From an uncultured Bacteroidales bacterium (GTDB lineage Bacteria; Bacteroidota; Bacteroidia; Bacteroidales; F082), in assembly GCA_905233445.1 (NCBI GenBank), contig CAJOEP010000004.1:62001-126000 (forward strand): a stretch of 64,000 nt of DNA. Direction: 5' to 3'. The translations under genes were made by a program, and so were the position numbers. This document shows, one piece after another, positions 1 through 64,000 of this stretch (position 1 is the stretch's first letter; every line of letters starts with the position of its first letter). The notes under the pieces were generated by a model, which saw nothing but the letters and a program-made list of their open reading frames with translations, made no database searches and had not been told where the DNA came from.

Positions 1-419
1 TGGTGAAAACAATAAAGGAAAACGGACTTGAAAACAATGTCAGTATTATCCCTTACATCCCGCATGAAAAGGTGATAAAAGAACAGGAAGCATCACAAGT
101 GCTGCTGCTTTTTATCAACAATTCGCCGAATGCCAAAGGCATTCTCACCGGAAAAATTTTCGAGTACATGGCTTCCGGTCGTCCAATACTGGCAATAGGA
201 CCGAAAGATGGTGACACCGCAATAATGCTTGGTAAGACACAAAGCGGCATCATCATCGATTTCGACGATAAAGAGGAAATGAAAGCTGTTGTGATGGATT
301 TGTATTCGAAATATAAAGAAAATCAATTGGTTACAAAATACAACACACTTGTTGACAAGTTTTCAAGACATAATCTTGCTAAAGATTATGCGCAATTGCT
401 TGAAAGGATTATAAAATGA
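1..419 (+). CDS. Glycosyltransferase, C-terminal part (cut by window start)
   Basis: The reading frame is open to the window edge, so the GTG at base 3 is not a true start; only about 138 C-terminal residues are present. The piece looks like the second Rossmann half of a GT-B (group 1-type) glycosyltransferase: a strand with PYIPHE, then a segment containing KIFEYMASGRPILA, the usual donor-binding E-x(7)-E-like region, and a helical tail. It overlaps the next gene by 4 bp (ATGA), so it belongs to the polysaccharide operon that follows. Donor and acceptor sugars cannot be told from this fragment. Confidence 0.8.
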   Translation, partial: VKTIKENGLENNVSIIPYIPHEKVIKEQEASQVLLLFINNSPNAKGILTGKIFEYMASGRPILAIGPKDGDTAIMLGKTQSGIIIDFDDKEEMKAVVMDLYSKYKENQLVTKYNTLVDKFSRHNLAKDYAQLLERIIK

Positions 420-1170
420 GTGACATAAAAATCATGATTCAGGCAAGAACAGGCTCCACACGACTGCCGAAGAAAATGATACTTCCGTTTTATGGCGATG
501 AAGGCGTTTTTTCATTGATTCTCAATAGGATAACAAATGAAATCGACAGAGAAGATGTGATTTTGGCCACATCAGTGAATCCGAATAATGATGTGCTGGA
601 GCAGATTGCCTGTGAACATGGCATAAAATGTTATCGTGGCTCGGAAAATGATGTGCTTCAAAGGTTTATCGATGCGGCAACCGAATTTGGAGCAAAAAGA
701 ATCATACGTGTCTGCGCCGATAACCCATTTCTCGATATAGAATACCTGAAAATCCTAATAGAAAATTTCGAGAATAGTGATGCCGATTATTTGGCATACT
801 CAACTTCAACAGGTTGGCCGACCATCAAAACACACTATGGTTTTTGGGCTGAAGCGGTGACACTCAATGCTTTACGTAAAGTTAAGGAACTTACAGACGA
901 AAGCCTGTATCATGAGCATGTGACCAATTTCATATATGCGAATCCGGAGATTTTCAATGTGCAGTTCATGAAAATCCCAATGAATGTTGAAAAACATGAC
1001 GATATTCGTCTAACGATGGACACTCAGGCTGATTTCGATATGCAAAAGGAAATTTTTAATGAGATTTATTCGAGAAATAAAAAATTCAATGCAGAGGATG
1101 TCGTGTCATATCTTGTTGAAAATCAGCATTATTTTGAAAAAATGAAGATTGAAATAGAAAAAAACAGAAA

Positions 1171-1174
<4 letters not shown>
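416..1174 (+). CDS. SpsF-like cytidylyltransferase
   Basis: This 252-residue protein opens with the nucleotidyltransferase signature IMIQARTGSTRLPKKM, the CTP-binding loop of the SpsF / acylneuraminate / KDO cytidylyltransferase superfamily. A later VCADNPFLD segment supplies the metal-binding aspartates. It probably activates a sugar acid as its CMP derivative. It overlaps the upstream glycosyltransferase and the downstream NeuB-type synthase by 4 bp each, and a KdsC-type phosphatase follows. Synthase, phosphatase and cytidylyltransferase together form the usual three-step route to a CMP-activated keto acid sugar. The exact sugar (a nonulosonate or an octulosonate) is not readable from sequence alone. 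Confidence 0.82.
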
Positions 1175-3180
<2,006 letters not shown>

Positions 3181-3181
<1 letters not shown>

Positions 3182-4482
3182 TGAGATACAGCAATATCGA
3201 CGTTTTGGAGATTAATAAGATTCTGCGTATAGTTAAGGAAAAACAACCTTCACTGTTTAAGCAGATTTGCATCTTTATAGGTCAGCTGTTATATTATACA
3301 TTTGTTATCAGATTCAGATTCAAGGAGTTACCATCAAAATATAAAGGTCTTCTTTTCTTTGGAGTGTCGCTCAACAACCAACGCTCGCTTGAGCCTATAA
3401 TCAAAAATATCGAAAAAGACACCTATATTTATTTGAATAATCATGTTACTGATGTCCACAAACGACGGGCATGGTGGTATAGCATTCCATATCTTTTTGC
3501 TTTGATACGGCTTTACAGGAAATCGGATAAAAACGACAAATTATTGATTATCAAGCATTTTACTACACTTTGGACTACTTATGGTCTTTATAAGGTGGCG
3601 CGTGAAACATTAGAGCATTATAAAGTCAAGGTACTTGTGCTTTCAAACGATCACAACGATATAAACAGATGCTTGATTATTAACGCTAATGCATTGAATA
3701 TCAAGACTGTATATGTTCAACACGCATCTGTTAAAAATGGTTTTCCGCGTCTAGATTTTTCATATTCTTTCCTTGACGGAAAAGAGTCGTTGGATAAATA
3801 TCTGCTTGATGGTCAACCACTTGGTGATGTATATCTTTCAGGAGGAGTCCGTTTTGATTTTCTGTATGACAAAATTCACAAGAGAGAAGGTGCAGTAAAA
3901 AAAATTGGTGTCGCGATTAATATGCTGGATGACTTTGAGAAAATAAAGGTATTGTGTAAGTCATTGAAACACAGTGTTTTTGAAGAAATAATATTGAGAC
4001 CGCATCCACGATATAAAAATCTCGACACTGACTGGCTGCTCTCGAATGGCATCAAAATATCAAGTCCGCAGCAGGAGTCATCGTTCGATTTCATAGCAGG
4101 TATTGACTTTATGATTTCGAATGAGTCGGCGATACATCTCGATGCAGCTATAATGCGATGTCCATCAGTGCTTTATAACATGTCGAGCAACAAGGTCCTC
4201 GATGATTACGGCTTTGTTGGGAAAGGTTTGATAAAAATGGCGGCTGATGAGACGGAATTGATGCAATACATTGAAAATCAAGCTGATATTACTCCGTCAA
4301 AAGATATTGTGAGGTATTATAATGCATCATCCGGAACGCGTCTTGAAGGCAAGCTCGGGCTTACCATTGCACGTTTTGTGGAGATGTTGACTCAAAATGA
4401 AGAGAATGATTTCGACAGAGAATACGGATTTGTGAAAACATCAGAATTTCTTCATGAAATCGATGATTCGTTCGCAGGCTAA
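3181..4482 (+). CDS. Putative GT-B-like polysaccharide transferase
   Basis: I do not recognise this 433-residue protein by name. A hydrophobic N-terminal segment (IFIGQLLYYTFVIRFRF) is followed by two Rossmann-like halves. The second has a histidine-arginine motif (LRPHPRY) and a downstream DFMISNESAIHLDAA segment, the pattern of polysialyltransferase/CDP-glycerol glycerophosphotransferase-type GT-B enzymes. The first half has VYVQHASVKNG, again like capsule transferases. The start overlaps the acyltransferase stop by one base. Its 3' end overlaps the convergent wecB gene by 42 bp. A capsule or O-antigen transferase is the best guess. Confidence 0.6.
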
Positions 4483-5592
4483 GCCATCGCCATAAGGGTT
4501 TACGGCATTACTCATAGTTTGGTAATACTCGTTGTTTTCCAATAACATAGATACTTCGTTGACTATTTTATTGTAGTCGGTACCTACTAGTTTCACTGTG
4601 CCTGCCTCAAGAGCTTCGGGGCGTTCGGTGGTTTCGCGCATCACCAAAACCGGTTTACCAAGACCAGGAGCCTCTTCTTGGATGCCGCCACTGTCGGTTA
4701 AGACCAGATGCGACTTTTCCATCATATATACAAAGTTCAGATAATCAAGAGGTTCGATGAAAAATATATTACCCAACTTATTGAGATTCTCGCCAAATAC
4801 TTTGTGGATGGGCTCTCTCACATTAGGATTCAGATGCATAGGGTAAACGAAGTCGACATCAGGATATTTCTTTGTCAAATCGCTTATTGCGGTGCATAAT
4901 CTTATGAAACCTTCGCCGAAATTTTCACGTCGGTGTCCTGTGATTAAAACGAGTTTCCTATTGTAAAGCCTGCCGACGTCGTAACCGTTGTTTCTTATGT
5001 TTTTTTCAATCTTTTCGCAGATTTTTTTGTCGTTTTTAATCTTGTCCACAACAATGTGAAGCGCATCGATAACGGTATTCCCAGTCACTGTAATACATTG
5101 AGCATCAATATTTTCCTTTATCAGATTATCTCTACTCAGTGCTGTTGGTGAGAAATGCATTCTGGCGATGCGTCCTGTTATCTGGCGATTCATCTCTTCG
5201 GGCCACGGACTGTAGATGTTTCCTGTTCTTAAGCCTGCCTCGATGTGTCCAACGGTTATCTGCTTGTAAAACGCTGCTAATGCGGCCGCCGTTGATGTGG
5301 TTGTGTCGCCATGTACAAGCACTATGTCTGGATTAGTCTCGTTGAGAACATCGCGCATTCCTGTCAAAACACGTGATGTGATGTCGTATAAATCCTGACT
5401 TTTCTGCATGATGTTTAAATCATAGTCAGGTTTTATATCGAAGATATCCAATACCTGGTCGAGCATTTCTCGATGCTGTGCCGTTACGCATACAACTGTC
5501 TGAAACTCAGGATGTTGCTTCAGTTTCAAAACCAAAGGAGCCATCTTGATTGCCTCTGGGCGAGTTCCAAAAACAAGCAGTATCTTTTTCAT
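4441..5592 (-). CDS. wecB: UDP-N-acetylglucosamine 2-epimerase (non-hydrolysing)
   Basis: This 383-residue protein interconverts UDP-GlcNAc and UDP-ManNAc. It starts with VFGTRPEAIKMAPL, has HGDTTST, GHIEAGLRTGN, PWPEEMNRQ, TGHRRENFG and DSGGIQEEAPGLGKPVLVMR, all hallmark motifs of the WecB/MnaA family. It is translated 4 bp into the end of wecC (5589-5592), so the pair is coupled and should make UDP-ManNAcA for a surface glycan. Its 3' end overlaps the convergent transferase gene by 42 bp, with no room for a shared terminator. Confidence 0.95.
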   Translation of the reverse strand: MKKILLVFGTRPEAIKMAPLVLKLKQHPEFQTVVCVTAQHREMLDQVLDIFDIKPDYDLNIMQKSQDLYDITSRVLTGMRDVLNETNPDIVLVHGDTTTSTAAALAAFYKQITVGHIEAGLRTGNIYSPWPEEMNRQITGRIARMHFSPTALSRDNLIKENIDAQCITVTGNTVIDALHIVVDKIKNDKKICEKIEKNIRNNGYDVGRLYNRKLVLITGHRRENFGEGFIRLCTAISDLTKKYPDVDFVYPMHLNPNVREPIHKVFGENLNKLGNIFFIEPLDYLNFVYMMEKSHLVLTDSGGIQEEAPGLGKPVLVMRETTERPEALEAGTVKLVGTDYNKIVNEVSMLLENNEYYQTMSNAVNPYGDGLACERIIDFMKKF

Positions 5593-6806
5593 ATCTTCTT
5601 AAATGTTCCGCAGAAATCCAACACAATGACATCTTTTCTGTAGTTCAGTTCAGCAAATTCTTTATGATTCACAAGGAAAACTACAATATCTGCATTGTCG
5701 TATGCTTTTTTGTAATCGGTGAGTGGCAGTTCGTCGTGACTTTTCACATTAGGTTCCACGACCATTATCTCAGCGTTGTCGCACGAATGCATGACATTGA
5801 AAGTGATAGCTTTTGCTGGCGATTCACGCAGGTCGTCGATGTTTGGTTTGAATGCTATTCCCATCATCGCGACCTTGGGCTTGCGTTTGTTTTTCAATTC
5901 AAACTCAAGAATGCTGTTCTTCACCTTCTCGGCGCACCACAGGGCTTTGTAATTGTTTATTTCCCTTGCTTTTGCAATGATTTTCGCTTCCTGTGGAAAT
6001 TCGGCGGTGATGAAATAAGGGTCAACGGCTATGCAGTGGCCACCTACGCCGCATCCTGGCTGTAAAATATTCACTCTAGGATGCTTGTTTGCCAGATTTA
6101 TCAGCTCCCACACGTTGATGCCGGCTTTGTCGCAAATCATAGACAACTCATTGGCAAAGGCTATTTGAACGTCGCGAGATGAGTTTTCGGTGAGTTTACA
6201 CATCTCGGCTGTTCGGCTGTTTGTGGAATGCAGATTGCCTTTTACAAAAATCTTATAAAACTCCTTGGCTTTCTCAGTTGATGCCGCGTCGATGCCTCCG
6301 ATAACACGGTCGTTGTTCTCCAGCTCGTAAATGACATTGCCTGGTAACACACGTTCCGGACAATAAGCAATGTAGATATTTCCTTGAAGCTCAGGTCTTT
6401 GCGAGAAAATTATGCCTGTCATTTTCTCTGTCGTGCCGACAGGAGAGGTCGATTCTATTACAAATAAGTCACCTTTTTTTAAGAAAGGAATGACCATTTT
6501 TGTCGCCGATTCGACGTATGTGATATCGGGTTCGTGGTTGCCTTTGAATGGAGTAGGAACAACGATGAAATAAGCGTCGCAAGTCTGTGGCTCGGTGTAT
6601 GCCTTGAATTTCTTCGATGCTATGACTTCTTTTAACAGCTGTTCCATGCCAGGCTCCACGATGTGCAGCCTTCCTTGGTTGGTGCTGGATACAACATTTT
6701 TGTTGATATCTACACCGACCACATCGATGCCGTGTTTGGCAGCGATGATAGCCGTCGGGAGACCGATGTAACCTAATCCCATGAAACAAGCTCTCATACT
6801 ATTCAA
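5589..6806 (-). CDS. wecC: UDP-N-acetyl-D-mannosaminuronate dehydrogenase
   Basis: This 405-residue UDP-sugar dehydrogenase has the NAD-binding loop GLGYIGLPTA at the N-terminus, the ESTSPVGTT segment, and the catalytic-cysteine motif QPGCGVGGHCIAVDPYF about two thirds in. A C-terminal Rossmann domain contains GIAFKPNIDDLRESPA. It should oxidise UDP-ManNAc to UDP-ManNAcA, using the product of the adjacent WecB. It begins only 3 bp after the atpG stop codon, so it can be transcribed from the ATP synthase operon. A second methionine, four residues in, is an alternative start. Confidence 0.93.
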   Translation of the reverse strand: MNSMRACFMGLGYIGLPTAIIAAKHGIDVVGVDINKNVVSSTNQGRLHIVEPGMEQLLKEVIASKKFKAYTEPQTCDAYFIVVPTPFKGNHEPDITYVESATKMVIPFLKKGDLFVIESTSPVGTTEKMTGIIFSQRPELQGNIYIAYCPERVLPGNVIYELENNDRVIGGIDAASTEKAKEFYKIFVKGNLHSTNSRTAEMCKLTENSSRDVQIAFANELSMICDKAGINVWELINLANKHPRVNILQPGCGVGGHCIAVDPYFITAEFPQEAKIIAKAREINNYKALWCAEKVKNSILEFELKNKRKPKVAMMGIAFKPNIDDLRESPAKAITFNVMHSCDNAEIMVVEPNVKSHDELPLTDYKKAYDNADIVVFLVNHKEFAELNYRKDVIVLDFCGTFKKI

Positions 6807-6809
6807 TTT

Positions 6810-7706
6810 TTATAAAGCGTTAGCGCCGCCAACAATCTCGATAATCTCATTGGTGATTGCTCCTTGACGGGCTTTGTTATACGACAGATTCAATTCTTTC
6901 AGCAGTTCGCCGGCATTGTCGGTGGCTTTGGTCATCGAAACCATGCGGGCACCGTGTTCGGATGTGAAACTGTCAAGCAAAATTTTATAAACCTGTAGCT
7001 TTAATGAATTGGGTATCAATGCGTTGAGAATCTCGTCTTTGGAAGGTTGGAAGATATATTCAGTTTCTTCAACATTATTGTCTTCTTTTTCAACTTGATT
7101 TTCACTGACTATCGGCAAGAACTGCTCTTTTACCAAAATCTGTGTGCCAGCATTCTTGAACTGATTGTAAATAAACACGATACGGTCATATTTCTCATCC
7201 TTGAATTCCTGCATAAGCCTTTCGGCGAAAGCTACGGTGTTCTCGTATGACAGTTTGTCGAGCAATTCGTTTTCGTTGCCTGCCAAACGATATTTTCTGA
7301 ACCTCAATGTCTCCTCAATCTTCTTGCTGATGCAGAGAATATCGACATTACCTTTTTCATATTGAACATTGAAATCTTCATTCAAAGTCTTCAATGTCTC
7401 GCGTAACACATTGACGTTGAACACTCCGCACAGTCCTTTGTTGGATGCAACGGGAATAAGAAGTATCTTTTCGTCTTCAGGATTTTCCTTGTGGATTTTG
7501 GCATAAACGCCTTCTGTCGAGGTCTTGAGCGACGATGAAAGGTTCTGCATAATCTCTTGAAGCTTGGAAGCATACGGGCGCAGGGCCACAATGGTCGATT
7601 GCGACTTACGCAGCTTCGATGCCGACACCATCTTCATCGCCGAAGTGATCTGCATCGTCGAGTTTACCGAGTTGATTCGTGTCCTAACTTCCTTGAGATT
7701 TGCCAT
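6810..7706 (-). CDS. atpG: ATP synthase gamma subunit
   Basis: This 298-residue central-stalk subunit of F1 has the N-terminal helix MANLKEVRTRINSVNSTMQITSAMKMVSASKL and the C-terminal helix SMTKATDNAGELLKELNLSYNKARQGAITNEI that together form the rotating coiled coil. In between lies an insertion (IFQPSKDEILNALIPNSL region) of normal Bacteroidota size. It is the last atp gene of the operon, 5 bp after atpA, and is followed after 3 bp by wecC rather than by atpD and atpC. Confidence 0.97.
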   Translation of the reverse strand: MANLKEVRTRINSVNSTMQITSAMKMVSASKLRKSQSTIVALRPYASKLQEIMQNLSSSLKTSTEGVYAKIHKENPEDEKILLIPVASNKGLCGVFNVNVLRETLKTLNEDFNVQYEKGNVDILCISKKIEETLRFRKYRLAGNENELLDKLSYENTVAFAERLMQEFKDEKYDRIVFIYNQFKNAGTQILVKEQFLPIVSENQVEKEDNNVEETEYIFQPSKDEILNALIPNSLKLQVYKILLDSFTSEHGARMVSMTKATDNAGELLKELNLSYNKARQGAITNEIIEIVGGANAL

Positions 7707-7711
7707 AATAC

Positions 7712-9301
7712 TTAGTCTTTCTTAATCATTCCAGCGATTACTTCTTCAGCGGTTTTGTTTAAGACGACACGTTCGTTATCGCCATAATTTCCGGTACGCA
7801 GAGCGTCCATCGTTGCTTTTTGTGTGCTGTTGAGCAGTGTCAGATAGCGTTTTTGGAACTCAGCCACCTGGTTTGGCTGAATCTTTCTCAAAAGGTTATT
7901 CACTCCGCAGTGGATGATAGCCACCTCTTCTTCTACGCGCAATGGTGACGACTGCGGCTGAATCAGTATCTGCACGTTGCGGCGGCCTTTGTCGAGCACG
8001 GCTTGTGTGGCTGCGTCGAGGTCGGAGCCGAATTTCGAGAACGCTTCGAGTTCGCGGAACTGCGCCTGGTCGAGTTTCAGGGTTCCTGCCACCTTTTTCA
8101 TTGACTTAATCTGTGCCTTACCTCCGACACGCGACACTGAGATACCCACGTTGATGGCCGGACGGATACCGGCGTTGAAGAGGTTGGTCTCCAGGAATAT
8201 CTGTCCGTCGGTGATGGAGATTACGTTGGTCGGGATGTATGCCGACACGTCGCCGGCTTGTGTCTCGATGATTGGCAGTGCTGTCAGTGATCCGCCGCCC
8301 TTCACCTTGCCTTTGAGGCTTGCCGGGAGGTCGTTCATCCTTGCCGCAATCTCGTCGTTGTTGATGATTTTTGCCGCTCTTTCAAGTAACCTTGAGTGGA
8401 GATAGAATACATCGCCAGGATATGCCTCACGTCCTGGCGGGCGGCGGAGCAGCAACGAGACTTCACGGTATGCAACGGCTTGTTTCGAGAGGTCGTCGTA
8501 GATGATGAGAGCAGCGCGACCCGTGTCGCGGAAATACTCGCCGATGGCGGCGCCTGCAAACGGTGCGTAATATTGCATTGCAGCAGCGTCGGAAGCAGTG
8601 GCGGCCACCACAGTGGTATATGGCATAGCCCCATGATCCTCAAGGCTTTGCACTATGTTGGCGACAGTTGAGCCTTTCTGTCCTATTGCCACGTAGATAC
8701 AATAAACAGGCTCGCCTTTGTCGTAGAATTCTTTTTGGTTGATGATGGTGTCAATAGCGATTGCGGTCTTGCCAGTCTGGCGGTCGCCGATGATAAGCTC
8801 ACGTTGTCCGCGTCCAATCGGAATCATGGCGTCGATGGCCTTGATGCCGGTCTGAAGAGGCTCGTCAACGGGTTTGCGGTAGATGACGCCGGGAGCTTTG
8901 CGTTCGAGAGGCATCTCCACCGTCTCGCCTTTTATTTCGCCCTTGCCGTCGATAGGCTGTCCGAGGGTGTTGATGACGCGTCCGAGCAGTCCTTCGCCCA
9001 CTTTCACCGAAGCGATGCGGTGTGTGCAGACCACGGTGTCGCCCTCGTTGATGTTGCCGGCTTCGCTCAGAAGCACCACGCCGACGTTGTCTTCCTCGAG
9101 GTTGAGCGCGATGCCCATGGCACCCGTCTTCTCAAACTCCACAAGTTCGCCGGCCTCCACGTCACGCATGCCATATACGCGAGCCACACCGTCGCCAACA
9201 TTGAGCACAGTGCCTTTCACATCAAGCGACGCCTCGTTCTCGAAGTTCGTGAGCTCGTCAAGCAAAATCGCTGAAACCTCAGCTGGTTTTATTGTTGCCA
9301 T
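7712..9301 (-). CDS. atpA: ATP synthase alpha subunit
   Basis: This 529-residue non-catalytic nucleotide-binding subunit of F1 has the Walker A sequence GDRQTGKTA, the alpha signature in [21 protein letters not shown], and the C-terminal [14 protein letters not shown] segment. It sits between atpH and atpG. GC content looks somewhat higher than in flanking accessory genes, as expected for a highly expressed conserved gene. A REP-like hairpin lies in the 66-bp gap before it. Confidence 0.98.
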
Positions 9302-9322
9302 AACAAATACTTTTATTCCTAT

Positions 9323-9362
9323 TTTGTCATTCCGAGCCTTTTTAAGGCGAGGAATCTCATTT
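9323..9362. repeat. REP-like hairpin between atpH and atpA
   Basis: The short spacer reads TCATTCCGAGCC-ttttt-GGCGAGGAATCTCA in outline. The inner arms GCCTT and AAGGC pair, and the outer TCATTCC/GGAATCTCA arms partly pair. It resembles the dispersed elements at 10455, 28779, 40555 and 53045, which share the GTCATTCCGAG...GAATCTCA ends. Confidence 0.6.
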
Positions 9363-9367
9363 TCTTA

Positions 9368-9925
9368 TTAATATCCCTTAATATATAAGTTTTCATCAAA
9401 CAATCCCTGCAACTTCTTCAACTCGTTGCGGATGCTTCTATCATATTGATAATCAAGATAATTGATGATAAAACCTCCGATAATGCTTTTGTCTATCTTG
9501 TTGATAATCTGAACGTTGCCATTTATTTTGTCTTTCACAAACCAGACAAGCTTCTGCTGTATCTGCTCGTCAATCTTCACAGCCGTTGTGATGGTCACCT
9601 CGGCGATGTTTCTGTATTCATAGTAAAACTCGCGGTACGGCACGAGAATAAACGGAATGATGTCGTGACGGTTTTTGTCGAGCATTAACTTTATGAATTT
9701 CAATGTTTTATCTGAAATTTTTCCTTCAAAAATCCTACTGATGATGGTCTCTTTTTTCGTTTTTGACAGGAAGGGCTGCGATAGTATGCTACGCAACTCG
9801 CGGTTGTCCTGAAGCGTTGCAGTGAGCAGCTCGAGGTCGGCAAGTCCCTGTTCCGTCATCTTGTTTTCGATGGCGTATTCGAGAAAAGCTTTCGCATAGC
9901 GGCGTATCAAAAGAGTGTTTTTCAT
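9368..9925 (-). CDS. atpH: ATP synthase delta subunit
   Basis: This 185-residue peripheral-stalk subunit (OSCP/delta family) has the N-terminal helical domain beginning LIRRYAKAFLEYAIENK and the C-terminal motif in which IIGGFIINYLDYQYDRSIRNELKKL corresponds to the conserved G-x(n)-D-x-S-I-R-x-L family ending. It lies 6 bp downstream of atpF in the usual b-delta-alpha-gamma order. Confidence 0.95.
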   Translation of the reverse strand: MKNTLLIRRYAKAFLEYAIENKMTEQGLADLELLTATLQDNRELRSILSQPFLSKTKKETIISRIFEGKISDKTLKFIKLMLDKNRHDIIPFILVPYREFYYEYRNIAEVTITTAVKIDEQIQQKLVWFVKDKINGNVQIINKIDKSIIGGFIINYLDYQYDRSIRNELKKLQGLFDENLYIKGY

Positions 9926-9931
9926 ACTATC

Positions 9932-10426
9932 TTATTGATTATCAGTTTCTTTGATAATATCTTTTATGTAATTCAGTTGCGCCTCGTCGGTAGAGAGTTC
10001 TTTTTCGAGAATCTTCTCCGCAACTTTTATCGAGATGTTGGCGATTTCGTTTTTGATGTCGGTCATCGCCGCCTTGCGTTCATTCTCAATAGTTTCCTTC
10101 GCCGATTCCACGAGGCGGGTTGTCTCTTCTTTGGCTTTAGCCGTGGCTTCTTCAATTATTTTGTCGCGTGAGATTCGTGCCTCGTTGAGTATATCCTCGC
10201 GCTCTCCGCGTGCTTTCTTGAGTAATTCCTCGTTTTTAGCCTGGATGTTCTGCATCTCCTCGTGGATACGCTCGGCCTGCTCCAGCGACTCGGCAATCTT
10301 CTGCTCACGGTTTTTCAGGGTTTTCCCAATGACCGGAAAGGCGAATTTGGCAATGAAGAAAAACACGATGCCGAACGCCAGCGTCATCCAAAATATAAAC
10401 CCGAAATCAGGAGTTATTATTTCCAT
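9932..10426 (-). CDS. atpF: ATP synthase b subunit
   Basis: This 164-residue stator subunit has one N-terminal membrane helix (FIFWMTLAFGIVFFFIAKFAFPVIG) followed by a long charged, alanine- and glutamate-rich coiled coil. It begins after an unusually long 124-bp spacer behind atpE that holds a REP-like element and an 11-bp inverted repeat, whereas the other atp genes are packed within a few bases or tens of bases. Confidence 0.95.
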   Translation of the reverse strand: MEIITPDFGFIFWMTLAFGIVFFFIAKFAFPVIGKTLKNREQKIAESLEQAERIHEEMQNIQAKNEELLKKARGEREDILNEARISRDKIIEEATAKAKEETTRLVESAKETIENERKAAMTDIKNEIANISIKVAEKILEKELSTDEAQLNYIKDIIKETDNQ

Positions 10427-10454
10427 AATTGTTTATTTTTACCTTGTTTGTTTT

Positions 10455-10501
10455 CGTCATTGGGAGATTTCTCGACTTCACTTCGTTTCGCTCGAAATGA
10501 C
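10455..10501. repeat. REP-like element in the atpE-atpF spacer
   Basis: The segment contains GAGATTTCTCGACTTCAC followed by TTCGTTTCGCTCGAAATGAC. The same core occurs at 28779-28817 and 40555-40588. The element is partly self-complementary (TTTCTCGA with TCGAAAT-type arms) and is intercistronic within a transcribed operon. Confidence 0.75.
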
Positions 10502-10507
10502 GGATGG

Positions 10508-10542
10508 GTTTGTGATTGCAACCAACCGTTACAATCACAAAC
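10508..10542. promoter_or_regulatory. 11-bp inverted repeat just downstream of atpE
   Basis: GTTTGTGATTG (10508-10518) and CAATCACAAAC (10532-10542) are exact inverted repeats around a 13-nt loop, starting 8 bp past the atpE stop codon. On the minus-strand transcript this is a hairpin without a U-run, so a 3'-stabilising or processing site is more likely than a full terminator. Confidence 0.6.
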
Positions 10543-10550
10543 CTTGGTTT

Positions 10551-10820
10551 TTAACCGACTGCGACGAGCAAGCAGACGACCACAGCGAAAAGTGAAACAC
10601 CTTCCACAAATGCTGCTGCCAAAATCATGCTTGTCTGGATGTTACCAGCTGCCTCAGGCTGGCGTGCCATTGATTCCAATGCGCTGGCACCGATTTTGCT
10701 GATACCCATTGCTGCGCCGATGACGGCGATACTAGCGGCGAGGGCTGCTCCCAACTTGGCCAAAGGTGCCAAATCTGTCGCTGCTTTTGCCACTTCCTGT
10801 AACATAACTAATAATGACAT
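10551..10820 (-). CDS. atpE: ATP synthase c subunit
   Basis: This 89-residue proteolipid has two membrane helices. The first is rich in alanine and glycine (LGAALAASIAVIGAAMGI), the loop carries ARQPEA, and the second helix carries the ion-binding glutamate in AAFVEGVSLFAVVV. The residue after the glutamate is glycine rather than serine or threonine, which points to proton rather than sodium coupling. Its product is needed in many copies per complex, and the hairpins directly behind the gene may help with that. Confidence 0.96.
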   Translation of the reverse strand: MSLLVMLQEVAKAATDLAPLAKLGAALAASIAVIGAAMGISKIGASALESMARQPEAAGNIQTSMILAAAFVEGVSLFAVVVCLLVAVG

Positions 10821-10838
10821 AATACCTTTATTTAAAGA

Positions 10839-11942
10839 TTAATGATGATGTTCCTTACTTGCCATTCCGAAATATAAGGCCGACAACAAGGTGAAAACAT
10901 ACGCCTGGATGTACGCCACCAGCAACTCGATGCAATCGACGAAAATCGCCAAAATCAATGAGAATACTGACATTCCGATACCTCCAGCCATGCTGATTTT
11001 CGCCACGATGAAGATGCTGCTGATGAAGCCAAGCACCACGATGTGTCCTGCCGTGATGTTGGCAAACAGACGCACCGCCAGGACAAACGGTTTGGTGAAG
11101 CAGCCCACCGTCTCAATAATCGGCATGAGAGGCAGCGGGAACTTCAGAAACCACGGCACGCCCGGCGTGTTGACGATGTCCTTGTAATATTCCTTGTTTC
11201 CGAGAAGGTTCGTGATAAAGAAGGTGAAAAGTGCCAAAACCGCTGTCGTTGCTATGTTTCCCGTGATGTTTGCCCCGAATGGGAAAAATGGAATCAACCC
11301 CAGCAAATTGTTGATGAAGATGAAGAAAAACACGGTGATGAGGTATGGCAGATACTTGTCAACGCTCTTTTCATTAATAGCTTTGCGTGCGATGTCGTCA
11401 CGGACATACACGATAAGCCATTCGAACAGCGACTGCAGGCCTTTCGGGGCTTTCTCGCCGCGTTCTTTGTATGCTTTTGTTACAAGATAGAACAAAACAA
11501 TAATAAGCGTGCATGAGATAAACAGTGCCAGCACATTCTTAGTGATTGAGATGTCGAACGGTCTTATCTGCGAACCGTCGGCGTTGAGTATCACTATCTT
11601 ACTTTTGTATTTTCCCTCGTGAGGGATGGTGAAAACGAGTTCTTCGGAGTTTGTTTTGTTAACGGTTTTGTAAACCTCGTTCTCATGAAAAACTTTTGAC
11701 GAAAAAGTGTAGCATTTGCCCTCGTTGAAGACTATGCAAGGCAGATAAACGCTCACATGATGGCCTTTCCATGTGAAAATATGCCATTCGTACGAGTCGA
11801 GGATGTGTTCGATAATCACCTCACCGGCTTTGAATTCCTCTTCCGGTTCGTTCTCCGCAAAAGCAAAACTCTGCGTTCCGAAAAGCAAACACATTAAGAA
11901 TGATAGACTTATGATATATTTCCAATTTTTCATCAAAAACAA
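10839..11942 (-). CDS. atpB: ATP synthase a subunit
   Basis: This 367-residue Fo channel subunit is longer than the proteobacterial a subunit because of an N-terminal signal-like helix (SLSFLMCLLFGTQSFAFA) and an extracytoplasmic beta-rich domain of about 110 residues, as seen in Bacteroidota. The channel arginine lies in FVLAVRLFANITAGH and the C-terminus ends in GMASKEHHH. It is the first gene of the atp operon. There is no atpI, and no atpD or atpC, in front of it; these must lie elsewhere. The in-frame methionine three codons later is an equally good start. Confidence 0.93.
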   Translation of the reverse strand: MFLMKNWKYIISLSFLMCLLFGTQSFAFAENEPEEEFKAGEVIIEHILDSYEWHIFTWKGHHVSVYLPCIVFNEGKCYTFSSKVFHENEVYKTVNKTNSEELVFTIPHEGKYKSKIVILNADGSQIRPFDISITKNVLALFISCTLIIVLFYLVTKAYKERGEKAPKGLQSLFEWLIVYVRDDIARKAINEKSVDKYLPYLITVFFFIFINNLLGLIPFFPFGANITGNIATTAVLALFTFFITNLLGNKEYYKDIVNTPGVPWFLKFPLPLMPIIETVGCFTKPFVLAVRLFANITAGHIVVLGFISSIFIVAKISMAGGIGMSVFSLILAIFVDCIELLVAYIQAYVFTLLSALYFGMASKEHHH

Positions 11943-12033
11943 ACTCGTTCAAATATTACAAACTGCAATTATACAAAATAATTTTGAAAGATTGAATATC
12001 TTTTTGGAGAAAAATAGTCTTTTTTATTAAAAT

Positions 12034-12066
12034 ACACCCCAGAAGGTTTTTGTCCAACTGGGGTGT
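12034..12066. terminator. Hairpin between atpB and the BACON lipoprotein gene
   Basis: ACACCCCAG and CTGGGGTGT form a perfect 9-bp stem around a 15-nt loop. It sits about 20 bp after the end of the minus-strand lipoprotein gene at 12089 and in front of the atp operon. The following minus-strand sequence is only partly U-rich, so termination strength is uncertain. Confidence 0.65.
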
Positions 12067-12088
12067 AGAATCACTATATTGTGTGGGA

Positions 12089-13402
12089 TTACTTTAAAGT
12101 GAAATGCACTTCCACTTCGCCTTCATCCCTGTCGCGGCCAACCCATACATAATCCTCTTCTTGGAAATAGTCATCTTTTGTGCGTGCGAAACTGTTGTAA
12201 TGTCCTTCAAGCACATCCATATCGGTTCCTTCATAATAGAAGTGTAACTCACCAGTTTTGCTGCTGGGATTAAGATGAAGATCGTAGCTATAAAGTGGGA
12301 TGTGCTGCATTCTGACATGTGCATAAATGGTGTCGGTTTGCCAATTTCCATTAGGGTCGGGGTTATGTCCCATACCGTTGTAATCGTAGTTAACCAAACA
12401 CAGTTCGCAGTGGTCGTAAGGCAAGCTGAAGCCAGTAATCATGAACCAAACATAACGGTTGTTATAGTAATAAATGTCACCGTTCGGACCTTCTGTTGCG
12501 GCTGATCCCCAGAATGTGACAGTGTCGTTTGACTGTGTGACGTGCATGTCTTGGAATTCTCTGAACCAAATGTATTTCATTTCAGAAACTGTAAACTGAC
12601 CGCCGCCGTCGTATGACCATGTGCAGGTTCTGTCGGCTTCCATCTCGAAATTGAATCTCATCCAAGTAGCCTCATCGACTTGTAAATCACAAACATTCTG
12701 TGTCACCGCAACTGGCAAAATCACTTTTTCATCATCCGATGGATATTGTGTGTTAGCCACCCAGCAGTTGATAGTGCCTTGGCGTGGTGTGGTGTTACTG
12801 TTTATCGACACTCTGATTTCTACTTGATTGTTTTCAAGCACAGTCACATTGCACCAGCCGTGTGCTCCATCACCTAAAGAAGCACCATAATGGCTGTATT
12901 CACCTTTGTTTATTGTCACAATCTGCGAAGAAGCATCATAATTGAATGTGAGATTGTTAGGTGTCACTGATGGAGTGTCGCTACCACCACCTCCTCCGCC
13001 ACCTACAGCTTCCTGTCTGACAGATACCGTGAACCATTCTCCGTCTTCGTCATCAGGGTCGTTGGTGTTGGCTACCCAGATTCCAACGCTACATTCACGA
13101 GCTGTAGTGCCAGTGTTTGGGGTTGTGTTGATTTGTACCTTGCCTTGCGCTCTCAGGATTTCGACAGTGCACCAGCCTGCGCCTGCATCATCGACTATAG
13201 CACCGTAGAATTTGTATTTTCCGAGGTTTATTGTAACAATCTGACTGGAAGCATCATTGTCAAATGAGACTTCTTCAACTGATACTGAAGGAGTCACAGA
13301 TGCACTGCCTCCAGAGCTGCCACTGCTTTTGTCGCAGCTGCCCAAAACGAATGCTAATACTGGCATAAGCAGCCAAAATAATAATAGTTTTCTTGTTTTC
13401 AT
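12089..13402 (-). CDS. Lipoprotein with two BACON-like Ig domains
   Basis: This 437-residue protein has a lipoprotein signal (LLMPVLAFVLGSCDKSS) and then two BACON-like beta-sandwich domains, at about residues 38-137 and 148-240. Each starts with a V/L-x-F-D/Y-ASSQIVTI strand and ends with a V-T/R-Q strand. The domains are joined by a GGGGGGG linker. A 200-residue C-terminal region of aromatic-rich beta type is unrecognised. BACON domains are often found in surface proteins that bind glycans or mucin; that role is inference here. The first domain is nearly the same as that of the next gene, so the two arose by duplication with different C-termini. Confidence 0.75.
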   Translation of the reverse strand: MKTRKLLLFWLLMPVLAFVLGSCDKSSGSSGGSASVTPSVSVEEVSFDNDASSQIVTINLGKYKFYGAIVDDAGAGWCTVEILRAQGKVQINTTPNTGTTARECSVGIWVANTNDPDDEDGEWFTVSVRQEAVGGGGGGGSDTPSVTPNNLTFNYDASSQIVTINKGEYSHYGASLGDGAHGWCNVTVLENNQVEIRVSINSNTTPRQGTINCWVANTQYPSDDEKVILPVAVTQNVCDLQVDEATWMRFNFEMEADRTCTWSYDGGGQFTVSEMKYIWFREFQDMHVTQSNDTVTFWGSAATEGPNGDIYYYNNRYVWFMITGFSLPYDHCELCLVNYDYNGMGHNPDPNGNWQTDTIYAHVRMQHIPLYSYDLHLNPSSKTGELHFYYEGTDMDVLEGHYNSFARTKDDYFQEEDYVWVGRDRDEGEVEVHFTLK

Positions 13403-13424
13403 GATTGTAATATTTAATTGTTAT

Positions 13425-14456
13425 TTATTTTCCGGAACGCACAGCACGTACTGAGGCACCTAAAATACGCGTTTGTTGGCTGTTAATATTACAGCCTCCC
13501 TCTCCACAGACGAAAACCCATGCATAATTAGGCACGTTTGTATAGAGTGCATTTGACCAATAATATCCGTAGAAGTTATCGTCATTCATAGACTCATTAT
13601 TAATATAACCGGCGAAAGGAATAAAAATGCTTTTTCCGTTAGAGCCAGTGTAACGTCTGCCACTTATGCCATTAATTTCGGCGTAATCGTGTGTTGTGTG
13701 ATCTTTCAACTCTTGCCATTCCTCTTTTGATGGAATTCTCGCCCCGCTTTCCATGTTTGCTTTTGCGGCGTCATCTTGCAGCTGGAGTTCTGTGAGGTTG
13801 TCGGTGAAGCCCTCCAAACCATCCATTTGACGAGAGCAGTATTTGATTAAATAATAACCTTCCCGACCATAAATGTCAACACCCCATGCTGCATGTCCGT
13901 ATGTAGACCATGTGAATGCCTCTTTAGTTGCAGTCTCACCCCAGGCAAAATAGTCGCCATAGTCTTCAGGCCTGCTGCCTCCAACGTTGTAAGCAGCCCA
14001 TAAGATGCCGCTTGGCAGACCGAGGTCAACCCATTTCTCGGTGGTGCCGCCACCTCCACCACCACCAGTTGCGCTCTGCTGAACAAGGACTGTGAACCAT
14101 TCTTCATCCTCGTCATTAGGATCGTTCGTTTTTGATACCCAGATTTGGACATGGCATTCACGCGCTATGCTACCTGTGTTAGGTGTTGTGGTGATTTTCA
14201 CTTTGCCTTGCGCTCTCAGGATTTCGACATCACACCAGTCAACTATTTCATCGATAAAAGCACCGAAGTATTTGTATCTTCCAAGGTTTATTGTAACAAT
14301 CTGACTGGAAGCCCCGTTGTCAAATGATACTTGATCGACTGATACCGACGGAGTCAACGATGCGCCGCCTCCTGAACTGCTGCTTTTGTCGCAGTTGTTA
14401 AAAACTAATGCCATAAACGGCACAAGCAGACAAAATAATAATGTTCTAGTTTTCAT
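13425..14456 (-). CDS. Lipoprotein with BACON-like and FISUMP-type domains
   Basis: The ORF track starts at 14507, but the methionine at 14456 (MKTRTLLFCLLVPF) fits the signal peptide and the paralogue better; the lipobox cysteine is in NNCDKSS. One BACON-like domain (about residues 30-128) is nearly identical to domain 1 of the neighbouring lipoprotein and is followed by a poly-glycine linker. The C-terminal 200 residues begin EKWVDLGLPSGILWAAYNVG and end ASVRAVRSGK, the signature of the FISUMP/major-paralogous domain common in gut Bacteroidota. A surface location is likely; ligand unknown. Confidence 0.78.
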   Translation of the reverse strand: MKTRTLLFCLLVPFMALVFNNCDKSSSSGGGASLTPSVSVDQVSFDNGASSQIVTINLGRYKYFGAFIDEIVDWCDVEILRAQGKVKITTTPNTGSIARECHVQIWVSKTNDPNDEDEEWFTVLVQQSATGGGGGGGTTEKWVDLGLPSGILWAAYNVGGSRPEDYGDYFAWGETATKEAFTWSTYGHAAWGVDIYGREGYYLIKYCSRQMDGLEGFTDNLTELQLQDDAAKANMESGARIPSKEEWQELKDHTTHDYAEINGISGRRYTGSNGKSIFIPFAGYINNESMNDDNFYGYYWSNALYTNVPNYAWVFVCGEGGCNINSQQTRILGASVRAVRSGK

Positions 14457-14550
14457 GATATAGAAATTGTTAATAAATACTATCGACACGATAAATAAGG
14501 CATGCAAATTTAGCCTAAAGCACTGAAACAGCCACTATTCAATACAAAAA

Positions 14551-14582
14551 AACGACTGACAAATTACACTTTGTCAGTCGTT
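14551..14582 (-). terminator. Strong intrinsic terminator after the AraC-type gene
   Basis: AACGACTGACAAA and TTTGTCAGTCGTT form a perfect 13-bp stem with a 6-nt loop. On the minus strand it is followed by a run of seven T, 25 bp after the stop codon of the gene at 14608. A partial copy of one arm (TTGTCAGTCA) lies next to it at 14591-14600. Confidence 0.88.
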
Positions 14583-14607
14583 TGTATAAATTGTCAGTCA
14601 TTTTGGA

Positions 14608-16161
14608 CTATGATTTTGTCTGATTTTGCTTTACCCAATCCTTTGGAGTGGTGCCTGTGGCAGCCTTGAAAGCTCTGAAGAAAGACCTTTCGTTGGCGAA
14701 TCCCGATTCCAGTGCGACGGTGGCAATCTTCATGTCGGGCGACTGGCGCAGCAACTTCTTGGCATATTCTAGGCGATAGTCGTTAACGTTTTTGTGTGTT
14801 CCGAGAGCTTCTGCCAAATGGGAAACCTTCAAATCTTTGTTAAGATAGAGTTGCTTTGTCTCCATGAGCCCGGTTATGCGAGCCATCATTTCTTTTGAAG
14901 CGACATCTGGCTGTGACGCAGGCTTTGTCGGTTTGTGAATGCGTTTCGCAATAACCAAAAGTATCACTATAAACGCTAAGCTACATAATATCCACAGCCA
15001 AGCTGAATAGGTGTTTGTTTCTGATAAAGCTTTTCCGGTGCCGGTATGCAGCAGCCACACCGAGGCTAAAGGCGTGAAGTTGTCGTCTAGGATACCTCCT
15101 GTGATGATAAGGTCTCCGTCAGGGGTGAGTACTGGTGTGGCATCGCCGAAGTCTTGCAAAGGCTCGGTATAATATAAGGTGAGCGGCGCAGGATTTTTGT
15201 CATATTCCACTGCCACTACGTATGCGCGACTATCGGCATCTTTGCCAACAAGATATGCTTTATGGGCATTTCGGTCGGCTACGGCAACGCGGTTGTAATG
15301 TATTTTCCCCCATTCTGATGATGTAGGCACAGGCGAGGTGGTCGGCAAAAGCGAAAACACCGTGTCTTGGATATGGATGAAGGCCATTGCGCCGTCGTGA
15401 TTATAAGCCGCAATCAGATATGAATAATCGCCAGCCTCTTTATCGCCAATAAACGACTCATTAACATGGTTGTTTTGGTCGTAAGGCATTGGCATCCAGT
15501 CTTTTAGCACTGGCGAAACAAAAGGCTCGCCATATAGTCGGTCGACGGTGTCGCAAGGCTCGAAACGGCCGCGCCATACGGTACCGAAAGCCATCACATC
15601 GCCCTTGGAAATGGGCAGCAGATAAGGTGATGAGTGCCAGACTGCCACGTCTTTGACATGGTGGCAGAACCGTTGTCCGTCGAACATCTCGAAACAGTCA
15701 TTGCCTTTGTGGTTGCCGCAAATCAGCACATTGCCTTTGTCTAGCTCAATGCCTTGTGCAAAGGCTCTGTTTCGTTCGAGTGTGCCGAAGCCTTCAAAAG
15801 TATGATGTTCACGGTCGTAAATCTCAAGTTCGAAGCTCTGGCCTATGCCGAGGTTTCTCTCGTGACCGCCAGCGAGGAGCACACGCTTGCCACCGTCGAG
15901 CACCACCGCCATACCGTTGTCGTGCGTATAAACGGTCGGACTCTCGTGCCAGATGCCGTTTTTGAAGTATTCGGCTGTAGGTGTGAGCACGAAACCAGAG
16001 GTGTGTCCGCCAATAACAGTTAGCTCTCCGTCGGCATAAAACACATTGTGTCCGGCACGAGGCACATTCATGTCCGGCAGACGCTCGGCATCTAGGTTTT
16101 GAGCCGTCAGCACGGTGGCTGAAACCAGCAAAACCAATAGGATAATATATTTTTTAAGCAT
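14608..16161 (-). CDS. Membrane-anchored propeller/AraC-type regulator
   Basis: This 517-residue protein has a signal peptide (residues 1-20), about 360 extracytoplasmic residues with kelch-like repeats (GGH, GGHERN, GNHKGND, GGILDD turns), one membrane helix (387-407, WLWILCSLAFIVILLVIA) and a cytoplasmic AraC-type DNA-binding domain (about 430-510, with the second helix-turn-helix in ALESGFANERSFFRAFKAATGTTP). The layout suggests a one-component sensor in which an outside signal directly controls a DNA-binding domain. No histidine kinase part is present. The gene is monocistronic, with its own terminator, and lies upstream of the two BACON-type lipoprotein genes, which are possible targets. 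Confidence 0.85.
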   Translation of the reverse strand: MLKKYIILLVLLVSATVLTAQNLDAERLPDMNVPRAGHNVFYADGELTVIGGHTSGFVLTPTAEYFKNGIWHESPTVYTHDNGMAVVLDGGKRVLLAGGHERNLGIGQSFELEIYDREHHTFEGFGTLERNRAFAQGIELDKGNVLICGNHKGNDCFEMFDGQRFCHHVKDVAVWHSSPYLLPISKGDVMAFGTVWRGRFEPCDTVDRLYGEPFVSPVLKDWMPMPYDQNNHVNESFIGDKEAGDYSYLIAAYNHDGAMAFIHIQDTVFSLLPTTSPVPTSSEWGKIHYNRVAVADRNAHKAYLVGKDADSRAYVVAVEYDKNPAPLTLYYTEPLQDFGDATPVLTPDGDLIITGGILDDNFTPLASVWLLHTGTGKALSETNTYSAWLWILCSLAFIVILLVIAKRIHKPTKPASQPDVASKEMMARITGLMETKQLYLNKDLKVSHLAEALGTHKNVNDYRLEYAKKLLRQSPDMKIATVALESGFANERSFFRAFKAATGTTPKDWVKQNQTKS

Positions 16162-16188
16162 AATTATAAAGTAGCCAAGTTACAAAAA

Positions 16189-17115
16189 CTATAGCACAAT
16201 ATCGTCGTATTTTACCACAACATCCAAGCCTTTTTCATTAAAATACTCTTTAACCTCGTTTTCAGAAAGCTCCGTAGCCGCTAAGAAGAAGTCACCGCCC
16301 CATGCACCGAGTGACTTGATAACTCCTTGGAAATCAGGATATTGCGCTTTCAATGGCGGCTGTTCCAAAACTCGGCTCATGATGGCCTCGTGACGGGTGA
16401 GAAGGGAGCAAAACTCTTCAAAAGAAGTGACTCTCACCAGGCTCTCGGAAATATTTGAGATCTCAGAGACCTCATAAGAGAAATCCATCGTTTTTGCTCG
16501 CTCTTTAAACGATTTCACTTCTTTTCCAGAACTCTGCTTGTGTCCTTGGTAAACAAAATATAGTTTTTCAGAAAAAGCAGGCTTGAAATCTATTTCCTCA
16601 ACGACAGGCTCGCCGTTTATAAGCTGATAAGTTATTGGTTTTGAAGCTGTTGTGCAGGCGATGTCGTAGCCCGAACCACCCATGGTGCGCCTCAAAAGCT
16701 CGTATGGATTCACGTTTGCCCATTGCGATAGCAACGAAATCAGAGTGGAGCTGCTGCCGAGACCCCATTGCGAGTCGAACTCCAGACGGGTGGTGAAAAA
16801 ATAATCGTTTTTATCTTGTAAGATATTGGGATTCAATAACTTAATCTCTTGAAAAATCTTACAGAGGTTGTCGGCTTTCTCCATGTCGTCGGAGGCATGC
16901 ACCGTAAAGCCGAACTTGCTGAAGATGGCTGCAAACCAGAAACCGCGTGGCGTGTAGGAATCCCAATGTATCATTCCTTCCTGGATGTCGATGGTCTTCA
17001 CCTCGAGCGACTGCCCCAATTTCAATGGCAACGCAAAGGCTTTGGCACCTTGGAGAACAAGGTACTCGCCTGATAAAAGGAATTTACCGTTGGCGTGGAA
17101 TTTATTCATAATCAA
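16189..17115 (-). CDS. GYDIA-type GHMP kinase
   Basis: This 308-residue GHMP-superfamily kinase has an N-terminal KFLLSGEYLVLQGAKAFALPL strand-helix, the ATP loop WGLGSSSTL, and the diagnostic GSGYDIACTTAS motif. It overlaps the HMG-CoA reductase gene by 4 bp. In Bacteroidota this family travels with mevalonate genes, so a mevalonate or phosphomevalonate kinase activity is likely. The exact substrate is inferred from the neighbour, not from sequence. Confidence 0.85.
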   Translation of the reverse strand: MIMNKFHANGKFLLSGEYLVLQGAKAFALPLKLGQSLEVKTIDIQEGMIHWDSYTPRGFWFAAIFSKFGFTVHASDDMEKADNLCKIFQEIKLLNPNILQDKNDYFFTTRLEFDSQWGLGSSSTLISLLSQWANVNPYELLRRTMGGSGYDIACTTASKPITYQLINGEPVVEEIDFKPAFSEKLYFVYQGHKQSSGKEVKSFKERAKTMDFSYEVSEISNISESLVRVTSFEEFCSLLTRHEAIMSRVLEQPPLKAQYPDFQGVIKSLGAWGGDFFLAATELSENEVKEYFNEKGLDVVVKYDDIVL

Positions 17116-18428
17116 TGATTACGGAGGAATTCTTCTACTCCGGCGTACGTCACCGTGACATCTTTGAAATGTACTAGAGCCGCGGCTTTCTGTTCGTCGG
17201 TGGCGCCGAGCTGGTTCAGGATGTTGGCAAGGTGCATTTTCATATGGCCCTGCTGTATTCCTTTGGTAGTCAACGACTTGACGGCGGCGTAGTTGTTTGC
17301 CAGTCCCATGGTGGCTGCTATCATCATCAGTTCGGGTGCCGATGGATGTCCCAACAATTCCAATGATTCTTTTGCGAGAGGGTGGAGGCTTGTCAAACCT
17401 CCGATAGTGCCGAGCGCGATTGGCACTTCAAGCCAGAACTTGAACATCCCGTCTTTGATTTCGCACGAACTCAGCGATTCGTAATGTCCGTTGCGTGAGG
17501 CGTAAGCATGACCTGCTGCCTCTGTCGCGCGGAAGTCGTTGCCGGTGGCGATGACCACAGCGTCGATGCCGTTGTATATACCTTTGTTATGTGTTGTCGC
17601 ACGATATTCGTCGATGTGCGCAATATCGACCGCCTTTTTGAATTTCTCTGCAAATCCCTGACCGTCAAGGTGTTCGTCAACGCCATCGAGGTCATAAACT
17701 GGACATTCTACCCACACTTTCACGCGGCAGTTAGGGGTGTAGTTCGACAAAATCGCCATCACGATTTCGACATTTTCGCCGCGGCGCAGGAAATAATCCT
17801 GCAGGGTGTGTCCAAATGTCTCGAGGCATGAGTTGATGAAGTTAGCGCCCATCGAGTCGCAGGTGTTGAATGTGACGCGCAACTGATAGTAGTTGTCGAG
17901 CTTGTTGGTAAAGTCAACTAATTGAATATCAAGGATTCCGCCGCCGCGTTTCTCCATCTTGACGGTAATGTCTTTGGTGGAATTACGTAACACGATTTCA
18001 ATCTCGGGCATGAGGCTTTTTAGCGTCTCTTTGTCGCCTTTATAGCAGAAATGTAGTTGTCCAACCTTCTGAACGTCAATTACTTCTGAGTGGAATCCGC
18101 CACGGTCGCCCCAGAATTTCGCCGCCGCCGATGCCGCTGCCACTACGCTGCTCTCCTCGATGACCATCGGCACCATGTAAATCTTGCCGTTAATCAAAAT
18201 GTTGGGGGAGATACCATAAGGTATATGGAAATTAGAAATGGTGTTCTCGCTGAACTCGTCAAACTGCTTCTGCTTCTCACTGTCGGAATACCAAAAGCCT
18301 TTCAAAAGGGCAATAAATTCCCCCGGATTCTCAATATATTCTGAAACGGCCTTTAATTTGTCCTCTTTCAGAAGTTTCGAAAATCCTGCTTTGATGCGGT
18401 CGCGCTTCCTGGGTTTGTTTTCTTCCAT
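17112..18428 (-). CDS. Hydroxymethylglutaryl-CoA reductase (class II type)
   Basis: The methionine at 18428 (MEENKPRKRDRIKAGF) is preferred over the ORF-track start at 18455, whose first nine residues have no family counterpart. Family motifs are clear: TCDSMGANFIN, the catalytic-lysine region THNKGIYNGID, ATGNDFRATEAAGHAYA with the catalytic aspartate, and the histidine motif GHMKMHLAN near the C-terminus. The size of about 438 residues fits class II enzymes. These can run in the synthetic direction in Bacteroidota; together with the downstream GHMP kinase this points to isoprenoid synthesis through mevalonate. Confidence 0.92.
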   Translation of the reverse strand: MEENKPRKRDRIKAGFSKLLKEDKLKAVSEYIENPGEFIALLKGFWYSDSEKQKQFDEFSENTISNFHIPYGISPNILINGKIYMVPMVIEESSVVAAASAAAKFWGDRGGFHSEVIDVQKVGQLHFCYKGDKETLKSLMPEIEIVLRNSTKDITVKMEKRGGGILDIQLVDFTNKLDNYYQLRVTFNTCDSMGANFINSCLETFGHTLQDYFLRRGENVEIVMAILSNYTPNCRVKVWVECPVYDLDGVDEHLDGQGFAEKFKKAVDIAHIDEYRATTHNKGIYNGIDAVVIATGNDFRATEAAGHAYASRNGHYESLSSCEIKDGMFKFWLEVPIALGTIGGLTSLHPLAKESLELLGHPSAPELMMIAATMGLANNYAAVKSLTTKGIQQGHMKMHLANILNQLGATDEQKAAALVHFKDVTVTYAGVEEFLRNH

Positions 18429-18500
18429 ACGAGATGCAAAATTACAAAATCTCACGCAGAAATTACAGAAATAGCAGAATTTTTTTTAGTAAACTTGTAG

Positions 18501-18528
18501 TTTTGGTAAGATTTTTTTCATAATTTTG
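18501..18528 (+). promoter_or_regulatory. Bacteroidota-type promoter for the T9SS protein
   Basis: A TTTTGG element (18501-18506) stands about 15 bp before TAATTTTG (18521-18528), matching the -33 TTTG / -7 TAnnTTTG pattern. It lies 30 bp before the start codon at 18558, in the divergent gap from HMG-CoA reductase. Confidence 0.55.
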
Positions 18529-18557
18529 TATCTTAATATTAACTTAAATTATTCATT

Positions 18558-20087
18558 ATGAAAAAACTATTTACATTTATCTTTGCTATTGCATTGAGTC
18601 TCAATGTGTTTGCTCAATGCCCATTGACAACAGCTGTCGATTTCACAGCTACTGACTGCCATGGAACGGAAGTCCATTTGTTCGATATCCTTGATGGCGG
18701 ACAGTATGTCCTCATTGATTTCTTTTACACAACATGTGGACCTTGTCAGCAGGCCACTCCAAAAGTTGTTGAGTCGTACTATGCCATGGGTTGCAATATG
18801 TATGACGTTTTTTACATGGAGATTTCTCCTTCAGATGCTAATCAGGCTTGCCAAACCTGGGCTAACAATTATGGAGTTGAATATCCAACTATCGGCACTT
18901 CAAGCGGTGGCAATACAATATGCAACCAATATCAAATAGGGGCTTATCCTACTTTGATTCTCATCGCTCCAGACCGTTCCATCGTGATTCAGGACTTGTG
19001 GCCAATCAACAATGCGCAGAGTGTCATCTCGGCATTGGAAAACCATGGCATCGAGCAGCACGATTGCACTGCTCCAGTTGCCGATCCTGAGGTTACAATC
19101 ACCGTCGATCAGGTCATGGAAACAGAAGTCACAGCGACATTTACTCCAAACGATGAATGCGCCACATATTATTATATGATTGGAACTGCGGAAGAGTTTG
19201 CTGAGTGGATGGCGGCTGCAGGCCTCGAGCTTCCTGAATACCTGCAAACATATGGAATGCCAGGAGAATATGCCATTTCAAACACGTTCGCTGACCTTAT
19301 CCCAAATACTGATTACCTGATTTATGCTGTCCCGGCTGATGCTGACGGCAATCTTTATGAGTTGGCTCAAGAGTCGGTCACTACCATTCCGGGCGGTGGC
19401 GGCGAGATAATGCCTGATTTCACTGGCACTGACATCGATGGCAATATGATTAATCTCTATGAAATCCTCGACAATGGTCAGTATGTGCTTATCAATTTCT
19501 TCCTTACCGAGGATTCGTTTAGCGAGGACATTATGGGCGACATGATAGAAGCTTATCATATGTATGGCTGCAACGAACACGATGTGTTCTTTATGGAAAT
19601 AAGTCCAAATGGTGGTGACAATACCTGCCAAACTTGGGTTGAGACTTACGGAGTGGAGTATCCTACAATCAGTAGAGACGGCGGCGGCAACGACATAGCT
19701 CAAGCTGTGCCAGTGGCTATGTATCCGACAATCATGCTCATCCGTCCTGACCATACTTTCGCTCAAAGAGATATCTATCCTCCGACTCTTGAATACATGA
19801 TTATGTATATGACTGATGAGGGTATCCAACAATATGAATGTCCTGGCGCTTCAGTGGATGAAACCACTAAAGAAAGTGTTGCGATTTATCCTAATCCGGC
19901 TGACAATTTCGTGAGAATCAACTGCGAAAATAATGATAATGTGATGATATTCAATGCTATAGGTCAGAAGATTGCAGAAATTGAAACTGGTAATAATGAG
20001 TTGAATATCAACACCACAGATTACGAAAACGGTGTTTATTTCGTGAAGATTGACGAAAAAACCCAACGTTTCGTTGTAACACACTAA
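18558..20087 (+). CDS. Secreted double-thioredoxin protein with T9SS sorting domain
   Basis: This 509-residue protein has a signal peptide (FIFAIALSLNVFAQ), a first redoxin/TlpA-like thioredoxin domain (about 20-170) with an active-site CGPC, a linker domain of fibronectin-like character (175-275), a second thioredoxin-like domain (about 280-425) and a C-terminal type IX sorting domain (VAIYPNPADNFVRI to YFVKIDEKTQRFVVTH). The second domain aligns with the first around FMEISPN and GVEYPTIS but has TEDSFSED where CGPC should be, so it cannot do dithiol chemistry. The protein should be exported and anchored at, or released from, the cell surface. Confidence 0.85.
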   Translation: MKKLFTFIFAIALSLNVFAQCPLTTAVDFTATDCHGTEVHLFDILDGGQYVLIDFFYTTCGPCQQATPKVVESYYAMGCNMYDVFYMEISPSDANQACQTWANNYGVEYPTIGTSSGGNTICNQYQIGAYPTLILIAPDRSIVIQDLWPINNAQSVISALENHGIEQHDCTAPVADPEVTITVDQVMETEVTATFTPNDECATYYYMIGTAEEFAEWMAAAGLELPEYLQTYGMPGEYAISNTFADLIPNTDYLIYAVPADADGNLYELAQESVTTIPGGGGEIMPDFTGTDIDGNMINLYEILDNGQYVLINFFLTEDSFSEDIMGDMIEAYHMYGCNEHDVFFMEISPNGGDNTCQTWVETYGVEYPTISRDGGGNDIAQAVPVAMYPTIMLIRPDHTFAQRDIYPPTLEYMIMYMTDEGIQQYECPGASVDETTKESVAIYPNPADNFVRINCENNDNVMIFNAIGQKIAEIETGNNELNINTTDYENGVYFVKIDEKTQRFVVTH

Positions 20088-20088
20088 A

Positions 20089-20137
20089 CAGTTGACAGTT
20101 ACCAGTTACCAGTTGGCAGTTACTAGTTAGCAGTTAT
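20089..20137. repeat. Seven-unit heptamer repeat CAGTTNN
   Basis: Seven consecutive 7-bp units read CAGTTGA, CAGTTAC, CAGTTAC, CAGTTGG, CAGTTAC, TAGTTAG and CAGTTAT. They fill the gap between the T9SS protein and the next gene. A four-unit copy in the same orientation lies at 21403-21430 on the other side of that gene. Confidence 0.9.
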
Positions 20138-20148
20138 AATTTTTTAAA

Positions 20149-21405
20149 ATGAAAATATTAGTTTTAAGATCTTCTTTTCAGAGCGACGAATTCATCTGTA
20201 CAGAATATGCGGATTTGTTGGAATTGTTGAAAAACAAATGCAATGCCGAAATCACTATTCTCGGTGATGAATCCGTAGAGACGTTTCCTGAAACGTCTCC
20301 GAATAACGTTGATTTTGTGATGGTTGCGACCGGTGGTGTGGAAAATCTGTTCAAAAAATTATTTGATATGGAGACGTTTCAGGAAACGTCTCTACAGAAA
20401 AACATCAATTTGATTGCCGACGGGCGTAACAACTCATTGGCGGCAGCATTGGAAATCCTGACATATCTTGAAGAACAAGGCTACGAAGGAAATATCATAC
20501 ATGGCACAAACGCTGAGATTATTGACACCATCGTTGCCGACAATTCAAGAAATGTTACGACGATATCGAACAAGTTGCGCGGAACTCGCATTGGTCTGTT
20601 CGGCTATCCTTCCGATTGGCTGATTGCAAGCGGAGTCGATTACGATTATCTCCGCGATTATTTTGGTGTTGAATCTGTTTATATTGATTTACAACGACTT
20701 ATCGATGGGATAAAGACTGTCCCACAGTCTGAAGCCGAAAAGGTGGCACGTGATTTGGTTAAACGTTCCAAGTCGGTCAAAGAACCTGATGATAAAGACA
20801 TGATAGATGCTGCAAAGGCTTATCTCGTAATCAAGAAAATTTGTCAGGAAGAGCGATTGGATGCCATGACGATACGTTGTTTTGACATCGTAAAAGCTTG
20901 TAATACAACAAGTTGCTTGGCTTTGGCCTTGCTTAATGACGAGGGTATTGTTGCAGGTTGCGAGGGCGATATGCAGACTCTTCTCACGATGATTCTGGCA
21001 AAACGTTTGTGTGGTGAAGAGGCTTTCATGGCTAATCCGTCACAGCTGACTGACAGCACCACGATGTTCGCGCACTGCACTATTCCATTGAAAATGTGCG
21101 ACAACACCGTAATCCGTTCGCATTTCGAGTCGGGAATAGGCGTCGCGGTGCAGGGCGACATGCCACTGACCGATTATACCATCTTTAAGTGGGGCGGAAG
21201 ACAGCTCGATAAGTTCTTTGTAACCGAAGCGAAGGCAATAAAAAATGAGTACAGCAATCATTTTTGCCGTACTCAAATTACTCTCGATATCAATCTAAAG
21301 CCTTATCTCCTAAACCATCCGATTGGCAATCACCACGTCATCATCAAAGGGAAACATGCTGAAGAAATCAGGAGTTTTATGAGAGAGAATGGAATTGGGG
21401 AGTAG
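20149..21405 (+). CDS. L-fucose-isomerase-like protein
   Basis: This 418-residue protein has two N-terminal alpha/beta domains (for example GTRIGLFGYPSDWLIASGVD) and a C-terminal domain resembling the fucose/arabinose isomerase C-terminal fold (DAMTIRCFDIVKACNTTSCLALALLNDEGIVAGCEGDMQTLLTM). Substrate and activity are unknown. Two copies of a TAGAGACG-type palindrome are embedded in frame near the 5' end, coding for ETFPETSP and METFQETSL stretches, and heptamer repeats lie on both sides. The palindrome stretches are probably insertions into a surface loop. Confidence 0.72.
   Translation: MKILVLRSSFQSDEFICTEYADLLELLKNKCNAEITILGDESVETFPETSPNNVDFVMVATGGVENLFKKLFDMETFQETSLQKNINLIADGRNNSLAAALEILTYLEEQGYEGNIIHGTNAEIIDTIVADNSRNVTTISNKLRGTRIGLFGYPSDWLIASGVDYDYLRDYFGVESVYIDLQRLIDGIKTVPQSEAEKVARDLVKRSKSVKEPDDKDMIDAAKAYLVIKKICQEERLDAMTIRCFDIVKACNTTSCLALALLNDEGIVAGCEGDMQTLLTMILAKRLCGEEAFMANPSQLTDSTTMFAHCTIPLKMCDNTVIRSHFESGIGVAVQGDMPLTDYTIFKWGGRQLDKFFVTEAKAIKNEYSNHFCRTQITLDINLKPYLLNHPIGNHHVIIKGKHAEEIRSFMRENGIGE
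20275..20301. repeat. TAGAGACG palindrome, copy 1 (inside coding frame)
   Basis: TAGAGACGTTTC-CT-GAAACGTCTC is a near-perfect palindrome read through in frame by the fucose-isomerase-like gene. It is an inverted copy of the element at 20370. Confidence 0.85.
20370..20397. repeat. TAGAGACG palindrome, copy 2 (inside coding frame)
   Basis: GGAGACGTTTC-AG-GAAACGTCTCTA is the reverse-complement relative of copy 1, 69 bp downstream and also read in frame. Related intergenic palindromes occur at 39078 and 41406 with different centres. Confidence 0.85.
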
Positions 21406-21430
21406 TTGGCAGTTGCCAGTTGGCAGTTAC
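21403..21430. repeat. Four-unit heptamer repeat
   Basis: Units TAGTTGG, CAGTTGC, CAGTTGG and CAGTTAC follow the stop region of the fucose-isomerase-like gene and end 3 bp before the convergent groEL stop. The family and orientation match 20089-20137. Confidence 0.88.
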
Positions 21431-21433
21431 TGA

Positions 21434-23089
<1,656 letters not shown>

Positions 23090-23097
23090 TTACGAAT

Positions 23098-23376
23098 TTA
23101 GATGATTGCTATAATATCGTTTTCACGCATAATCATATAGTCTTTTCCGTCGAGATGGAACTCGGTGCCTGCGTATTTGCCGTAGATGACGGTGTCGCCG
23201 ACTTTCACTGTGACAGGGTTGTCCTTTGTGCCAGGACCGACTGCCACGACTGTGCCTTGCTGAGGTTTCTCTTTTGCTGTGTCAGGGATGATGATTCCAC
23301 TTGCTGTTTTCTGTTCTGCGACAGCCGGCTCAATGACTACGCGGTCTGCCAACGGTTTGATATTCAATTTTGCCAT
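23098..23376 (-). CDS. groES: Co-chaperonin GroES
   Basis: This 92-residue co-chaperonin has the conserved [38 protein letters not shown] start with the mobile loop, and ends [15 protein letters not shown]. It forms the heptameric lid of GroEL. I see no CIRCE inverted repeat upstream, so HrcA control is not indicated; heat control would have to use another route. Confidence 0.98.
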
Positions 23377-23462
23377 GATATTATATTTTTAATTGTTATT
23401 TTCTTGCGATTTTTCTTTATCAAAAATCATTCCAAAGACGATTTTGTCAGCAAAATAATAAA

Positions 23463-23497
23463 AAAAATGTCAGAATGTGTGACATTCTGACATTTTT
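23463..23497. terminator. Terminator between secG and groES
   Basis: AAAAATGTCAGAATGT and ACATTCTGACATTTTT form a perfect 16-bp stem around a GTG loop. The A and T ends give U-runs on both strands. It closes the secG-end transcript 18 bp after its stop codon and insulates groES. Confidence 0.9.
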
Positions 23498-23514
23498 CTG
23501 TCTCTCTTATCAGA

Positions 23515-23838
23515 TTATTCTGCTGTTTCTTGACCTGCGACAGGAATCTCAGGAGTTGTTGCTGTCTGCTGAACGCTTTCAACGACCTTGCTGCCTTTGA
23601 CCTGCTGGTTGCCGCTCTTCGGAATTGCTACGCTTGATGCGAGGCAGAACACCACGAGGAGGACTGCGAGGGTCCAGGTTGTCTTCTCCAAAAAGTCTGT
23701 AGTCTTGCGGACGCCGAGAATCTGGTTGTGTGAAGAGAAGTTAGATGCCAATCCGCCACCTTTTGAATTCTGAACTAACACCACCAACATCATCAAGAAA
23801 CTGACGATAAGGATTAATACTGCTATTGTAACGTACAT
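23515..23838 (-). CDS. secG: Preprotein translocase subunit SecG
   Basis: This 107-residue protein has two membrane helices: the first (YVTIAVLILIVSFLMMLVVLVQ) is followed by the family motif NSKGGGLASNFSS, and the second is TWTLAVLLVVFCLASSVAI. A hydrophilic C-terminal tail follows. It is a non-essential subunit of the SecYEG channel. It is the last gene of a run that begins at pheT or further upstream. Confidence 0.93.
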   Translation of the reverse strand: MYVTIAVLILIVSFLMMLVVLVQNSKGGGLASNFSSHNQILGVRKTTDFLEKTTWTLAVLLVVFCLASSVAIPKSGNQQVKGSKVVESVQQTATTPEIPVAGQETAE

Positions 23839-23851
23839 TGTCTTAAAAATA

Positions 23852-24571
23852 TTAATTGTTTAACTTTTCTTTTAACAAATCAATTCGACCTGCAAAAATA
23901 ATACTTTTTTCTGGATATTTCACTTTTAATTTTTCATAAATTGAAATTGCTTTTTCAAAATATCCTTGTTTTTCGTAAATCATTGCTAATGTTTCACTTA
24001 CAATATTCTCTTGGTCGATTATCGACTCTTGTGCGGCTGAAATAGGGTTGAAAAACTCTTGTTTTGGGCGTGAAATTGAAGGGTTTTCGGCGATGAATTT
24101 GTCGATAATTTCTGCTTTTGACAGCGTTTTTTCGGTTTTTTTAGGTGATTTTTTCTTAGTTTCGAGTTCAGAAATCTTCTTTTCGATGATGGCTTTCAAT
24201 TCGTCGAGAGTTTTCTTTTTCTCTTCGAGGAGTGCCATCTCGCGATTCAGGTCTTCCGAAGTGCCGCCGAGGTCTATTTCAGGGATGAGAATAGTCTTTT
24301 CAGGGATGATATCCTGTTGATTTTCAACATATTCGTCGGGCAGTTGTGTACAGAGTATCCGAAGCGTATTTCTGTTTGGTGCCATGGCTGCCGCCAAACG
24401 GAGTTGCTGTGTCGCTTTTTCATGGTTGACACGACCCATGCCGACGGCAAGTAACACTTGTGCCGCTGTGAAGTAAGGATATTCCTTTACAAGCGTTTCA
24501 AGCTTGGCAACATATTTATTATCAATGAGTTCGGGATGCTCTAAAATCCGTGTCAACCTGTTTTTATCCAA
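23852..24571 (-). CDS. TPR-tail protein of the lptE-secG cluster
   Basis: This 239-residue cytosolic protein is of unknown function. The N-terminus (ILEHPELIDNKYVAKLETLVKEYPYFTAAQVLLA) is helical. The middle is a charged coiled coil (EEKKKTLDELKAIIEKKISELETKKK) and the C-terminus carries a tetratricopeptide-type helix pair (AMIYEKQGYFEKAISIYEKLKVKYPEKS). It is 13 bp from secG and 3 bp from lptE, a neighbourhood widely kept in Bacteroidota, which hints at envelope biogenesis. Confidence 0.65.
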   Translation of the reverse strand: MDKNRLTRILEHPELIDNKYVAKLETLVKEYPYFTAAQVLLAVGMGRVNHEKATQQLRLAAAMAPNRNTLRILCTQLPDEYVENQQDIIPEKTILIPEIDLGGTSEDLNREMALLEEKKKTLDELKAIIEKKISELETKKKSPKKTEKTLSKAEIIDKFIAENPSISRPKQEFFNPISAAQESIIDQENIVSETLAMIYEKQGYFEKAISIYEKLKVKYPEKSIIFAGRIDLLKEKLNN

Positions 24572-24574
24572 AGT

Positions 24575-25093
24575 TTACCAATTTACAACTGCTTTATTGA
24601 AAATGTCTTCGCACAGCTTGTCGCAGATGGTTCTCAAAAGCTCGTCCTGAACGACGTTGAGGTCCTGATTGCTCGGGTAATCGTCAAATTGAGAGAACTT
24701 CTGCTCAAAGTTCTTAGATTCGTCGTATCTGTTGTAAAACCTGACGTTTACAGTGATTGTGAGGCGGTTTAACGCTGCCACTTGGTCGCCTGTGATGGCG
24801 GTTGGAGCGGTCTTGTAGTCGATAATTTCGCCTTCGATGGCAAGGTCGCCATTGTCAGACACTTCATCGAGAGTGGTCTGATTCATGAAATAATCACGCA
24901 AGGTGTTGGTAATCACTTCACTAAGCATCGGATTGACCAGGTTGGCGTTATTCGGGAAATACTGAATAGACACTGTTTTCGCTTCGGCTGGAATGCTTGC
25001 ACCTGTGAAGGAGTAGATACCGCAGCCAGTCAGCAGAAACGCGACCATTAATATTAATAAGGTATTGATTTTTTTAAACAATAATCTCATCAT
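24575..25093 (-). CDS. LptE-type LPS-assembly lipoprotein
   Basis: This 172-residue lipoprotein has a lipobox (FLLTGCGIYSFTGA) and the Bacteroidota LptE-family layout SIPAEAKTVSIQYFPNNA followed by an alpha/beta core. It would plug and help assemble the LptD barrel that delivers LPS to the outer membrane. It sits 2 bp downstream of the sigma-54 activator gene. Confidence 0.82.
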   Translation of the reverse strand: MMRLLFKKINTLLILMVAFLLTGCGIYSFTGASIPAEAKTVSIQYFPNNANLVNPMLSEVITNTLRDYFMNQTTLDEVSDNGDLAIEGEIIDYKTAPTAITGDQVAALNRLTITVNVRFYNRYDESKNFEQKFSQFDDYPSNQDLNVVQDELLRTICDKLCEDIFNKAVVNW

Positions 25094-25095
25094 TA

Positions 25096-26286
25096 TCAGA
25101 TATTAATGTTATATTCCTTAATTTTTCGATATAGCGTCCGTTCGCTGATGCCGAGTTCTTTGGCAGCGTCTTTGCGTTTGCCGTTATATTTTTGTAATGC
25201 CTTGATAATCACTTCGTTTTCTTTGTCTTGCAACGAAAGGTTATCGGCGGGTGTTTTTTCTTGAACATATTCGATGTCGGCATCCTGTGTGTTTTCGTAG
25301 TCGAGTACCGTCGCTTTTATTGGTGTTATTTGTTGCGATGGCATAGGTTGTGCCGTCGGAATCTGTCCTGATGTCAGGTCGTTGACGGTTTTACGAAGCT
25401 CAGTGATGTCTTTTTTCATGTCGAACAGCACCTTGTAGAGCAGGTCGCGTTCCGAGATGGAGTCGGCGCGGCTTTCGTCTTTGAAGATTGTTGGCAGAGC
25501 CGTCTGCATCGGGAGATAGTTGCGAAGTATCTCTGGCGTTATAACTCGTTCAGTCTCAATGATTGAAATCTGTTCAGTGACGTTTTTCAGTTGACGGATA
25601 TTGCCGTCCCAACGGTAGTTCTCAAACATCGTGAGTGCTTCCGGTGTGAGTTGCACAGCGGGGATGCGGTATTTTTCGGCCACGTCGGATGCGAATTTAC
25701 GGAACAGCAGCTTGATGTCGTCTTTTCTCTCGCGCAGTGCCGGGATGTGAATCGGGACGGTGTTAAGACGATAGTACAGGTCTTCGCGGAAGCGTCCTTT
25801 TTCGATGGCTGTTGGGATATCGACGTTGGTGGCGGCCACCACGCGCACGTTTGTTTTCTGTATTTTCGATGATCCGACCTTGATGAACTCGCCGTTTTCC
25901 AGCACTCTCAGCAGTCGAGCCTGTGTTGCCAATGGGAGTTCGGCCACCTCGTCAAGGAACAAAGTGCCGCCGTCGGCGACTTCAAAATAACCCTTACGGG
26001 TGTCGTAAGCCCCTGTAAATGAACCTTTTTCATGACCAAACAGCTCCGAGTCGATGGTGCCTTCCGGGATGGCGCCGCAGTTGATGGCGAAATATGGACC
26101 ATGCTTGCGGACGCTATTCTGGTGGATTATCTGCGGAAACACATCCTTGCCGGTGCCACTCTCGCCGTTGATGAACACGGTGAGGTCGGTGGCTGCCACT
26201 TGCACAGCCACTTCGATGGCACGGTTCAGGTTGGAATCGTTGCCGATAATGCCGAAACGCCGTTTAATCAGTTGAATATCAATCAT
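25096..26286 (-). CDS. Sigma-54-type activator without receiver domain
   Basis: This 396-residue protein starts almost at once with the AAA+ domain: Walker A GESGTGKDVFPQ, the sigma-54 contact loop GHEKGSFTGA, Walker B GGTLFLDEV and arginine-finger region GRFREDLYYRLN. A Fis-type helix-turn-helix (KRKDAAKELGISERTLYRKIKEYN) ends the protein. No receiver, GAF or PAS domain precedes the AAA+ part, so control must come through abundance or a partner. The start overlaps the pheT stop by 4 bp. Confidence 0.9.
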   Translation of the reverse strand: MIDIQLIKRRFGIIGNDSNLNRAIEVAVQVAATDLTVFINGESGTGKDVFPQIIHQNSVRKHGPYFAINCGAIPEGTIDSELFGHEKGSFTGAYDTRKGYFEVADGGTLFLDEVAELPLATQARLLRVLENGEFIKVGSSKIQKTNVRVVAATNVDIPTAIEKGRFREDLYYRLNTVPIHIPALRERKDDIKLLFRKFASDVAEKYRIPAVQLTPEALTMFENYRWDGNIRQLKNVTEQISIIETERVITPEILRNYLPMQTALPTIFKDESRADSISERDLLYKVLFDMKKDITELRKTVNDLTSGQIPTAQPMPSQQITPIKATVLDYENTQDADIEYVQEKTPADNLSLQDKENEVIIKALQKYNGKRKDAAKELGISERTLYRKIKEYNINI

Positions 26287-28751
26287 CTCAGTGTTGCGTT
26301 AAGTTGTTGCTCGATGGCCGACTGGATTCTTGCCATAGTCTTTTCAATAACCTTGTCGGTCAAGGTTTTCTGCTTGTCCTGCAAGGTGAAGCTCACTGCG
26401 TATTGTTTCTTTCCTGCCGGAATCTTGTCGCCTTCATAGATGTCGAACAGGTTAACCGACTTCAGGATGTTGCGTTCTGTCGCGAATGCCAATGTCTTGA
26501 TTTGCTCGAAAGTCACGTTCTTGTCCATGACGAGGGCGAGGTCGCGGCGTACACTCGGGAACTTCGGCAATGCCTCGAAACTGATGGTCTTCAAGCCTTT
26601 CACGACTTTCAAAACAGCATCCCAGTCGAAGGTGGCGTGGAACACTTCTTTCTTAACATCGAACATCTTCAAGGTCTTGGCGTTGATTTTGCCCAAAGTC
26701 ACTAACTTATTGTTATTCAATGAATAAACTATTGAATAATCGTAATGTGACTCGGTTCCTTCGGTCATCTCGAGTGTTTCGGCATTGATGCCGAGCTTGT
26801 GGATGATGCCGAGGACGTATTTCTTGAGGTCGTAGAATGTGAGGCTCTGCGGCTTGTTGCTCCACGATTCTTCTTTGTCGTTGCCTGTGATGAGCAGGTC
26901 GAGGCGGTAGTTTTCGCTATATGGGTTGAGAGGTTTTTCCTCAGTCTGTTTGTTCTCGCCGTTGAAGAAATAGATGTTTCCGAACTCGAAGAACTTCATG
27001 TCGAAGCTCTTGAAGCTTTGGTTGCGGGCGATGCTCTCGAGTCCGCCGAACATCAATGACTGGCGCATCACGTCGAGGTCGGAGCTTAACGGATTCATAA
27101 TCTTGAGGTTATGAGCCTCGTCGAAGCTGTCGAGCTCGCGTGTGTATGCTGATTTTGTCAACGAGTTGTTCATGATTTCGTAGAAACCATTGGAGGCGAG
27201 GAAGATAGAAATCTCTTTCTGGATCTTCTCTTTGTCAGGCTTCACGTTGACGTTGAGACTTGCGTTGATTTTTGTAGGGATGGCGATGTTGTCGTAGCCG
27301 TAGATTCTCAAGATTTCCTCGACGAGGTCGGCTGGACGATAGACATCGACTTTGCAAGTCGGAACGTCGACGGTAACGTATGCGTCTGTAAGTTCAACCA
27401 CTTGACAATCAAGGTCTTTGAGTATGTTGACAGCCACGTCTTTCTCGATATTCTGACCAGCGATCTTGTTGAGATAATCGAACTTGAGCTGTATGCGGAC
27501 AGGTGTGAAGTCGCCGTTTTTCACGTCTTTCACTTCTGATGACACTGTGCCGCCTGCCAGTTCTTTCACCAGCAATGCTGCGCGTTTCAATGCGTAAAGC
27601 GTGATGTTAGGGTCGCAACCGCGTTCATAACGGAAGCTCGCGTCGGTCTGAAGACCGTGGAAACGAGCTGTCTTACGAATCGAAGTAGGGTTGAAGTAAG
27701 CACTCTCGATGAACACGTTTGTTGTCGTTTCGGTGACGCCTGATTCGAGGCCGCCGAACACTCCGGCGATGCACATTGGCTCTTCAGCGTTGCAAATCAT
27801 GAGGTTAGTATCGCTGAGTTTGCGCTCGACACCGTCCAAGGTGGTGAATGGTGTGCCTTTTGCCAAGCGTTTCACGATAACTTTCTTACCCTTAATCTTA
27901 TCTGCGTCGAAGATATGAAGCGGCTGTCCGACTTCCATCAAAACGTAGTTGGAAATATCGACGATGTTGTTGATAGAGCGCAGTCCTATTGCTTCGAGGC
28001 GATGTTTGAGCCATGCCGGTGACGGACCAACTTTCACTCCGCTGACGGTGACGCCGCTGTATCGTGGGCAGTTCTTAGTGTCTTCCACGATGACTTCGAT
28101 GTCGTTGTTAGTGTTTTCAACTTTGAAAGCGTCCACTGACGGGCGTTCAATCTTATATTGACGAGTGTTGTTTTTATGGTTCAAAGCAGCCACAAGGTCG
28201 CGGTCGCAGCCGATGTGCGATGTGGCGTCGGAGCGGTTGGCGGTAAGACCGATCTCGTAGGTAAAGTCTTCTTCTACAGGGAAGTAGAACGAGGCAGGCT
28301 TGCCCACTTCGTAGTTCTCTGGCAGCACCATAATGCCTTCGTGAGAGGTACCGAGTTGGAGTTCGTCTTCAGCGCATATCATGCCTTCCGACACCTCGCC
28401 GCGGATCTTGCCTTTTTTAATGGTGAAGCTCTCGTCGCCGCTCCACAGCTCGCAACCTATTGTTGCAACCAAAACCTTCTGTCCGGCAGCCACGTTAGGG
28501 GCGCCGCACACGATATGGAGAGGCTCGGCTTCGCCCACGTCGACGGTGGTGATGTGAAGGTGGTCGGAGTTCGGGTGGTCGATGCATGTCAACACTTTTC
28601 CTACGACGACGCCTTTCAAGCCGCCTTTCACCGACTCGTAACGTGTCATGTCTTCAACTTCGAGACCTGTTCCGGTCAATGTTTTTCCAAGTTCTTCAGC
28701 CGGTAAATCGCACTGGATGTACTGCTTAAGCCAATTATATGATATTTTCAT
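26283..28751 (-). CDS. pheT: Phenylalanyl-tRNA synthetase beta subunit
   Basis: This 822-residue subunit has an N-terminal tRNA-binding OB domain (GVVVGKVLTCIDHPNSDHLHITT), B3/B4 editing domain, B5 domain (DVPTCKVDVYRPADLVEEILRIYGYDNI) and the C-terminal FDX-ACB anticodon-binding domain (ALPKFPSVRRDLALVMD). It pairs with PheS to charge tRNA-Phe; pheS is not in this window. It is coupled by ATGA to the sigma-54-type gene behind it. Confidence 0.97.
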   Translation of the reverse strand: MKISYNWLKQYIQCDLPAEELGKTLTGTGLEVEDMTRYESVKGGLKGVVVGKVLTCIDHPNSDHLHITTVDVGEAEPLHIVCGAPNVAAGQKVLVATIGCELWSGDESFTIKKGKIRGEVSEGMICAEDELQLGTSHEGIMVLPENYEVGKPASFYFPVEEDFTYEIGLTANRSDATSHIGCDRDLVAALNHKNNTRQYKIERPSVDAFKVENTNNDIEVIVEDTKNCPRYSGVTVSGVKVGPSPAWLKHRLEAIGLRSINNIVDISNYVLMEVGQPLHIFDADKIKGKKVIVKRLAKGTPFTTLDGVERKLSDTNLMICNAEEPMCIAGVFGGLESGVTETTTNVFIESAYFNPTSIRKTARFHGLQTDASFRYERGCDPNITLYALKRAALLVKELAGGTVSSEVKDVKNGDFTPVRIQLKFDYLNKIAGQNIEKDVAVNILKDLDCQVVELTDAYVTVDVPTCKVDVYRPADLVEEILRIYGYDNIAIPTKINASLNVNVKPDKEKIQKEISIFLASNGFYEIMNNSLTKSAYTRELDSFDEAHNLKIMNPLSSDLDVMRQSLMFGGLESIARNQSFKSFDMKFFEFGNIYFFNGENKQTEEKPLNPYSENYRLDLLITGNDKEESWSNKPQSLTFYDLKKYVLGIIHKLGINAETLEMTEGTESHYDYSIVYSLNNNKLVTLGKINAKTLKMFDVKKEVFHATFDWDAVLKVVKGLKTISFEALPKFPSVRRDLALVMDKNVTFEQIKTLAFATERNILKSVNLFDIYEGDKIPAGKKQYAVSFTLQDKQKTLTDKVIEKTMARIQSAIEQQLNATLR

Positions 28752-28778
28752 TTTATAAATGTTTATTATTCAATAGCA

Positions 28779-28817
28779 TGAGATTCCTCGACTCCACTTC
28801 GTTTCGCTCGGAATGAC
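28779..28817. repeat. REP-like element downstream of hipT
   Basis: The sequence TGAGATTCCTCGACTCCAC then TTCGTTTCGCTCGGAATGAC has the same core as 10455-10501 and 40555-40588. It lies between pheT and the HipT-like gene. Confidence 0.75.
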
Positions 28818-28879
28818 AATTACAAACTGCAAAGATACAAAATTCTGACAAAATGTCAGGTAAAAAAAGAAAAAAAGTT

Positions 28880-29821
28880 TTAGTTTCGCACAAATCGGCT
28901 AATACGTTCGGTAACAATGCGGATATAACTGCGCTTCAGCTTCTTTGTCAGTAGGCTCTGATTGACCAATTGAAGTGTGGCAACGGGAACTGACATATAT
29001 TTATCCAGTATTTTTTTGATGCGGCTTTCAACGAGGAAAATTTCTTTGCCAAACCATTCGAAATCCTGACGACAAGGGTGACCGGTGTTGATATAGTTTT
29101 CGCTTCGCGGAATATTGGGTGACAAGCCTCCGTCGAGGGCAAAATCTTCGTCACGTACGTGTAATGTGGTGTTTAATAAGTCGTAAGCTGGAGTCAGACA
29201 ATAATCTTCTCCGTTCAAAATCACTGAAAAATTTTTGAGATGAGCGTCGCCATTGGCGTAGATATAGTTGAAAACGACCAATTCGAAAAAACGTTCCATC
29301 TCGGTCATCCATGCGGGAATATAACGGCGGATGCAACGGGCTATATTTGAATACGAACCGTTGTATTTGAATGTCTTGCCACCGTCGGCCTCGCTTTTGC
29401 CGATCAAAGTCGCCATGTCTTCCATCGGGTATTTGAGACCGTTGTCACCGATGTCGAACCGGCGGGTGATATACACCGGATGTCCGTTTGGAGTGGAGCA
29501 CAGACCGTTTGCGGCCACGGGAATGCCATACACTTGTGATGCTATCTGCATGGTCAGATGCTCGTTGGCTGGAATATGCCATCGGTCGATAAGTGTCGCA
29601 TCCCATGGGGCAGGCTTCAAAATGTGTGTCGAGCGTTCTCCTTCGACTGCAAGGCGGATTTTGTCGCCATCGACAACTGCGGGAAATTTCTCTTGCACGC
29701 CGGACACCGATATGCGCTGCATGGCCTGAGTCATCTCCTTGGTGTGATGTTTTCCGTCGAGATTGAAGTCGAGCATCATCGACACGTGGCGATTATCGAA
29801 AAGAGGTGTATTGTATCTCAT
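28880..29821 (-). CDS. HipT-like serine/threonine kinase toxin
   Basis: This 313-residue HipA C-terminal-type kinase has a glycine-rich loop with paired serines (RISVSGVQEKF, S38 and S40), an ATP-binding lysine in THILKP (K69), the catalytic NGDAHLKN (D192, K196, N197) and a metal-site aspartate in PAYDLL (D214). It lacks the N-terminal subdomain of HipA, which is coded by the separate gene just upstream. HipA kinases phosphorylate aminoacyl-tRNA synthetases; HipT of the tripartite HipBST system hits tryptophanyl-tRNA synthetase. The target here is not known. Confidence 0.85.
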   Translation of the reverse strand: MRYNTPLFDNRHVSMMLDFNLDGKHHTKEMTQAMQRISVSGVQEKFPAVVDGDKIRLAVEGERSTHILKPAPWDATLIDRWHIPANEHLTMQIASQVYGIPVAANGLCSTPNGHPVYITRRFDIGDNGLKYPMEDMATLIGKSEADGGKTFKYNGSYSNIARCIRRYIPAWMTEMERFFELVVFNYIYANGDAHLKNFSVILNGEDYCLTPAYDLLNTTLHVRDEDFALDGGLSPNIPRSENYINTGHPCRQDFEWFGKEIFLVESRIKKILDKYMSVPVATLQLVNQSLLTKKLKRSYIRIVTERISRFVRN

Positions 29822-29822
29822 T

Positions 29823-30149
29823 TTAAAGCTTTTTTAAATTCACAGCGCCGATAGTCTCGATGTCAGACATTGCATAAAGGATGCCGAAAAGGTCGGCTTC
29901 GTCGATATGATGTTCGCGGCAGACCACGCGTCGGAGTGTGCCTTCGGGCAGCATGTTGGCGAAGAACGGGAACAGATGCTCGCTTTCGTACGGCGAATCC
30001 GACTTTGGCATTGTGACGGAAATGTGTGGAAACTCGCTTCGCACATACGTCGGATAATATTCAAAGCGGTAGTCTTTGCCAGGCAGGAGTTCTGTCAGGA
30101 TGCCGGCTTTTTTGCTATTATAAAAAACGTTTAACTGTCGCATTTTCAA
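29823..30149 (-). CDS. HipS-like protein (HipA N-terminal subdomain)
   Basis: This 108-residue protein matches the N-terminal subdomain 1 of HipA: a beta-rich start (LNVFYNSKKAGILTEL), the Y-R-F-E-Y-Y strand, then SEHLFPFFANMLPEGTLRR, typical of that subdomain. It lies 1 bp upstream of the HipT-like gene and 6 bp behind hipB. In HipBST systems HipS acts as the antitoxin. The same order and split is seen here. Confidence 0.82.
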   Translation of the reverse strand: MKMRQLNVFYNSKKAGILTELLPGKDYRFEYYPTYVRSEFPHISVTMPKSDSPYESEHLFPFFANMLPEGTLRRVVCREHHIDEADLFGILYAMSDIETIGAVNLKKL

Positions 30150-30155
30150 ATGTTT

Positions 30156-30356
30156 TTAAACTGTTTTACGAATTCGATAGACTATCTCAAGGCCAAGCAC
30201 GTCGAGTAGTTTTTCTGTTGTCTGCAGGGAAGGATTTCCTTTTCCGCGTTCGATGTCTTTCACTGTGGCTAGGCTCACTCCGGCCATTTCCGCGAGGTCG
30301 GCTTGGGATATCTGCAGTCGGTTTCGTCTTTCTTTAATAGTGTCTGTTAGATTCAT
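30156..30356 (-). CDS. HipB-like DNA-binding protein
   Basis: This 66-residue XRE-type helix-turn-helix protein starts at the ATG at 30356 (MNLTDTIKERRNRLQISQADLAEMAG). The ORF-track start at 30389 is a TTG that lies inside the promoter -7 box (TATATTTGC, 30386-30394), so it is not a real start. The HTH segment QADLAEMAGVSLATVKDIERGK is intact. It probably binds its own promoter and represses the hipBST-like operon. Confidence 0.85.
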   Translation of the reverse strand: MNLTDTIKERRNRLQISQADLAEMAGVSLATVKDIERGKGNPSLQTTEKLLDVLGLEIVYRIRKTV

Positions 30357-30385
30357 AAAAGTATAATATAATAGACATTTAGGCC

Positions 30386-30394
30386 GCAAATATA
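30386..30394 (-). promoter_or_regulatory. -7 box of the hipB promoter
   Basis: On the minus strand TATATTTGC fits TAnnTTTGC and lies 30 bp before the hipB ATG. The sequence between it and the start codon is AT-rich and may hold the operator. Confidence 0.6.
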
Positions 30395-30502
30395 CAAATA
30401 ATTTGTGAAATATAAAGAAAAAGTTTAATAAAATATACTTAAATTAACCACGAATAAATTCCAGCTCCGACAAGGCGATGATTATAATTGTCCAATTCAT
30501 TG

Positions 30503-31543
30503 TTATTTCTGTTTAAATTTTAAATATATTTGCCATGCTTCCTGAACATCTTCAGCATCAAAATTGCCCTCGAAAAACGACACCTGGCAATCCTCTTTGA
30601 AAGGTGACCAGTTGCCACAAATGACGCCGTCGTGGGCGATGATTGGCTGGAAGATGCCGCTGTTGTTGTGGGCATGATGACGGTGTTCAGCAGGGAGCAC
30701 GATATCGCGGCTTTTGTAACCGATAAGATACTCGTCGTAAGGCGGAATCAGCAGATACTGACCTTTGCGGAAGCCACGGGTGCGGCAGTCGTCGGTGAGA
30801 TAGAATTCGCGACGTTTCCATTTTTCGAGATGCAGGTAATCGCCCAATAATTCGATGCCTTTTAGGCAGTCGTTGATACCGAGTCCCGACCACCACACGA
30901 AATCCTCCAACGTAGCAGGCTGACGGCTTTGAAAATACTTTTTTGTGAGGCGCATCAAAGCCTCGTCGCGGTCTATAGTCTTACGAGGTCCGACTTTGCT
31001 CTCGGCAAGCGCATATGTCGCCTTCATCGGCTGTAAGTCGCCGCTACACAGCGTTCCTGTGAACTCGCCCATTCGGATGTGATACGAAAGGCGGTGGTCG
31101 TCCATCGTGATGTCTTTTTCAGTCAATGCCTGCACGAAATCCTCTTTCGTCACGCTGTCTTTTTCGGCGGCGGTCTGCACCAGAATCTTTCTTATTTTCA
31201 AGTATTCCTCTTCGGGAATGTCGATTTTATTGCTGTGCATCCAGCCTTTGGTGACGGCTATCGCTTTCGGTGCGCAGAGGTCGAGCATCCACCAGTAGTC
31301 GTTGGCAGAGACGAGCTGCCAGGTGCCTCGCATGAGATGCAAACGGATAATGTCTCCGTCGGCGAAGGCTTTTGAAAAAGCCTTCGCCGACGGCTTCTTG
31401 GTGCGCATCTCCACCGCCCACCGCATCAGACGGTACTCCTGCGCCTGCATGGCACCAAGATGGCTCACCACCTCGGCAGGGTCACTAAACTGCGGCGCTG
31501 CAAGTTGCTGATTAAGAAGACGTATGGCAATAGGATTCATCAA
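30503..31543 (-). CDS. AlkZ/YcaQ-type winged-helix protein
   Basis: This 346-residue protein is of the HTH_42 winged-helix DNA glycosylase superfamily (AlkZ, AlkX/YcaQ). Early in the protein is HLGAMQAQEYRLMRWA. The QxQ pair fits the catalytic QxQ motif of AlkZ-type enzymes rather than the QxD of YcaQ/AlkX. Later motifs are ATLEDFVWWSGLG and LLIPPYDEYLIGYKSRD. AlkZ enzymes remove bulky alkylated or crosslinked bases, often giving self-resistance to genotoxins; here the substrate is unknown and no toxin cluster is visible. Confidence 0.75.
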   Translation of the reverse strand: MMNPIAIRLLNQQLAAPQFSDPAEVVSHLGAMQAQEYRLMRWAVEMRTKKPSAKAFSKAFADGDIIRLHLMRGTWQLVSANDYWWMLDLCAPKAIAVTKGWMHSNKIDIPEEEYLKIRKILVQTAAEKDSVTKEDFVQALTEKDITMDDHRLSYHIRMGEFTGTLCSGDLQPMKATYALAESKVGPRKTIDRDEALMRLTKKYFQSRQPATLEDFVWWSGLGINDCLKGIELLGDYLHLEKWKRREFYLTDDCRTRGFRKGQYLLIPPYDEYLIGYKSRDIVLPAEHRHHAHNNSGIFQPIIAHDGVICGNWSPFKEDCQVSFFEGNFDAEDVQEAWQIYLKFKQK

Positions 31544-31550
31544 ATGTTAA

Positions 31551-31880
31551 TTATTTCAAATTTCTCTTCGCCTCCTCATTATTTGCATGAACCATGGCGA
31601 TTTTCGGACATTGCTCCATTTCCGGGCAGTCGCCGCAGGTATCAACACCTTTTTGCATCGCACACTGGCGAATTGGACAAAGCTTGTCGCAGAAGACGGT
31701 CTTTCGGCCATTAACACGACAACCATCACAATTGATATGCTCAGGCAAAATTTGAACATTATTCAAATCAGACCATAGTTTTGCCGTTTTTTCACGCAAA
31801 GCGTTGTCATTATTCTTTGTGGCAATATAAGCGTCACATTTCTCGCAGTTCAAGCCACAATAGGCAATCAAATCATTCAT
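31551..31880 (-). CDS. DUF3795-type cysteine-rich protein
   Basis: This 109-residue protein begins MNDLIAYCGLNCEKCDAY, followed by CDGCRVNG, FCDKLCPIRQCAMQKG and TCGDCPEMEQCP, the cysteine spacing of the DUF3795 family. The cysteines may bind metal. Function is unknown. It sits 7 bp upstream of the AlkZ-like gene on the same strand and could be co-transcribed. Confidence 0.8.
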   Translation of the reverse strand: MNDLIAYCGLNCEKCDAYIATKNNDNALREKTAKLWSDLNNVQILPEHINCDGCRVNGRKTVFCDKLCPIRQCAMQKGVDTCGDCPEMEQCPKIAMVHANNEEAKRNLK

Positions 31881-31897
31881 TTCTTTTTGTTTTTCAA

Positions 31898-31953
31898 CAC
31901 GGATTGAACTGATCTAACGGATTTTTCCATCCGTAATATCCGTTTAATCCGTG
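31898..31953. repeat. CGGAT-rich inverted repeat
   Basis: CACGGATT and AATCCGTG close a 56-bp segment that also contains AACGGAT and ATCCGTAATATCCGTT. It lies just past the stop of the broken acetyltransferase. A similar CACGAATT/AATTCGTG element lies at 48157-48208. Confidence 0.7.
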
Positions 31954-31958
31954 GTCGT

Positions 31959-32439
31959 TTATCTTTCTAGTTTCATTACTTTTACCGGTCTGTCGGCGCC
32001 GACTGCAAGATTTGGACAAACGGTTTCAATGCCTGTATCTTTAAATCCGCATTTTTCCATCACCTTGCCTGAGGCTGGGTTTTCAGGGAAATAATCGCCC
32101 CACAGTTACCAGCTGCAATGCTTCGGTGCAGATACTTTTGCCCCAATATGGCTTGGCAATCCAATAACCGACTTCGGCTTCGTCATCTTTTATTCTCAAG
32201 TTCGATACAGAAGCCGGTAAATATCCAACACATCCGACAGGCTCGCCGGTCTCCTTCCACTCAACAGCCCACATACCTTCACCGCTAAAAACTGTGCGGA
32301 TAATTTTCAAGCTCTCCTCCACGCTTTTATGCGGCGGCCATCCTGCTCGAGGCCCCACATCAGGATCGGAAGCATATTTGAAAAGCGTCTCGGCATCACT
32401 ATCAAGCCAAGGACGAAGCGTCAGTCTTGCGGTCTGCAT
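31959..32439 (-). pseudogene. RimJ/RimL-type acetyltransferase, frameshifted
   Basis: The start MQTARLTLRPWLDSD (ATG 32439-32437) overlaps the stop of the upstream acetyltransferase as TAATG. The family pattern runs normally through EVGYWIAKPYWGKSICTEALQLV, then the frame ends at 32083 in TVGRLFP. The expected C-terminus (LWGDYFPENPASGKVMEKCGFKDTG to KVMKLER) continues in another frame down to a stop at 31959. The segment expected between the two parts (roughly a dozen residues) is missing, so a small deletion plus shift is likelier than a single-base error. Confidence 0.78.
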
Positions 32440-33005
32440 TATAAGCTTTGTCTTTGCAGCAAATGGTGGCAACTGACCTTCGTTGTACGACATGGCCTTC
32501 TTTGGAAAAGTCTTTTCATATTCATCCCTTTCGGCGGACAATAAGTACCTTCACGGTTGCCCCAATAGCCTGAAATCAGCTCTTGAGCGAGAAAATATGG
32601 AACTTCTGATTCACGAGGTTCGGCGTGATAATGAATCTTGAGTTTACTGGCGAGATCGAATCCTGCATGACAGTAAAAATCGATGTTACCTTCCATATTA
32701 AGCAGTCCGATGCCCATGTTCTTGGCTTTTTCCAACGCATATTGTAGCAATTTCAAGCCATAGCCTTTACGTTTGTAGTCGGGATGGATGCTTATTGGTC
32801 CGAATGTCCATGATGGAAATGAAGTTCCGTCGTCAAGTGTGATCTCGGCTTTTGAGAACATAACATGACCGATGATTTGACCATTTTCCTCCATTACCAA
32901 ATCCAATTCAGGGATGAAATCGGGGTTGTTTCTATATTGGTTAAGCACGTAATGCTCAGTGCATCCGGGACGACAATCATTGGGTTGTTCAAGTCTTATA
33001 TTCAT
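32439..33005 (-). CDS. GNAT acetyltransferase with altered C-terminus
   Basis: This 188-residue GNAT acetyltransferase has the acetyl-CoA-binding segment SIHPDYKRKGYGLKLLQYALEKA and a family C-terminus reaching GYWGNREGTYCPPKG. After that the frame reads unrelated MNMKRLFQRRPCRTT. The usual family tail (YEKTFPKKAMSYNEGQLPPF) is instead found in the overlapping frame up to 32440. The catalytic fold is intact, but the last 30 or so residues appear frameshifted, again with a few residues missing at the join. Confidence 0.72.
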   Translation of the reverse strand: MNIRLEQPNDCRPGCTEHYVLNQYRNNPDFIPELDLVMEENGQIIGHVMFSKAEITLDDGTSFPSWTFGPISIHPDYKRKGYGLKLLQYALEKAKNMGIGLLNMEGNIDFYCHAGFDLASKLKIHYHAEPRESEVPYFLAQELISGYWGNREGTYCPPKGMNMKRLFQRRPCRTTKVSCHHLLQRQSL

Positions 33006-33020
33006 AATATATCACAAATC

Positions 33021-33101
33021 TTATCTTCTCTGATATACGCCATCCTCGTCAAACAGCTTCTTCTGCAAATGGGAGCACATATTGGTGGTGTCGATTGTCA
33101 T
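33021..33101 (-). CDS. 26-codon ORF, possible gene remnant
   Basis: ATG at 33101 codes for MTIDTTNMCSHLQKKLFDED, then six more residues to a stop at 33021. It lies between the GNAT gene and the HEAT-like gene, overlaps the latter's stop by 4 bp, and could be coupled to it. I recognise no family; it may be the start of a lost gene in a stretch with several other stubs. Confidence 0.25.
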   Translation of the reverse strand: MTIDTTNMCSHLQKKLFDEDGVYQRR

Positions 33102-33625
33102 TTATATTGATATTTTCCGCTGAGGATTTTTGCTCTTAATCCTTTCACGGCTGGTTTGTAATAAGAGATTTCCATTGCTTCGATAATCCGTATAAACTCT
33201 TCCTTCAGCTCGGGATAGAAGTTGCACATACGATAAGCGAGTTTCATGCTGAGAGTTTGTATGCCCGGCAATTCATCTCCAGCTACCATGTGATCCAAGC
33301 AGAAATCGAGAAAATCAGTCCGCAGGTTATCTTCGGTCAACTCCAAACGCTCGATAATGCTCAAAGTCAACCGCCGTACAGATGAGTTCTCGGTATGCAT
33401 AGCTTGTTCTATCAGTTCGTCGAGTAAAATCTGAAGTTGTGACAGTTCTTTATCGGTAGCCTTGGTCAATCCCCACAAAGCACTTCTGGCGACACGGTAA
33501 TCTGAATCGAAGACATATTGTTTAGCAAAGTCTAAGAAATCGCCATCGGATTTAATCTCTTGGTAAATCTCCAGTGCGCCGCCTTCGCTGAACGTTTGTC
33601 TCAGTCTATCGCTCGTTATCGCCAT
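33098..33625 (-). CDS. HEAT-like helical protein, unknown function
   Basis: This 175-residue, all-helical protein has repeating helix pairs (YRVARSALWGLTKATDKELSQLQILLDELI, SSVRRLTLSIIERLELTEDN) that look like ARM/HEAT-type repeats. No signal peptide or membrane segment is present. The gene appears to stand at the head of a short minus-strand run with the acetyltransferases. No specific function can be assigned. Confidence 0.55.
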   Translation of the reverse strand: MAITSDRLRQTFSEGGALEIYQEIKSDGDFLDFAKQYVFDSDYRVARSALWGLTKATDKELSQLQILLDELIEQAMHTENSSVRRLTLSIIERLELTEDNLRTDFLDFCLDHMVAGDELPGIQTLSMKLAYRMCNFYPELKEEFIRIIEAMEISYYKPAVKGLRAKILSGKYQYK

Positions 33626-33718
33626 TCCTAGATTATTTTCTGCAAAGATAATGATTTTTTCTGATACGTTTTACAAATTAACGTTTTCAGGAATATGTTA
33701 GATAAAGAAAACGTAACA

Positions 33719-33803
33719 TAAAAGAAAAACCGCCTCTGTAGTTTGCTAACCCGATTACGGTGCTACTCTACTACAAAGGCGGTTGGGTTTATACCCTAAA
33801 CCT
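33719..33803 (-). ncRNA. Predicted small RNA with intrinsic terminator
   Basis: On the minus strand a perfect -7 box (TATCTTTGC, 33808-33816) with a TTG element about 19 bp upstream predicts a transcript starting near 33803. The RNA begins with a GGTTT/AAACC hairpin and ends in a long stem: AACCGCCT-x-TGTAGT at 33728-33742 pairs with ACTACA-x-AGGCGGTT at 33770-33784, 14 bp with one mismatch. A U-rich tail (TTTTTCTTTT) follows. The 27-nt loop holds a small CCG/CGG stem. No ORF of note is inside. It may be an independent sRNA of about 80 nt. Confidence 0.55.
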
Positions 33804-34026
33804 CACTGCAAAGATACACAATGATTTCGAATTGTCAACCAATTTTTCAAAAAAATGTTACTTTCTTAAAATTTGAGGGCAGAAACCATCAAGTTTGGGA
33901 GGATTACAAAATGGGACACTATTCAATTATTATTTGCTTGATTAAACAAATTCTATAATAGAAATTCTATAATTTTATCCGAAAGATACGATAGGTAGGA
34001 TTATGGAACAAACTTTTCGGTGAGAA
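33804..34026. other. Gene-free stretch with promoter and short direct repeat
   Basis: Apart from the sRNA promoter (33808-33840) I see only an AT-rich spacer with a tandem ATTCTATAAT pair (about 33952-33974). No ORF, tRNA or terminator stands out here. Confidence 0.5.
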
Positions 34027-34887
34027 CTAGCCCTTTATGCTTTTGGTCATCATCGCAAGCATGTCAGTGTAGATGGGCAATACTGTTTTTAAGAAGGATT
34101 CTAATTGGGAATCCGATATTTCTTGATAATTACAATTGCTTTCCCACAAAGAAACAATTGGTTGAGTATATCCATCTATTTTAATGGCATAATCAATCAT
34201 TTTATCATCGTTATAATTTGGGAATCGTCTTAAAAAAGAACAATATGTAATGTAGAAAGACGAACCATCGATTTGGAGTGCATATCGAGTCGGATCTATT
34301 TCAGGTGTTGTATAAATATCATCTATTATTCCCAAGAAATATATAGAAGCGAAACTGGATTGTGGTTCCCAATAGTTGAGGTCATCGAAAAATGCGCAGT
34401 ACAAATCAACCAAATTTAAAGAATAAGTGTGTAGTCTGAAATAATCATGCCAGTTGCCTGTAGTTTTTATCACTTGATATAGTGAATCGGTCGCAATCAT
34501 GGCTTTGTCAAACATCGTTTTGTAGTTGACAAGATTATCTTTATCATGATGATGTTTCGACCAATAATAAGTCATTGGGACATAATCGATTCCGTAAGCA
34601 AAGAACTTTTCCATCATGGCAATATCGGCCATGTACTGAAGGAAATTGAAGGGCTGTTCTTGACAATTTTCCCAGATTTGATTTACAGTATCGATTGCCC
34701 ATTCGGTTTCGGTGTCAGCACCAAATTCAAGGGATGATGCCGCCAAGTCATTCATGGCATTGCCATAGTCGAGGACTAATTGTTCGAGTTCATTGCTCTC
34801 ATAAAAAGTCGGGGGCTGTGGTTTTGGAGCGCAACCGGCAAAGATTGTTGTGATTAGCAATAGTGCCATGTAATTTAGTGCTTTCAT
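34027..34887 (-). CDS. Lipoprotein of unknown function
   Basis: This 286-residue protein has a lipoprotein signal (MALLLITTIFAGCAPK) and a mostly helical mature part rich in tyrosine, tryptophan and aspartate (MTYYWSKHHHDKDN, NYWEPQSSFASIYFLG). I recognise no family. It follows the NTF2-like gene with an 11-bp gap and probably shares its transcript. It is likely anchored in the inner or outer membrane facing the periplasm. Confidence 0.6.
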   Translation of the reverse strand: MKALNYMALLLITTIFAGCAPKPQPPTFYESNELEQLVLDYGNAMNDLAASSLEFGADTETEWAIDTVNQIWENCQEQPFNFLQYMADIAMMEKFFAYGIDYVPMTYYWSKHHHDKDNLVNYKTMFDKAMIATDSLYQVIKTTGNWHDYFRLHTYSLNLVDLYCAFFDDLNYWEPQSSFASIYFLGIIDDIYTTPEIDPTRYALQIDGSSFYITYCSFLRRFPNYNDDKMIDYAIKIDGYTQPIVSLWESNCNYQEISDSQLESFLKTVLPIYTDMLAMMTKSIKG

Positions 34888-34898
34888 ATCTTATGTTT

Positions 34899-35243
34899 TT
34901 AAAGAAATGATGGAATTGTCATATTAAGCATTGTAACTTTGCCTTCTTCATTGAAATCTGCGACGAAGCCACCTTGATCATCTAATTGACCATTAACCTT
35001 GTGAACAAATAAGGCTTTTGAATGATGTCGGCCATTAACAATTTGAAATTCAAAAGTTGTTCCTGAATTCTTCATGGTTTGTAGTTTGCCTTTAAGATAA
35101 TCCAAATACTCCTCTTTTGAAGTTAATTCTTGGAACACCCAAAATGAGGCGTAATGCATGTCGTCTGCTAAATAGTCTTCAATGATTGAGGCATCGTAAT
35201 TTTGATAAGCCTCTGCTAGTTTTTTAAGAAATAATTCTTCCAT
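34899..35243 (-). CDS. NTF2/SnoaL-like small protein
   Basis: This 114-residue protein with an N-terminal helix (FLKKLAEAYQNYDASIIEDYLADDMHYASFW) followed by beta-strands fits the cone-shaped NTF2/SnoaL-like fold, which often holds small ligands. No catalytic set can be picked out. It is upstream of the lipoprotein gene at 34027. Confidence 0.65.
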   Translation of the reverse strand: MEELFLKKLAEAYQNYDASIIEDYLADDMHYASFWVFQELTSKEEYLDYLKGKLQTMKNSGTTFEFQIVNGRHHSKALFVHKVNGQLDDQGGFVADFNEEGKVTMLNMTIPSFL

Positions 35244-35325
35244 GTTAGTTAGTCATGTAGTTTTCAATATGGCATATTAATGTTTCGAATGAAACATCTA
35301 ACTACGTTGTAATCCTACAAAGGAT

Positions 35326-35388
35326 TTATGATGAAGCACAAGATACAAATGCAATGATGCATAAAGCGTCAATTAATGTCTTCTTCAT
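35326..35388 (-). CDS. 20-residue lipoprotein-signal ORF (stub or micro-lipoprotein)
   Basis: ATG at 35388 codes for MKKTLIDALCIIAFVSCASS and stops. This is a full lipoprotein signal peptide with a lipobox cysteine (FVSC) and only three residues after it. It begins 2 bp past the stop of the gene upstream. A small hairpin (AATCC-tttgta-GGATT) overlaps its 3' flank. It is either the stub of a deleted lipoprotein or a very short lipoprotein of its own. Confidence 0.4.
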   Translation of the reverse strand: MKKTLIDALCIIAFVSCASS

Positions 35389-35390
35389 TG

Positions 35391-35822
35391 TTACACCTCT
35401 GTCCTATACATATATTTGTTTGTAATAGATCTAACTTCTTCGTAAGAAAAGCCTAATTCTTCATATAGTTTATATGCTTGTTCTCCAAGCATTTTGTGGT
35501 TTTCGTCACCTCTCATAAGATAGAAAATATTTGAGCAATTACCAATCATATACTCAAGAATTTGTCTATTCTTAATTTGTTTAATATAAGGAACGATTTT
35601 TTCGTATGTATTATAAAACGGTCTAAAATCATCAATTTGCTTTTTTGTCATTCCAAAAGCAATAGCAGCTTTTTCCAAATATGAAAAAGCCCACGACATT
35701 TCATGCATTGGCACGCCTTTCATAGTTAAGTATTCCAATTGATAATATAATGCATACCTTTGTTCTGCTTCCAACGTGTCATATGGAGGTTTCGGATTTC
35801 TTGTTCTGTTAAATAGTCCCAT
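35391..35822 (-). CDS. Small helical protein, unknown function
   Basis: This 143-residue soluble protein is predicted all-helical (SWAFSYLEKAAIAFGMTKKQIDDF, HKMLGEQAYKLYEELGFSYEEV). The spacing of its helix pairs faintly recalls TerB-type domains, like the product of the first gene of this run. It is the fourth cistron behind the structured leader at 37084-37304. No function can be assigned. Confidence 0.5.
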   Translation of the reverse strand: MGLFNRTRNPKPPYDTLEAEQRYALYYQLEYLTMKGVPMHEMSWAFSYLEKAAIAFGMTKKQIDDFRPFYNTYEKIVPYIKQIKNRQILEYMIGNCSNIFYLMRGDENHKMLGEQAYKLYEELGFSYEEVRSITNKYMYRTEV

Positions 35823-35852
35823 ACTAATACTAATTTGTTATTTATGCTTAAC

Positions 35853-36491
35853 TTAAAATTCATCAGACCAACTATCATTGAGATTAACGCTAATACTAGT
35901 TTCGATGTCTTTTAAAATAGGACTACATCTTTCTTTGAGTGTTGCTAAATCATTTCCTGTAGGCAAATGACTATTCAACTCCTTAAATATGTCTAAATAA
36001 TACTTGTTTATAATATCTTCCAAAGGAAAATTGCAATGTGCGAGTTCTGCCTCTTTAGCAATCCCACCAAACAGAAGTACTTGGTTGCGAATATGTGTCT
36101 CTGGGTTAATATAGAGTGCCTGACCTGCTATTACTGAATACATCAAATACTGATTCTGCATCGAAATCAACACTAAAGCAAGTTTGCTCCCAGACACTAA
36201 ATCTTCATACTCCAAATCACCAGGTTTACTATCCTTATTTTTGAGATAGTTGTTCAAGAGGCAGAAATATGCCAGTTTAATAACTGAAATCTGATTATCC
36301 TCGGTCAAGTAGTCCTCTGTCAGCATAAAATAAAGACTCTTGGCTACCAAGTAGGGACGTTTAACTACGGAGAACATGCTCTCATAATAGTTTATCTGAC
36401 GGAGCATCTCCTTTGTCTCTTCTTTTAGCATTATAATATTATTGGCATTAAACGAAGAAACAATCTTTTGAGCAGTTTCATCTATGTTCAT
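35853..36491 (-). CDS. Helical protein, unknown function
   Basis: This 212-residue soluble helical protein begins MNIDETAQKIVSSFNANNI; it has no signal peptide, membrane segment or motif that I recognise. It lies 30 bp upstream of the gene at 35391 and 56 bp behind the small membrane ORF at 36548. Genomic company with a TerB-like protein is the only clue. Confidence 0.5.
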   Translation of the reverse strand: MNIDETAQKIVSSFNANNIIMLKEETKEMLRQINYYESMFSVVKRPYLVAKSLYFMLTEDYLTEDNQISVIKLAYFCLLNNYLKNKDSKPGDLEYEDLVSGSKLALVLISMQNQYLMYSVIAGQALYINPETHIRNQVLLFGGIAKEAELAHCNFPLEDIINKYYLDIFKELNSHLPTGNDLATLKERCSPILKDIETSISVNLNDSWSDEF

Positions 36492-36547
36492 ATTGTACTT
36501 TATTTAAAGTTTACATTTATTATATTACGACAAATTTCTGTTATAGA

Positions 36548-36655
36548 TTATAACCAACTGATCTGAGTTTTACATGAATCGTCCAATTTATCCGCACTTT
36601 TATGTAGATAAATTGCCAGTATAGCGAAAGCAATTACAAGAATAAACCAAATCAT
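36548..36655 (-). CDS. 35-residue membrane protein coupled to TerB-like gene
   Basis: This ORF is too short for the ORF track. ATG at 36655 overlaps the TGA of the upstream TerB-like gene as ATGA. The product is one membrane helix (MIWFILVIAFAILAIYLHKS) followed by a short charged tail, ADKLDDSCKTQISWL. The coupling and the clear helix make it a likely real gene. It may anchor or regulate the TerB-like protein. Confidence 0.6.
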   Translation of the reverse strand: MIWFILVIAFAILAIYLHKSADKLDDSCKTQISWL

Positions 36656-37083
36656 ATTGTTCTGCTTTTAAAAGCATTAAGTGTGGTGTTAATGTCATTC
36701 ATATTAATAGGTGGTAAACCGCATGCCATTGTTACAAAGCGTAACAAAGTCATTTCTCTTTCATGAATTTCACCATCAGATACCATTATTATAATTAGCA
36801 AAGCTTGTACATATTGTTTCTGTATTGTGTTCATTTCAGAAACTATACAAATCGCAGAACGAGGATCCATTTCTAAAATTGCACTTTCATTTAGGTTGAT
36901 AAACTCGTTATAGTCTAAACCAAATCTTTTCATTTGTGTAAGTAACACTTCTATCTCAATCTCTTTAGTCTTACCATCTGCATCAATCATACCATGTGCA
37001 ATATTTAAGATGGCAATTAGCTCTTTCTTGTTAAATCTTATACCGTCCATTTCTTTAATATTAATTAGCTCTCCAGCTGCCAT
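36652..37083 (-). CDS. TerB-like protein
   Basis: This 143-residue helical protein has two TerB-type half repeats, each with an acidic aspartate-rich turn: AHGMIDADGKTKEIEIEVLLTQMKRFGL and IMVSDGEIHEREMTLLRFVTMACGLP. TerB-family domains bind metal ions and occur in tellurite-resistance and phage-defence-linked operons, but isolated versions have many roles. It is the first gene behind a 220-nt structured leader and is coupled to a 35-residue membrane protein. Confidence 0.65.
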   Translation of the reverse strand: MAAGELINIKEMDGIRFNKKELIAILNIAHGMIDADGKTKEIEIEVLLTQMKRFGLDYNEFINLNESAILEMDPRSAICIVSEMNTIQKQYVQALLIIIMVSDGEIHEREMTLLRFVTMACGLPPINMNDINTTLNAFKSRTI

Positions 37084-37304
37084 AAGAGTAATAATAAATA
37101 GAAGCGTGGAGCCGATACCACGTCTTCTGATGGAGGTCGTAGGAATAACCTTGTAATGGAGAGTAGCAATCGGTCCACGCTATACACGTGAACCATTACA
37201 CTTTTCTTGCATTACATTTGGAAGTTTCCTACGTTTCCATCAGCAAGTCGAGCATAACGCTTCGTTGTTTCAATAAGTCGATGCTTTCCTTTCGGAATGC
37301 ATCT
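37084..37304 (-). promoter_or_regulatory. Highly structured 5' leader of the TerB-like operon
   Basis: Between the -7 box TATATTTGC (37305-37313) and the start codon at 37083 lies a leader of about 220 nt. It has nested pairings: CTGATGGA/TCCATCAG (37127-37134 with 37236-37243), CGTAGGAA/TTCCTACG (37138-37145 with 37226-37233), an outer GAAGCGT/ACGCTTC closure (37101-37107 with 37257-37263), an inner GGTCCACG/CGTGAACC hairpin (37172-37194), and TGTAATG at 37152 that can pair with CATTACA at 37194-37200 or at 37210-37216. A short ORF MLDLLMET (37229-37255) overlaps the main stem. This looks like a riboswitch, attenuator or independent RNA. Confidence 0.6.
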
Positions 37305-37313
37305 GCAAATATA
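37305..37313 (-). promoter_or_regulatory. -7 box for the structured leader
   Basis: TATATTTGC on the minus strand fits TAnnTTTGC, with a TTTGAA element about 20 bp upstream (near 37326). It points towards the TerB-like operon and is back to back with the promoter at 37389. Confidence 0.6.
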
Positions 37314-37368
37314 AAAAACTATTTCAAATTCAAATAAATAAGAATAAAAAATTTTTTCAAAAACCATC

Positions 37369-37397
37369 TAGGTATAAAAATTTATACCTATATTTGC
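37369..37397 (+). promoter_or_regulatory. Palindromic operator overlapping a promoter
   Basis: TAGGTATAAA-AA-TTTATACCTA (37369-37390) is a perfect 10-bp inverted repeat whose right end runs into the -7 box TATATTTGC (37389-37397). It lies 15 bp before the toxin-stub ORF. A repressor bound here would block the promoter. The HTH-bearing DUF2442 protein encoded next is the obvious candidate. Confidence 0.65.
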
Positions 37398-37411
37398 AAA
37401 AATTTAGTTTT

Positions 37412-37471
37412 ATGCCAACATTAATGATATCTTTTGGAATGCGCTTTTTCCTCTACATGGATGAAATCTGA
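37412..37471 (+). pseudogene. DUF4160-type toxin stub
   Basis: Nineteen codons, MPTLMISFGMRFFLYMDEI then stop. The pattern MPT-x(4)-FG-x-RFF-x-Y-x-x-E matches the very start of DUF4160 proteins, which normally run to about 80-90 residues and pair with DUF2442 partners. The rest of the gene is missing and the DUF2442 ORF starts 5 bp later, so a deletion seems to have removed the body of the toxin. Confidence 0.55.
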
Positions 37472-37476
37472 GAGTT

Positions 37477-37893
37477 ATGGAAAAAATAAAGAGCTTGTGG
37501 TTTGATGAGAATCGAATTTACATCAGAACGACCGAAAACCGTGTATTGAGCCGCCCGCTCGAAGCGTATATCGAGCTGCAAGAGGCATCCGCGGAAGAGC
37601 GGAACGACTTCGTTATTGATAAAGACGGCGTTTCAATTCGTTGGGAAGCTCTGGATGCCGACATGCACATCTCGAGTTTCTACGAAACGACGGAACCGAA
37701 TTATCGCAACGAGGTTGCGGAGATGTTTAATCGTTTCCCTTGGTTGAACGTTTCGGAGGTCGCTAATGCCATTGGAATCAATAAAAGCTTGTTGGCTCGC
37801 TACATTTATGGCATATCCAAACCCAGCGAGCAACGCCTGGATCAGATCCGTAAGGCATTACATGAAATGGGAAAGGAGCTGCAGACGGCGTGA
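37477..37893 (+). CDS. DUF2442 protein with C-terminal HTH
   Basis: This 138-residue protein has an N-terminal DUF2442 domain (IKSLWFDENRIYIRTTENRVLSRPLEAYIEL to SIRWEALDADMHISSF) and a C-terminal XRE-like helix-turn-helix (WLNVSEVANAIGINKSLLARYIYGISKPSEQRLDQIRKAL). It is of the antitoxin type found with DUF4160. With its toxin reduced to a stub, it may be an orphan autoregulator acting on the palindrome at 37369. Confidence 0.78.
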   Translation: MEKIKSLWFDENRIYIRTTENRVLSRPLEAYIELQEASAEERNDFVIDKDGVSIRWEALDADMHISSFYETTEPNYRNEVAEMFNRFPWLNVSEVANAIGINKSLLARYIYGISKPSEQRLDQIRKALHEMGKELQTA

Positions 37894-37951
37894 TTTTGCG
37901 CTCCATACAACAAAAATTCATATCTTACCTCGGAAACATTTAGACCACCTA

Positions 37952-38911
37952 TTACAACTGAAGTGTCGGATTATTCTCTAAATTATCAATAATAGTCCGA
38001 TAAAGTATTACATCATTTACTTTGGTAATTGAAGATACTCTTGTGCCGCCATCTTTCGATGAGCCGCCACAATGAAATATCATCTCGTTTTTGGTGCCAT
38101 AGTCAATGAAAATGTATCGGTCGTGATAAATGCCGCCTGACGTTTTCAATGAGATATCAACATTGGGATATTCTTTTTTAAAATCATCAAACTCAGTTTG
38201 ATGAAGGCCGTGATTAACATTATCGCTGAATATAATCACTTTCACATTCGGCCCCACTGATTTAAGTAAAACCAAAGTTTTCAAACTAATATAATTGTCA
38301 ACAATATGGATGGTTTTCTTGGCGTAAGAGTATATTTCGGAATAAGCGATGTCGGCTTCAACGGTTTGGCCGTTAAAAAGCAAATAATCTTTCTTGATGT
38401 TTGAATCGGTGAAATCTTAAACAACAACTGTCAGGTCATCTACTCTTTGTTTAATCTGTCGGATATCCTCAGTATTGTTTTGAGTCTGAATAGCAAGCAT
38501 CTTTATTTCAGATTCCGGCAATACATTTTGTAATTGGACAATAAAGTCCTTCATTTGTTTGAAAAGCCTAATCAATTTTTTGCTTTGATTTACAGCGAGT
38601 TCGCCTTTAAGAACTGTCATAAGCATGTATATACCTAATTCAGTAAATGCGTATGGTAGTTTTCGTGTGCCGCCCCAACTTGATGTGAAATTTTTGCACA
38701 TCAAGTTTTGATACTCCTCTTTTGTAAGTTGGAATCTTGCATCCAAGTCAAATCGTTCAATGTTGTTGTTGACCTGACGGTTAAAATATCTTGTTTCATA
38801 TCCATAAATTTCTGCCAAGTCGGCATCAATCATCACTTGAACCCCTCTGATGATGTAAATCTTTGATTTTAAATAATCTTCGTCATAAATTGACAATTCA
38901 TTTGTTTTCAT
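37952..38911 (-). pseudogene. ORF6N-domain protein split by one in-frame stop
   Basis: The N-terminal half (start MKTNELSIYDED at 38911; the ORF-track start at 38962 is less likely) has an ORF6N DNA-binding domain (IIRGVQVMIDADLAEIYGYETRYFNRQVNNN) and a coiled-coil stretch ending DDLTVVV. A TAA at 38417-38419 follows. The same frame then continues without ATG as DFTDSNIKKDYLLFNGQ and an alpha/beta PLD-like tail (HDRYIFID, IFHCGGSSKDGG). Together they form one normal-length protein. A single base change, or stop readthrough, explains the split. Confidence 0.78.
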
Positions 38912-39026
38912 ATTATACATTTTTAAATTTATTACACATTTCATTCCCAGTTCGTTTTTCAACGAATCTCATCTTTGATTAATAAATTTTACGATGCTTT
39001 TTGTGTTCTGATTCTGTAAATCGGTT

Positions 39027-39035
39027 GCAAATATA
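39027..39035 (-). promoter_or_regulatory. -7 box for the ORF6N gene
   Basis: TATATTTGC on the minus strand, about 115 bp upstream of the preferred start at 38911. It fits the TAnnTTTGC pattern used elsewhere in the window. Confidence 0.45.
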
Positions 39036-39077
39036 CAAATAAAATTTCAATGGCATTTAATTTTGGCAAAAAAAACA

Positions 39078-39104
39078 TAGAGACGCCACACTGTGACGTC
39101 TCTA
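39078..39104. repeat. TAGAGACG palindrome, intergenic copy
   Basis: TAGAGACG and CGTCTCTA flank an 11-nt centre (CCACACTGTGA). The outer arms match the in-frame copies at 20275 and 20370, but the centre differs. Confidence 0.8.
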
Positions 39105-39120
39105 CTCTTTTAACTTTTAA

Positions 39121-40498
39121 CTAAAAAATCCCCGGAAACCTTATCCATTCCCTGGCCTCAGCGCAGGTTCTCTCAACGTCTTCGACGGTCTTCGGAATCG
39201 GTTTGCCCAAGATTCTGTTGCCTGTCTCGGTGATGAGGAGGTCGTCTTCGATGCGGATGCCGCCGAAGTCTTTGAATGAATCGAGCTTGTCGTAGTTGAT
39301 GAAATCTTTATGTTTGCCTTCGGCTTTCCAGATGTCGATAGCCCGGTTTCAGCACCTTGCCGCAGCGGAGGCAGCTGAAGCCCTGCTGTGTTGAGCGCGG
39401 AGTCTCTTTGTTGTAGCCCACGTTGGTTTCGCCAAGGCCTTCCATGTCGTGCACGTCCATGCCGAGCATGTGGCCGAGACCGTGAGGCTGAAACAGGAAA
39501 TGTGCGCCGGCTGCGAGAGCGTCGTCAACATTGCCTTTCATCAAGCCGATGCCTTGCAAGCCTTCGATGAGCGTGCGGGCTGCGAGCTTATGCATCTCCA
39601 TGTAGCGCATGCCCGGCTTGGTCTGTTTTGCCACTTCCATGTTGGCTTTCAACACGATTTCATAAACATCGCGCTGGCGTGCGTTGAACTTGCCGCCGAC
39701 AGGTGTGGTACGTGTGAAGTCGCTGTCAAGGTAGTTGCCTGTCTCAGCGCCGCAGTCGCAAACCATCATACGGCCTTCTTTGAGTACGTTGCCGTGGTTG
39801 TGGTTGTGCAGTGTCTGGCCGTCCATGCTGACGATGTTAGGGAACGAGATGGTGCCGCCTCTTGCGATGGCGATGCCTTCGATGGTGCCGCTGATCTCCT
39901 GCTCGATGACACCCGGCTTACACATCTTCATAGCTGTGGTGTGCATGTAATATGCAGTGTCTGCTGCGTATTCCATCTCTTTAATCTCGATGTCGCTCTT
40001 GATTTCGCGGAGGCTCACGATGGCTTCGATGAGCAGTTGGCTGACATAGTTCTTCACTTCATAGACATCGATATCCATGAAGTTGGCTATTTTGATGGTC
40101 TGGTCGCCACGATATGTCGGGGTGAGGTGAATCATGCGGCCTTTTTCCATCTGCTCGCGGATAAATTCCGGGAAACGATTGATGTCGCGGCAGTCTTTGA
40201 TGCCTATCATGTCACCTTGTTCCTGCAACGACGGCAGCGGACCGCACCAGATCACGTCGTCGATGGTGACTTCTTGACCGAAGAGGATCTCATCGCCTGA
40301 TTCAAAATCGATAACGCCGACTAAGTCAGGATGGTTCAATCCGAAGAAATAGGCGAAATTGCTGTCCTGGCGGTAGTGATAAGTGTTGTCAGGGTAATTC
40401 ATTGCAGCCTCGTCGTTGGCGACGAACACGGCTAAGCCTTTGTGCATCAGGTTTTTTAAAGCCGCTCTGTGGTTGATATAAAATTCTTTTGTAAACAT
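39121..40498 (-). pseudogene. M24 aminopeptidase P-type gene broken near its 3' end
   Basis: The N-terminal fragment (396 residues in the ORF track, 39308-40498) has the Xaa-Pro aminopeptidase N-domain and M24 core with metal ligands in CDCGAETGNYLDSDFTRT and HGLGHMLGMDVHD. After LRCGKVLKPG the frame changes to YRHLESRRQT and stops. The true tail (IWKAEGKHKDFINYDKLD, GGIRIEDDLLITETGNRILG, ending WIRFPGIF) continues in another frame to 39121. The segment in between, which should carry the glutamate ligand of the ITxEPG motif, is missing. A small deletion has removed one metal ligand and shifted the frame, so the enzyme is probably dead. An intact relative lies at 41442. Confidence 0.8.
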
Positions 40499-40519
40499 AA
40501 TTATACTATTTTAATTAGA

Positions 40520-40588
40520 TTTATTCGCCTTGGCGAATGCTTTCGCTTCGCTCAGGTCTCGACTACACTTCGTTTCGCTCGAAATGAC
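40520..40588. repeat. REP-like element with extra hairpin
   Basis: ATTCGCC-TT-GGCGAAT is a small perfect hairpin (40522-40537), followed by TCTCGACTACAC and TTCGTTTCGCTCGAAATGAC (40555-40588), the same core as at 10455 and 28779. Confidence 0.75.
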
Positions 40589-40599
40589 GGGTGGGGAAA

Positions 40600-41370
40600 T
40601 TAGAAATTCCATTTGATACCGCAGGCTGGAGCGATGGTGAGGCCTTTGTTTTTATAGAAGTCGAGGTCGCTGCGCCAGCCGCCTGCGAAGTTGTATGCAA
40701 ATTCAACCTCGCCGCCGATGTTGAGGTTAGGGCATCCGAAGAGGCTGCCGATGTTGTACCAGAGCTGTGGCTCGCTGATGAACACAACGCTGGTGTTGTC
40801 AGGATCACCGTTTTCTTTCACTCCCCAGCAGTAGTTTTCCCACCAGAAATCGGCAAAACCACTGAATGTCAATCCTTTAAGTCCGAAAATGTCGGTGCAT
40901 CCCCAAACGATGGTGAACTGCAGCGGCACATCGCTGACCTTGTCGTAGGGACGTGCAGGGTCTTGGTCGAGCAGTTTCTGGCCACTGATGTCCTTGTACA
41001 ACACTTCAAGTGTCAAGGTGTATCTAAAATCTTGAGAATGAAGGAGATACTCGGCACCGAAGAGCCATGCGTTGCTTGCAAACTGACCGCCGTTCCATTC
41101 GACGTGGGCGCTTAAAGCTCCTAGTTTGGTGTTTTGCCAGAAGTTCAGACCACGGGCGATCTCGGTGTAATAACCTGTCGGGCCATAGAGCTTGTCAGGG
41201 TGATAGATATCGGTAAAGAAGAAGGTGCTTCCCCATTTGTCCATCTTGAACATTTCAAGGGTTGTGGTCAGGTGTTCGCGGTTGAAATCGTACTGTTCCT
41301 GAATGTTAACTTGTGCCTTGGCACAAAATGCTGTAGCGACGAGGGCTACGAATAATAAAAACTTTTTCAT
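40600..41370 (-). CDS. DUF5020-type outer-membrane barrel
   Basis: This 256-residue protein with a signal peptide (FLLFVALVATAFCAKA) has alternating aromatic strands through to the C-terminal phenylalanine (PACGIKWNF), as expected for an outer-membrane beta-barrel. Sequence character (FFFTDIYHPDKLYGPTGYYTEIARGL) fits the DUF5020/Tsx-like nucleoside-channel group. Substrate is unknown. It is transcribed towards the broken peptidase gene, with a REP-like element in between. Confidence 0.7.
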   Translation of the reverse strand: MKKFLLFVALVATAFCAKAQVNIQEQYDFNREHLTTTLEMFKMDKWGSTFFFTDIYHPDKLYGPTGYYTEIARGLNFWQNTKLGALSAHVEWNGGQFASNAWLFGAEYLLHSQDFRYTLTLEVLYKDISGQKLLDQDPARPYDKVSDVPLQFTIVWGCTDIFGLKGLTFSGFADFWWENYCWGVKENGDPDNTSVVFISEPQLWYNIGSLFGCPNLNIGGEVEFAYNFAGGWRSDLDFYKNKGLTIAPACGIKWNF

Positions 41371-41405
41371 GGTATTGATTATTTATACTTTTTAACTTTC
41401 AACTT

Positions 41406-41425
41406 AGACGGTCGATCGACCGTCT
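41406..41425. repeat. Perfect 20-bp palindrome of the TAGAGACG family
   Basis: AGACGGTCGATCGACCGTCT is a perfect palindrome, followed by CTACT so that one end reads CGTCTCTACT like the other family members. It lies between the DUF5020 gene and the M24 peptidase. Confidence 0.75.
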
Positions 41426-41439
41426 CTACTAAAAAACTG

Positions 41440-41460
41440 CTCTAAACTCTAAACTCTACA
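41440..41460. repeat. Three-unit heptamer repeat at a gene end
   Basis: CTCTAAA, CTCTAAA and CTCTACA form three 7-bp units that overlap the 3' end of the M24 peptidase and code for its last residues (SVEFRV). Confidence 0.7.
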
Positions 41461-42725
41461 CTATCAACTTCAATAGCCAGGTTGCCGAAAAGGTTAACCG
41501 GCTCTCCATCAGTGATTAAGATATCATCTTCGAGACGGATGCCGATGCCTTCCTCGCGGATGTAGAGGCCTGGCTCGCACGAGAGTATCATGCCTGGGGC
41601 GAACGGCTCGTATTTGTCGAGGTTGTCGTGGCAGTCCAAGCCGATGTGATGCGCCATGCCGTGCATGAGGTATTTGCGATATAGTGGCTTGTCAGGGTCT
41701 TGATTGTCAACGTCTTGCTGGGTGAAGAGACCGAGTTTTATCATCTCTTTCTCCATCAGCTGATATGTCGTCTGGTTGATTTGGTCGATGGTGCCGCCGA
41801 CTTTATAAAGCTTGGTGATTTCTTTTTTCACTCTAAGAACCGCCTCATAGCATTCTTTCTGACGTGGCGTGAATTTTCCGTTAATCGGGATGGTGCGGCT
41901 CAAATCGGAGGCGTAGTTTTGATACTCGCATCCCATGTCGAAGAGCAGTAACTCATTGTCGTTCAATATGCTGTCGTTTTTAGAGTAATGCAGACAGCAG
42001 GCGTTTTTGCCGCCGGCGACGATAGGGTGGAAGGCATGTCCCGATGCGTTGTTCATTTTGAAGATGTATTCCATCTCGGCTTGCATCTCGTATTCGTAAC
42101 GCCCCGGTTTTACTGTATCTTTGCAATGCAGGAACGCTTTCCCTGTGATGTCGCAGGCGTGTTTGATAATCTCAATCTCCTCAGGCGATTTAATCTTGCG
42201 AAGCTTATTCAAAATCGGTGCCGAGCGGTCGTAGTTGTGGAGCGGATATTGCTCCATGATTTCCTTCACGAAACGGTCTTGAATTGTCGAAACTTTTGTC
42301 TCGAAACGCGAGTATTCATAAAGATTTAGATACACCTCTGAGCTGCTGAGTATCAATTCTTTAAGCACATCGTTGAAGCTGTCGGCGTACATCACGTTTT
42401 GACATCCCGAGATCTCTTTTGCCTGTTTTGCGTCGAGCATCTCGCCTCGCCATATGGCTTTTGTCTCGCTATACGGTTCGATGAAAAGTATCTCGCGCAT
42501 CTCGGCTTTTGGATGGTCGGGATATAGAATAAGGTATGCGCCTTCGCGGTCGATTCCAGTGAGGTAGAAGAAGTCGGAGTTTTGGCGGAAAGGGTAGCAT
42601 TGGTCGCCGTTGCGCGGCATCTCCTCGTTGGCTGTGAATACAGCAAGAGCGCCTTTTGTCATCATCGAGGCAAAATTCCTGCGGTTTCTGACAAAAAGCG
42701 CATTTGGTATCTTATTTATAGACAT
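41442..42725 (-). CDS. M24 Xaa-Pro aminopeptidase (intact)
   Basis: This 427-residue aminopeptidase P-type metallopeptidase has an N-terminal creatinase-like domain and an intact pita-bread core: FDMGCEYQNYASDLSRT (two aspartates), HGMAHHIGLDCHD (histidine), SCEPGLYI and GIRLEDDILIT (two glutamates). It removes N-terminal residues preceding proline. It is 4 bp from the next gene, an outer-membrane protein, on the same strand. It differs clearly in sequence from the broken M24 gene at 39121. Confidence 0.93.
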   Translation of the reverse strand: MSINKIPNALFVRNRRNFASMMTKGALAVFTANEEMPRNGDQCYPFRQNSDFFYLTGIDREGAYLILYPDHPKAEMREILFIEPYSETKAIWRGEMLDAKQAKEISGCQNVMYADSFNDVLKELILSSSEVYLNLYEYSRFETKVSTIQDRFVKEIMEQYPLHNYDRSAPILNKLRKIKSPEEIEIIKHACDITGKAFLHCKDTVKPGRYEYEMQAEMEYIFKMNNASGHAFHPIVAGGKNACCLHYSKNDSILNDNELLLFDMGCEYQNYASDLSRTIPINGKFTPRQKECYEAVLRVKKEITKLYKVGGTIDQINQTTYQLMEKEMIKLGLFTQQDVDNQDPDKPLYRKYLMHGMAHHIGLDCHDNLDKYEPFAPGMILSCEPGLYIREEGIGIRLEDDILITDGEPVNLFGNLAIEVDSVEFRV

Positions 42726-42729
42726 GATT

Positions 42730-43371
42730 TTACAATCCGAAGCTAAAGAGCTTGACGCCTAATGTGACGGTGAAAATGCTCTGTTTGGTGTTGTCGATTG
42801 GGAAGTCGTAACCGCCGATTTTCACGTCATTCTTGTCGATGAGGTTTGTTAAGCCGAAGCTGTAGTTGATGTCGAGGGTGAACATGAGGACATCGATGCC
42901 GACATTGACGGCGCCGCCCCATGTCATTCCATTGGCTTCAACGTCCAACTCCTGGTTGTCATAGTCGCATTTGCTGGTCTGGTCAACGACAAAATACATC
43001 ACAGGACCGACGTTTGCTCTGAGTTTGACAAGCTTCCAATCCATAAACTGATAGCCGAGGAAGATCGGTAATGCCAGATTCTGCTGGCTCATTGTAAGTG
43101 TAGGATTCAAAATGCCGTCGTTTTCGAGGTTAAACACCTGACCGCTCTTGAACCACAACAATTCTGGTTGGATGATGAAGTCTTTCATGACCACGCGGCC
43201 GAAAATACCAGCTGTGAAATGCTCTGAAAATCCATTTTTAATGTCGGCTTTTGCGATTGAGAGGTTAGCTGTCTGGTAACCTAATTTACCACCGAGATGG
43301 AAGCCGAAACCTTCTGCTCTTGCCACATTGGCGAAAAGCACCACTGCTAAAATGAGTAATAATTTTTTCAT
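42730..43371 (-). CDS. Outer-membrane beta-barrel protein
   Basis: This 213-residue protein has a signal peptide (LLLILAVVLFANVARA) and PorT/OmpW-like strands (GFHLGGKLGYQTANLS, FTLDINYSFGLTNL, KQSIFTVTLGVKLFSFGL), including a C-terminal aromatic ending. It is probably a small porin-like or structural barrel. It is upstream of and close to the M24 peptidase gene. Confidence 0.75.
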   Translation of the reverse strand: MKKLLLILAVVLFANVARAEGFGFHLGGKLGYQTANLSIAKADIKNGFSEHFTAGIFGRVVMKDFIIQPELLWFKSGQVFNLENDGILNPTLTMSQQNLALPIFLGYQFMDWKLVKLRANVGPVMYFVVDQTSKCDYDNQELDVEANGMTWGGAVNVGIDVLMFTLDINYSFGLTNLIDKNDVKIGGYDFPIDNTKQSIFTVTLGVKLFSFGL

Positions 43372-43401
43372 GATATAATTTTTTTGTTACTTAATTTTTA
43401 T

Positions 43402-43410
43402 TATTTTTGC
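43402..43410 (+). promoter_or_regulatory. -7 box for the barrel gene at 43447
   Basis: TATTTTTGC fits TAnnTTTGC, 36 bp before the start codon at 43447. Confidence 0.55.
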
Positions 43411-43446
43411 AAAGATATTTAAAATTATTAAACAAACAACAAAAAT

Positions 43447-44061
43447 ATGAAAAAGAAATTTCGTTTCCTGCTTTGCTTGATGATAATATCTCTTGCTGCC
43501 ACTGCGCAACGCTTTGAGTATCAATTGGGTTTGAAAGGAGGACTCGGCTTTGACTGGGCGAGTAGCATTAGCGATGACGTGATTAGCAAGGACAACGGAT
43601 TCTGTTATAAATACGGTTTTACCGGAATCTATTATTTTGGTGAAAACTATGGAATTACTAGTGGTTTCAATATTTTTGGGACAAAATTTTCATATAAATA
43701 TAAGGAAGAATTATTGACAAAGGAAGCGTTGCACAACACGACATATTGTCAGATTCCGATATTGTTGAAAATGAGAACCGATGCTTTTGCCGACAGATTC
43801 CGGATTTTGGGCGAAATAGGCTATGGATTTGACATTCTTGTCAATGGCGAATATAAGGTTGACGGTGTAAAACAGGACAATCCTTACCGCGATGTGTGCA
43901 GTTCATTTATAGTGCATCTTGGTTTTGAGATGGAGGTGATGAGCAGAAGCACTTTGCAGTTTATAGTGGCATACGACACGTTTTTCTCAAGCATTCAAAC
44001 GATGAAAAACGACAAGCTGACGATGGGAACATTGTGTTTTGAACTTGGATTTTTATTCTGA
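43447..44061 (+). CDS. PorT-like outer-membrane barrel
   Basis: This 204-residue protein has a signal peptide (RFLLCLMIISLAATAQ), glycine- and aromatic-rich strands (YQLGLKGGLGFDWAS, FTGIYYFGENYGITSGF) and a C-terminal FELGFLF. It fits the porin-family/PorT-like outer-membrane beta-barrel group. Its stop overlaps the start of the nitrilase-fold gene by one base (TGATG), so the two are coupled. Confidence 0.72.
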   Translation: MKKKFRFLLCLMIISLAATAQRFEYQLGLKGGLGFDWASSISDDVISKDNGFCYKYGFTGIYYFGENYGITSGFNIFGTKFSYKYKEELLTKEALHNTTYCQIPILLKMRTDAFADRFRILGEIGYGFDILVNGEYKVDGVKQDNPYRDVCSSFIVHLGFEMEVMSRSTLQFIVAYDTFFSSIQTMKNDKLTMGTLCFELGFLF

Positions 44062-44819
44062 TGAAGATAACTTTGGCACAGATTGCAAGCATTGCCGGGG
44101 ACATTGACGGCAATGTGGCGAAAATCATAGAGGCGGCTCATAAGGCTAAGGCCTCTTCTTTGGTGATTTTTCCGGAACTTTCGGTAAGCGGGTTTCCATC
44201 TGCTGAGATTATGCAAAGTCCTGATTTTATTGATAAATGCGAGAAAGCTCTCGATAGAATCGCTGCCGAATGCGAGACCGTTCCGGTGCTTGTGGGTTGC
44301 CCTATGGGAAAATTCAATGCGGCGGTATATATGTTTCAAGGACAGCGTAAGGTGTTCAAGAAGAAACAGTTAAGTGTTTATGACGAAGGTGTTTTCGAGC
44401 CTTCCGATGAGGATGCTTTGCTTCAAATAGGCTGTCATAAATATGCAGTGACGATAGGAACCGACCTTGAAAACACCAATGATGACGAGTTTTTGTTGAC
44501 AAACCGTGTTGACGAGTTGATGCCGCTCGCTCCTGATGTCATTATTAATATAGGTGCGGAAAGATGTGGTGGAAACATCTCGCGCATGCGCCGTAACACA
44601 TTGAGACAGAACGTGTTGAAGACGGAGCGTCCGTTGGTGTTCGTAAATAATGTGGCATCAAAAGAAGAAGCCACCTTTGACGGCGGCTCCATGATATTCG
44701 GCTACGAAAGTTATGTGGTTGCTTCCGCCCCATTCTTTGAAGAGGCTGTGCTCGACGTGAATCTCGAATGTTTGATTTCGATGAAACACGAGGACAAGCA
44801 GCAGGACTACGAATTATAA
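44061..44819 (+). CDS. Nitrilase-fold protein lacking the catalytic cysteine
   Basis: This 252-residue protein resembles the glutaminase (carbon-nitrogen hydrolase) half of NAD synthetase. The glutamate (FPELSVSGFP, E39) and a lysine (KKKQLS, K101-K102) of the E-K-C triad are present. The usual I-C-E-D motif reads VTIGTDLEN, with glycine 133 in the cysteine position. Hydrolase activity is therefore unlikely. No synthetase half follows. Its stop codon and that of the convergent phosphorylase share the TTATAA at 44814-44819. Confidence 0.72.
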   Translation: MKITLAQIASIAGDIDGNVAKIIEAAHKAKASSLVIFPELSVSGFPSAEIMQSPDFIDKCEKALDRIAAECETVPVLVGCPMGKFNAAVYMFQGQRKVFKKKQLSVYDEGVFEPSDEDALLQIGCHKYAVTIGTDLENTNDDEFLLTNRVDELMPLAPDVIINIGAERCGGNISRMRRNTLRQNVLKTERPLVFVNNVASKEEATFDGGSMIFGYESYVVASAPFFEEAVLDVNLECLISMKHEDKQQDYEL

Positions 44820-45689
44820 CCTTTCGAGGGTTGTTTCAATCAGTTTTTCAACGTAAGGATGATAGTTTGCGGAGAACTTCTCTGTGACGCGATTTGCTAT
44901 TGCCACGCAGATGGTCAAGCAATTGTGTCCCAACATCTTACCGAGGCTGAACAGTGCTGATGACTCCATCTCGAAGTTGCATACTTTCCAACCTTTATAG
45001 TTAAACTTTTCGATATCCGGGTTGATTTGTGGATACGTCAACTCAAGGCGAAGTGAGCGTCCTTGAGGTCCGTAGAAACCTGGTGACGTGGCGGTGATAC
45101 CTTGGTGATAGCCTGCCGCGAGGCGGTCGAACAGCTCTTTTGAGCTTTCAACGATATACGGCTTCGGAAGGTCGGTGGGGTAGTGCATATCGCGGATGAA
45201 AGCGTCGGTCATGTCCTTGTCTATCACTTCGTTATGTTCTTTGTAGAAATAGGCTAGACCGTCAAGACCGATGGCGTAGCGTGATGCAACGTAGCTGTTT
45301 TCAACACCGATTTCTGGCTGGAGTGCGCCGCAAGTACCCAAACGTACCATATTGAGTGTGCGATGTTCGGTTTTAGGAGTGCGTGTCTTGAAATCGATGT
45401 TAGCCACGGCGTCGAGTTCGTTGATGACGATATCGATATTGTCGGTGCCCATGCCTGTCGAGAGAGCAGTTATGCGTTTGCCTTTGTAAGTGCCTGTGTG
45501 TGTCACTAATTCGCGGTTCTGACGCTTGAATTCGATATTGTCGAAATGGCTTGAAACCATTGCCACACGGTCAGGGTCGCCAACCAAGATGATGTTGTCG
45601 GCAAGCATCTCCGGAAAGAGATTCAAATGATATATAGCACCCTCGTTGTTGAAGACGAGCTGTGAGCCAGGAATGGGTTTAGTGTTCAT
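44814..45689 (-). CDS. Nucleoside phosphorylase (uridine phosphorylase type)
   Basis: This 291-residue enzyme has LVGDPDRVAMVSSHFD (phosphate-binding loop), ALSTGMGTDNIDIVINEL, VRLGTCGALQPEI and NFEMESSALFSLG, the ribose-binding glutamate motif of the PNP/UDP family. It cleaves nucleosides with phosphate in pyrimidine or purine salvage; the base preference is not clear from sequence alone. Confidence 0.88.
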   Translation of the reverse strand: MNTKPIPGSQLVFNNEGAIYHLNLFPEMLADNIILVGDPDRVAMVSSHFDNIEFKRQNRELVTHTGTYKGKRITALSTGMGTDNIDIVINELDAVANIDFKTRTPKTEHRTLNMVRLGTCGALQPEIGVENSYVASRYAIGLDGLAYFYKEHNEVIDKDMTDAFIRDMHYPTDLPKPYIVESSKELFDRLAAGYHQGITATSPGFYGPQGRSLRLELTYPQINPDIEKFNYKGWKVCNFEMESSALFSLGKMLGHNCLTICVAIANRVTEKFSANYHPYVEKLIETTLERL

Positions 45690-45820
45690 TTTATCAGTAC
45701 TTTAAAATTTTTACAAAATTAATCATTTTTTTGCAAGTTAAGTTAAAATTCTCAAAAAATGAAAAACTTAAGATATTAATGTTTAATTTTGTAACGTTTT
45801 TGAATGAAAAATGTTGTTTA

Positions 45821-45826
45821 GGAGGT
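45821..45826 (+). promoter_or_regulatory. Ribosome binding site deciding the cinA start
   Basis: GGAGGT lies 6 nt before the ATG at 45833. Strong Shine-Dalgarno sequences are rare in this window, so it favours 45833 over the ORF-track start at 45731. Confidence 0.75.
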
Positions 45827-45832
45827 AAAAAA

Positions 45833-47086
45833 ATGAAGAGAGACAACGATTTTGTGAAGGCTAAGATTATTTCGATAGGTGATGAACTGCTTATCGGACA
45901 GGTTGTCAACACTAATGCTGCCTGGCTTGGTAATATATTGACTGTCAATGGAATAGAGGTTATATCCACTTTGACAATCGGTGATGGTGAGCGCGATATC
46001 ATTGAGGCGTTGGATGCATGTTCCGATGTTGACATAGTGTTGATGACAGGTGGATTGGGACCTACCGCCGACGACATCACAAAGCCGACATTGTGCAAAT
46101 ATTTCGATACGGAACTGGAGTTTTGTCAGGATGCGTACGATAACGTGATGAGTATTTTCCAGAAACGAGGTTATCAGATGACGGAGCGCAACCGTGGGCA
46201 GGCGTTCATTCCAAAAGCATGTAAATATATTGCAAATCGTTATGGTACAGCGCCTTGCATGTGGTTTGAGAAAAATAAAAAGGTATATATTTCCATGCCG
46301 GGAGTGCCTTTTGAGATGAAGAATGTTTTTGAGCAGGAGATTTTGCCGATGCTGTTGAAGCATTTTAAAGTCACACCTTATATAAAAAAAGTGGTGATGA
46401 CTACTGGTGTGGGCGAGTCGTTCCTTGCCGATGCCATAAAAGACTGGGAAGAATCGTTGCCCGACTTTTTGTCGTTGGCATATTTGCCGCAGCATGGCAT
46501 TGTGAGGTTGCGTTTGGAAGGCCGTCATCCTGATAGGGTGTTTTTGCAACAAACCATTGATAATGAGATTGTTAAACTAGAGGCGATAATAGGTAAACAC
46601 ATCTATGGTTATGATGAAAAGCCCATTGCGGAGACTGTTTTGGAAAAACTCAAGGCGTCAGAAATGACATTATCGTCGGCTGAGAGTTGTACGGGCGGTA
46701 CAATTGCAAAGATGATAACTGCAATACCGGGCAGTTCGGAGGTGTTTAAAGGCACAGTGGTATCGTATGCGACATCGGTGAAAGAGGATGTTCTTGGCGT
46801 CAAACACAACGATGTAGAAAAGTATACTGTTGTCAGTCAACAAGTTGCAGAACAGATGGCGACAGGTGTGAGGACATTGCTGAAGACCGATTATGCGGTG
46901 GCAACTACTGGTGTCGCTGGACCTGGCGGCGCGACGGAAGAGAATCCTGTCGGCACTGTATGGATTGCGGTGGCGGGACCCGATGGCGTGGTGTCGAAAC
47001 GTTATAATTTCGGGAACGACAGAAGCAATAATATTGAAAGAGCGGCGATAACAGCGTTGGAGATGGTGAGGAATAGTGTGGAGTAG
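45833..47086 (+). CDS. cinA: CinA-type NMN deamidase
   Basis: The protein is about 417 residues from the ATG at 45833 (MKRDNDFVKAKIISIGDELL). The N-terminal MoCF-like domain has IGDELLIGQVVNTNAAWLG and MTGGLGPTADDITK. The C-terminal PncC domain has LSSAESCTGGTIAKMITAIPGSS and TGVAGPGGATEENPVGTVWIA. PncC deamidates nicotinamide mononucleotide in NAD recycling; the N-terminal domain is an ADP-ribose pyrophosphatase-type module. The 34 residues upstream in the ORF track have no family match. Confidence 0.92.
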   Translation: MKRDNDFVKAKIISIGDELLIGQVVNTNAAWLGNILTVNGIEVISTLTIGDGERDIIEALDACSDVDIVLMTGGLGPTADDITKPTLCKYFDTELEFCQDAYDNVMSIFQKRGYQMTERNRGQAFIPKACKYIANRYGTAPCMWFEKNKKVYISMPGVPFEMKNVFEQEILPMLLKHFKVTPYIKKVVMTTGVGESFLADAIKDWEESLPDFLSLAYLPQHGIVRLRLEGRHPDRVFLQQTIDNEIVKLEAIIGKHIYGYDEKPIAETVLEKLKASEMTLSSAESCTGGTIAKMITAIPGSSEVFKGTVVSYATSVKEDVLGVKHNDVEKYTVVSQQVAEQMATGVRTLLKTDYAVATTGVAGPGGATEENPVGTVWIAVAGPDGVVSKRYNFGNDRSNNIERAAITALEMVRNSVE

Positions 47087-47122
47087 TGATAACAGATTAT
47101 AGATAACAGGTAATAGAGAAAT

Positions 47123-48151
47123 ATGACAAAATACAATAAAATAATAGGAGTGCTCTTTACTCTTTACTCTCTACTCTCTACTCTGATTTTTGTTTCTTGT
47201 TCAGAATCAGGTGGTTATAAAAAGAAACTGGATGTTCCGTATCAGAAAATGGAGCCACAGGAGATGGAAGTTGTCGAATACAACAAGGCTTTGTTTTCAA
47301 TTGATACTGCGCATTTTGAGGAGGGAGTTATGGCGATTGCCCCTAAGTTTAAAGACTTGTTGGGTGACAGCCTCGATGTTATAGGGATGATGTTCCTTAA
47401 AGACTTTGTGACGGATTCTTTCATTATCAGAGTCAATGAGTTAACTGAAAAAACTTTTCCTGATTCAAAGATTATATCCAGCAAGGTAAAGGGCGTTTAT
47501 CAGCATCTGAATTATTATTATCCGGAGATTAAAATTCCATCAACTTACGCTTATGTTTCCGGCATCAATTATGAGAATGGTTCAGTGATGATTTCTCCGG
47601 AATCGGTTTTAATTAGTTTGGATTTCTATTTGAGTAACAATGACTTAGTTTATGACAAGGTCGGAATGCCACGATATATCTCGAGACGTTGTCAGCCGGC
47701 TTCGATGACTAAAGATTTGGCGGAGGAACTTTATTTCACCTATATTTATAGCGATTTCAAGGCGAAAAATGTGTTGATGGAGATGATTGACAGGGGAAAG
47801 CGATACTTTTTCATTGAGGCGATGGATCCGACCTTGAACGATTCCATTCTATTAGGCTATTCGTCGCAGCAGACGGAGTGGGCGCATGATAACGAGGGGC
47901 AGATTTGGGCTACTATTGTAGGCAATAACATGTTGTATGCCAATGGTTTTGAGCAATATCGCGTGTTGTTTAACGACGGTCCATTCACGGCGGCATTTTC
48001 AGAAAACTCTCCTGCACGGTTAGGCGATTTTATCGGATTGCAAATAGTCCGCTCTTTCATGTCGAACAACGATGAATCATTACAGGAATTGATGGAACTC
48101 ACTGATTATCAAGATATTTTCCAGAGGTCACAATACAAGCCGAGGAAATAA
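47123..48151 (+). CDS. GldB-like lipoprotein
   Basis: This 342-residue lipoprotein (lipobox LIFVSCSE) has the sequence character of the GldB family: an N-terminal helix region, YAYVSGINYENGSVMISPES, LSLDFYLSNN-type segment, RCQPASMTKDLAEELY, and QTEWAHDNEGQIWATIVGNNMLY. GldB is linked with gliding and type IX secretion in Bacteroidota. The hydrophobic core of the signal peptide is encoded by four tandem 7-bp units (47153-47180), so a change in unit number would shift the frame. Confidence 0.78.
   Translation: MTKYNKIIGVLFTLYSLLSTLIFVSCSESGGYKKKLDVPYQKMEPQEMEVVEYNKALFSIDTAHFEEGVMAIAPKFKDLLGDSLDVIGMMFLKDFVTDSFIIRVNELTEKTFPDSKIISSKVKGVYQHLNYYYPEIKIPSTYAYVSGINYENGSVMISPESVLISLDFYLSNNDLVYDKVGMPRYISRRCQPASMTKDLAEELYFTYIYSDFKAKNVLMEMIDRGKRYFFIEAMDPTLNDSILLGYSSQQTEWAHDNEGQIWATIVGNNMLYANGFEQYRVLFNDGPFTAAFSENSPARLGDFIGLQIVRSFMSNNDESLQELMELTDYQDIFQRSQYKPRK
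47153..47185. repeat. Heptamer repeat inside the gldB-like signal peptide
   Basis: CTCTTTA, CTCTTTA, CTCTCTA, CTCTCTA and a partial CTCTG. The unit is not a multiple of three, so gain or loss of one unit moves the frame. The CTCTNNA pattern is shared with the repeat at 41440. Confidence 0.88.
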
Positions 48152-48156
48152 TTTTG

Positions 48157-48208
48157 AACACGAATAGCACGAATTGACACGAATTTTTTAAGATAGATTT
48201 AATTCGTG
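48157..48208. repeat. CACGAATT-type repeat
   Basis: Three near-copies (CACGAAT, CACGAATT, CACGAATT) are followed by an inverted AATTCGTG. The layout is like the CGGAT-type element at 31898 with a different core. It lies between the gldB-like gene and yifB. Confidence 0.7.
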
Positions 48209-48272
48209 AAGATTTGAGATTATTAGTGGTTAAAAAAGTTTTATTGGATTTATTAACTAAAAACTGAAATTT

Positions 48273-49805
48273 ATGTTAGTTAAAACTTTTGGTAGTGCCT
48301 TGAATGGCATTAATGCAATTACAGTTACAATTGAGGTCAATATTGACCGTGGAGTGCAGTTTTTTCTTGTCGGATTACCTGACAGTGCGGTGAAAGAGAG
48401 TCAGCAGCGTATTGAATCGGCGTTGAATAACAATGGGTTAAAGTATCCCAAGCGCAAGATTACCATCAACATGGCACCTGCCGACATCAGAAAAGAGGGC
48501 TCGAGTTATGATTTGCCGTTGGCGATAGCTATATTGGCTGCATCGGAGCAGGTGAGCGTTGATTTGCTTGACAAATACGTCATCATGGGGGAATTGTCGC
48601 TCGACGGAAGCATCAATCCAATAAAAGGGGCGTTGCCGATAGCTATAAAAGCGTCGGAAGATGGTTTTAAGGGCGTCATTGTGCCAAAGGCCAACGCCAA
48701 CGAGGCCGCGGTAGTTGAAGACATCGATGTATATGGTGTGGAGACAATTATGGATGTCATCAATTTTTTCAATGGATTTCATCATATTGAGCCGACGAAG
48801 CTGGACCTTGAAATGGAAGAAAGTTCCGATATTTATGATTTGGATTTTGCTGATGTCAGGGGTCAGGAAAACATTAAAAGAGCTCTTGAGGTGGCATCCG
48901 CCGGGTCACATAACGTTATTCTCATAGGCCCGCCAGGTAGCGGTAAGACTATGTTAGCCAAACGATTACCGACTATTTTACCTCCGATGACGCTGAAAGA
49001 AGCACTGGAGACAACGAAGATTCATTCGGTGGTCGGGATGTTGGGTCATGGTGTCTCGCTGATGCGCACGAGGCCGTTCAGAAACCCGCATCATACCACG
49101 TCGTACGTCGGTCTGGTGGGTGGAGGCACCTATCCGCAGCCAGGTGAGATTTCGCTTGCACATAACGGCGTTTTATTCCTCGACGAACTGCCCGAATTCA
49201 AAAGACAGGTGCTGGAGGTGTTGCGACAGCCGATGGAGGACCGCATGGTGACAATAGCACGAGCCAAGCAAACGGTGGAGTTTCCAGCGAATTTCATGCT
49301 CGTGGCAGCGATGAACCCTTGTCCGTGCGGCTATTACAACCACCCGACGAAGGAATGCACCTGCAAGCCAGGGCAGGTGGAGACGTATCTCTCAAGGATT
49401 TCTGGGCCATTGCTCGACAGAATAGACCTTCATATCGAGACATTCCCGATATCATACGATGAGTTGTCGCAGAAAAAACCTGGCGAGAAAAGCGCTGTGG
49501 TTCGCGAGCGTGTTGTGAAAGCCAGAATGATTCAGGTTCAGCGTTTTGCCGACGTGCCAGGCATTCATTGCAATGCCCAGATGACTGCCAAAATGATACA
49601 AAAATACTGTAACCTCGATGAGCAATGCGGCTCGTTGTTGAAAAACGCCATGGAACGATTGGGATTATCGGCTAGAGCCAGAGATAGGATATTGAAGGTG
49701 TCACGCACCATCGCCGACCTCGCCGGTTCCGAAAACATCCAGCCCGAACATCTCGCCGAAGCAATTCAATATAGGAGTTTGGACAGAGATAATTGGGGGA
49801 AGTAA
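48273..49805 (+). CDS. YifB/ComM-family AAA+ ATPase
   Basis: This 510-residue protein has an N-terminal Lon-protease-like domain ([28 protein letters not shown]), a central magnesium-chelatase-type AAA+ core with Walker [10 protein letters not shown] and [13 protein letters not shown], the zinc-type [15 protein letters not shown] segment, and a C-terminal ChlI domain. ComM helicases in this family help branch migration of integrating DNA in natural transformation; that role is possible here and fits cinA nearby, but a competence state is not shown. Confidence 0.92.
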
Positions 49806-49845
49806 TAAATTTTAGAAAAAAATGTTCAAATAATAGAAATTTTGC

Positions 49846-49854
49846 TATTTTTGC
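49846..49854 (+). promoter_or_regulatory. -7 box of the hicAB promoter
   Basis: TATTTTTGC fits TAnnTTTGC and lies 19 bp upstream of the hicA ATG at 49874, which supports that start over the ORF-track start at 49793. Confidence 0.6.
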
Positions 49855-49873
49855 AAAATCAAAAACTGGATTT

Positions 49874-50053
49874 ATGAAGTATAGGGAGTTACATAGAAGG
49901 TTCATTAGGGCTGGATGGAAATATGATCATGCTGAAGGGAGTCATTATTTTTATAGGAAAAACGATGTTTTGTCGGAACCGATACCATATCACGGAGCAC
50001 ACGAAATATCAACTGGATTGGCAAATAAAATTATAAAAAAATATGGAATATGA
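49874..50053 (+). CDS. hicA: HicA-type mRNA interferase toxin
   Basis: From the ATG at 49874 the protein is 59 residues (MKYRELHRRFIRAGWKYDHAEGSHYFYRK). It is a double-stranded-RNA-binding-like fold with the catalytic histidine in EGSHYFY. HicA toxins cut mRNA. The ORF-track extension to 49793 would run through the promoter. Its stop overlaps the hicB start (ATGGAATATGA). Confidence 0.85.
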   Translation: MKYRELHRRFIRAGWKYDHAEGSHYFYRKNDVLSEPIPYHGAHEISTGLANKIIKKYGI

Positions 50054-50468
50054 AAAAATAGGATTGAATATGGAAAAAATTGTGATGATAATCGAGAAGT
50101 CGAAAGACTATTTCGGAGCATATTCCGAGAATTGTGATGGAATTTATGCGGCAGGTAGTAGCATTCAGGAGGTGAAAGATGATACTTATGAGGCTATACG
50201 TCTAATCAAAGAGGATCTTCCTGAAGAACGTTGGCCTGTGCAAATCAAAGGTGATTTTGAGATAGAATGGCGTATTGACGTTCCAAGTTTTTTGGAATAT
50301 TATTCCAAATACATGTCGCTAGCTGGTATGGAGAAGATGACAGGAATAAATCAAAAACAACTGTCCAACTATTTGAATCACAGGGCGGTACCTCGACGCA
50401 AGCAAACCGACCGCATCCGAGAAGGAATACATCGTTTTGCTGAGGAGTTGCTGAGTATAACACTATGA
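50043..50468 (+). CDS. hicB: HicB-type antitoxin with HTH
   Basis: This 141-residue protein has an N-terminal HicB RNase H-like domain (MIIEKSKDYFGAYSENCDGIYAAGSSIQEVKDDTYEAIRLIKE) and a C-terminal XRE-type helix-turn-helix (GMEKMTGINQKQLSNYLNHRAVPRRKQTDRI). It neutralises HicA and probably represses the operon. The start at 50043 lies within hicA; the methionine ten codons in (50070) is an alternative. Confidence 0.85.
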   Translation: MEYEKIGLNMEKIVMIIEKSKDYFGAYSENCDGIYAAGSSIQEVKDDTYEAIRLIKEDLPEERWPVQIKGDFEIEWRIDVPSFLEYYSKYMSLAGMEKMTGINQKQLSNYLNHRAVPRRKQTDRIREGIHRFAEELLSITL

Positions 50469-50508
50469 TTGTTATTATAAAAAAAAGAAGAATCGTGCAA
50501 AAATCACT

Positions 50509-53034
50509 TTAAAATTCGACAATCAATTTTAGATTCAATTGTCTGTTAGTCAGATAGTTAGGTACAGCATACTGTATGTTGTAGATGTCGGTCACCCACA
50601 TGTATGAGCTTACATTGTTGACGCCCAGAAGATTGAAAACCTCGAGGCTGAGCCAGCAGTTTCTTATGTAATTCAATGGATTGCGAGGATTTCTGAATGT
50701 TGTGGCATCACTGATGAGCTGTTTGCTGAATCCGATATCGACGCGACGATAGGCCGACATTCTGTTTTTCTGTTGATAACGCTGTGATTCAGGTGGTCCA
50801 AAAGGCAATCCTGTGCCGAAAATGAGTTTCAGATTTACCTTGAACGACGGTACATATGGTATATAATCCTGGAAGAAGATAGCAAAATTGATTCGTTGGT
50901 CGGAAGGGCGCGGGATACCTGTAATGATGGTGTCTCTCACATAGTCGGCACCATTGTTGATGTCAGTCTGCGAGAGTATATGTCCTTGAGCGTCAATGAA
51001 ATACTGGATATTTTCGGTGGTTTTCATTATTGACATTGAAGCCCAGCTTTCGATGCCTTTCACAAACTCGCCGTTGATTTTCATATCCAAGCCATAGGCG
51101 TGTCCGGTTGCTTTCTGGTCGGCATAATACCTAATTCTAATATTATCGACTTCGTAAGGGATAATGTCTGTTAGATATTTGTAATAAATCTCGCTTGTCA
51201 GCACAAACGGGCGATCCCAAGCTTTGAACTGGTATTCGTGGCCCAAAACGACTTGATACGACTTCTGCACAGAGGCTTTGTCTTTGCTTACGAGGTCGCC
51301 ATTGAACATGCGCAATTCCCTGTAAAATGGAGGCTGTACATACACTCCGCCCGATAATCTGAATGTCATGTTAGGACGTTTCGCGGGTTGAAAAGCTATT
51401 CCTGCACGAGGGCTGACATTCACCGAGCCGTTGTATCCCCAATAGTTGGCGCGGAGTCCGGCGGTTAGAACCCAGATACCGCCTTTTTCGTTTTCAAATT
51501 GCCATGAATTTTGCAGATAACCGTCTAAATTGTTGATGTACAATTCATTATGGCCGTTTGCCACGTTTTTCAGCTCTAGCGGTGTCTGCATCGGGTTGTT
51601 TGGATTCAAGATTGAGTCGGTGATGTGCGGCTGGGTGTAGCCTGCCGAATCGACCATGTCCCACTCGTTGATGATGTCGTCGAACAGCTGGTTTTGGTAA
51701 CGCACACCCCATTTCAGCACGTTGTCGCGGTATTTGTAAGCGCCTTTATGGTCGAGGTTGTAAACCCGCGAGTAGAAATAGTTGCGCGCATGCTCGATAT
51801 ACGTTCCAACTCCTTGATTAGTAACGACATGATCTTCTCCGTTATATTCATTGTTAAGGTCGATGACACCAATCCAATATTGACCTTGTATGTCGTATGT
51901 CTCCGATTCGACTGCGGAGTAGGCTGAGCCTATGAATTTGAGGTTTAAGTCTTCGTTGGGGCTGAAATTCAAGGAAATAGCACCCAAGCCTGTGGTATAT
52001 TTACTCAGTTCCTGTCCGTCGAAATACACTTTGAGGCGATACGAGGCCTGCAAGTTGCCGAAATCAGTTTCGCGTGTGGTCGGAGCCATGAGGTAGCTGT
52101 TTCTTGAGTAGTATCCAAGGGCTGTGATTTCGAATCGAGATGATATGTTGTATGTGATAAGTCCTTGAACGTCAGCGAAGTTAGGCTTGTAATCGCCTTT
52201 GGTGTCCATGGCACCGAGAAGATACTGTGTGTTTTTGTAGCGCGCTCCGATAAGGTAGTTCATGCTGCCTTTGAAAGCCATTCCTTCGGTATGTGCCTCG
52301 GCTCCTAACAGGCTGAGTGTCAATGAACTGGCTGTTATTGTAGGCTTTTTGTATGTGATGTCGAGGACAGATGACAGTTTGTCGCCGTATTCCGCTGAGA
52401 AGCCGCCTGCCGAGAAGTCTATGTTAGAGACAAGTCGTGAGTTGACGAAGCTGAGTCCTTCCTGTTGTCCCGAGCCGACCAGAAACGGTTTGTAAATCTC
52501 AATGCCGTTGACGTAGATAAGGTTTTCGTCGAAGTTGCCGCCGCGCACGTTGTATTGCGAGCTGAGTTCGTTGGTAGAGCTCACTCCGGCGAGGGTTTTC
52601 ACCATGTCTTCGACACCGCCTGCGCCCACCGATGGCAGAAGCACTGTCTCACGTGCGTCAATCCTTGTTATTGCTGACGATTTGATTGATTGGTCGTGTA
52701 CCGTCATCTCGGGCAGCAGTGTCGATGTGACCTTCATTTTCACATCATGTCGGCGCCGTTCCTCGTTCTGGAGCCGCACCTCAATTTTGATTTCCTCGTA
52801 ACCTACAAACGAAAAGACCACATTTATCAAAGTGTCGGCGGGCAGAGTGAGGTTGTAGTTGCCTCTTGCGTCGGACACCACGCCAAATGATGTGTTTTGT
52901 ACCGCCACGTTGACAAGCTCGATGACTTTACCGTCGTTGTCGGTGATTTTTCCATACAAAACACCCTCGCTCTTCTGCGCAAAGGCAAAAGATGGAAGAA
53001 GTAATAGTATGAAAATCAACCACTTATATTTCAT
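50509..53034 (-). CDS. TonB-dependent receptor with carboxypeptidase-like N-domain
   Basis: This 841-residue protein has a signal peptide (IFILLLLPSFAFAQ), a CarboxypepD_reg-like beta-sandwich (about 24-105, GVLYGKITDNDGKVIELVNVAV), a plug domain with YNVRGGNFDENLIYVNGIEIY, and a 22-strand-type barrel ending RQLNLKLIVEF. It is an outer-membrane transporter driven by TonB. No SusD partner follows, so it is not a classical polysaccharide-utilisation pair. Substrate is unknown. Confidence 0.88.
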   Translation of the reverse strand: MKYKWLIFILLLLPSFAFAQKSEGVLYGKITDNDGKVIELVNVAVQNTSFGVVSDARGNYNLTLPADTLINVVFSFVGYEEIKIEVRLQNEERRRHDVKMKVTSTLLPEMTVHDQSIKSSAITRIDARETVLLPSVGAGGVEDMVKTLAGVSSTNELSSQYNVRGGNFDENLIYVNGIEIYKPFLVGSGQQEGLSFVNSRLVSNIDFSAGGFSAEYGDKLSSVLDITYKKPTITASSLTLSLLGAEAHTEGMAFKGSMNYLIGARYKNTQYLLGAMDTKGDYKPNFADVQGLITYNISSRFEITALGYYSRNSYLMAPTTRETDFGNLQASYRLKVYFDGQELSKYTTGLGAISLNFSPNEDLNLKFIGSAYSAVESETYDIQGQYWIGVIDLNNEYNGEDHVVTNQGVGTYIEHARNYFYSRVYNLDHKGAYKYRDNVLKWGVRYQNQLFDDIINEWDMVDSAGYTQPHITDSILNPNNPMQTPLELKNVANGHNELYINNLDGYLQNSWQFENEKGGIWVLTAGLRANYWGYNGSVNVSPRAGIAFQPAKRPNMTFRLSGGVYVQPPFYRELRMFNGDLVSKDKASVQKSYQVVLGHEYQFKAWDRPFVLTSEIYYKYLTDIIPYEVDNIRIRYYADQKATGHAYGLDMKINGEFVKGIESWASMSIMKTTENIQYFIDAQGHILSQTDINNGADYVRDTIITGIPRPSDQRINFAIFFQDYIPYVPSFKVNLKLIFGTGLPFGPPESQRYQQKNRMSAYRRVDIGFSKQLISDATTFRNPRNPLNYIRNCWLSLEVFNLLGVNNVSSYMWVTDIYNIQYAVPNYLTNRQLNLKLIVEF

Positions 53035-53044
53035 GGCGTATTGT

Positions 53045-53071
53045 TATTCCGAACGCAGTGAGGAATCTCAT
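53045..53071. repeat. REP-like half element
   Basis: TATTCCGAACGCAGTGAGGAATCTCA resembles the outer arms of the 9323-9362 element (TCATTCCGAG...GAGGAATCTCA). Confidence 0.5.
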
Positions 53072-53113
53072 TTAACAATAACGAAAACCTTTATGAATTA
53101 GTACGCTATTAAC

Positions 53114-53143
53114 AAAAAAAGCCGCCTTAATGCAGACGGCTTC
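53114..53143 (-). terminator. Intrinsic terminator after rpmB
   Basis: On the minus strand AAGCCGTCT and AGGCGGCTT pair with one mismatch around a short loop and are followed by a run of T, 19 bp past the rpmB stop. Confidence 0.8.
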
Positions 53144-53161
53144 TTTGTCTAAAATCATATC

Positions 53162-53404
53162 TTACCAGCGGTTGAGGTTACCATCATTTGCTGCGTCGAC
53201 CATTGCCTGATAAACGCCTTTCTTGTCGATGGTGCGCAAACCTGCTGCAGAAACCTTCAAAACCACCCATTCATTCCACTCAGGAACATAGAATCTCTTG
53301 ATCTTCAAGTTAGGTTTGAATGTTCTTTTGGTCTTTCTGTTTGAGTGAGAAACGTTGTTTCCACTGATGACCTTCTTACCTGTAATCTGACAAATTCTTG
53401 ACAT
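53162..53404 (-). CDS. rpmB: Ribosomal protein bL28
   Basis: This 80-residue protein starts MSRICQITGKKVISGNNVSHSNRKTKRTF, the bL28 signature. It is followed directly by a terminator. The rpmG gene, which often follows in Bacteroidota, is not here. Confidence 0.96.
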   Translation of the reverse strand: MSRICQITGKKVISGNNVSHSNRKTKRTFKPNLKIKRFYVPEWNEWVVLKVSAAGLRTIDKKGVYQAMVDAANDGNLNRW

Positions 53405-53532
53405 TTTTCTATTATTTTATTGTTCTTATTTCCTTTTACAAAACGGACTGCAAAAATACAACTTTTTTTGAAATGAAAAACATTTTTTTTGAAAAAAATG
53501 AAAAAAAACAGAACATTTTTCGAGATTTTTTT

Positions 53533-53541
53533 TATTTTTGC
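53533..53541 (+). promoter_or_regulatory. -7 box for the aminotransferase gene
   Basis: TATTTTTGC fits TAnnTTTGC, 19 bp before the start codon at 53561. Confidence 0.55.
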
Positions 53542-53560
53542 GGTTTAAAATTGAAAAACT

Positions 53561-54682
53561 ATGAAAATTCCAATGGTTGACCTTGTTGGTCAATACAACA
53601 AAATCAAGGCGGAAGTCGATGCTTCCATTCAGCAGATATTATCGACGGGCGGCTTCATCGGCGGTCCTTTTGTGCAGAAATTCCAAGAAGATTTACAGCA
53701 ATATCTCGACGTTAAACATGTGATTCCTTGTGCTAACGGCACTGACGCATTGCAGGTTGCCATGATGGGCCTTGGCCTGAAACCTGGCGACGAGGTCATC
53801 ACGACTTCGTTCACTTTCATCGCAACAGCTGAAGTGGTGGCTTTGCTGCGCTTAACGCCAGTGGTTGTTGATGTCGATATGGAGACATATTGCATTGACC
53901 CTGAAGCGGTTGAGCGCGCCATCACTCCTCGTACAAAGGCCATCGTGCCAGTGCATCTGTTCGGCCAGTGCGCCAATATGGATGCCATCATGGACATCGC
54001 AAAACGCCATAACCTTTATGTGGTAGAAGACAATGCTCAGGCTATCGGTGCACATTATACATTCAAAGACGGCACAGTGAAGAAGTCGGGAACCATCGGA
54101 AACATCGGTTGCACTTCATTCTTCCCATCGAAGAACCTCGGTTGCTATGGCGACGGCGGTGCTATCTTCACCAACGACGACGCTCTTGCCGACATGATGC
54201 GCGTGGTTGTCAATCACGGAATGAAGACTCGCTATTATCATGATTATGTGGGTGTTAACTCACGTCTCGATGCTATCCAGGCAGCGGTTTTGGACATCAA
54301 GTTGAAACATCTTGACGAATATATCAAGGCACGCCAGTATGCGGCGGCTTATTATGAGAAAGCATTCGCTCAGACCGACAAGATCATCACTCCGAAGACG
54401 GCTCCGTTTACCGACCACGTCTATCATCAGTATGTTGTCGTTTTGAAGGACTTGGATCGTGCTAAGGTGATGGAGCACTTGCAGTCGAAGGGCATCGCTT
54501 GCGCCATTTATTACCCAGTCGCATTGCACATGCAGAAAGCCTATGCTGACCCGCGCTACAAGAAAGGCGACTTCCCGGTCTGCGAGTACCTCTGCGACCA
54601 CGTGATGGCGTTGCCAATCCACACCGAGTTCACCGACGAGCAGTTGAAGTATGTGACTGACGCGGTGCTGGAGATGTGCTAG
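53561..54682 (+). CDS. DegT/DnrJ/EryC1-type aminotransferase
   Basis: This 373-residue PLP-dependent sugar aminotransferase has MVDLVGQYNKIKAEVD and GGFIGGPFVQKFQEDL at the N-terminus, ANGTDALQVAM (cofactor phosphate binding), VEDNAQAIGAHY, and the PLP lysine in TSFFPSKNLGCYGDGGA. It should transfer an amino group onto a nucleotide-activated keto sugar. This probably links to the surface polysaccharide genes at the window start, though it stands alone here. The next gene follows after 6 bp. Confidence 0.93.
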   Translation: MKIPMVDLVGQYNKIKAEVDASIQQILSTGGFIGGPFVQKFQEDLQQYLDVKHVIPCANGTDALQVAMMGLGLKPGDEVITTSFTFIATAEVVALLRLTPVVVDVDMETYCIDPEAVERAITPRTKAIVPVHLFGQCANMDAIMDIAKRHNLYVVEDNAQAIGAHYTFKDGTVKKSGTIGNIGCTSFFPSKNLGCYGDGGAIFTNDDALADMMRVVVNHGMKTRYYHDYVGVNSRLDAIQAAVLDIKLKHLDEYIKARQYAAAYYEKAFAQTDKIITPKTAPFTDHVYHQYVVVLKDLDRAKVMEHLQSKGIACAIYYPVALHMQKAYADPRYKKGDFPVCEYLCDHVMALPIHTEFTDEQLKYVTDAVLEMC

Positions 54683-54688
54683 ATTTAT

Positions 54689-54994
54689 ATGACACAGAAA
54701 ACCCTGATATCGCAACTTTCGCCCCATCTTTTTTGGGACATCGACATCAACGATTTTGATGCCGAGAGGAATTCTGCGCAGTTGATTCAGAGGGTTTTGG
54801 AGTGGGGTGAACTTGAAGATTGGAGACTAATATATAGTTTTTATGGATTAGAGCGTATTGTAAGTGATTGTAAATCATTACGGACGCTCAATCCTAAGGC
54901 TTTATCGTTTGTTTGCGCCATTTCGGATACTAAAAAAGAGGATTATCGATGCTATACTATGAGACAATACACCCAGCAACATTGGAGCTATTAA
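54689..54994 (+). CDS. AbiEi-like antitoxin (DUF6922-type)
   Basis: This 101-residue protein begins MTQKTLISQLSPHLFWDIDINDFDAERNSAQLIQRVLEWGELEDWRLI, a pattern seen in short Bacteroidota proteins found just before AbiEii-type toxin genes. It overlaps the next gene by 46 bp. It probably acts as the antitoxin or regulator of the pair. It lacks the winged-helix domain of classical AbiEi. Confidence 0.65.
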   Translation: MTQKTLISQLSPHLFWDIDINDFDAERNSAQLIQRVLEWGELEDWRLIYSFYGLERIVSDCKSLRTLNPKALSFVCAISDTKKEDYRCYTMRQYTQQHWSY

Positions 54995-55569
54995 AAAAAT
55001 TGGCTTCACAAACAGAATTGCACGGGATGCGTCTTGTAGGAGGCACATCACTTGCTCTTCAGTATGGTCATCGTCAGTCGGTTGATCTGGATTTCTTTGG
55101 AAAATTGGGTGTTTCTCAGGAAGAAATCATTGAAATGGCAAGAAGTATTGGTGATTTCAAACTTTATAACAAGACCAAATACATTCTTCAATTTATTTTG
55201 AATAACGTCAGAATTGACGTTGTAGATTATGCCAGTTACGAATGGATTGACGAGCTAATAGTTGAAAATGCTATAGTTCTTGCTTCTCCCAAAGACATTG
55301 CAGCATTGAAAATCAACGCTATTGAAGGTCGAGGAACAAAAAAAGATTTCATTGATGTTTTTGAACTTTTGAAGCATTATGAATTATCTGAAATCCTTGA
55401 TTTTTACAGGCAAAAATACCCGGATTACTCCATATTTCAAGCATTATTGAGCCTAACATATTTCGACGATGCTGAATCCCAGGCAATGCCGGTAATGTTT
55501 ACTTCTGAATCGTGGGATGAGATGAAGGAGAAGATTCGAGAAGAGGTGAGGAAGTATCAGGGGAAATAG
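54949..55569 (+). CDS. AbiEii-type nucleotidyltransferase toxin
   Basis: This 206-residue nucleotidyltransferase has the diagnostic motif RLVGGTSLALQYGHRQSVDLDFF (GGT and DLD metal ligands) and SPKDIAALKINAIEGRGTKKDFIDVFEL, as in AbiEii/MenT-type toxins that add nucleotides to tRNA or other targets. Start ATG lies within the upstream gene. Abortive phage infection is the classic role of this family. Confidence 0.85.
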   Translation: MLYYETIHPATLELLKKLASQTELHGMRLVGGTSLALQYGHRQSVDLDFFGKLGVSQEEIIEMARSIGDFKLYNKTKYILQFILNNVRIDVVDYASYEWIDELIVENAIVLASPKDIAALKINAIEGRGTKKDFIDVFELLKHYELSEILDFYRQKYPDYSIFQALLSLTYFDDAESQAMPVMFTSESWDEMKEKIREEVRKYQGK

Positions 55570-55618
55570 GTTTCTGACGCGGTGCCAAAGAGGTGATGAT
55601 ATATTTTTTATTAAACAG

Positions 55619-55652
55619 AAACGAGATAGTGTGATTCATTGTCTCGTTTTTT
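55619..55652 (+). terminator. Intrinsic terminator after the AbiE-like pair
   Basis: AAACGAGA and TCTCGTTT form an 8-bp stem with a loop of about 15 nt and a following T run. It separates the pair from the convergent tubulin-protease operon. Confidence 0.8.
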
Positions 55653-55699
55653 GGATATTGCCAATAATAGTTATAATATGGACAATTCCAAAACATGAT

Positions 55700-56776
55700 T
55701 TAGTTTTCTCTGACAAGATTCTGGTTCAGCAATATTCCATTCAACATAGTTGAAATGTATTTTGCAAAATTCTCATCCTGTGAATAAATTCCTATTTCAT
55801 CAGATGAGTATTTGCTTGGGAAAGCTAATACCGCTTTAATACCAGTAGTGTTACCATATTTGACCATCCAACAACTCATCGTGAGGTATTCGTTCAATGG
55901 CACCAGTTTTATTCCGTGTTTTTTGTAGTAATTTGCAACAACTAAACTTATTTCACGATTCATCATCTCGAAATCGTTAAAAGTTATTTTGTGTATGTCT
56001 TTTTTAAGGTATTTTTCTTTGATTTTTTGAATGTCTTTACACATGTCTTTTGCAACATCTGCGCCTTGTGATGTCTCGTTTTCTCCAAAATTGATTAATC
56101 CTGTACTAAGATATCCGTTTTCTCCATCAATGCTTTCTTCGAACTTTTTAAAATCTTTGTTAACAGTTGTTTTGAAATATTTGTCACATAATTCATATTC
56201 TTTCTTCCATATAGTTTGCAGTTTAGTGTCCTCGTCCTTTTGTGTTATTGTTTTTATAATACTATCACATTCCTTGTTCATTAAAGCAATATTACCACTG
56301 CTTATATGCTCATTTTTTATCATATTGTGAAATATATCCATCGCTATTGGCACAATTTGATGCTCATAGTTATAATACGCTATTGTAACGGATCCACCTC
56401 GCATTGAATGGTTAAACAGTTTCTTGTTCATTTCGTAAAACTCATTGGGCTTGCTCTTGAAACCATAATAAAGAACATCTTCAAAAATGATTATTGTGTC
56501 GGTTGGGTTAAGGTCTTCAAACAACAGACCAATATCTTCGATATAGTTTGGAAATATGCCCAAATAGCGAGTCGACAATCCTTGCTCAATCTTGATCAAT
56601 TTATCAATAGACTCTTGAAGTTGCTTGTCTTGTTCGGAATCGTGATAAACATCATAGGCAAAACAAAGCACTGCAAACAGCATACCAACGGCAGCTGACT
56701 TAATGAATGTAATCAGAAGTTTTACAACTTTGTGGCGCTTAAGTCTATGTGACAGGCCATCTTTATTGTTATCCAT
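55700..56776 (-). CDS. Membrane-anchored protein of the tubulin-protease operon
   Basis: I do not recognise this 358-residue protein. It has a basic start (SHRLKRHKVVK), one membrane helix (about 20-42, LITFIKSAAVGMLFAVLCFAY), and then an alpha/beta domain of about 310 residues. That domain has a parallel-strand segment (DTIIIFEDVLYYGF, GGSVTIAYYN) and a C-terminal strand-rich end (IKAVLAFPSKYSSDEIGIYSQDENF). The positive-inside rule puts the domain outside the cytoplasm. It has no HKD motif, though the strand and end patterns faintly resemble PLD-like or TIR-like folds. It starts 20 bp after the protease gene. Confidence 0.6.
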   Translation of the reverse strand: MDNNKDGLSHRLKRHKVVKLLITFIKSAAVGMLFAVLCFAYDVYHDSEQDKQLQESIDKLIKIEQGLSTRYLGIFPNYIEDIGLLFEDLNPTDTIIIFEDVLYYGFKSKPNEFYEMNKKLFNHSMRGGSVTIAYYNYEHQIVPIAMDIFHNMIKNEHISSGNIALMNKECDSIIKTITQKDEDTKLQTIWKKEYELCDKYFKTTVNKDFKKFEESIDGENGYLSTGLINFGENETSQGADVAKDMCKDIQKIKEKYLKKDIHKITFNDFEMMNREISLVVANYYKKHGIKLVPLNEYLTMSCWMVKYGNTTGIKAVLAFPSKYSSDEIGIYSQDENFAKYISTMLNGILLNQNLVREN

Positions 56777-56795
56777 TTATGACTATTTCAATTTG

Positions 56796-59700
56796 TCACT
56801 TTTCAATATCCATGAGTTTTATCTCTTCCAAACCTACATTAACAATCTGTACCATTGTCATCTTGTCTTTGCATGAATATAGTACCGATGCCGGTGTCAT
56901 AGTGGCACTAAAATACTGTTTATAATCGTTTAACCAAGATTGCTTTTCATCGTTATTATCCCAATGTACAAACAACACAGACGACGGCTCGCAGGCGACA
57001 TTCAGTTGGAGGAATACCTTTGACGCATTTTCCAGAATACTGAATATTTCCTTATGCTGTCCTGAAGTTGTATCATAAAGATAATCGTATGTTTTTTTCT
57101 TCAACCAATAAGATATAACAGAGAAATCGTTTATATAATCGAACAGCCAGTCTTTTGTGGTGTCTTTCATATAGTATTTCCAATCCACAATTGCTTTCTC
57201 AGCTTTTTCTTTAGATGAAAAATCCAAAGTGTCGTTGTCGAAATAGTTATAGAGATTTAAGTTTCGCGTTATATCAGCCTTGTTGTTTTCAAAAAACTCA
57301 TCAAGTTTTGGTATTGACAACAATGGAATAAAAGGAATCTTGCTATTGATTTGCATTGCCTTCACATTGTCAGACTCATTTTCATACCATAATTTCAGAT
57401 TACCCCAGTAACCGTCGAAAGCATTATATATTCCCATCATTGTTTTTCTCAATTTGAGGAAATTGTCGATAAAATGCCCAGCGATGCGGCTGTTTATCGC
57501 CTTGAGATTTAGCTCAGCTTCAAGACGCTTTTTGTTGCGGGCGTATTTCTCAATCTCATCGTTAAGTTCCTCTTCCTTGTTCCTGATGTGAGTCTTGTAA
57601 TTACTATAGAACCATACCAAAACTGCAGCGCTCAAAGGAATCATACCGTATAAAAATCTCAATATCCATGTAATAATTACATTGATATTATCAATTATTG
57701 CATTTGCTGTTTCATTTGCTTGTGTCGCACCGATCTTGTACTTGACATATAACATTACAATCAATAAGACTAATAATCCAATTGCTGTTAATATGGAAAT
57801 CTTAACAGGTCTGCGTTTTTTTCTCTTAAACTCTTCAAGTTTTTCTGCTTTAGATGAACGCAAATCATTGACTTTTGAGCCTATATCGTCAATTTCCTGC
57901 TGCAATCGTTCGGATGTACGTTTCAGGATTTCAGTGCGTTTAGGTGCTGTCCCAAGATTTTGAATGAGCTTTAGATATTGGCTGTTTATGGTTTTGTACC
58001 TGTTGACATATTCCGACAGGTCATACTTCATCTCACTGATAAGATTCTGTATGATTTGTGCTTCGATTGCGGAGTCGCTTTGGTTAAACTGTACAATAGT
58101 TGAGTTTTTGCATCCCACCACTTTGATTTCGGTTTTGCATAATTGTGATATAATGCAAGCTCCATTAACCAATTGGGTATCTCCTACATAAGAATACGGT
58201 ATATAACAATAGCCGTTAATTCCAAAGTCTTTTCCCCAGGAGTTTCTGACTATGAATATACGTTCGTCGTCGCTGTATCCGCAAACAACCATTGCGTGAC
58301 GGTGGTTCTTTTTGTCACCATTCCCTTCTTTGATTTCCTGGTCTGACGGACGGCAGACGAATCCGTTAACGGGGTCGAATGAATCATATAGATTAAACGA
58401 TACAGCCACAGGGAAGCCGTCTTCAACCGCTGATTTGATAGCTTCTATTGATAGTTCAACATTCATTGCTTCCGCAACCATGTTGTTTTTGGCGTTTTCG
58501 TATGCAACGTCAGAGGGCTTTCTGTCGAAAACAGCATCGTCGTAAGGGCAGTCACTCTCCGAACAGATACCCAAAGTCTCCAAGCTTTTTATGCAATAAT
58601 AAAAACTGCTGCCGTTGTCTTTTTGCACAGATGCGTTTCCGTCAAGGTCTCTGGCATTATAATAAAGGAAGCTTTCGCTTAAATCATATTCGAGTTTCTT
58701 TTCCTTGTTTAGGATATATTCGTATATTCCAACCATAGAAAATGCCGAACACGAGCCCTGCTGTCCCTGGTTCTTGACGGGAGTGAAACTTGGACGTAAA
58801 TCAACGCTTTTTTTTGTAACAGTATGTGGTTGATATGTCTTTTCTAATGGAGTCTCCTCAATGTCACTTTTCAGCAAGCGAAAAGTCTGTCCTTTGTAAA
58901 CAAAACCGTTTTCAGTTAGGCGTTTTTCTTTCTCTTCACTTGATTTGATGCAACCCTCGAGTTGTCCTAGCAGTTCTTCCTTCTTCCTGATATCTGCTGT
59001 TGTTTCGCGGATTTTTGCTTTCAAAGACTTCAGCTCGTCGACAGGCAGATACACGTTACTATTTTCATCGACAGGTGTGTTCAACGGTCCTGGAGTTATT
59101 GTCTCCTTGCCAGTTTCTTCGTTTTTCGTTCTTGTTATCAGTTTGTTATTCTCATTGATAAAGAAATTAGCCGGATCTTTTGCCAAATCATCAAGAGTGT
59201 CATATTCATAGCTGAAAAGTTCACCGGAGAGCATCTCATTGTCTTCTCCAACAAGCATCGACATGATTCCCAATTTGTCAGGCAAAGACATGTTGTCATC
59301 ACTGATATATGATTTCATGTCTTTCTCAATGGCATCGAATCTTTCAACCATTTTGGGGACTATTATAGCGGCAATTTCATCTTGCGATTTGTTCGCTTCA
59401 ATCAATGGCAGAACCTCTTGGTTGAAAAATTCGCTGTAAACTTTAAGATGGTTTTGGACATGTTTATGCTGCTGGTAAGAAACTTTCTGTATGTCAACGG
59501 ATTTTTGTTGCACACCTTCACGCTCCATGAGGTAAAGATAAGTTCTGTTCAGCAGATACTGCACGAAATAATACTTGTCGAAATCAACGAAAGATACGCC
59601 GATTGCCGTGACGGGTTTGTTGTCATTAATATCAAGATTTGCATTAAATATATCATTATAACATTCAATATCAAGCATGGTAAGTTGGCAAATTACCTGC

Positions 59701-60362
59701 GTAATACCCTCGAAATCAAGATTAAGTGCGCGATTGTCAGAGTTACTGTTTTGCAATACGACAAAATGTGACAGCACAGGGTTGTCATTCTTGTAAGCCA
59801 CAAGTTCTTTAACCGTTTCCTGTGTCTGCTTTCTGAGTTTGGTGAATTGCGATTTCAAGTCATCCAATTTGTCACTTGTAGTCAGCAAATGCGCCAAATC
59901 AGAAGTAAATCCATATACGTCAACAACAAACCTTTGGTCAAGGTTTTTAACAATATCGATGATTTTTTTAACACTGCTGCAACTCTGTCCATTATATAGT
60001 GGCAAATATAAAATCAACAGCAAATCGTCTTCGAAGTCTGAGTTGATGGCAGTTAGAGTTCTGTTGTGCAACCGTGTGAAATAGTCTTTAAGATATTCTG
60101 ACTGACCATCAGGTCCTATTGTTTCTTCAACAGACAAAGCGGCATCATATTCGTCCTTAAAATCTCCAACGAAAACGTTATCGGATTTTTTTACCTCGGC
60201 TTGAACAGATATAATGCTAATTGCCCCATTATGTTCCTCGTTCCAAACAAAACTTTTGTGGTATGATGTTGTATCACCACCATACTTCATTAGGCATTTT
60301 TCTAATTCAATAGGCAGTGCACCAAATGCACTGCCTATGAAAATGTTTATTGAATGTCTCAT
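56796..60362 (-). CDS. Papain-type protease fused to membrane and coiled-coil parts
   Basis: This 1188-residue protein has no signal peptide. Residues 1-260 form an alpha/beta domain (see findings). Residues 300-500 are helical with a coiled coil (440-485). A papain-like C1 domain follows at about 515-740: Q532 and C538 in VKNQGQQGSCSAFS, H689 in HRHAMVV, N707 in VRNSWGKDFGINGY, the full catalytic set with normal spacing. Next come a coiled coil (780-845), two membrane helices (855-877 and 895-921), another coiled coil and a helical C-terminal domain. Its ATG overlaps the stop of the tubulin-like gene by ATGA. The protease domain is probably cytoplasmic. Confidence 0.85.
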   Translation of the reverse strand: MRHSINIFIGSAFGALPIELEKCLMKYGGDTTSYHKSFVWNEEHNGAISIISVQAEVKKSDNVFVGDFKDEYDAALSVEETIGPDGQSEYLKDYFTRLHNRTLTAINSDFEDDLLLILYLPLYNGQSCSSVKKIIDIVKNLDQRFVVDVYGFTSDLAHLLTTSDKLDDLKSQFTKLRKQTQETVKELVAYKNDNPVLSHFVVLQNSNSDNRALNLDFEGITQVICQLTMLDIECYNDIFNANLDINDNKPVTAIGVSFVDFDKYYFVQYLLNRTYLYLMEREGVQQKSVDIQKVSYQQHKHVQNHLKVYSEFFNQEVLPLIEANKSQDEIAAIIVPKMVERFDAIEKDMKSYISDDNMSLPDKLGIMSMLVGEDNEMLSGELFSYEYDTLDDLAKDPANFFINENNKLITRTKNEETGKETITPGPLNTPVDENSNVYLPVDELKSLKAKIRETTADIRKKEELLGQLEGCIKSSEEKEKRLTENGFVYKGQTFRLLKSDIEETPLEKTYQPHTVTKKSVDLRPSFTPVKNQGQQGSCSAFSMVGIYEYILNKEKKLEYDLSESFLYYNARDLDGNASVQKDNGSSFYYCIKSLETLGICSESDCPYDDAVFDRKPSDVAYENAKNNMVAEAMNVELSIEAIKSAVEDGFPVAVSFNLYDSFDPVNGFVCRPSDQEIKEGNGDKKNHRHAMVVCGYSDDERIFIVRNSWGKDFGINGYCYIPYSYVGDTQLVNGACIISQLCKTEIKVVGCKNSTIVQFNQSDSAIEAQIIQNLISEMKYDLSEYVNRYKTINSQYLKLIQNLGTAPKRTEILKRTSERLQQEIDDIGSKVNDLRSSKAEKLEEFKRKKRRPVKISILTAIGLLVLLIVMLYVKYKIGATQANETANAIIDNINVIITWILRFLYGMIPLSAAVLVWFYSNYKTHIRNKEEELNDEIEKYARNKKRLEAELNLKAINSRIAGHFIDNFLKLRKTMMGIYNAFDGYWGNLKLWYENESDNVKAMQINSKIPFIPLLSIPKLDEFFENNKADITRNLNLYNYFDNDTLDFSSKEKAEKAIVDWKYYMKDTTKDWLFDYINDFSVISYWLKKKTYDYLYDTTSGQHKEIFSILENASKVFLQLNVACEPSSVLFVHWDNNDEKQSWLNDYKQYFSATMTPASVLYSCKDKMTMVQIVNVGLEEIKLMDIEK

Positions 60363-63196
60363 TTCAATTTGTCTGATACATAAGTTAATTCATCGGTTAA
60401 AAGTCTGTTGACACCTGCATAAGCCACTTTGTTGATAGTGTCTAACTTTAAGCCAACCTGTGAATAATTGTCAAAATAATTGTTGCGAACATCCTCTAAC
60501 AACTGTTCGAATCCATCAAGATTGTGGCGTTTTCTGTCTTCCCATTCTTCGAGATAGTCGTCTTTTATATCTTTGATTTTCTTGCTGAATTCCTCAAATG
60601 CTTTGTCGCGCCAATTATCGGCAAGCTTAATCCAGCCTTTTGTCGTAGCGTGGTTTTTCTTGCTCTTGTCGTAATAAAAATAGGTGCTGTTTTCATTCTT
60701 GATTTTTTCGAGAATCAAACCCTTAACCCATAACTCAAGGCTTTCATCCTGTGATGTTTTCTTTGATGGGGTGAGTTTGAATTGCGATAGCTGCATGTCG
60801 CGTTCCATGTGTGCGTCTATATGGAAACTGACATCATTTTTTGTCTTGTACTTCTGAACGTATGAATTCACAGAGTTTATAACATATGGTGGGAAAGAAT
60901 AGAACAAGTGGTAAATGATAATGCGGTTTTTCATTCCAGTTGACACATAATTTACCTTATTGGCAATCTCATCGCCAGTAAATGTTTTCTCAAACTGTCC
61001 ACTAATTGCAGAATTGTCTTTGTTTTCAACACCCACGTAGTAGTTTTCGGCAGGATCCATTTCTCTCAATCCGTCAAGAGCTAAGCCGTTATAATCAAAC
61101 AATATCTGTGACTTATCCTTTAACTGTTTCATGATGAAATCGAACTGGTCAGTTTCATTTTTTTCATCGTTAGCCTTCAACTCATCTAGAACAGATTCAA
61201 GCGATTTGTTTGTCCAGTTTTTACACTTGTTAAGTGTGTGAGTATAATCCATTAATAATAATTTGACATCCTTGTCGGTCTTAACATCGAAATCGTCTAT
61301 TGTGTGGTTTATTTTCTTAATAAACTCGTCCATTCTTATGTCATCTTTGTTTATGGTGACCGAACGAGTATAGCGGTCAGACAGGTCAATCTGGAATAGA
61401 GAATTGCTGCTGGTCACATTTTGAAGCATAGCTAAATCATCAGCAAAAGAGGCATCAACGGCTTTAAGTCTGTCAGATATTTTTACTGCCTTATTTCTGT
61501 AGTTTTGCATATCGACTTTTAACATGTTGAAGAATACTATAGCTTCTTTGCGACGTGCGAGTTCGATCTTATGTTTTGTGTATAAAATCACTTTGTCTTG
61601 TATCTCATCGGCTTTTTCACGCTGTTTTCTAGATTTGCCTATTGCTTTTATACCAGTTAGCGCATTTATTGCCTTGAGATCACTAAGTGCTGTCTTTATC
61701 TTTTCCTCATCATTTTGTATCAATAATGTAAACTCGTCACTTTCTTCATTCATTTCTTTTAGGAACAATTGTACTTGTGAGTCGATTTCGGTCATTACAG
61801 CCAAAGCACCACCAACGCCACACTCGTCGTTCATGAGTTTATGATACAAATTCTTGAATGATTGCTCGACTTTTTCCGACAACATCTTTCGATTTTCCTC
61901 CATGTCCTTGGTTCTGACTTGGCCTTCAACATACGAATTGACGTTTTGAATATTGAAACTCAGATAATCGCTTTCATCAATTTCAAACAATCCGCGTTTG
62001 TCGTTTGGAGATTTGATAAAATCAATAACATCGTCCTTGTCATGTTCCCTAATCGCCACTTCATCAATCCATGCATTTGCTTTTCCATTGGCGTCAGTGC
62101 ATGTGTTCAATAAATCAAGGATAATCATTTTTGCGGCTTTTATAGCATAGACTTCACCGACGTTTTCTCCTCTGAACACCAATTCGCTGATACCCATACC
62201 AACGCCCCAAGCTTCCTTGTCATAAATTGCACGTTGTTCGTTGTCTTTGCATACATTGTCCAAAGCGCTGCCGACAGCAGAGTCAACACATCCGGCATTT
62301 GTCACCAATGCCAGGCTGATAACGTCCGTGAGTTGGTCGATTTTATCATAACTCATGCCTTGCTTGTTGACACCGTCAATTAATGTTACTGCGTCAAACG
62401 GATAGGGGTTGGTGATGAACAAATCCTTATCTGGTTCATACCCCTGATATTTCAATTTGATTTTGTCTCTACGTGTACCAGACATCAGCCAGTCGAGATC
62501 CAAAAGTGCGCCGTATGCGTTTGGTTTTACACGAGGTGTCTGATTTTCGCCAAGGTCGTTCTCAAATATTCCGGCGAGCATGGCGTAACCCATAATTTTG
62601 ACATTCTCAGATCTGGCAGCATCCCTTGCTATATATGCCACATCAATAAATGTACCGCTTCCAGTGCCACCGCAAATGGAAAAAACAATATGGATTTCAA
62701 AACTGCTTCCTGATTCAATTTCATATTTTTTATTATCTTGATTCCTTGCATTTGTTATATCTATGATGGCCTGTTTTATTGCGGCATTTATCTGTTTCGC
62801 ATTCGAAATAAGAACAAAACGGCCATTTGAACGAATCTGGCCGGCTCCGGCATTTCTTAGAGTGGCAATTCCTTTGAGGTTTTGTTGATTCTGCGGCATC
62901 CAAGAGTACAGCTCTTCCTTGTAATACTCATAAAGTCTGTTTGGATTGTCAATCTTCAACTGTACCTGCTCGTTTTTGCTCAAGCACATTTTTTCGTTTT
63001 CAATAAGACCTTTTTTGTTGACATGGGCATTCACTTCTTTTGTGAATTCCTGCATGTCAGTGTCAATTCCAAGGAAACGTATTGACGGAGGGATCTCCCC
63101 ATATGTTTCCTCAAACATTTTCTTTGTGCGAATAAGAGTTTTTACACCTGTGCCGCCTAAACCTATGTAAAGGCGTTTGCTGATTTTTGTTGCCAT
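60359..63196 (-). CDS. Tubulin/FtsZ-like GTPase (Tubulin_2 type)
   Basis: This 945-residue protein has an N-terminal GTPase of tubulin type: first glycine loop LYIGLGGTGVKTL (residues 9-21), FLGIDTDMQEF with the ribose-contact aspartates, a RNAGAGQIRSNGRF loop and the tubulin signature CGGTGSGTF (T4 loop, 175-183). About 500 further residues are helical with coiled-coil stretches (KHKIELARRKEAI, DDYLEEWEDRKRHN). It fits the Tubulin_2 family of large bacterial tubulin-like proteins rather than FtsZ, which is shorter and has a GGG start to the signature. It lies 17 bp after the upstream gene and is coupled to the protease gene by ATGA. Confidence 0.85.
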   Translation of the reverse strand: MATKISKRLYIGLGGTGVKTLIRTKKMFEETYGEIPPSIRFLGIDTDMQEFTKEVNAHVNKKGLIENEKMCLSKNEQVQLKIDNPNRLYEYYKEELYSWMPQNQQNLKGIATLRNAGAGQIRSNGRFVLISNAKQINAAIKQAIIDITNARNQDNKKYEIESGSSFEIHIVFSICGGTGSGTFIDVAYIARDAARSENVKIMGYAMLAGIFENDLGENQTPRVKPNAYGALLDLDWLMSGTRRDKIKLKYQGYEPDKDLFITNPYPFDAVTLIDGVNKQGMSYDKIDQLTDVISLALVTNAGCVDSAVGSALDNVCKDNEQRAIYDKEAWGVGMGISELVFRGENVGEVYAIKAAKMIILDLLNTCTDANGKANAWIDEVAIREHDKDDVIDFIKSPNDKRGLFEIDESDYLSFNIQNVNSYVEGQVRTKDMEENRKMLSEKVEQSFKNLYHKLMNDECGVGGALAVMTEIDSQVQLFLKEMNEESDEFTLLIQNDEEKIKTALSDLKAINALTGIKAIGKSRKQREKADEIQDKVILYTKHKIELARRKEAIVFFNMLKVDMQNYRNKAVKISDRLKAVDASFADDLAMLQNVTSSNSLFQIDLSDRYTRSVTINKDDIRMDEFIKKINHTIDDFDVKTDKDVKLLLMDYTHTLNKCKNWTNKSLESVLDELKANDEKNETDQFDFIMKQLKDKSQILFDYNGLALDGLREMDPAENYYVGVENKDNSAISGQFEKTFTGDEIANKVNYVSTGMKNRIIIYHLFYSFPPYVINSVNSYVQKYKTKNDVSFHIDAHMERDMQLSQFKLTPSKKTSQDESLELWVKGLILEKIKNENSTYFYYDKSKKNHATTKGWIKLADNWRDKAFEEFSKKIKDIKDDYLEEWEDRKRHNLDGFEQLLEDVRNNYFDNYSQVGLKLDTINKVAYAGVNRLLTDELTYVSDKLK

Positions 63197-63213
63197 ATTA
63201 TTAATTTTTTAAT

Positions 63214-64000
63214 TTAACTTACGATGATTTGAACACTTTGTTTTAAACTGTTGGTAATTTTATATTCGACTTCTCTGTCCAAGGTCAGTTCGTATGGTTT
63301 TATAATATATTTGTCATCAAGTTTAATTCTGACAGTCTTGCTTGAAGGCTTGATTAATACAGCCCCATCACACCACATGTCATTGACACTATATAAGATC
63401 TCTCCTGTAAATAATTTATTCAAAAGGCTTTGCTTTTTATATTTGTTGTCACATAACACTATCATTCTGTATTTGTTTTTGGATTTATGCAAATAATAAG
63501 CTCCGTTAATGTCAATTGCCACTTTAATCTTTGGATAATACACTCTTTTAATAATCAAAAACCATAAAACAAGGATACATATTATTAATATACCTAAAAA
63601 CGATAAAATTGAATCAACCCAAACTCGCAGTTTGTTAGATACATGTCTGACTTTGACTACAATTGGTGTTTGAGTATCCTTATCTTCATCGAGTAATAAA
63701 GTTTTGTCTGATATTGTACAATTATTGATTCTGTCGATTCCAGGATTTTCGACCATTTTTAAAACATAATGATAATCGCGATCAATGTCCTCAGAATAAA
63801 GCGTTTTAGCCGTTAAAACAATCCTAATGCTAATTTGTTGGTGAAATTCCTCGTCACAATTCTCCAATCTAATACATATTGTATTATTTTCGGATTTTAC
63901 TCCATCAACATAAAGTTCCACATCTTCAGGAGATGTTTTGGCGTATTTATTATCAGGCATCCTCTGATATAGTTCAAACACCAAATTGCCATTCAATTCC
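63214..64000 (-). CDS. Bitopic membrane protein, cut by window end
   Basis: The frame is open to the window edge (the TTG at 63996 is not a credible start), so only the last 261 or so residues are visible. They comprise an extracytoplasmic beta-rich part (DVELYVDGVKS, ISIRIVLTAKTLYSED, PIVVKVRHVSNK), one membrane helix (about 127-150, DSILSFLGILIICILVLWFLI) and a cytoplasmic beta-rich domain of about 110 residues (AIDINGAYYLHK to QSVQIIVS). It may be the end of a larger surface-sensing protein. It precedes the tubulin-like gene by 17 bp and belongs to its operon. Confidence 0.6.
   Translation of the reverse strand, partial: ELNGNLVFELYQRMPDNKYAKTSPEDVELYVDGVKSENNTICIRLENCDEEFHQQISIRIVLTAKTLYSEDIDRDYHYVLKMVENPGIDRINNCTISDKTLLLDEDKDTQTPIVVKVRHVSNKLRVWVDSILSFLGILIICILVLWFLIIKRVYYPKIKVAIDINGAYYLHKSKNKYRMIVLCDNKYKKQSLLNKLFTGEILYSVNDMWCDGAVLIKPSSKTVRIKLDDKYIIKPYELTLDREVEYKITNSLKQSVQIIVS

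What the first reader, a model, noticed from the sequence alone, without database searches (positions are those of the whole stretch)
37084..37313. Long structured leader in front of a TerB-like operon
A perfect -7 box is followed by about 220 nt with at least five long complementary pairs, nested in one architecture, plus two alternative partners for the TGTAATG segment and a loop CCGAT (37112-37116) that could pair with ATCGG (37169-37173). An eight-codon ORF MLDLLMET sits exactly on the main stem. This is what a riboswitch or ribosome-sensing attenuator looks like, and I do not recognise the class.
Basis: partly seen in the sequence, partly recalled or inferred. Interest (0 to 1): 0.72.

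Follow-up and report, generated by a model that had tools for sequence, protein, structure and literature searches.

The report
Structured leader RNA with tiny ORF
A 250-base RNA folded just in front of a TerB-like gene turns out to be one copy of a large, apparently undescribed family of gene-leader RNAs found throughout gut Bacteroidales, and evolution keeps a very short open reading frame inside it closed, as if ribosomes passing through it set the switch.

Summary
The leader lies on the minus strand (-7 box 37313-37306, core 37263-37101, last hairpin to 37069), folds with z = -6.9, and is not in Rfam 15. It is one of at least five clear copies in its own genome, and belongs to a family with 2-15 copies per genome in a dozen named Bacteroidales isolates and MAGs; some copies lie on plasmids and phage contigs. 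Helices P1, P2a, P2b, P3 and a contact between the P5 strand and the loop of a terminal hairpin (P6) are supported by many compensatory changes. Copies have their own -7 box and lie about 50 or 75 nt before the start codon of 76 unrelated gene families, mostly secreted or lipoproteins. A distant TerB homologue (37% identity) keeps the leader at the same spacing. The eight-codon ORF is not chance: its AUG opens a 4- or 8-codon frame almost everywhere, and when indels push the second stop out of frame the first stop is present (41/41 against 10/25 in one subgroup). Best reading: a cis-acting attenuator in which a ribosome on the tiny uORF competes with P1/P2. The signal, the direction of control, uORF translation and transcription are not shown.

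The parts
37306..37334 (-). Promoter: TTTG (37334-37331) and -7 box TATATTTG (37313-37306)
   Evidence: Sequence; TAnnTTTG lies 30-75 nt upstream of P1 in 97/114 homologues against 2.3% of control windows
37280..37303 (-). P0, 5' hairpin GATGC...GCATC with inner TTCC/GGAA
   Evidence: Fold; homologues have a hairpin here of different sequence
37264..37279 (-). Unpaired A-rich stretch before the uORF, like a Bacteroidota translation start region
   Evidence: A-rich at -16 to -9 of the uORF AUG in homologues, as before the main ORFs
37257..37263 (-). P1 5' strand GAAGCGT (its AAGC can alternatively pair with the adjacent GCTC/GCTT, hairpin H1)
   Evidence: P1 compensatory changes AAAC/GTTT, TAGC/GCTA, AGGT/ACCT, AGGC/GCCT; H1 complementarity in 66/92
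37229..37255 (-). uORF, 8 codons MLDLLMET, stop TAG inside P2b
   Evidence: 4- or 8-codon frame kept closed in homologues
37226..37242 (-). P2 5' strands: P2a TGATGG 37242-37237, P2b CGTAGGAA 37233-37226
   Evidence: Covariation at 9 of 13 pairs, e.g. CG>GC in 24/60 and AU>GC in 30/60 sequences
37206..37247 (-). Possible long-range pair CTTG 37247-37244 with CAAG 37209-37206
   Evidence: Near-invariant complement; compensatory CTTC/GAAG in L218
37210..37216 (-). P3 5' strand TGTAATG
   Evidence: Own-partner complementarity 17.1 against 12.1 +/- 0.22 for swapped partners, 0/300
37172..37194 (-). P4 hairpin GGTTCACG/CGTGGACC; adjoining CCGAT 37173-37169
   Evidence: helix 4 (95.7% paired); J x L5 permutation 0/500
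37152..37158 (-). P3 3' strand CATTACA
37128..37145 (-). P2b 3' TTCCTACG 37145-37138 and P2a 3' CCATCA 37133-37128
37108..37116 (-). L5 strand: ATCGG 37116-37112 / CGGCTCC 37114-37108, alternative partner of CCGAT (in the core) or of the P6 loop
   Evidence: L5 x P6 own 16.0 against 13.1 +/- 0.28 swapped, 0/300; variants CAGTTCC/GGAACTG, TTGGCTC/GAGCCAA, CAGTACC/GGTACTG
37101..37107 (-). P1 3' strand ACGCTTC
   Evidence: CM match 37263-37101, E 4e-35
37089..37100 (-). U-rich tract directly after P1
   Evidence: 82/115 homologues have >=6 T in 10 nt here against 10% upstream
37069..37088 (-). P6 hairpin CTCT-TATGGCAGCTGG-AGAG; loop GGCAGCTG pairs with the L5 strand
36652..37050 (-). TerB-like gene from its probable start ATG 37050
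   Evidence: PF05099 26.7 bits, cut-off 24.4; 51 nt after P1, the family's usual spacing; matches the start in L218

Best explanation
It is a cis-acting 5' regulatory leader: a transcript that starts about 40 nt before P1, folds into a large nested RNA (P1-P4) whose L5 strand can contact the loop of a last hairpin (P6) next to the main start codon, and carries a minimal upstream ORF (4 or 8 codons) whose start and stop sit on the 5' strands of P1 and P2. Proposed mechanism: a ribosome starting on, stalled on or ending at this uORF covers the P1/P2 5' strands, so translation status decides whether P1/P2 (followed by a U-rich tract) and the L5-P6 contact form, and thereby whether the downstream gene is expressed. 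Shown by comparative evidence: the structure, the L5-P6 contact, cis placement, selection on the uORF frame. Inferred: that ribosomes use the uORF, the competition, the direction of control, and whether the output is transcription termination at P1-U or translation start.
For: Structure: pair counts on a structure-blind alignment, 97.4% paired, covariation score 0.365 against 0.180 shuffled, slid versions <=0.093; P3 and L5-P6 permutation tests 0/300. Cis placement: own -7 box 97/114; P1-to-ATG distance clustered at 50 and 75 nt before 76 unrelated families; the TerB homologue at 37% identity keeps a divergent leader at the same spacing with changed but paired P1, P2, P3 and L5-P6. uORF: codon-9 stop in frame 83, codon-5 stop in 25; out of frame 32, codon-5 stop in 31 (p 1e-11); the CM-collected sample repeats it, 6/28 against 26/30; in subgroup B 41/41 against 10/25; in front of blaMUN-1 paired indels restore the 8-codon frame. 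A-rich start region before the uORF. U-rich tract after P1 in 82/115.
Against: Copies are related by descent, so the uORF p-values overstate independence. Distant members (L173-L186, L218) and some Bacteroides subfamilies lack the AUG, so the uORF is not universal. The peptide is not conserved beyond what the RNA keeps. P6 does not visibly cover the main start codon. The U-tract is often interrupted (longest T run <=3 in 69/115). No transcript data.
Confidence: 0.55

Rival explanations
1. A riboswitch or protein-binding leader: the conserved core binds an unknown small molecule, second messenger or RNA-binding protein, and the short ORF is only a by-product of conserved RNA sequence.
For: Many conserved unpaired bases in the core; large knotted architecture with a contact to a hairpin near the start codon, as in cobalamin riboswitches (own knowledge); distant members keep the core without the AUG; up to 14-15 copies before heterogeneous genes.
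Against: The coupling between reading frame and the codon-5 stop is not explained by RNA structure alone; downstream genes give no metabolic theme.
Confidence: 0.27
2. A constitutive 5' module that stabilises the mRNA or insulates it, with no switching.
For: Very stable fold close to the 5' end; always directly upstream of a coding gene.
Against: Strong primary-sequence conservation of unpaired bases, a shared L5 strand with two partners, and the uORF constraint go beyond a stabiliser.
Confidence: 0.1
3. A small RNA acting in trans that merely lies upstream of genes, comparable to the multicopy FopS family.
For: Multicopy, own promoter, U-rich tract after P1; in the weak Sphingobacteriales-like hits the next gene is about 230 nt away.
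Against: Tight 50/75-nt spacing to start codons, P6 next to the ATG, conservation of the TerB-leader pair. FopS is described as a single-stranded 5' stretch plus terminator hairpin (PMC11697453), a different architecture.
Confidence: 0.05
4. A mobile repeat (MITE-like) without a role for the host gene.
For: Dispersed copies, also on plasmids and phage contigs.
Against: Copies are only about 70% identical yet keep structure; no conserved outer ends; nearly always a fixed distance before an ORF; helices preserved through compensatory change.
Confidence: 0.03

Closest known systems
tetQ leader of the Bacteroides element CTnDOT (Wang et al. 2005, as cited in PMC5418344 and PMC12121999)
   Same: Bacteroides; very short uORF (described as four codons) in a structured leader; ribosome-sensing control of the next gene
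   Different: One gene and one drug; relation of its sequence or fold to this family was not tested here
toiL uORF of topAI, E. coli (PMC12121999)
   Same: A short uORF where ribosome stalling at various positions reshapes the leader; general sensor of translation stress
   Different: Different phylum, longer uORF, no multi-copy family, output includes Rho termination
FopS multicopy sRNAs of Bacteroides (PMC11697453)
   Same: About 14 copies per genome in Bacteroidaceae, sigma-ABfr promoters, also in phage
   Different: Single-stranded 5' seed plus terminator, acts in trans, deposited in Rfam; this element has no Rfam match
c-di-GMP-I and cobalamin riboswitches (own knowledge)
   Same: Many copies before heterogeneous surface or secreted genes (c-di-GMP-I); contact between core loop and hairpin near the gene start (cobalamin)
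   Different: No sequence or covariance-model match in Rfam 15

Membership tests
Any Rfam 15 family | Covariance-model match at the gathering score | tested here: not met
   No match for the window or for 21 other loci, most of them homologous; nothing bacterial up to E 10 for the element
Structured cis-regulatory leader RNA | Compensatory base changes | tested here: met
Structured cis-regulatory leader RNA | Conserved position between promoter and start codon of the regulated gene | tested here: met
uORF (ribosome-sensing) attenuator | Short ORF under selection as an ORF | tested here: met
   Frame/stop coupling; absent from distant members
uORF (ribosome-sensing) attenuator | Ribosome occupancy changes the leader fold and the output | not testable with these tools
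   Needs ribosome profiling and reporters
Intrinsic-terminator attenuator | Stem followed by an uninterrupted U-tract | tested here: inconclusive
   82/115 are U-rich but only 46/115 have a run of >=4 T
Riboswitch | Specific ligand binding | not testable with these tools
   Needs in-line probing
tetQ/CTnDOT leader | Sequence and structure homology | not tested
   The tetQ leader was not fetched
FopS sRNA | Single-stranded seed plus terminator hairpin, about one short hairpin | tested here: not met
   Nested P1-P4 plus P6 against the description in PMC11697453

The most novel reading that the evidence does not exclude
A Bacteroidota-wide class of translation-status sensors: one RNA architecture with a 4/8-codon uORF that puts dozens of unrelated accessory genes (surface lipoproteins, TerB, a beta-lactamase) under a common ribosome-coupled control, and that has travelled between chromosomes, plasmids and phage.
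Probability: 0.38. Interest if true: 0.9.

Novelty: new variant of a known kind. Interest (0 to 1): 0.8.

Why it matters
It would be a large, apparently undescribed regulatory RNA class in the dominant gut phylum, where few cis-acting RNAs are known, with a directly testable uORF mechanism. It would give a shared control layer for many orphan surface and accessory genes, and it lies in front of the beta-lactamase gene blaMUN-1.

Tried and rejected
Rfam at gathering and permissive thresholds: nothing. TerB-specific regulation: rejected, TerB is rare and the leader precedes 76 families. FopS identity: rejected on architecture. Mobile repeat: rejected. Defence-only regulon: PADLOC gave few scattered matches. 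A conserved leader peptide: rejected (MLIL, MLVL, MRIKYLET, MSSSCVYKA); only the closed frame is kept. P5 as a GTGG/CCAC hairpin overlapping P1: seen in many copies but not kept in several (A1 rows L003, L012), so not claimed. Invariance of the uORF AUG in the first sample was partly built in by the search pattern, so it was rechecked on a CM-collected sample. Literature searches and reads found no description; supplementary tables could not be read, so an unnamed listing (e.g. PMC8040213) is not excluded.

Full report
WHAT IS THERE. The element lies on the minus strand. A TTTG...TATATTTG promoter (37334-37306) is followed by a small 5' hairpin (P0), an A-rich unpaired stretch, a 163-nt core (37263-37101), a U-rich tract, a last hairpin P6 (37088-37069) and the TerB-like gene. 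The leader folds at z = -6.9, or -6.3 when extended to 37051. The ATG at 37083 lies inside P6; the TerB start is more likely ATG 37050, which is 51 nt after P1, the family's commonest spacing, and matches the start of a TerB homologue in another genome. TerB is a modest Pfam match (26.7 bits, cut-off 24.4).

IT IS A FAMILY. The same genome holds five copies at 69-100% identity, and a covariance-model (CM) search adds weaker ones. In close relatives 21 of 60 genomes have a copy by BLAST. Twelve genomes chosen because they already held a copy carry 2-15 each. Members also lie on plasmids. Weak members occur in other orders of the class. Counts from the CM genome searches are lower bounds, because only 14-19 candidates per genome were scored in the large searches. 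MAGs sharing contigs with the window's congeners come mainly from rumen and gut samples (for example G019 C66 has the length and match position of CADAPW010000066).

STRUCTURE. On a MAFFT alignment made without structure, the named helices are 97.4% paired, the covariation score is 0.365 against 0.180 in shuffles, and sliding the partners destroys it. P2b alone switches CG>GC in 24/60 and AU>GC in 30/60 sequences at two pairs. P1 varies as AAAC/GTTT, TAGC/GCTA, AGGT/ACCT and AGGC/GCCT. P3 was tested without alignment, by swapping partners between copies: 17.1 against 12.1 +/- 0.22. The L5 strand (CGGCTCC here) pairs with the P6 loop (GGCAGCTG here, with one bulge); in relatives this contact appears as CAGTTCC/GGAACTG, TTGGCTC/GAGCCAA, CAGTACC/GGTACTG and others, 16.0 against 13.1 +/- 0.28. 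The 5' AAGC can pair either with P1 or with an adjacent GCTT in 66 of 92 copies, a second possible switch.

CIS PLACEMENT. A TAnnTTTG box lies 30-75 nt upstream of P1 in 97 of 114 copies against 2.3% of control windows. The distance from P1 to the next ATG clusters at 50 and 75 nt. Downstream proteins (110) fall into 76 families with 60 singletons; a crude signal-peptide rule marks 69 of 110; Pfam matches include LRR_5, WG repeats, Lcl_C and DUF4988. The strongest single case is G009: its TerB homologue is only 37% identical, yet a divergent leader (E 4e-9) sits at the same spacing with P1 (AAGGTGT/ACACCTT), P2, P3 and L5-P6 all changed and, by inspection, all still paired.

THE SHORT ORF. The AUG of GAAGCGTTATGCT opens a frame of 4 or 8 codons in 107 of 115 copies. 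Two stops are used: codon 5, or the TAG/TGA inside P2b. If the second is in frame, codon 5 is a stop in 25 of 83; if it is out of frame, codon 5 is a stop in 31 of 32, as TAA, TAG or TGA. A sample collected by the covariance model instead of the pattern repeats this: 6 of 28 against 26 of 30. Among copies whose fifth codon starts with T it holds inside both subgroups (41/41 against 10/25, and 9/10 against 17/41). Frame 0 closes within nine codons in 160/165, against 114 and 42 in the other frames. In front of blaMUN-1 two opposite indels restore an 8-codon frame. An A-rich stretch precedes this AUG as it precedes the main start codons. Copies are related, so these numbers are not independent, and distant members lack the AUG. 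Still, selection for a short, closed frame is the simplest reading, and the peptide itself is not conserved.

MECHANISM. The uORF start and stops sit on the 5' strands of P1 and P2, so a ribosome there and the folded core exclude each other. Two outputs are possible: premature termination at P1 plus the U-rich tract (82/115 U-rich, but only 46/115 with a run of at least four T), or control of translation start through the L5-P6 contact. The evidence does not separate them, nor does it say whether ribosome presence turns genes on or off. Short uORFs of this kind are known sensors of translation stress, including a four-codon uORF before tetQ in Bacteroides (PMC12121999, PMC5418344). Whether that leader belongs to this family was not tested.

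NOVELTY. No Rfam 15 family matches, and no description was found in the searched papers; supplements could not be read. It is a new class within a known kind of control, with the unusual combination of a large knotted core, a minimal uORF and a very broad set of target genes.

Noticed in passing
L223-L252 (genomes G001-G035), e.g. L246 positions 384 and 1501, L240 positions 398 and 1501 (minus strand): In the window's genus a box GTTGCGCCCGACACGNATTTAGGGA lies 30-34 nt before the ATG of many lipoprotein and other genes, with or without the leader RNA; 34 of 36 genomes have it. It explains the 75-nt spacing class of the leader. No Rfam match for L231, L240, L246 and L250.
   Followed up: partly
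L219 2554-2770 (plasmid pBUN1, Bacteroides uniformis): The leader, with a frame-restored 8-codon uORF, stands 48-50 nt before the beta-lactamase gene blaMUN-1.
   Followed up: partly
L220 2561-2744 (Parabacteroides distasonis plasmid): The leader precedes a DUF4433 gene, with an unusually short gap to the annotated start and no clear P6.
   Followed up: no
L213 1501-2400: Three leader copies within 900 bases in a Bacteroides MAG, one on the opposite strand.
   Followed up: no
L123: A 2.6-Mb contig labelled Staphylococcus sp. (MAG JAMPDC010000001.1) carries the leader and is probably mislabelled; L070, labelled Firmicutes, likewise.
   Followed up: no
window 10470-10508, 28786-28824, 40557-40595: Dispersed repeat TCTCGACT.CACTTCGTTTCGCTCGAAATGACGG, 77-95% identical among three copies in the window.
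   Followed up: no
window 12870-14442: Two to three direct copies of 133-192 bp blocks with about 1060-bp spacing, probably a duplicated gene region.
   Followed up: no
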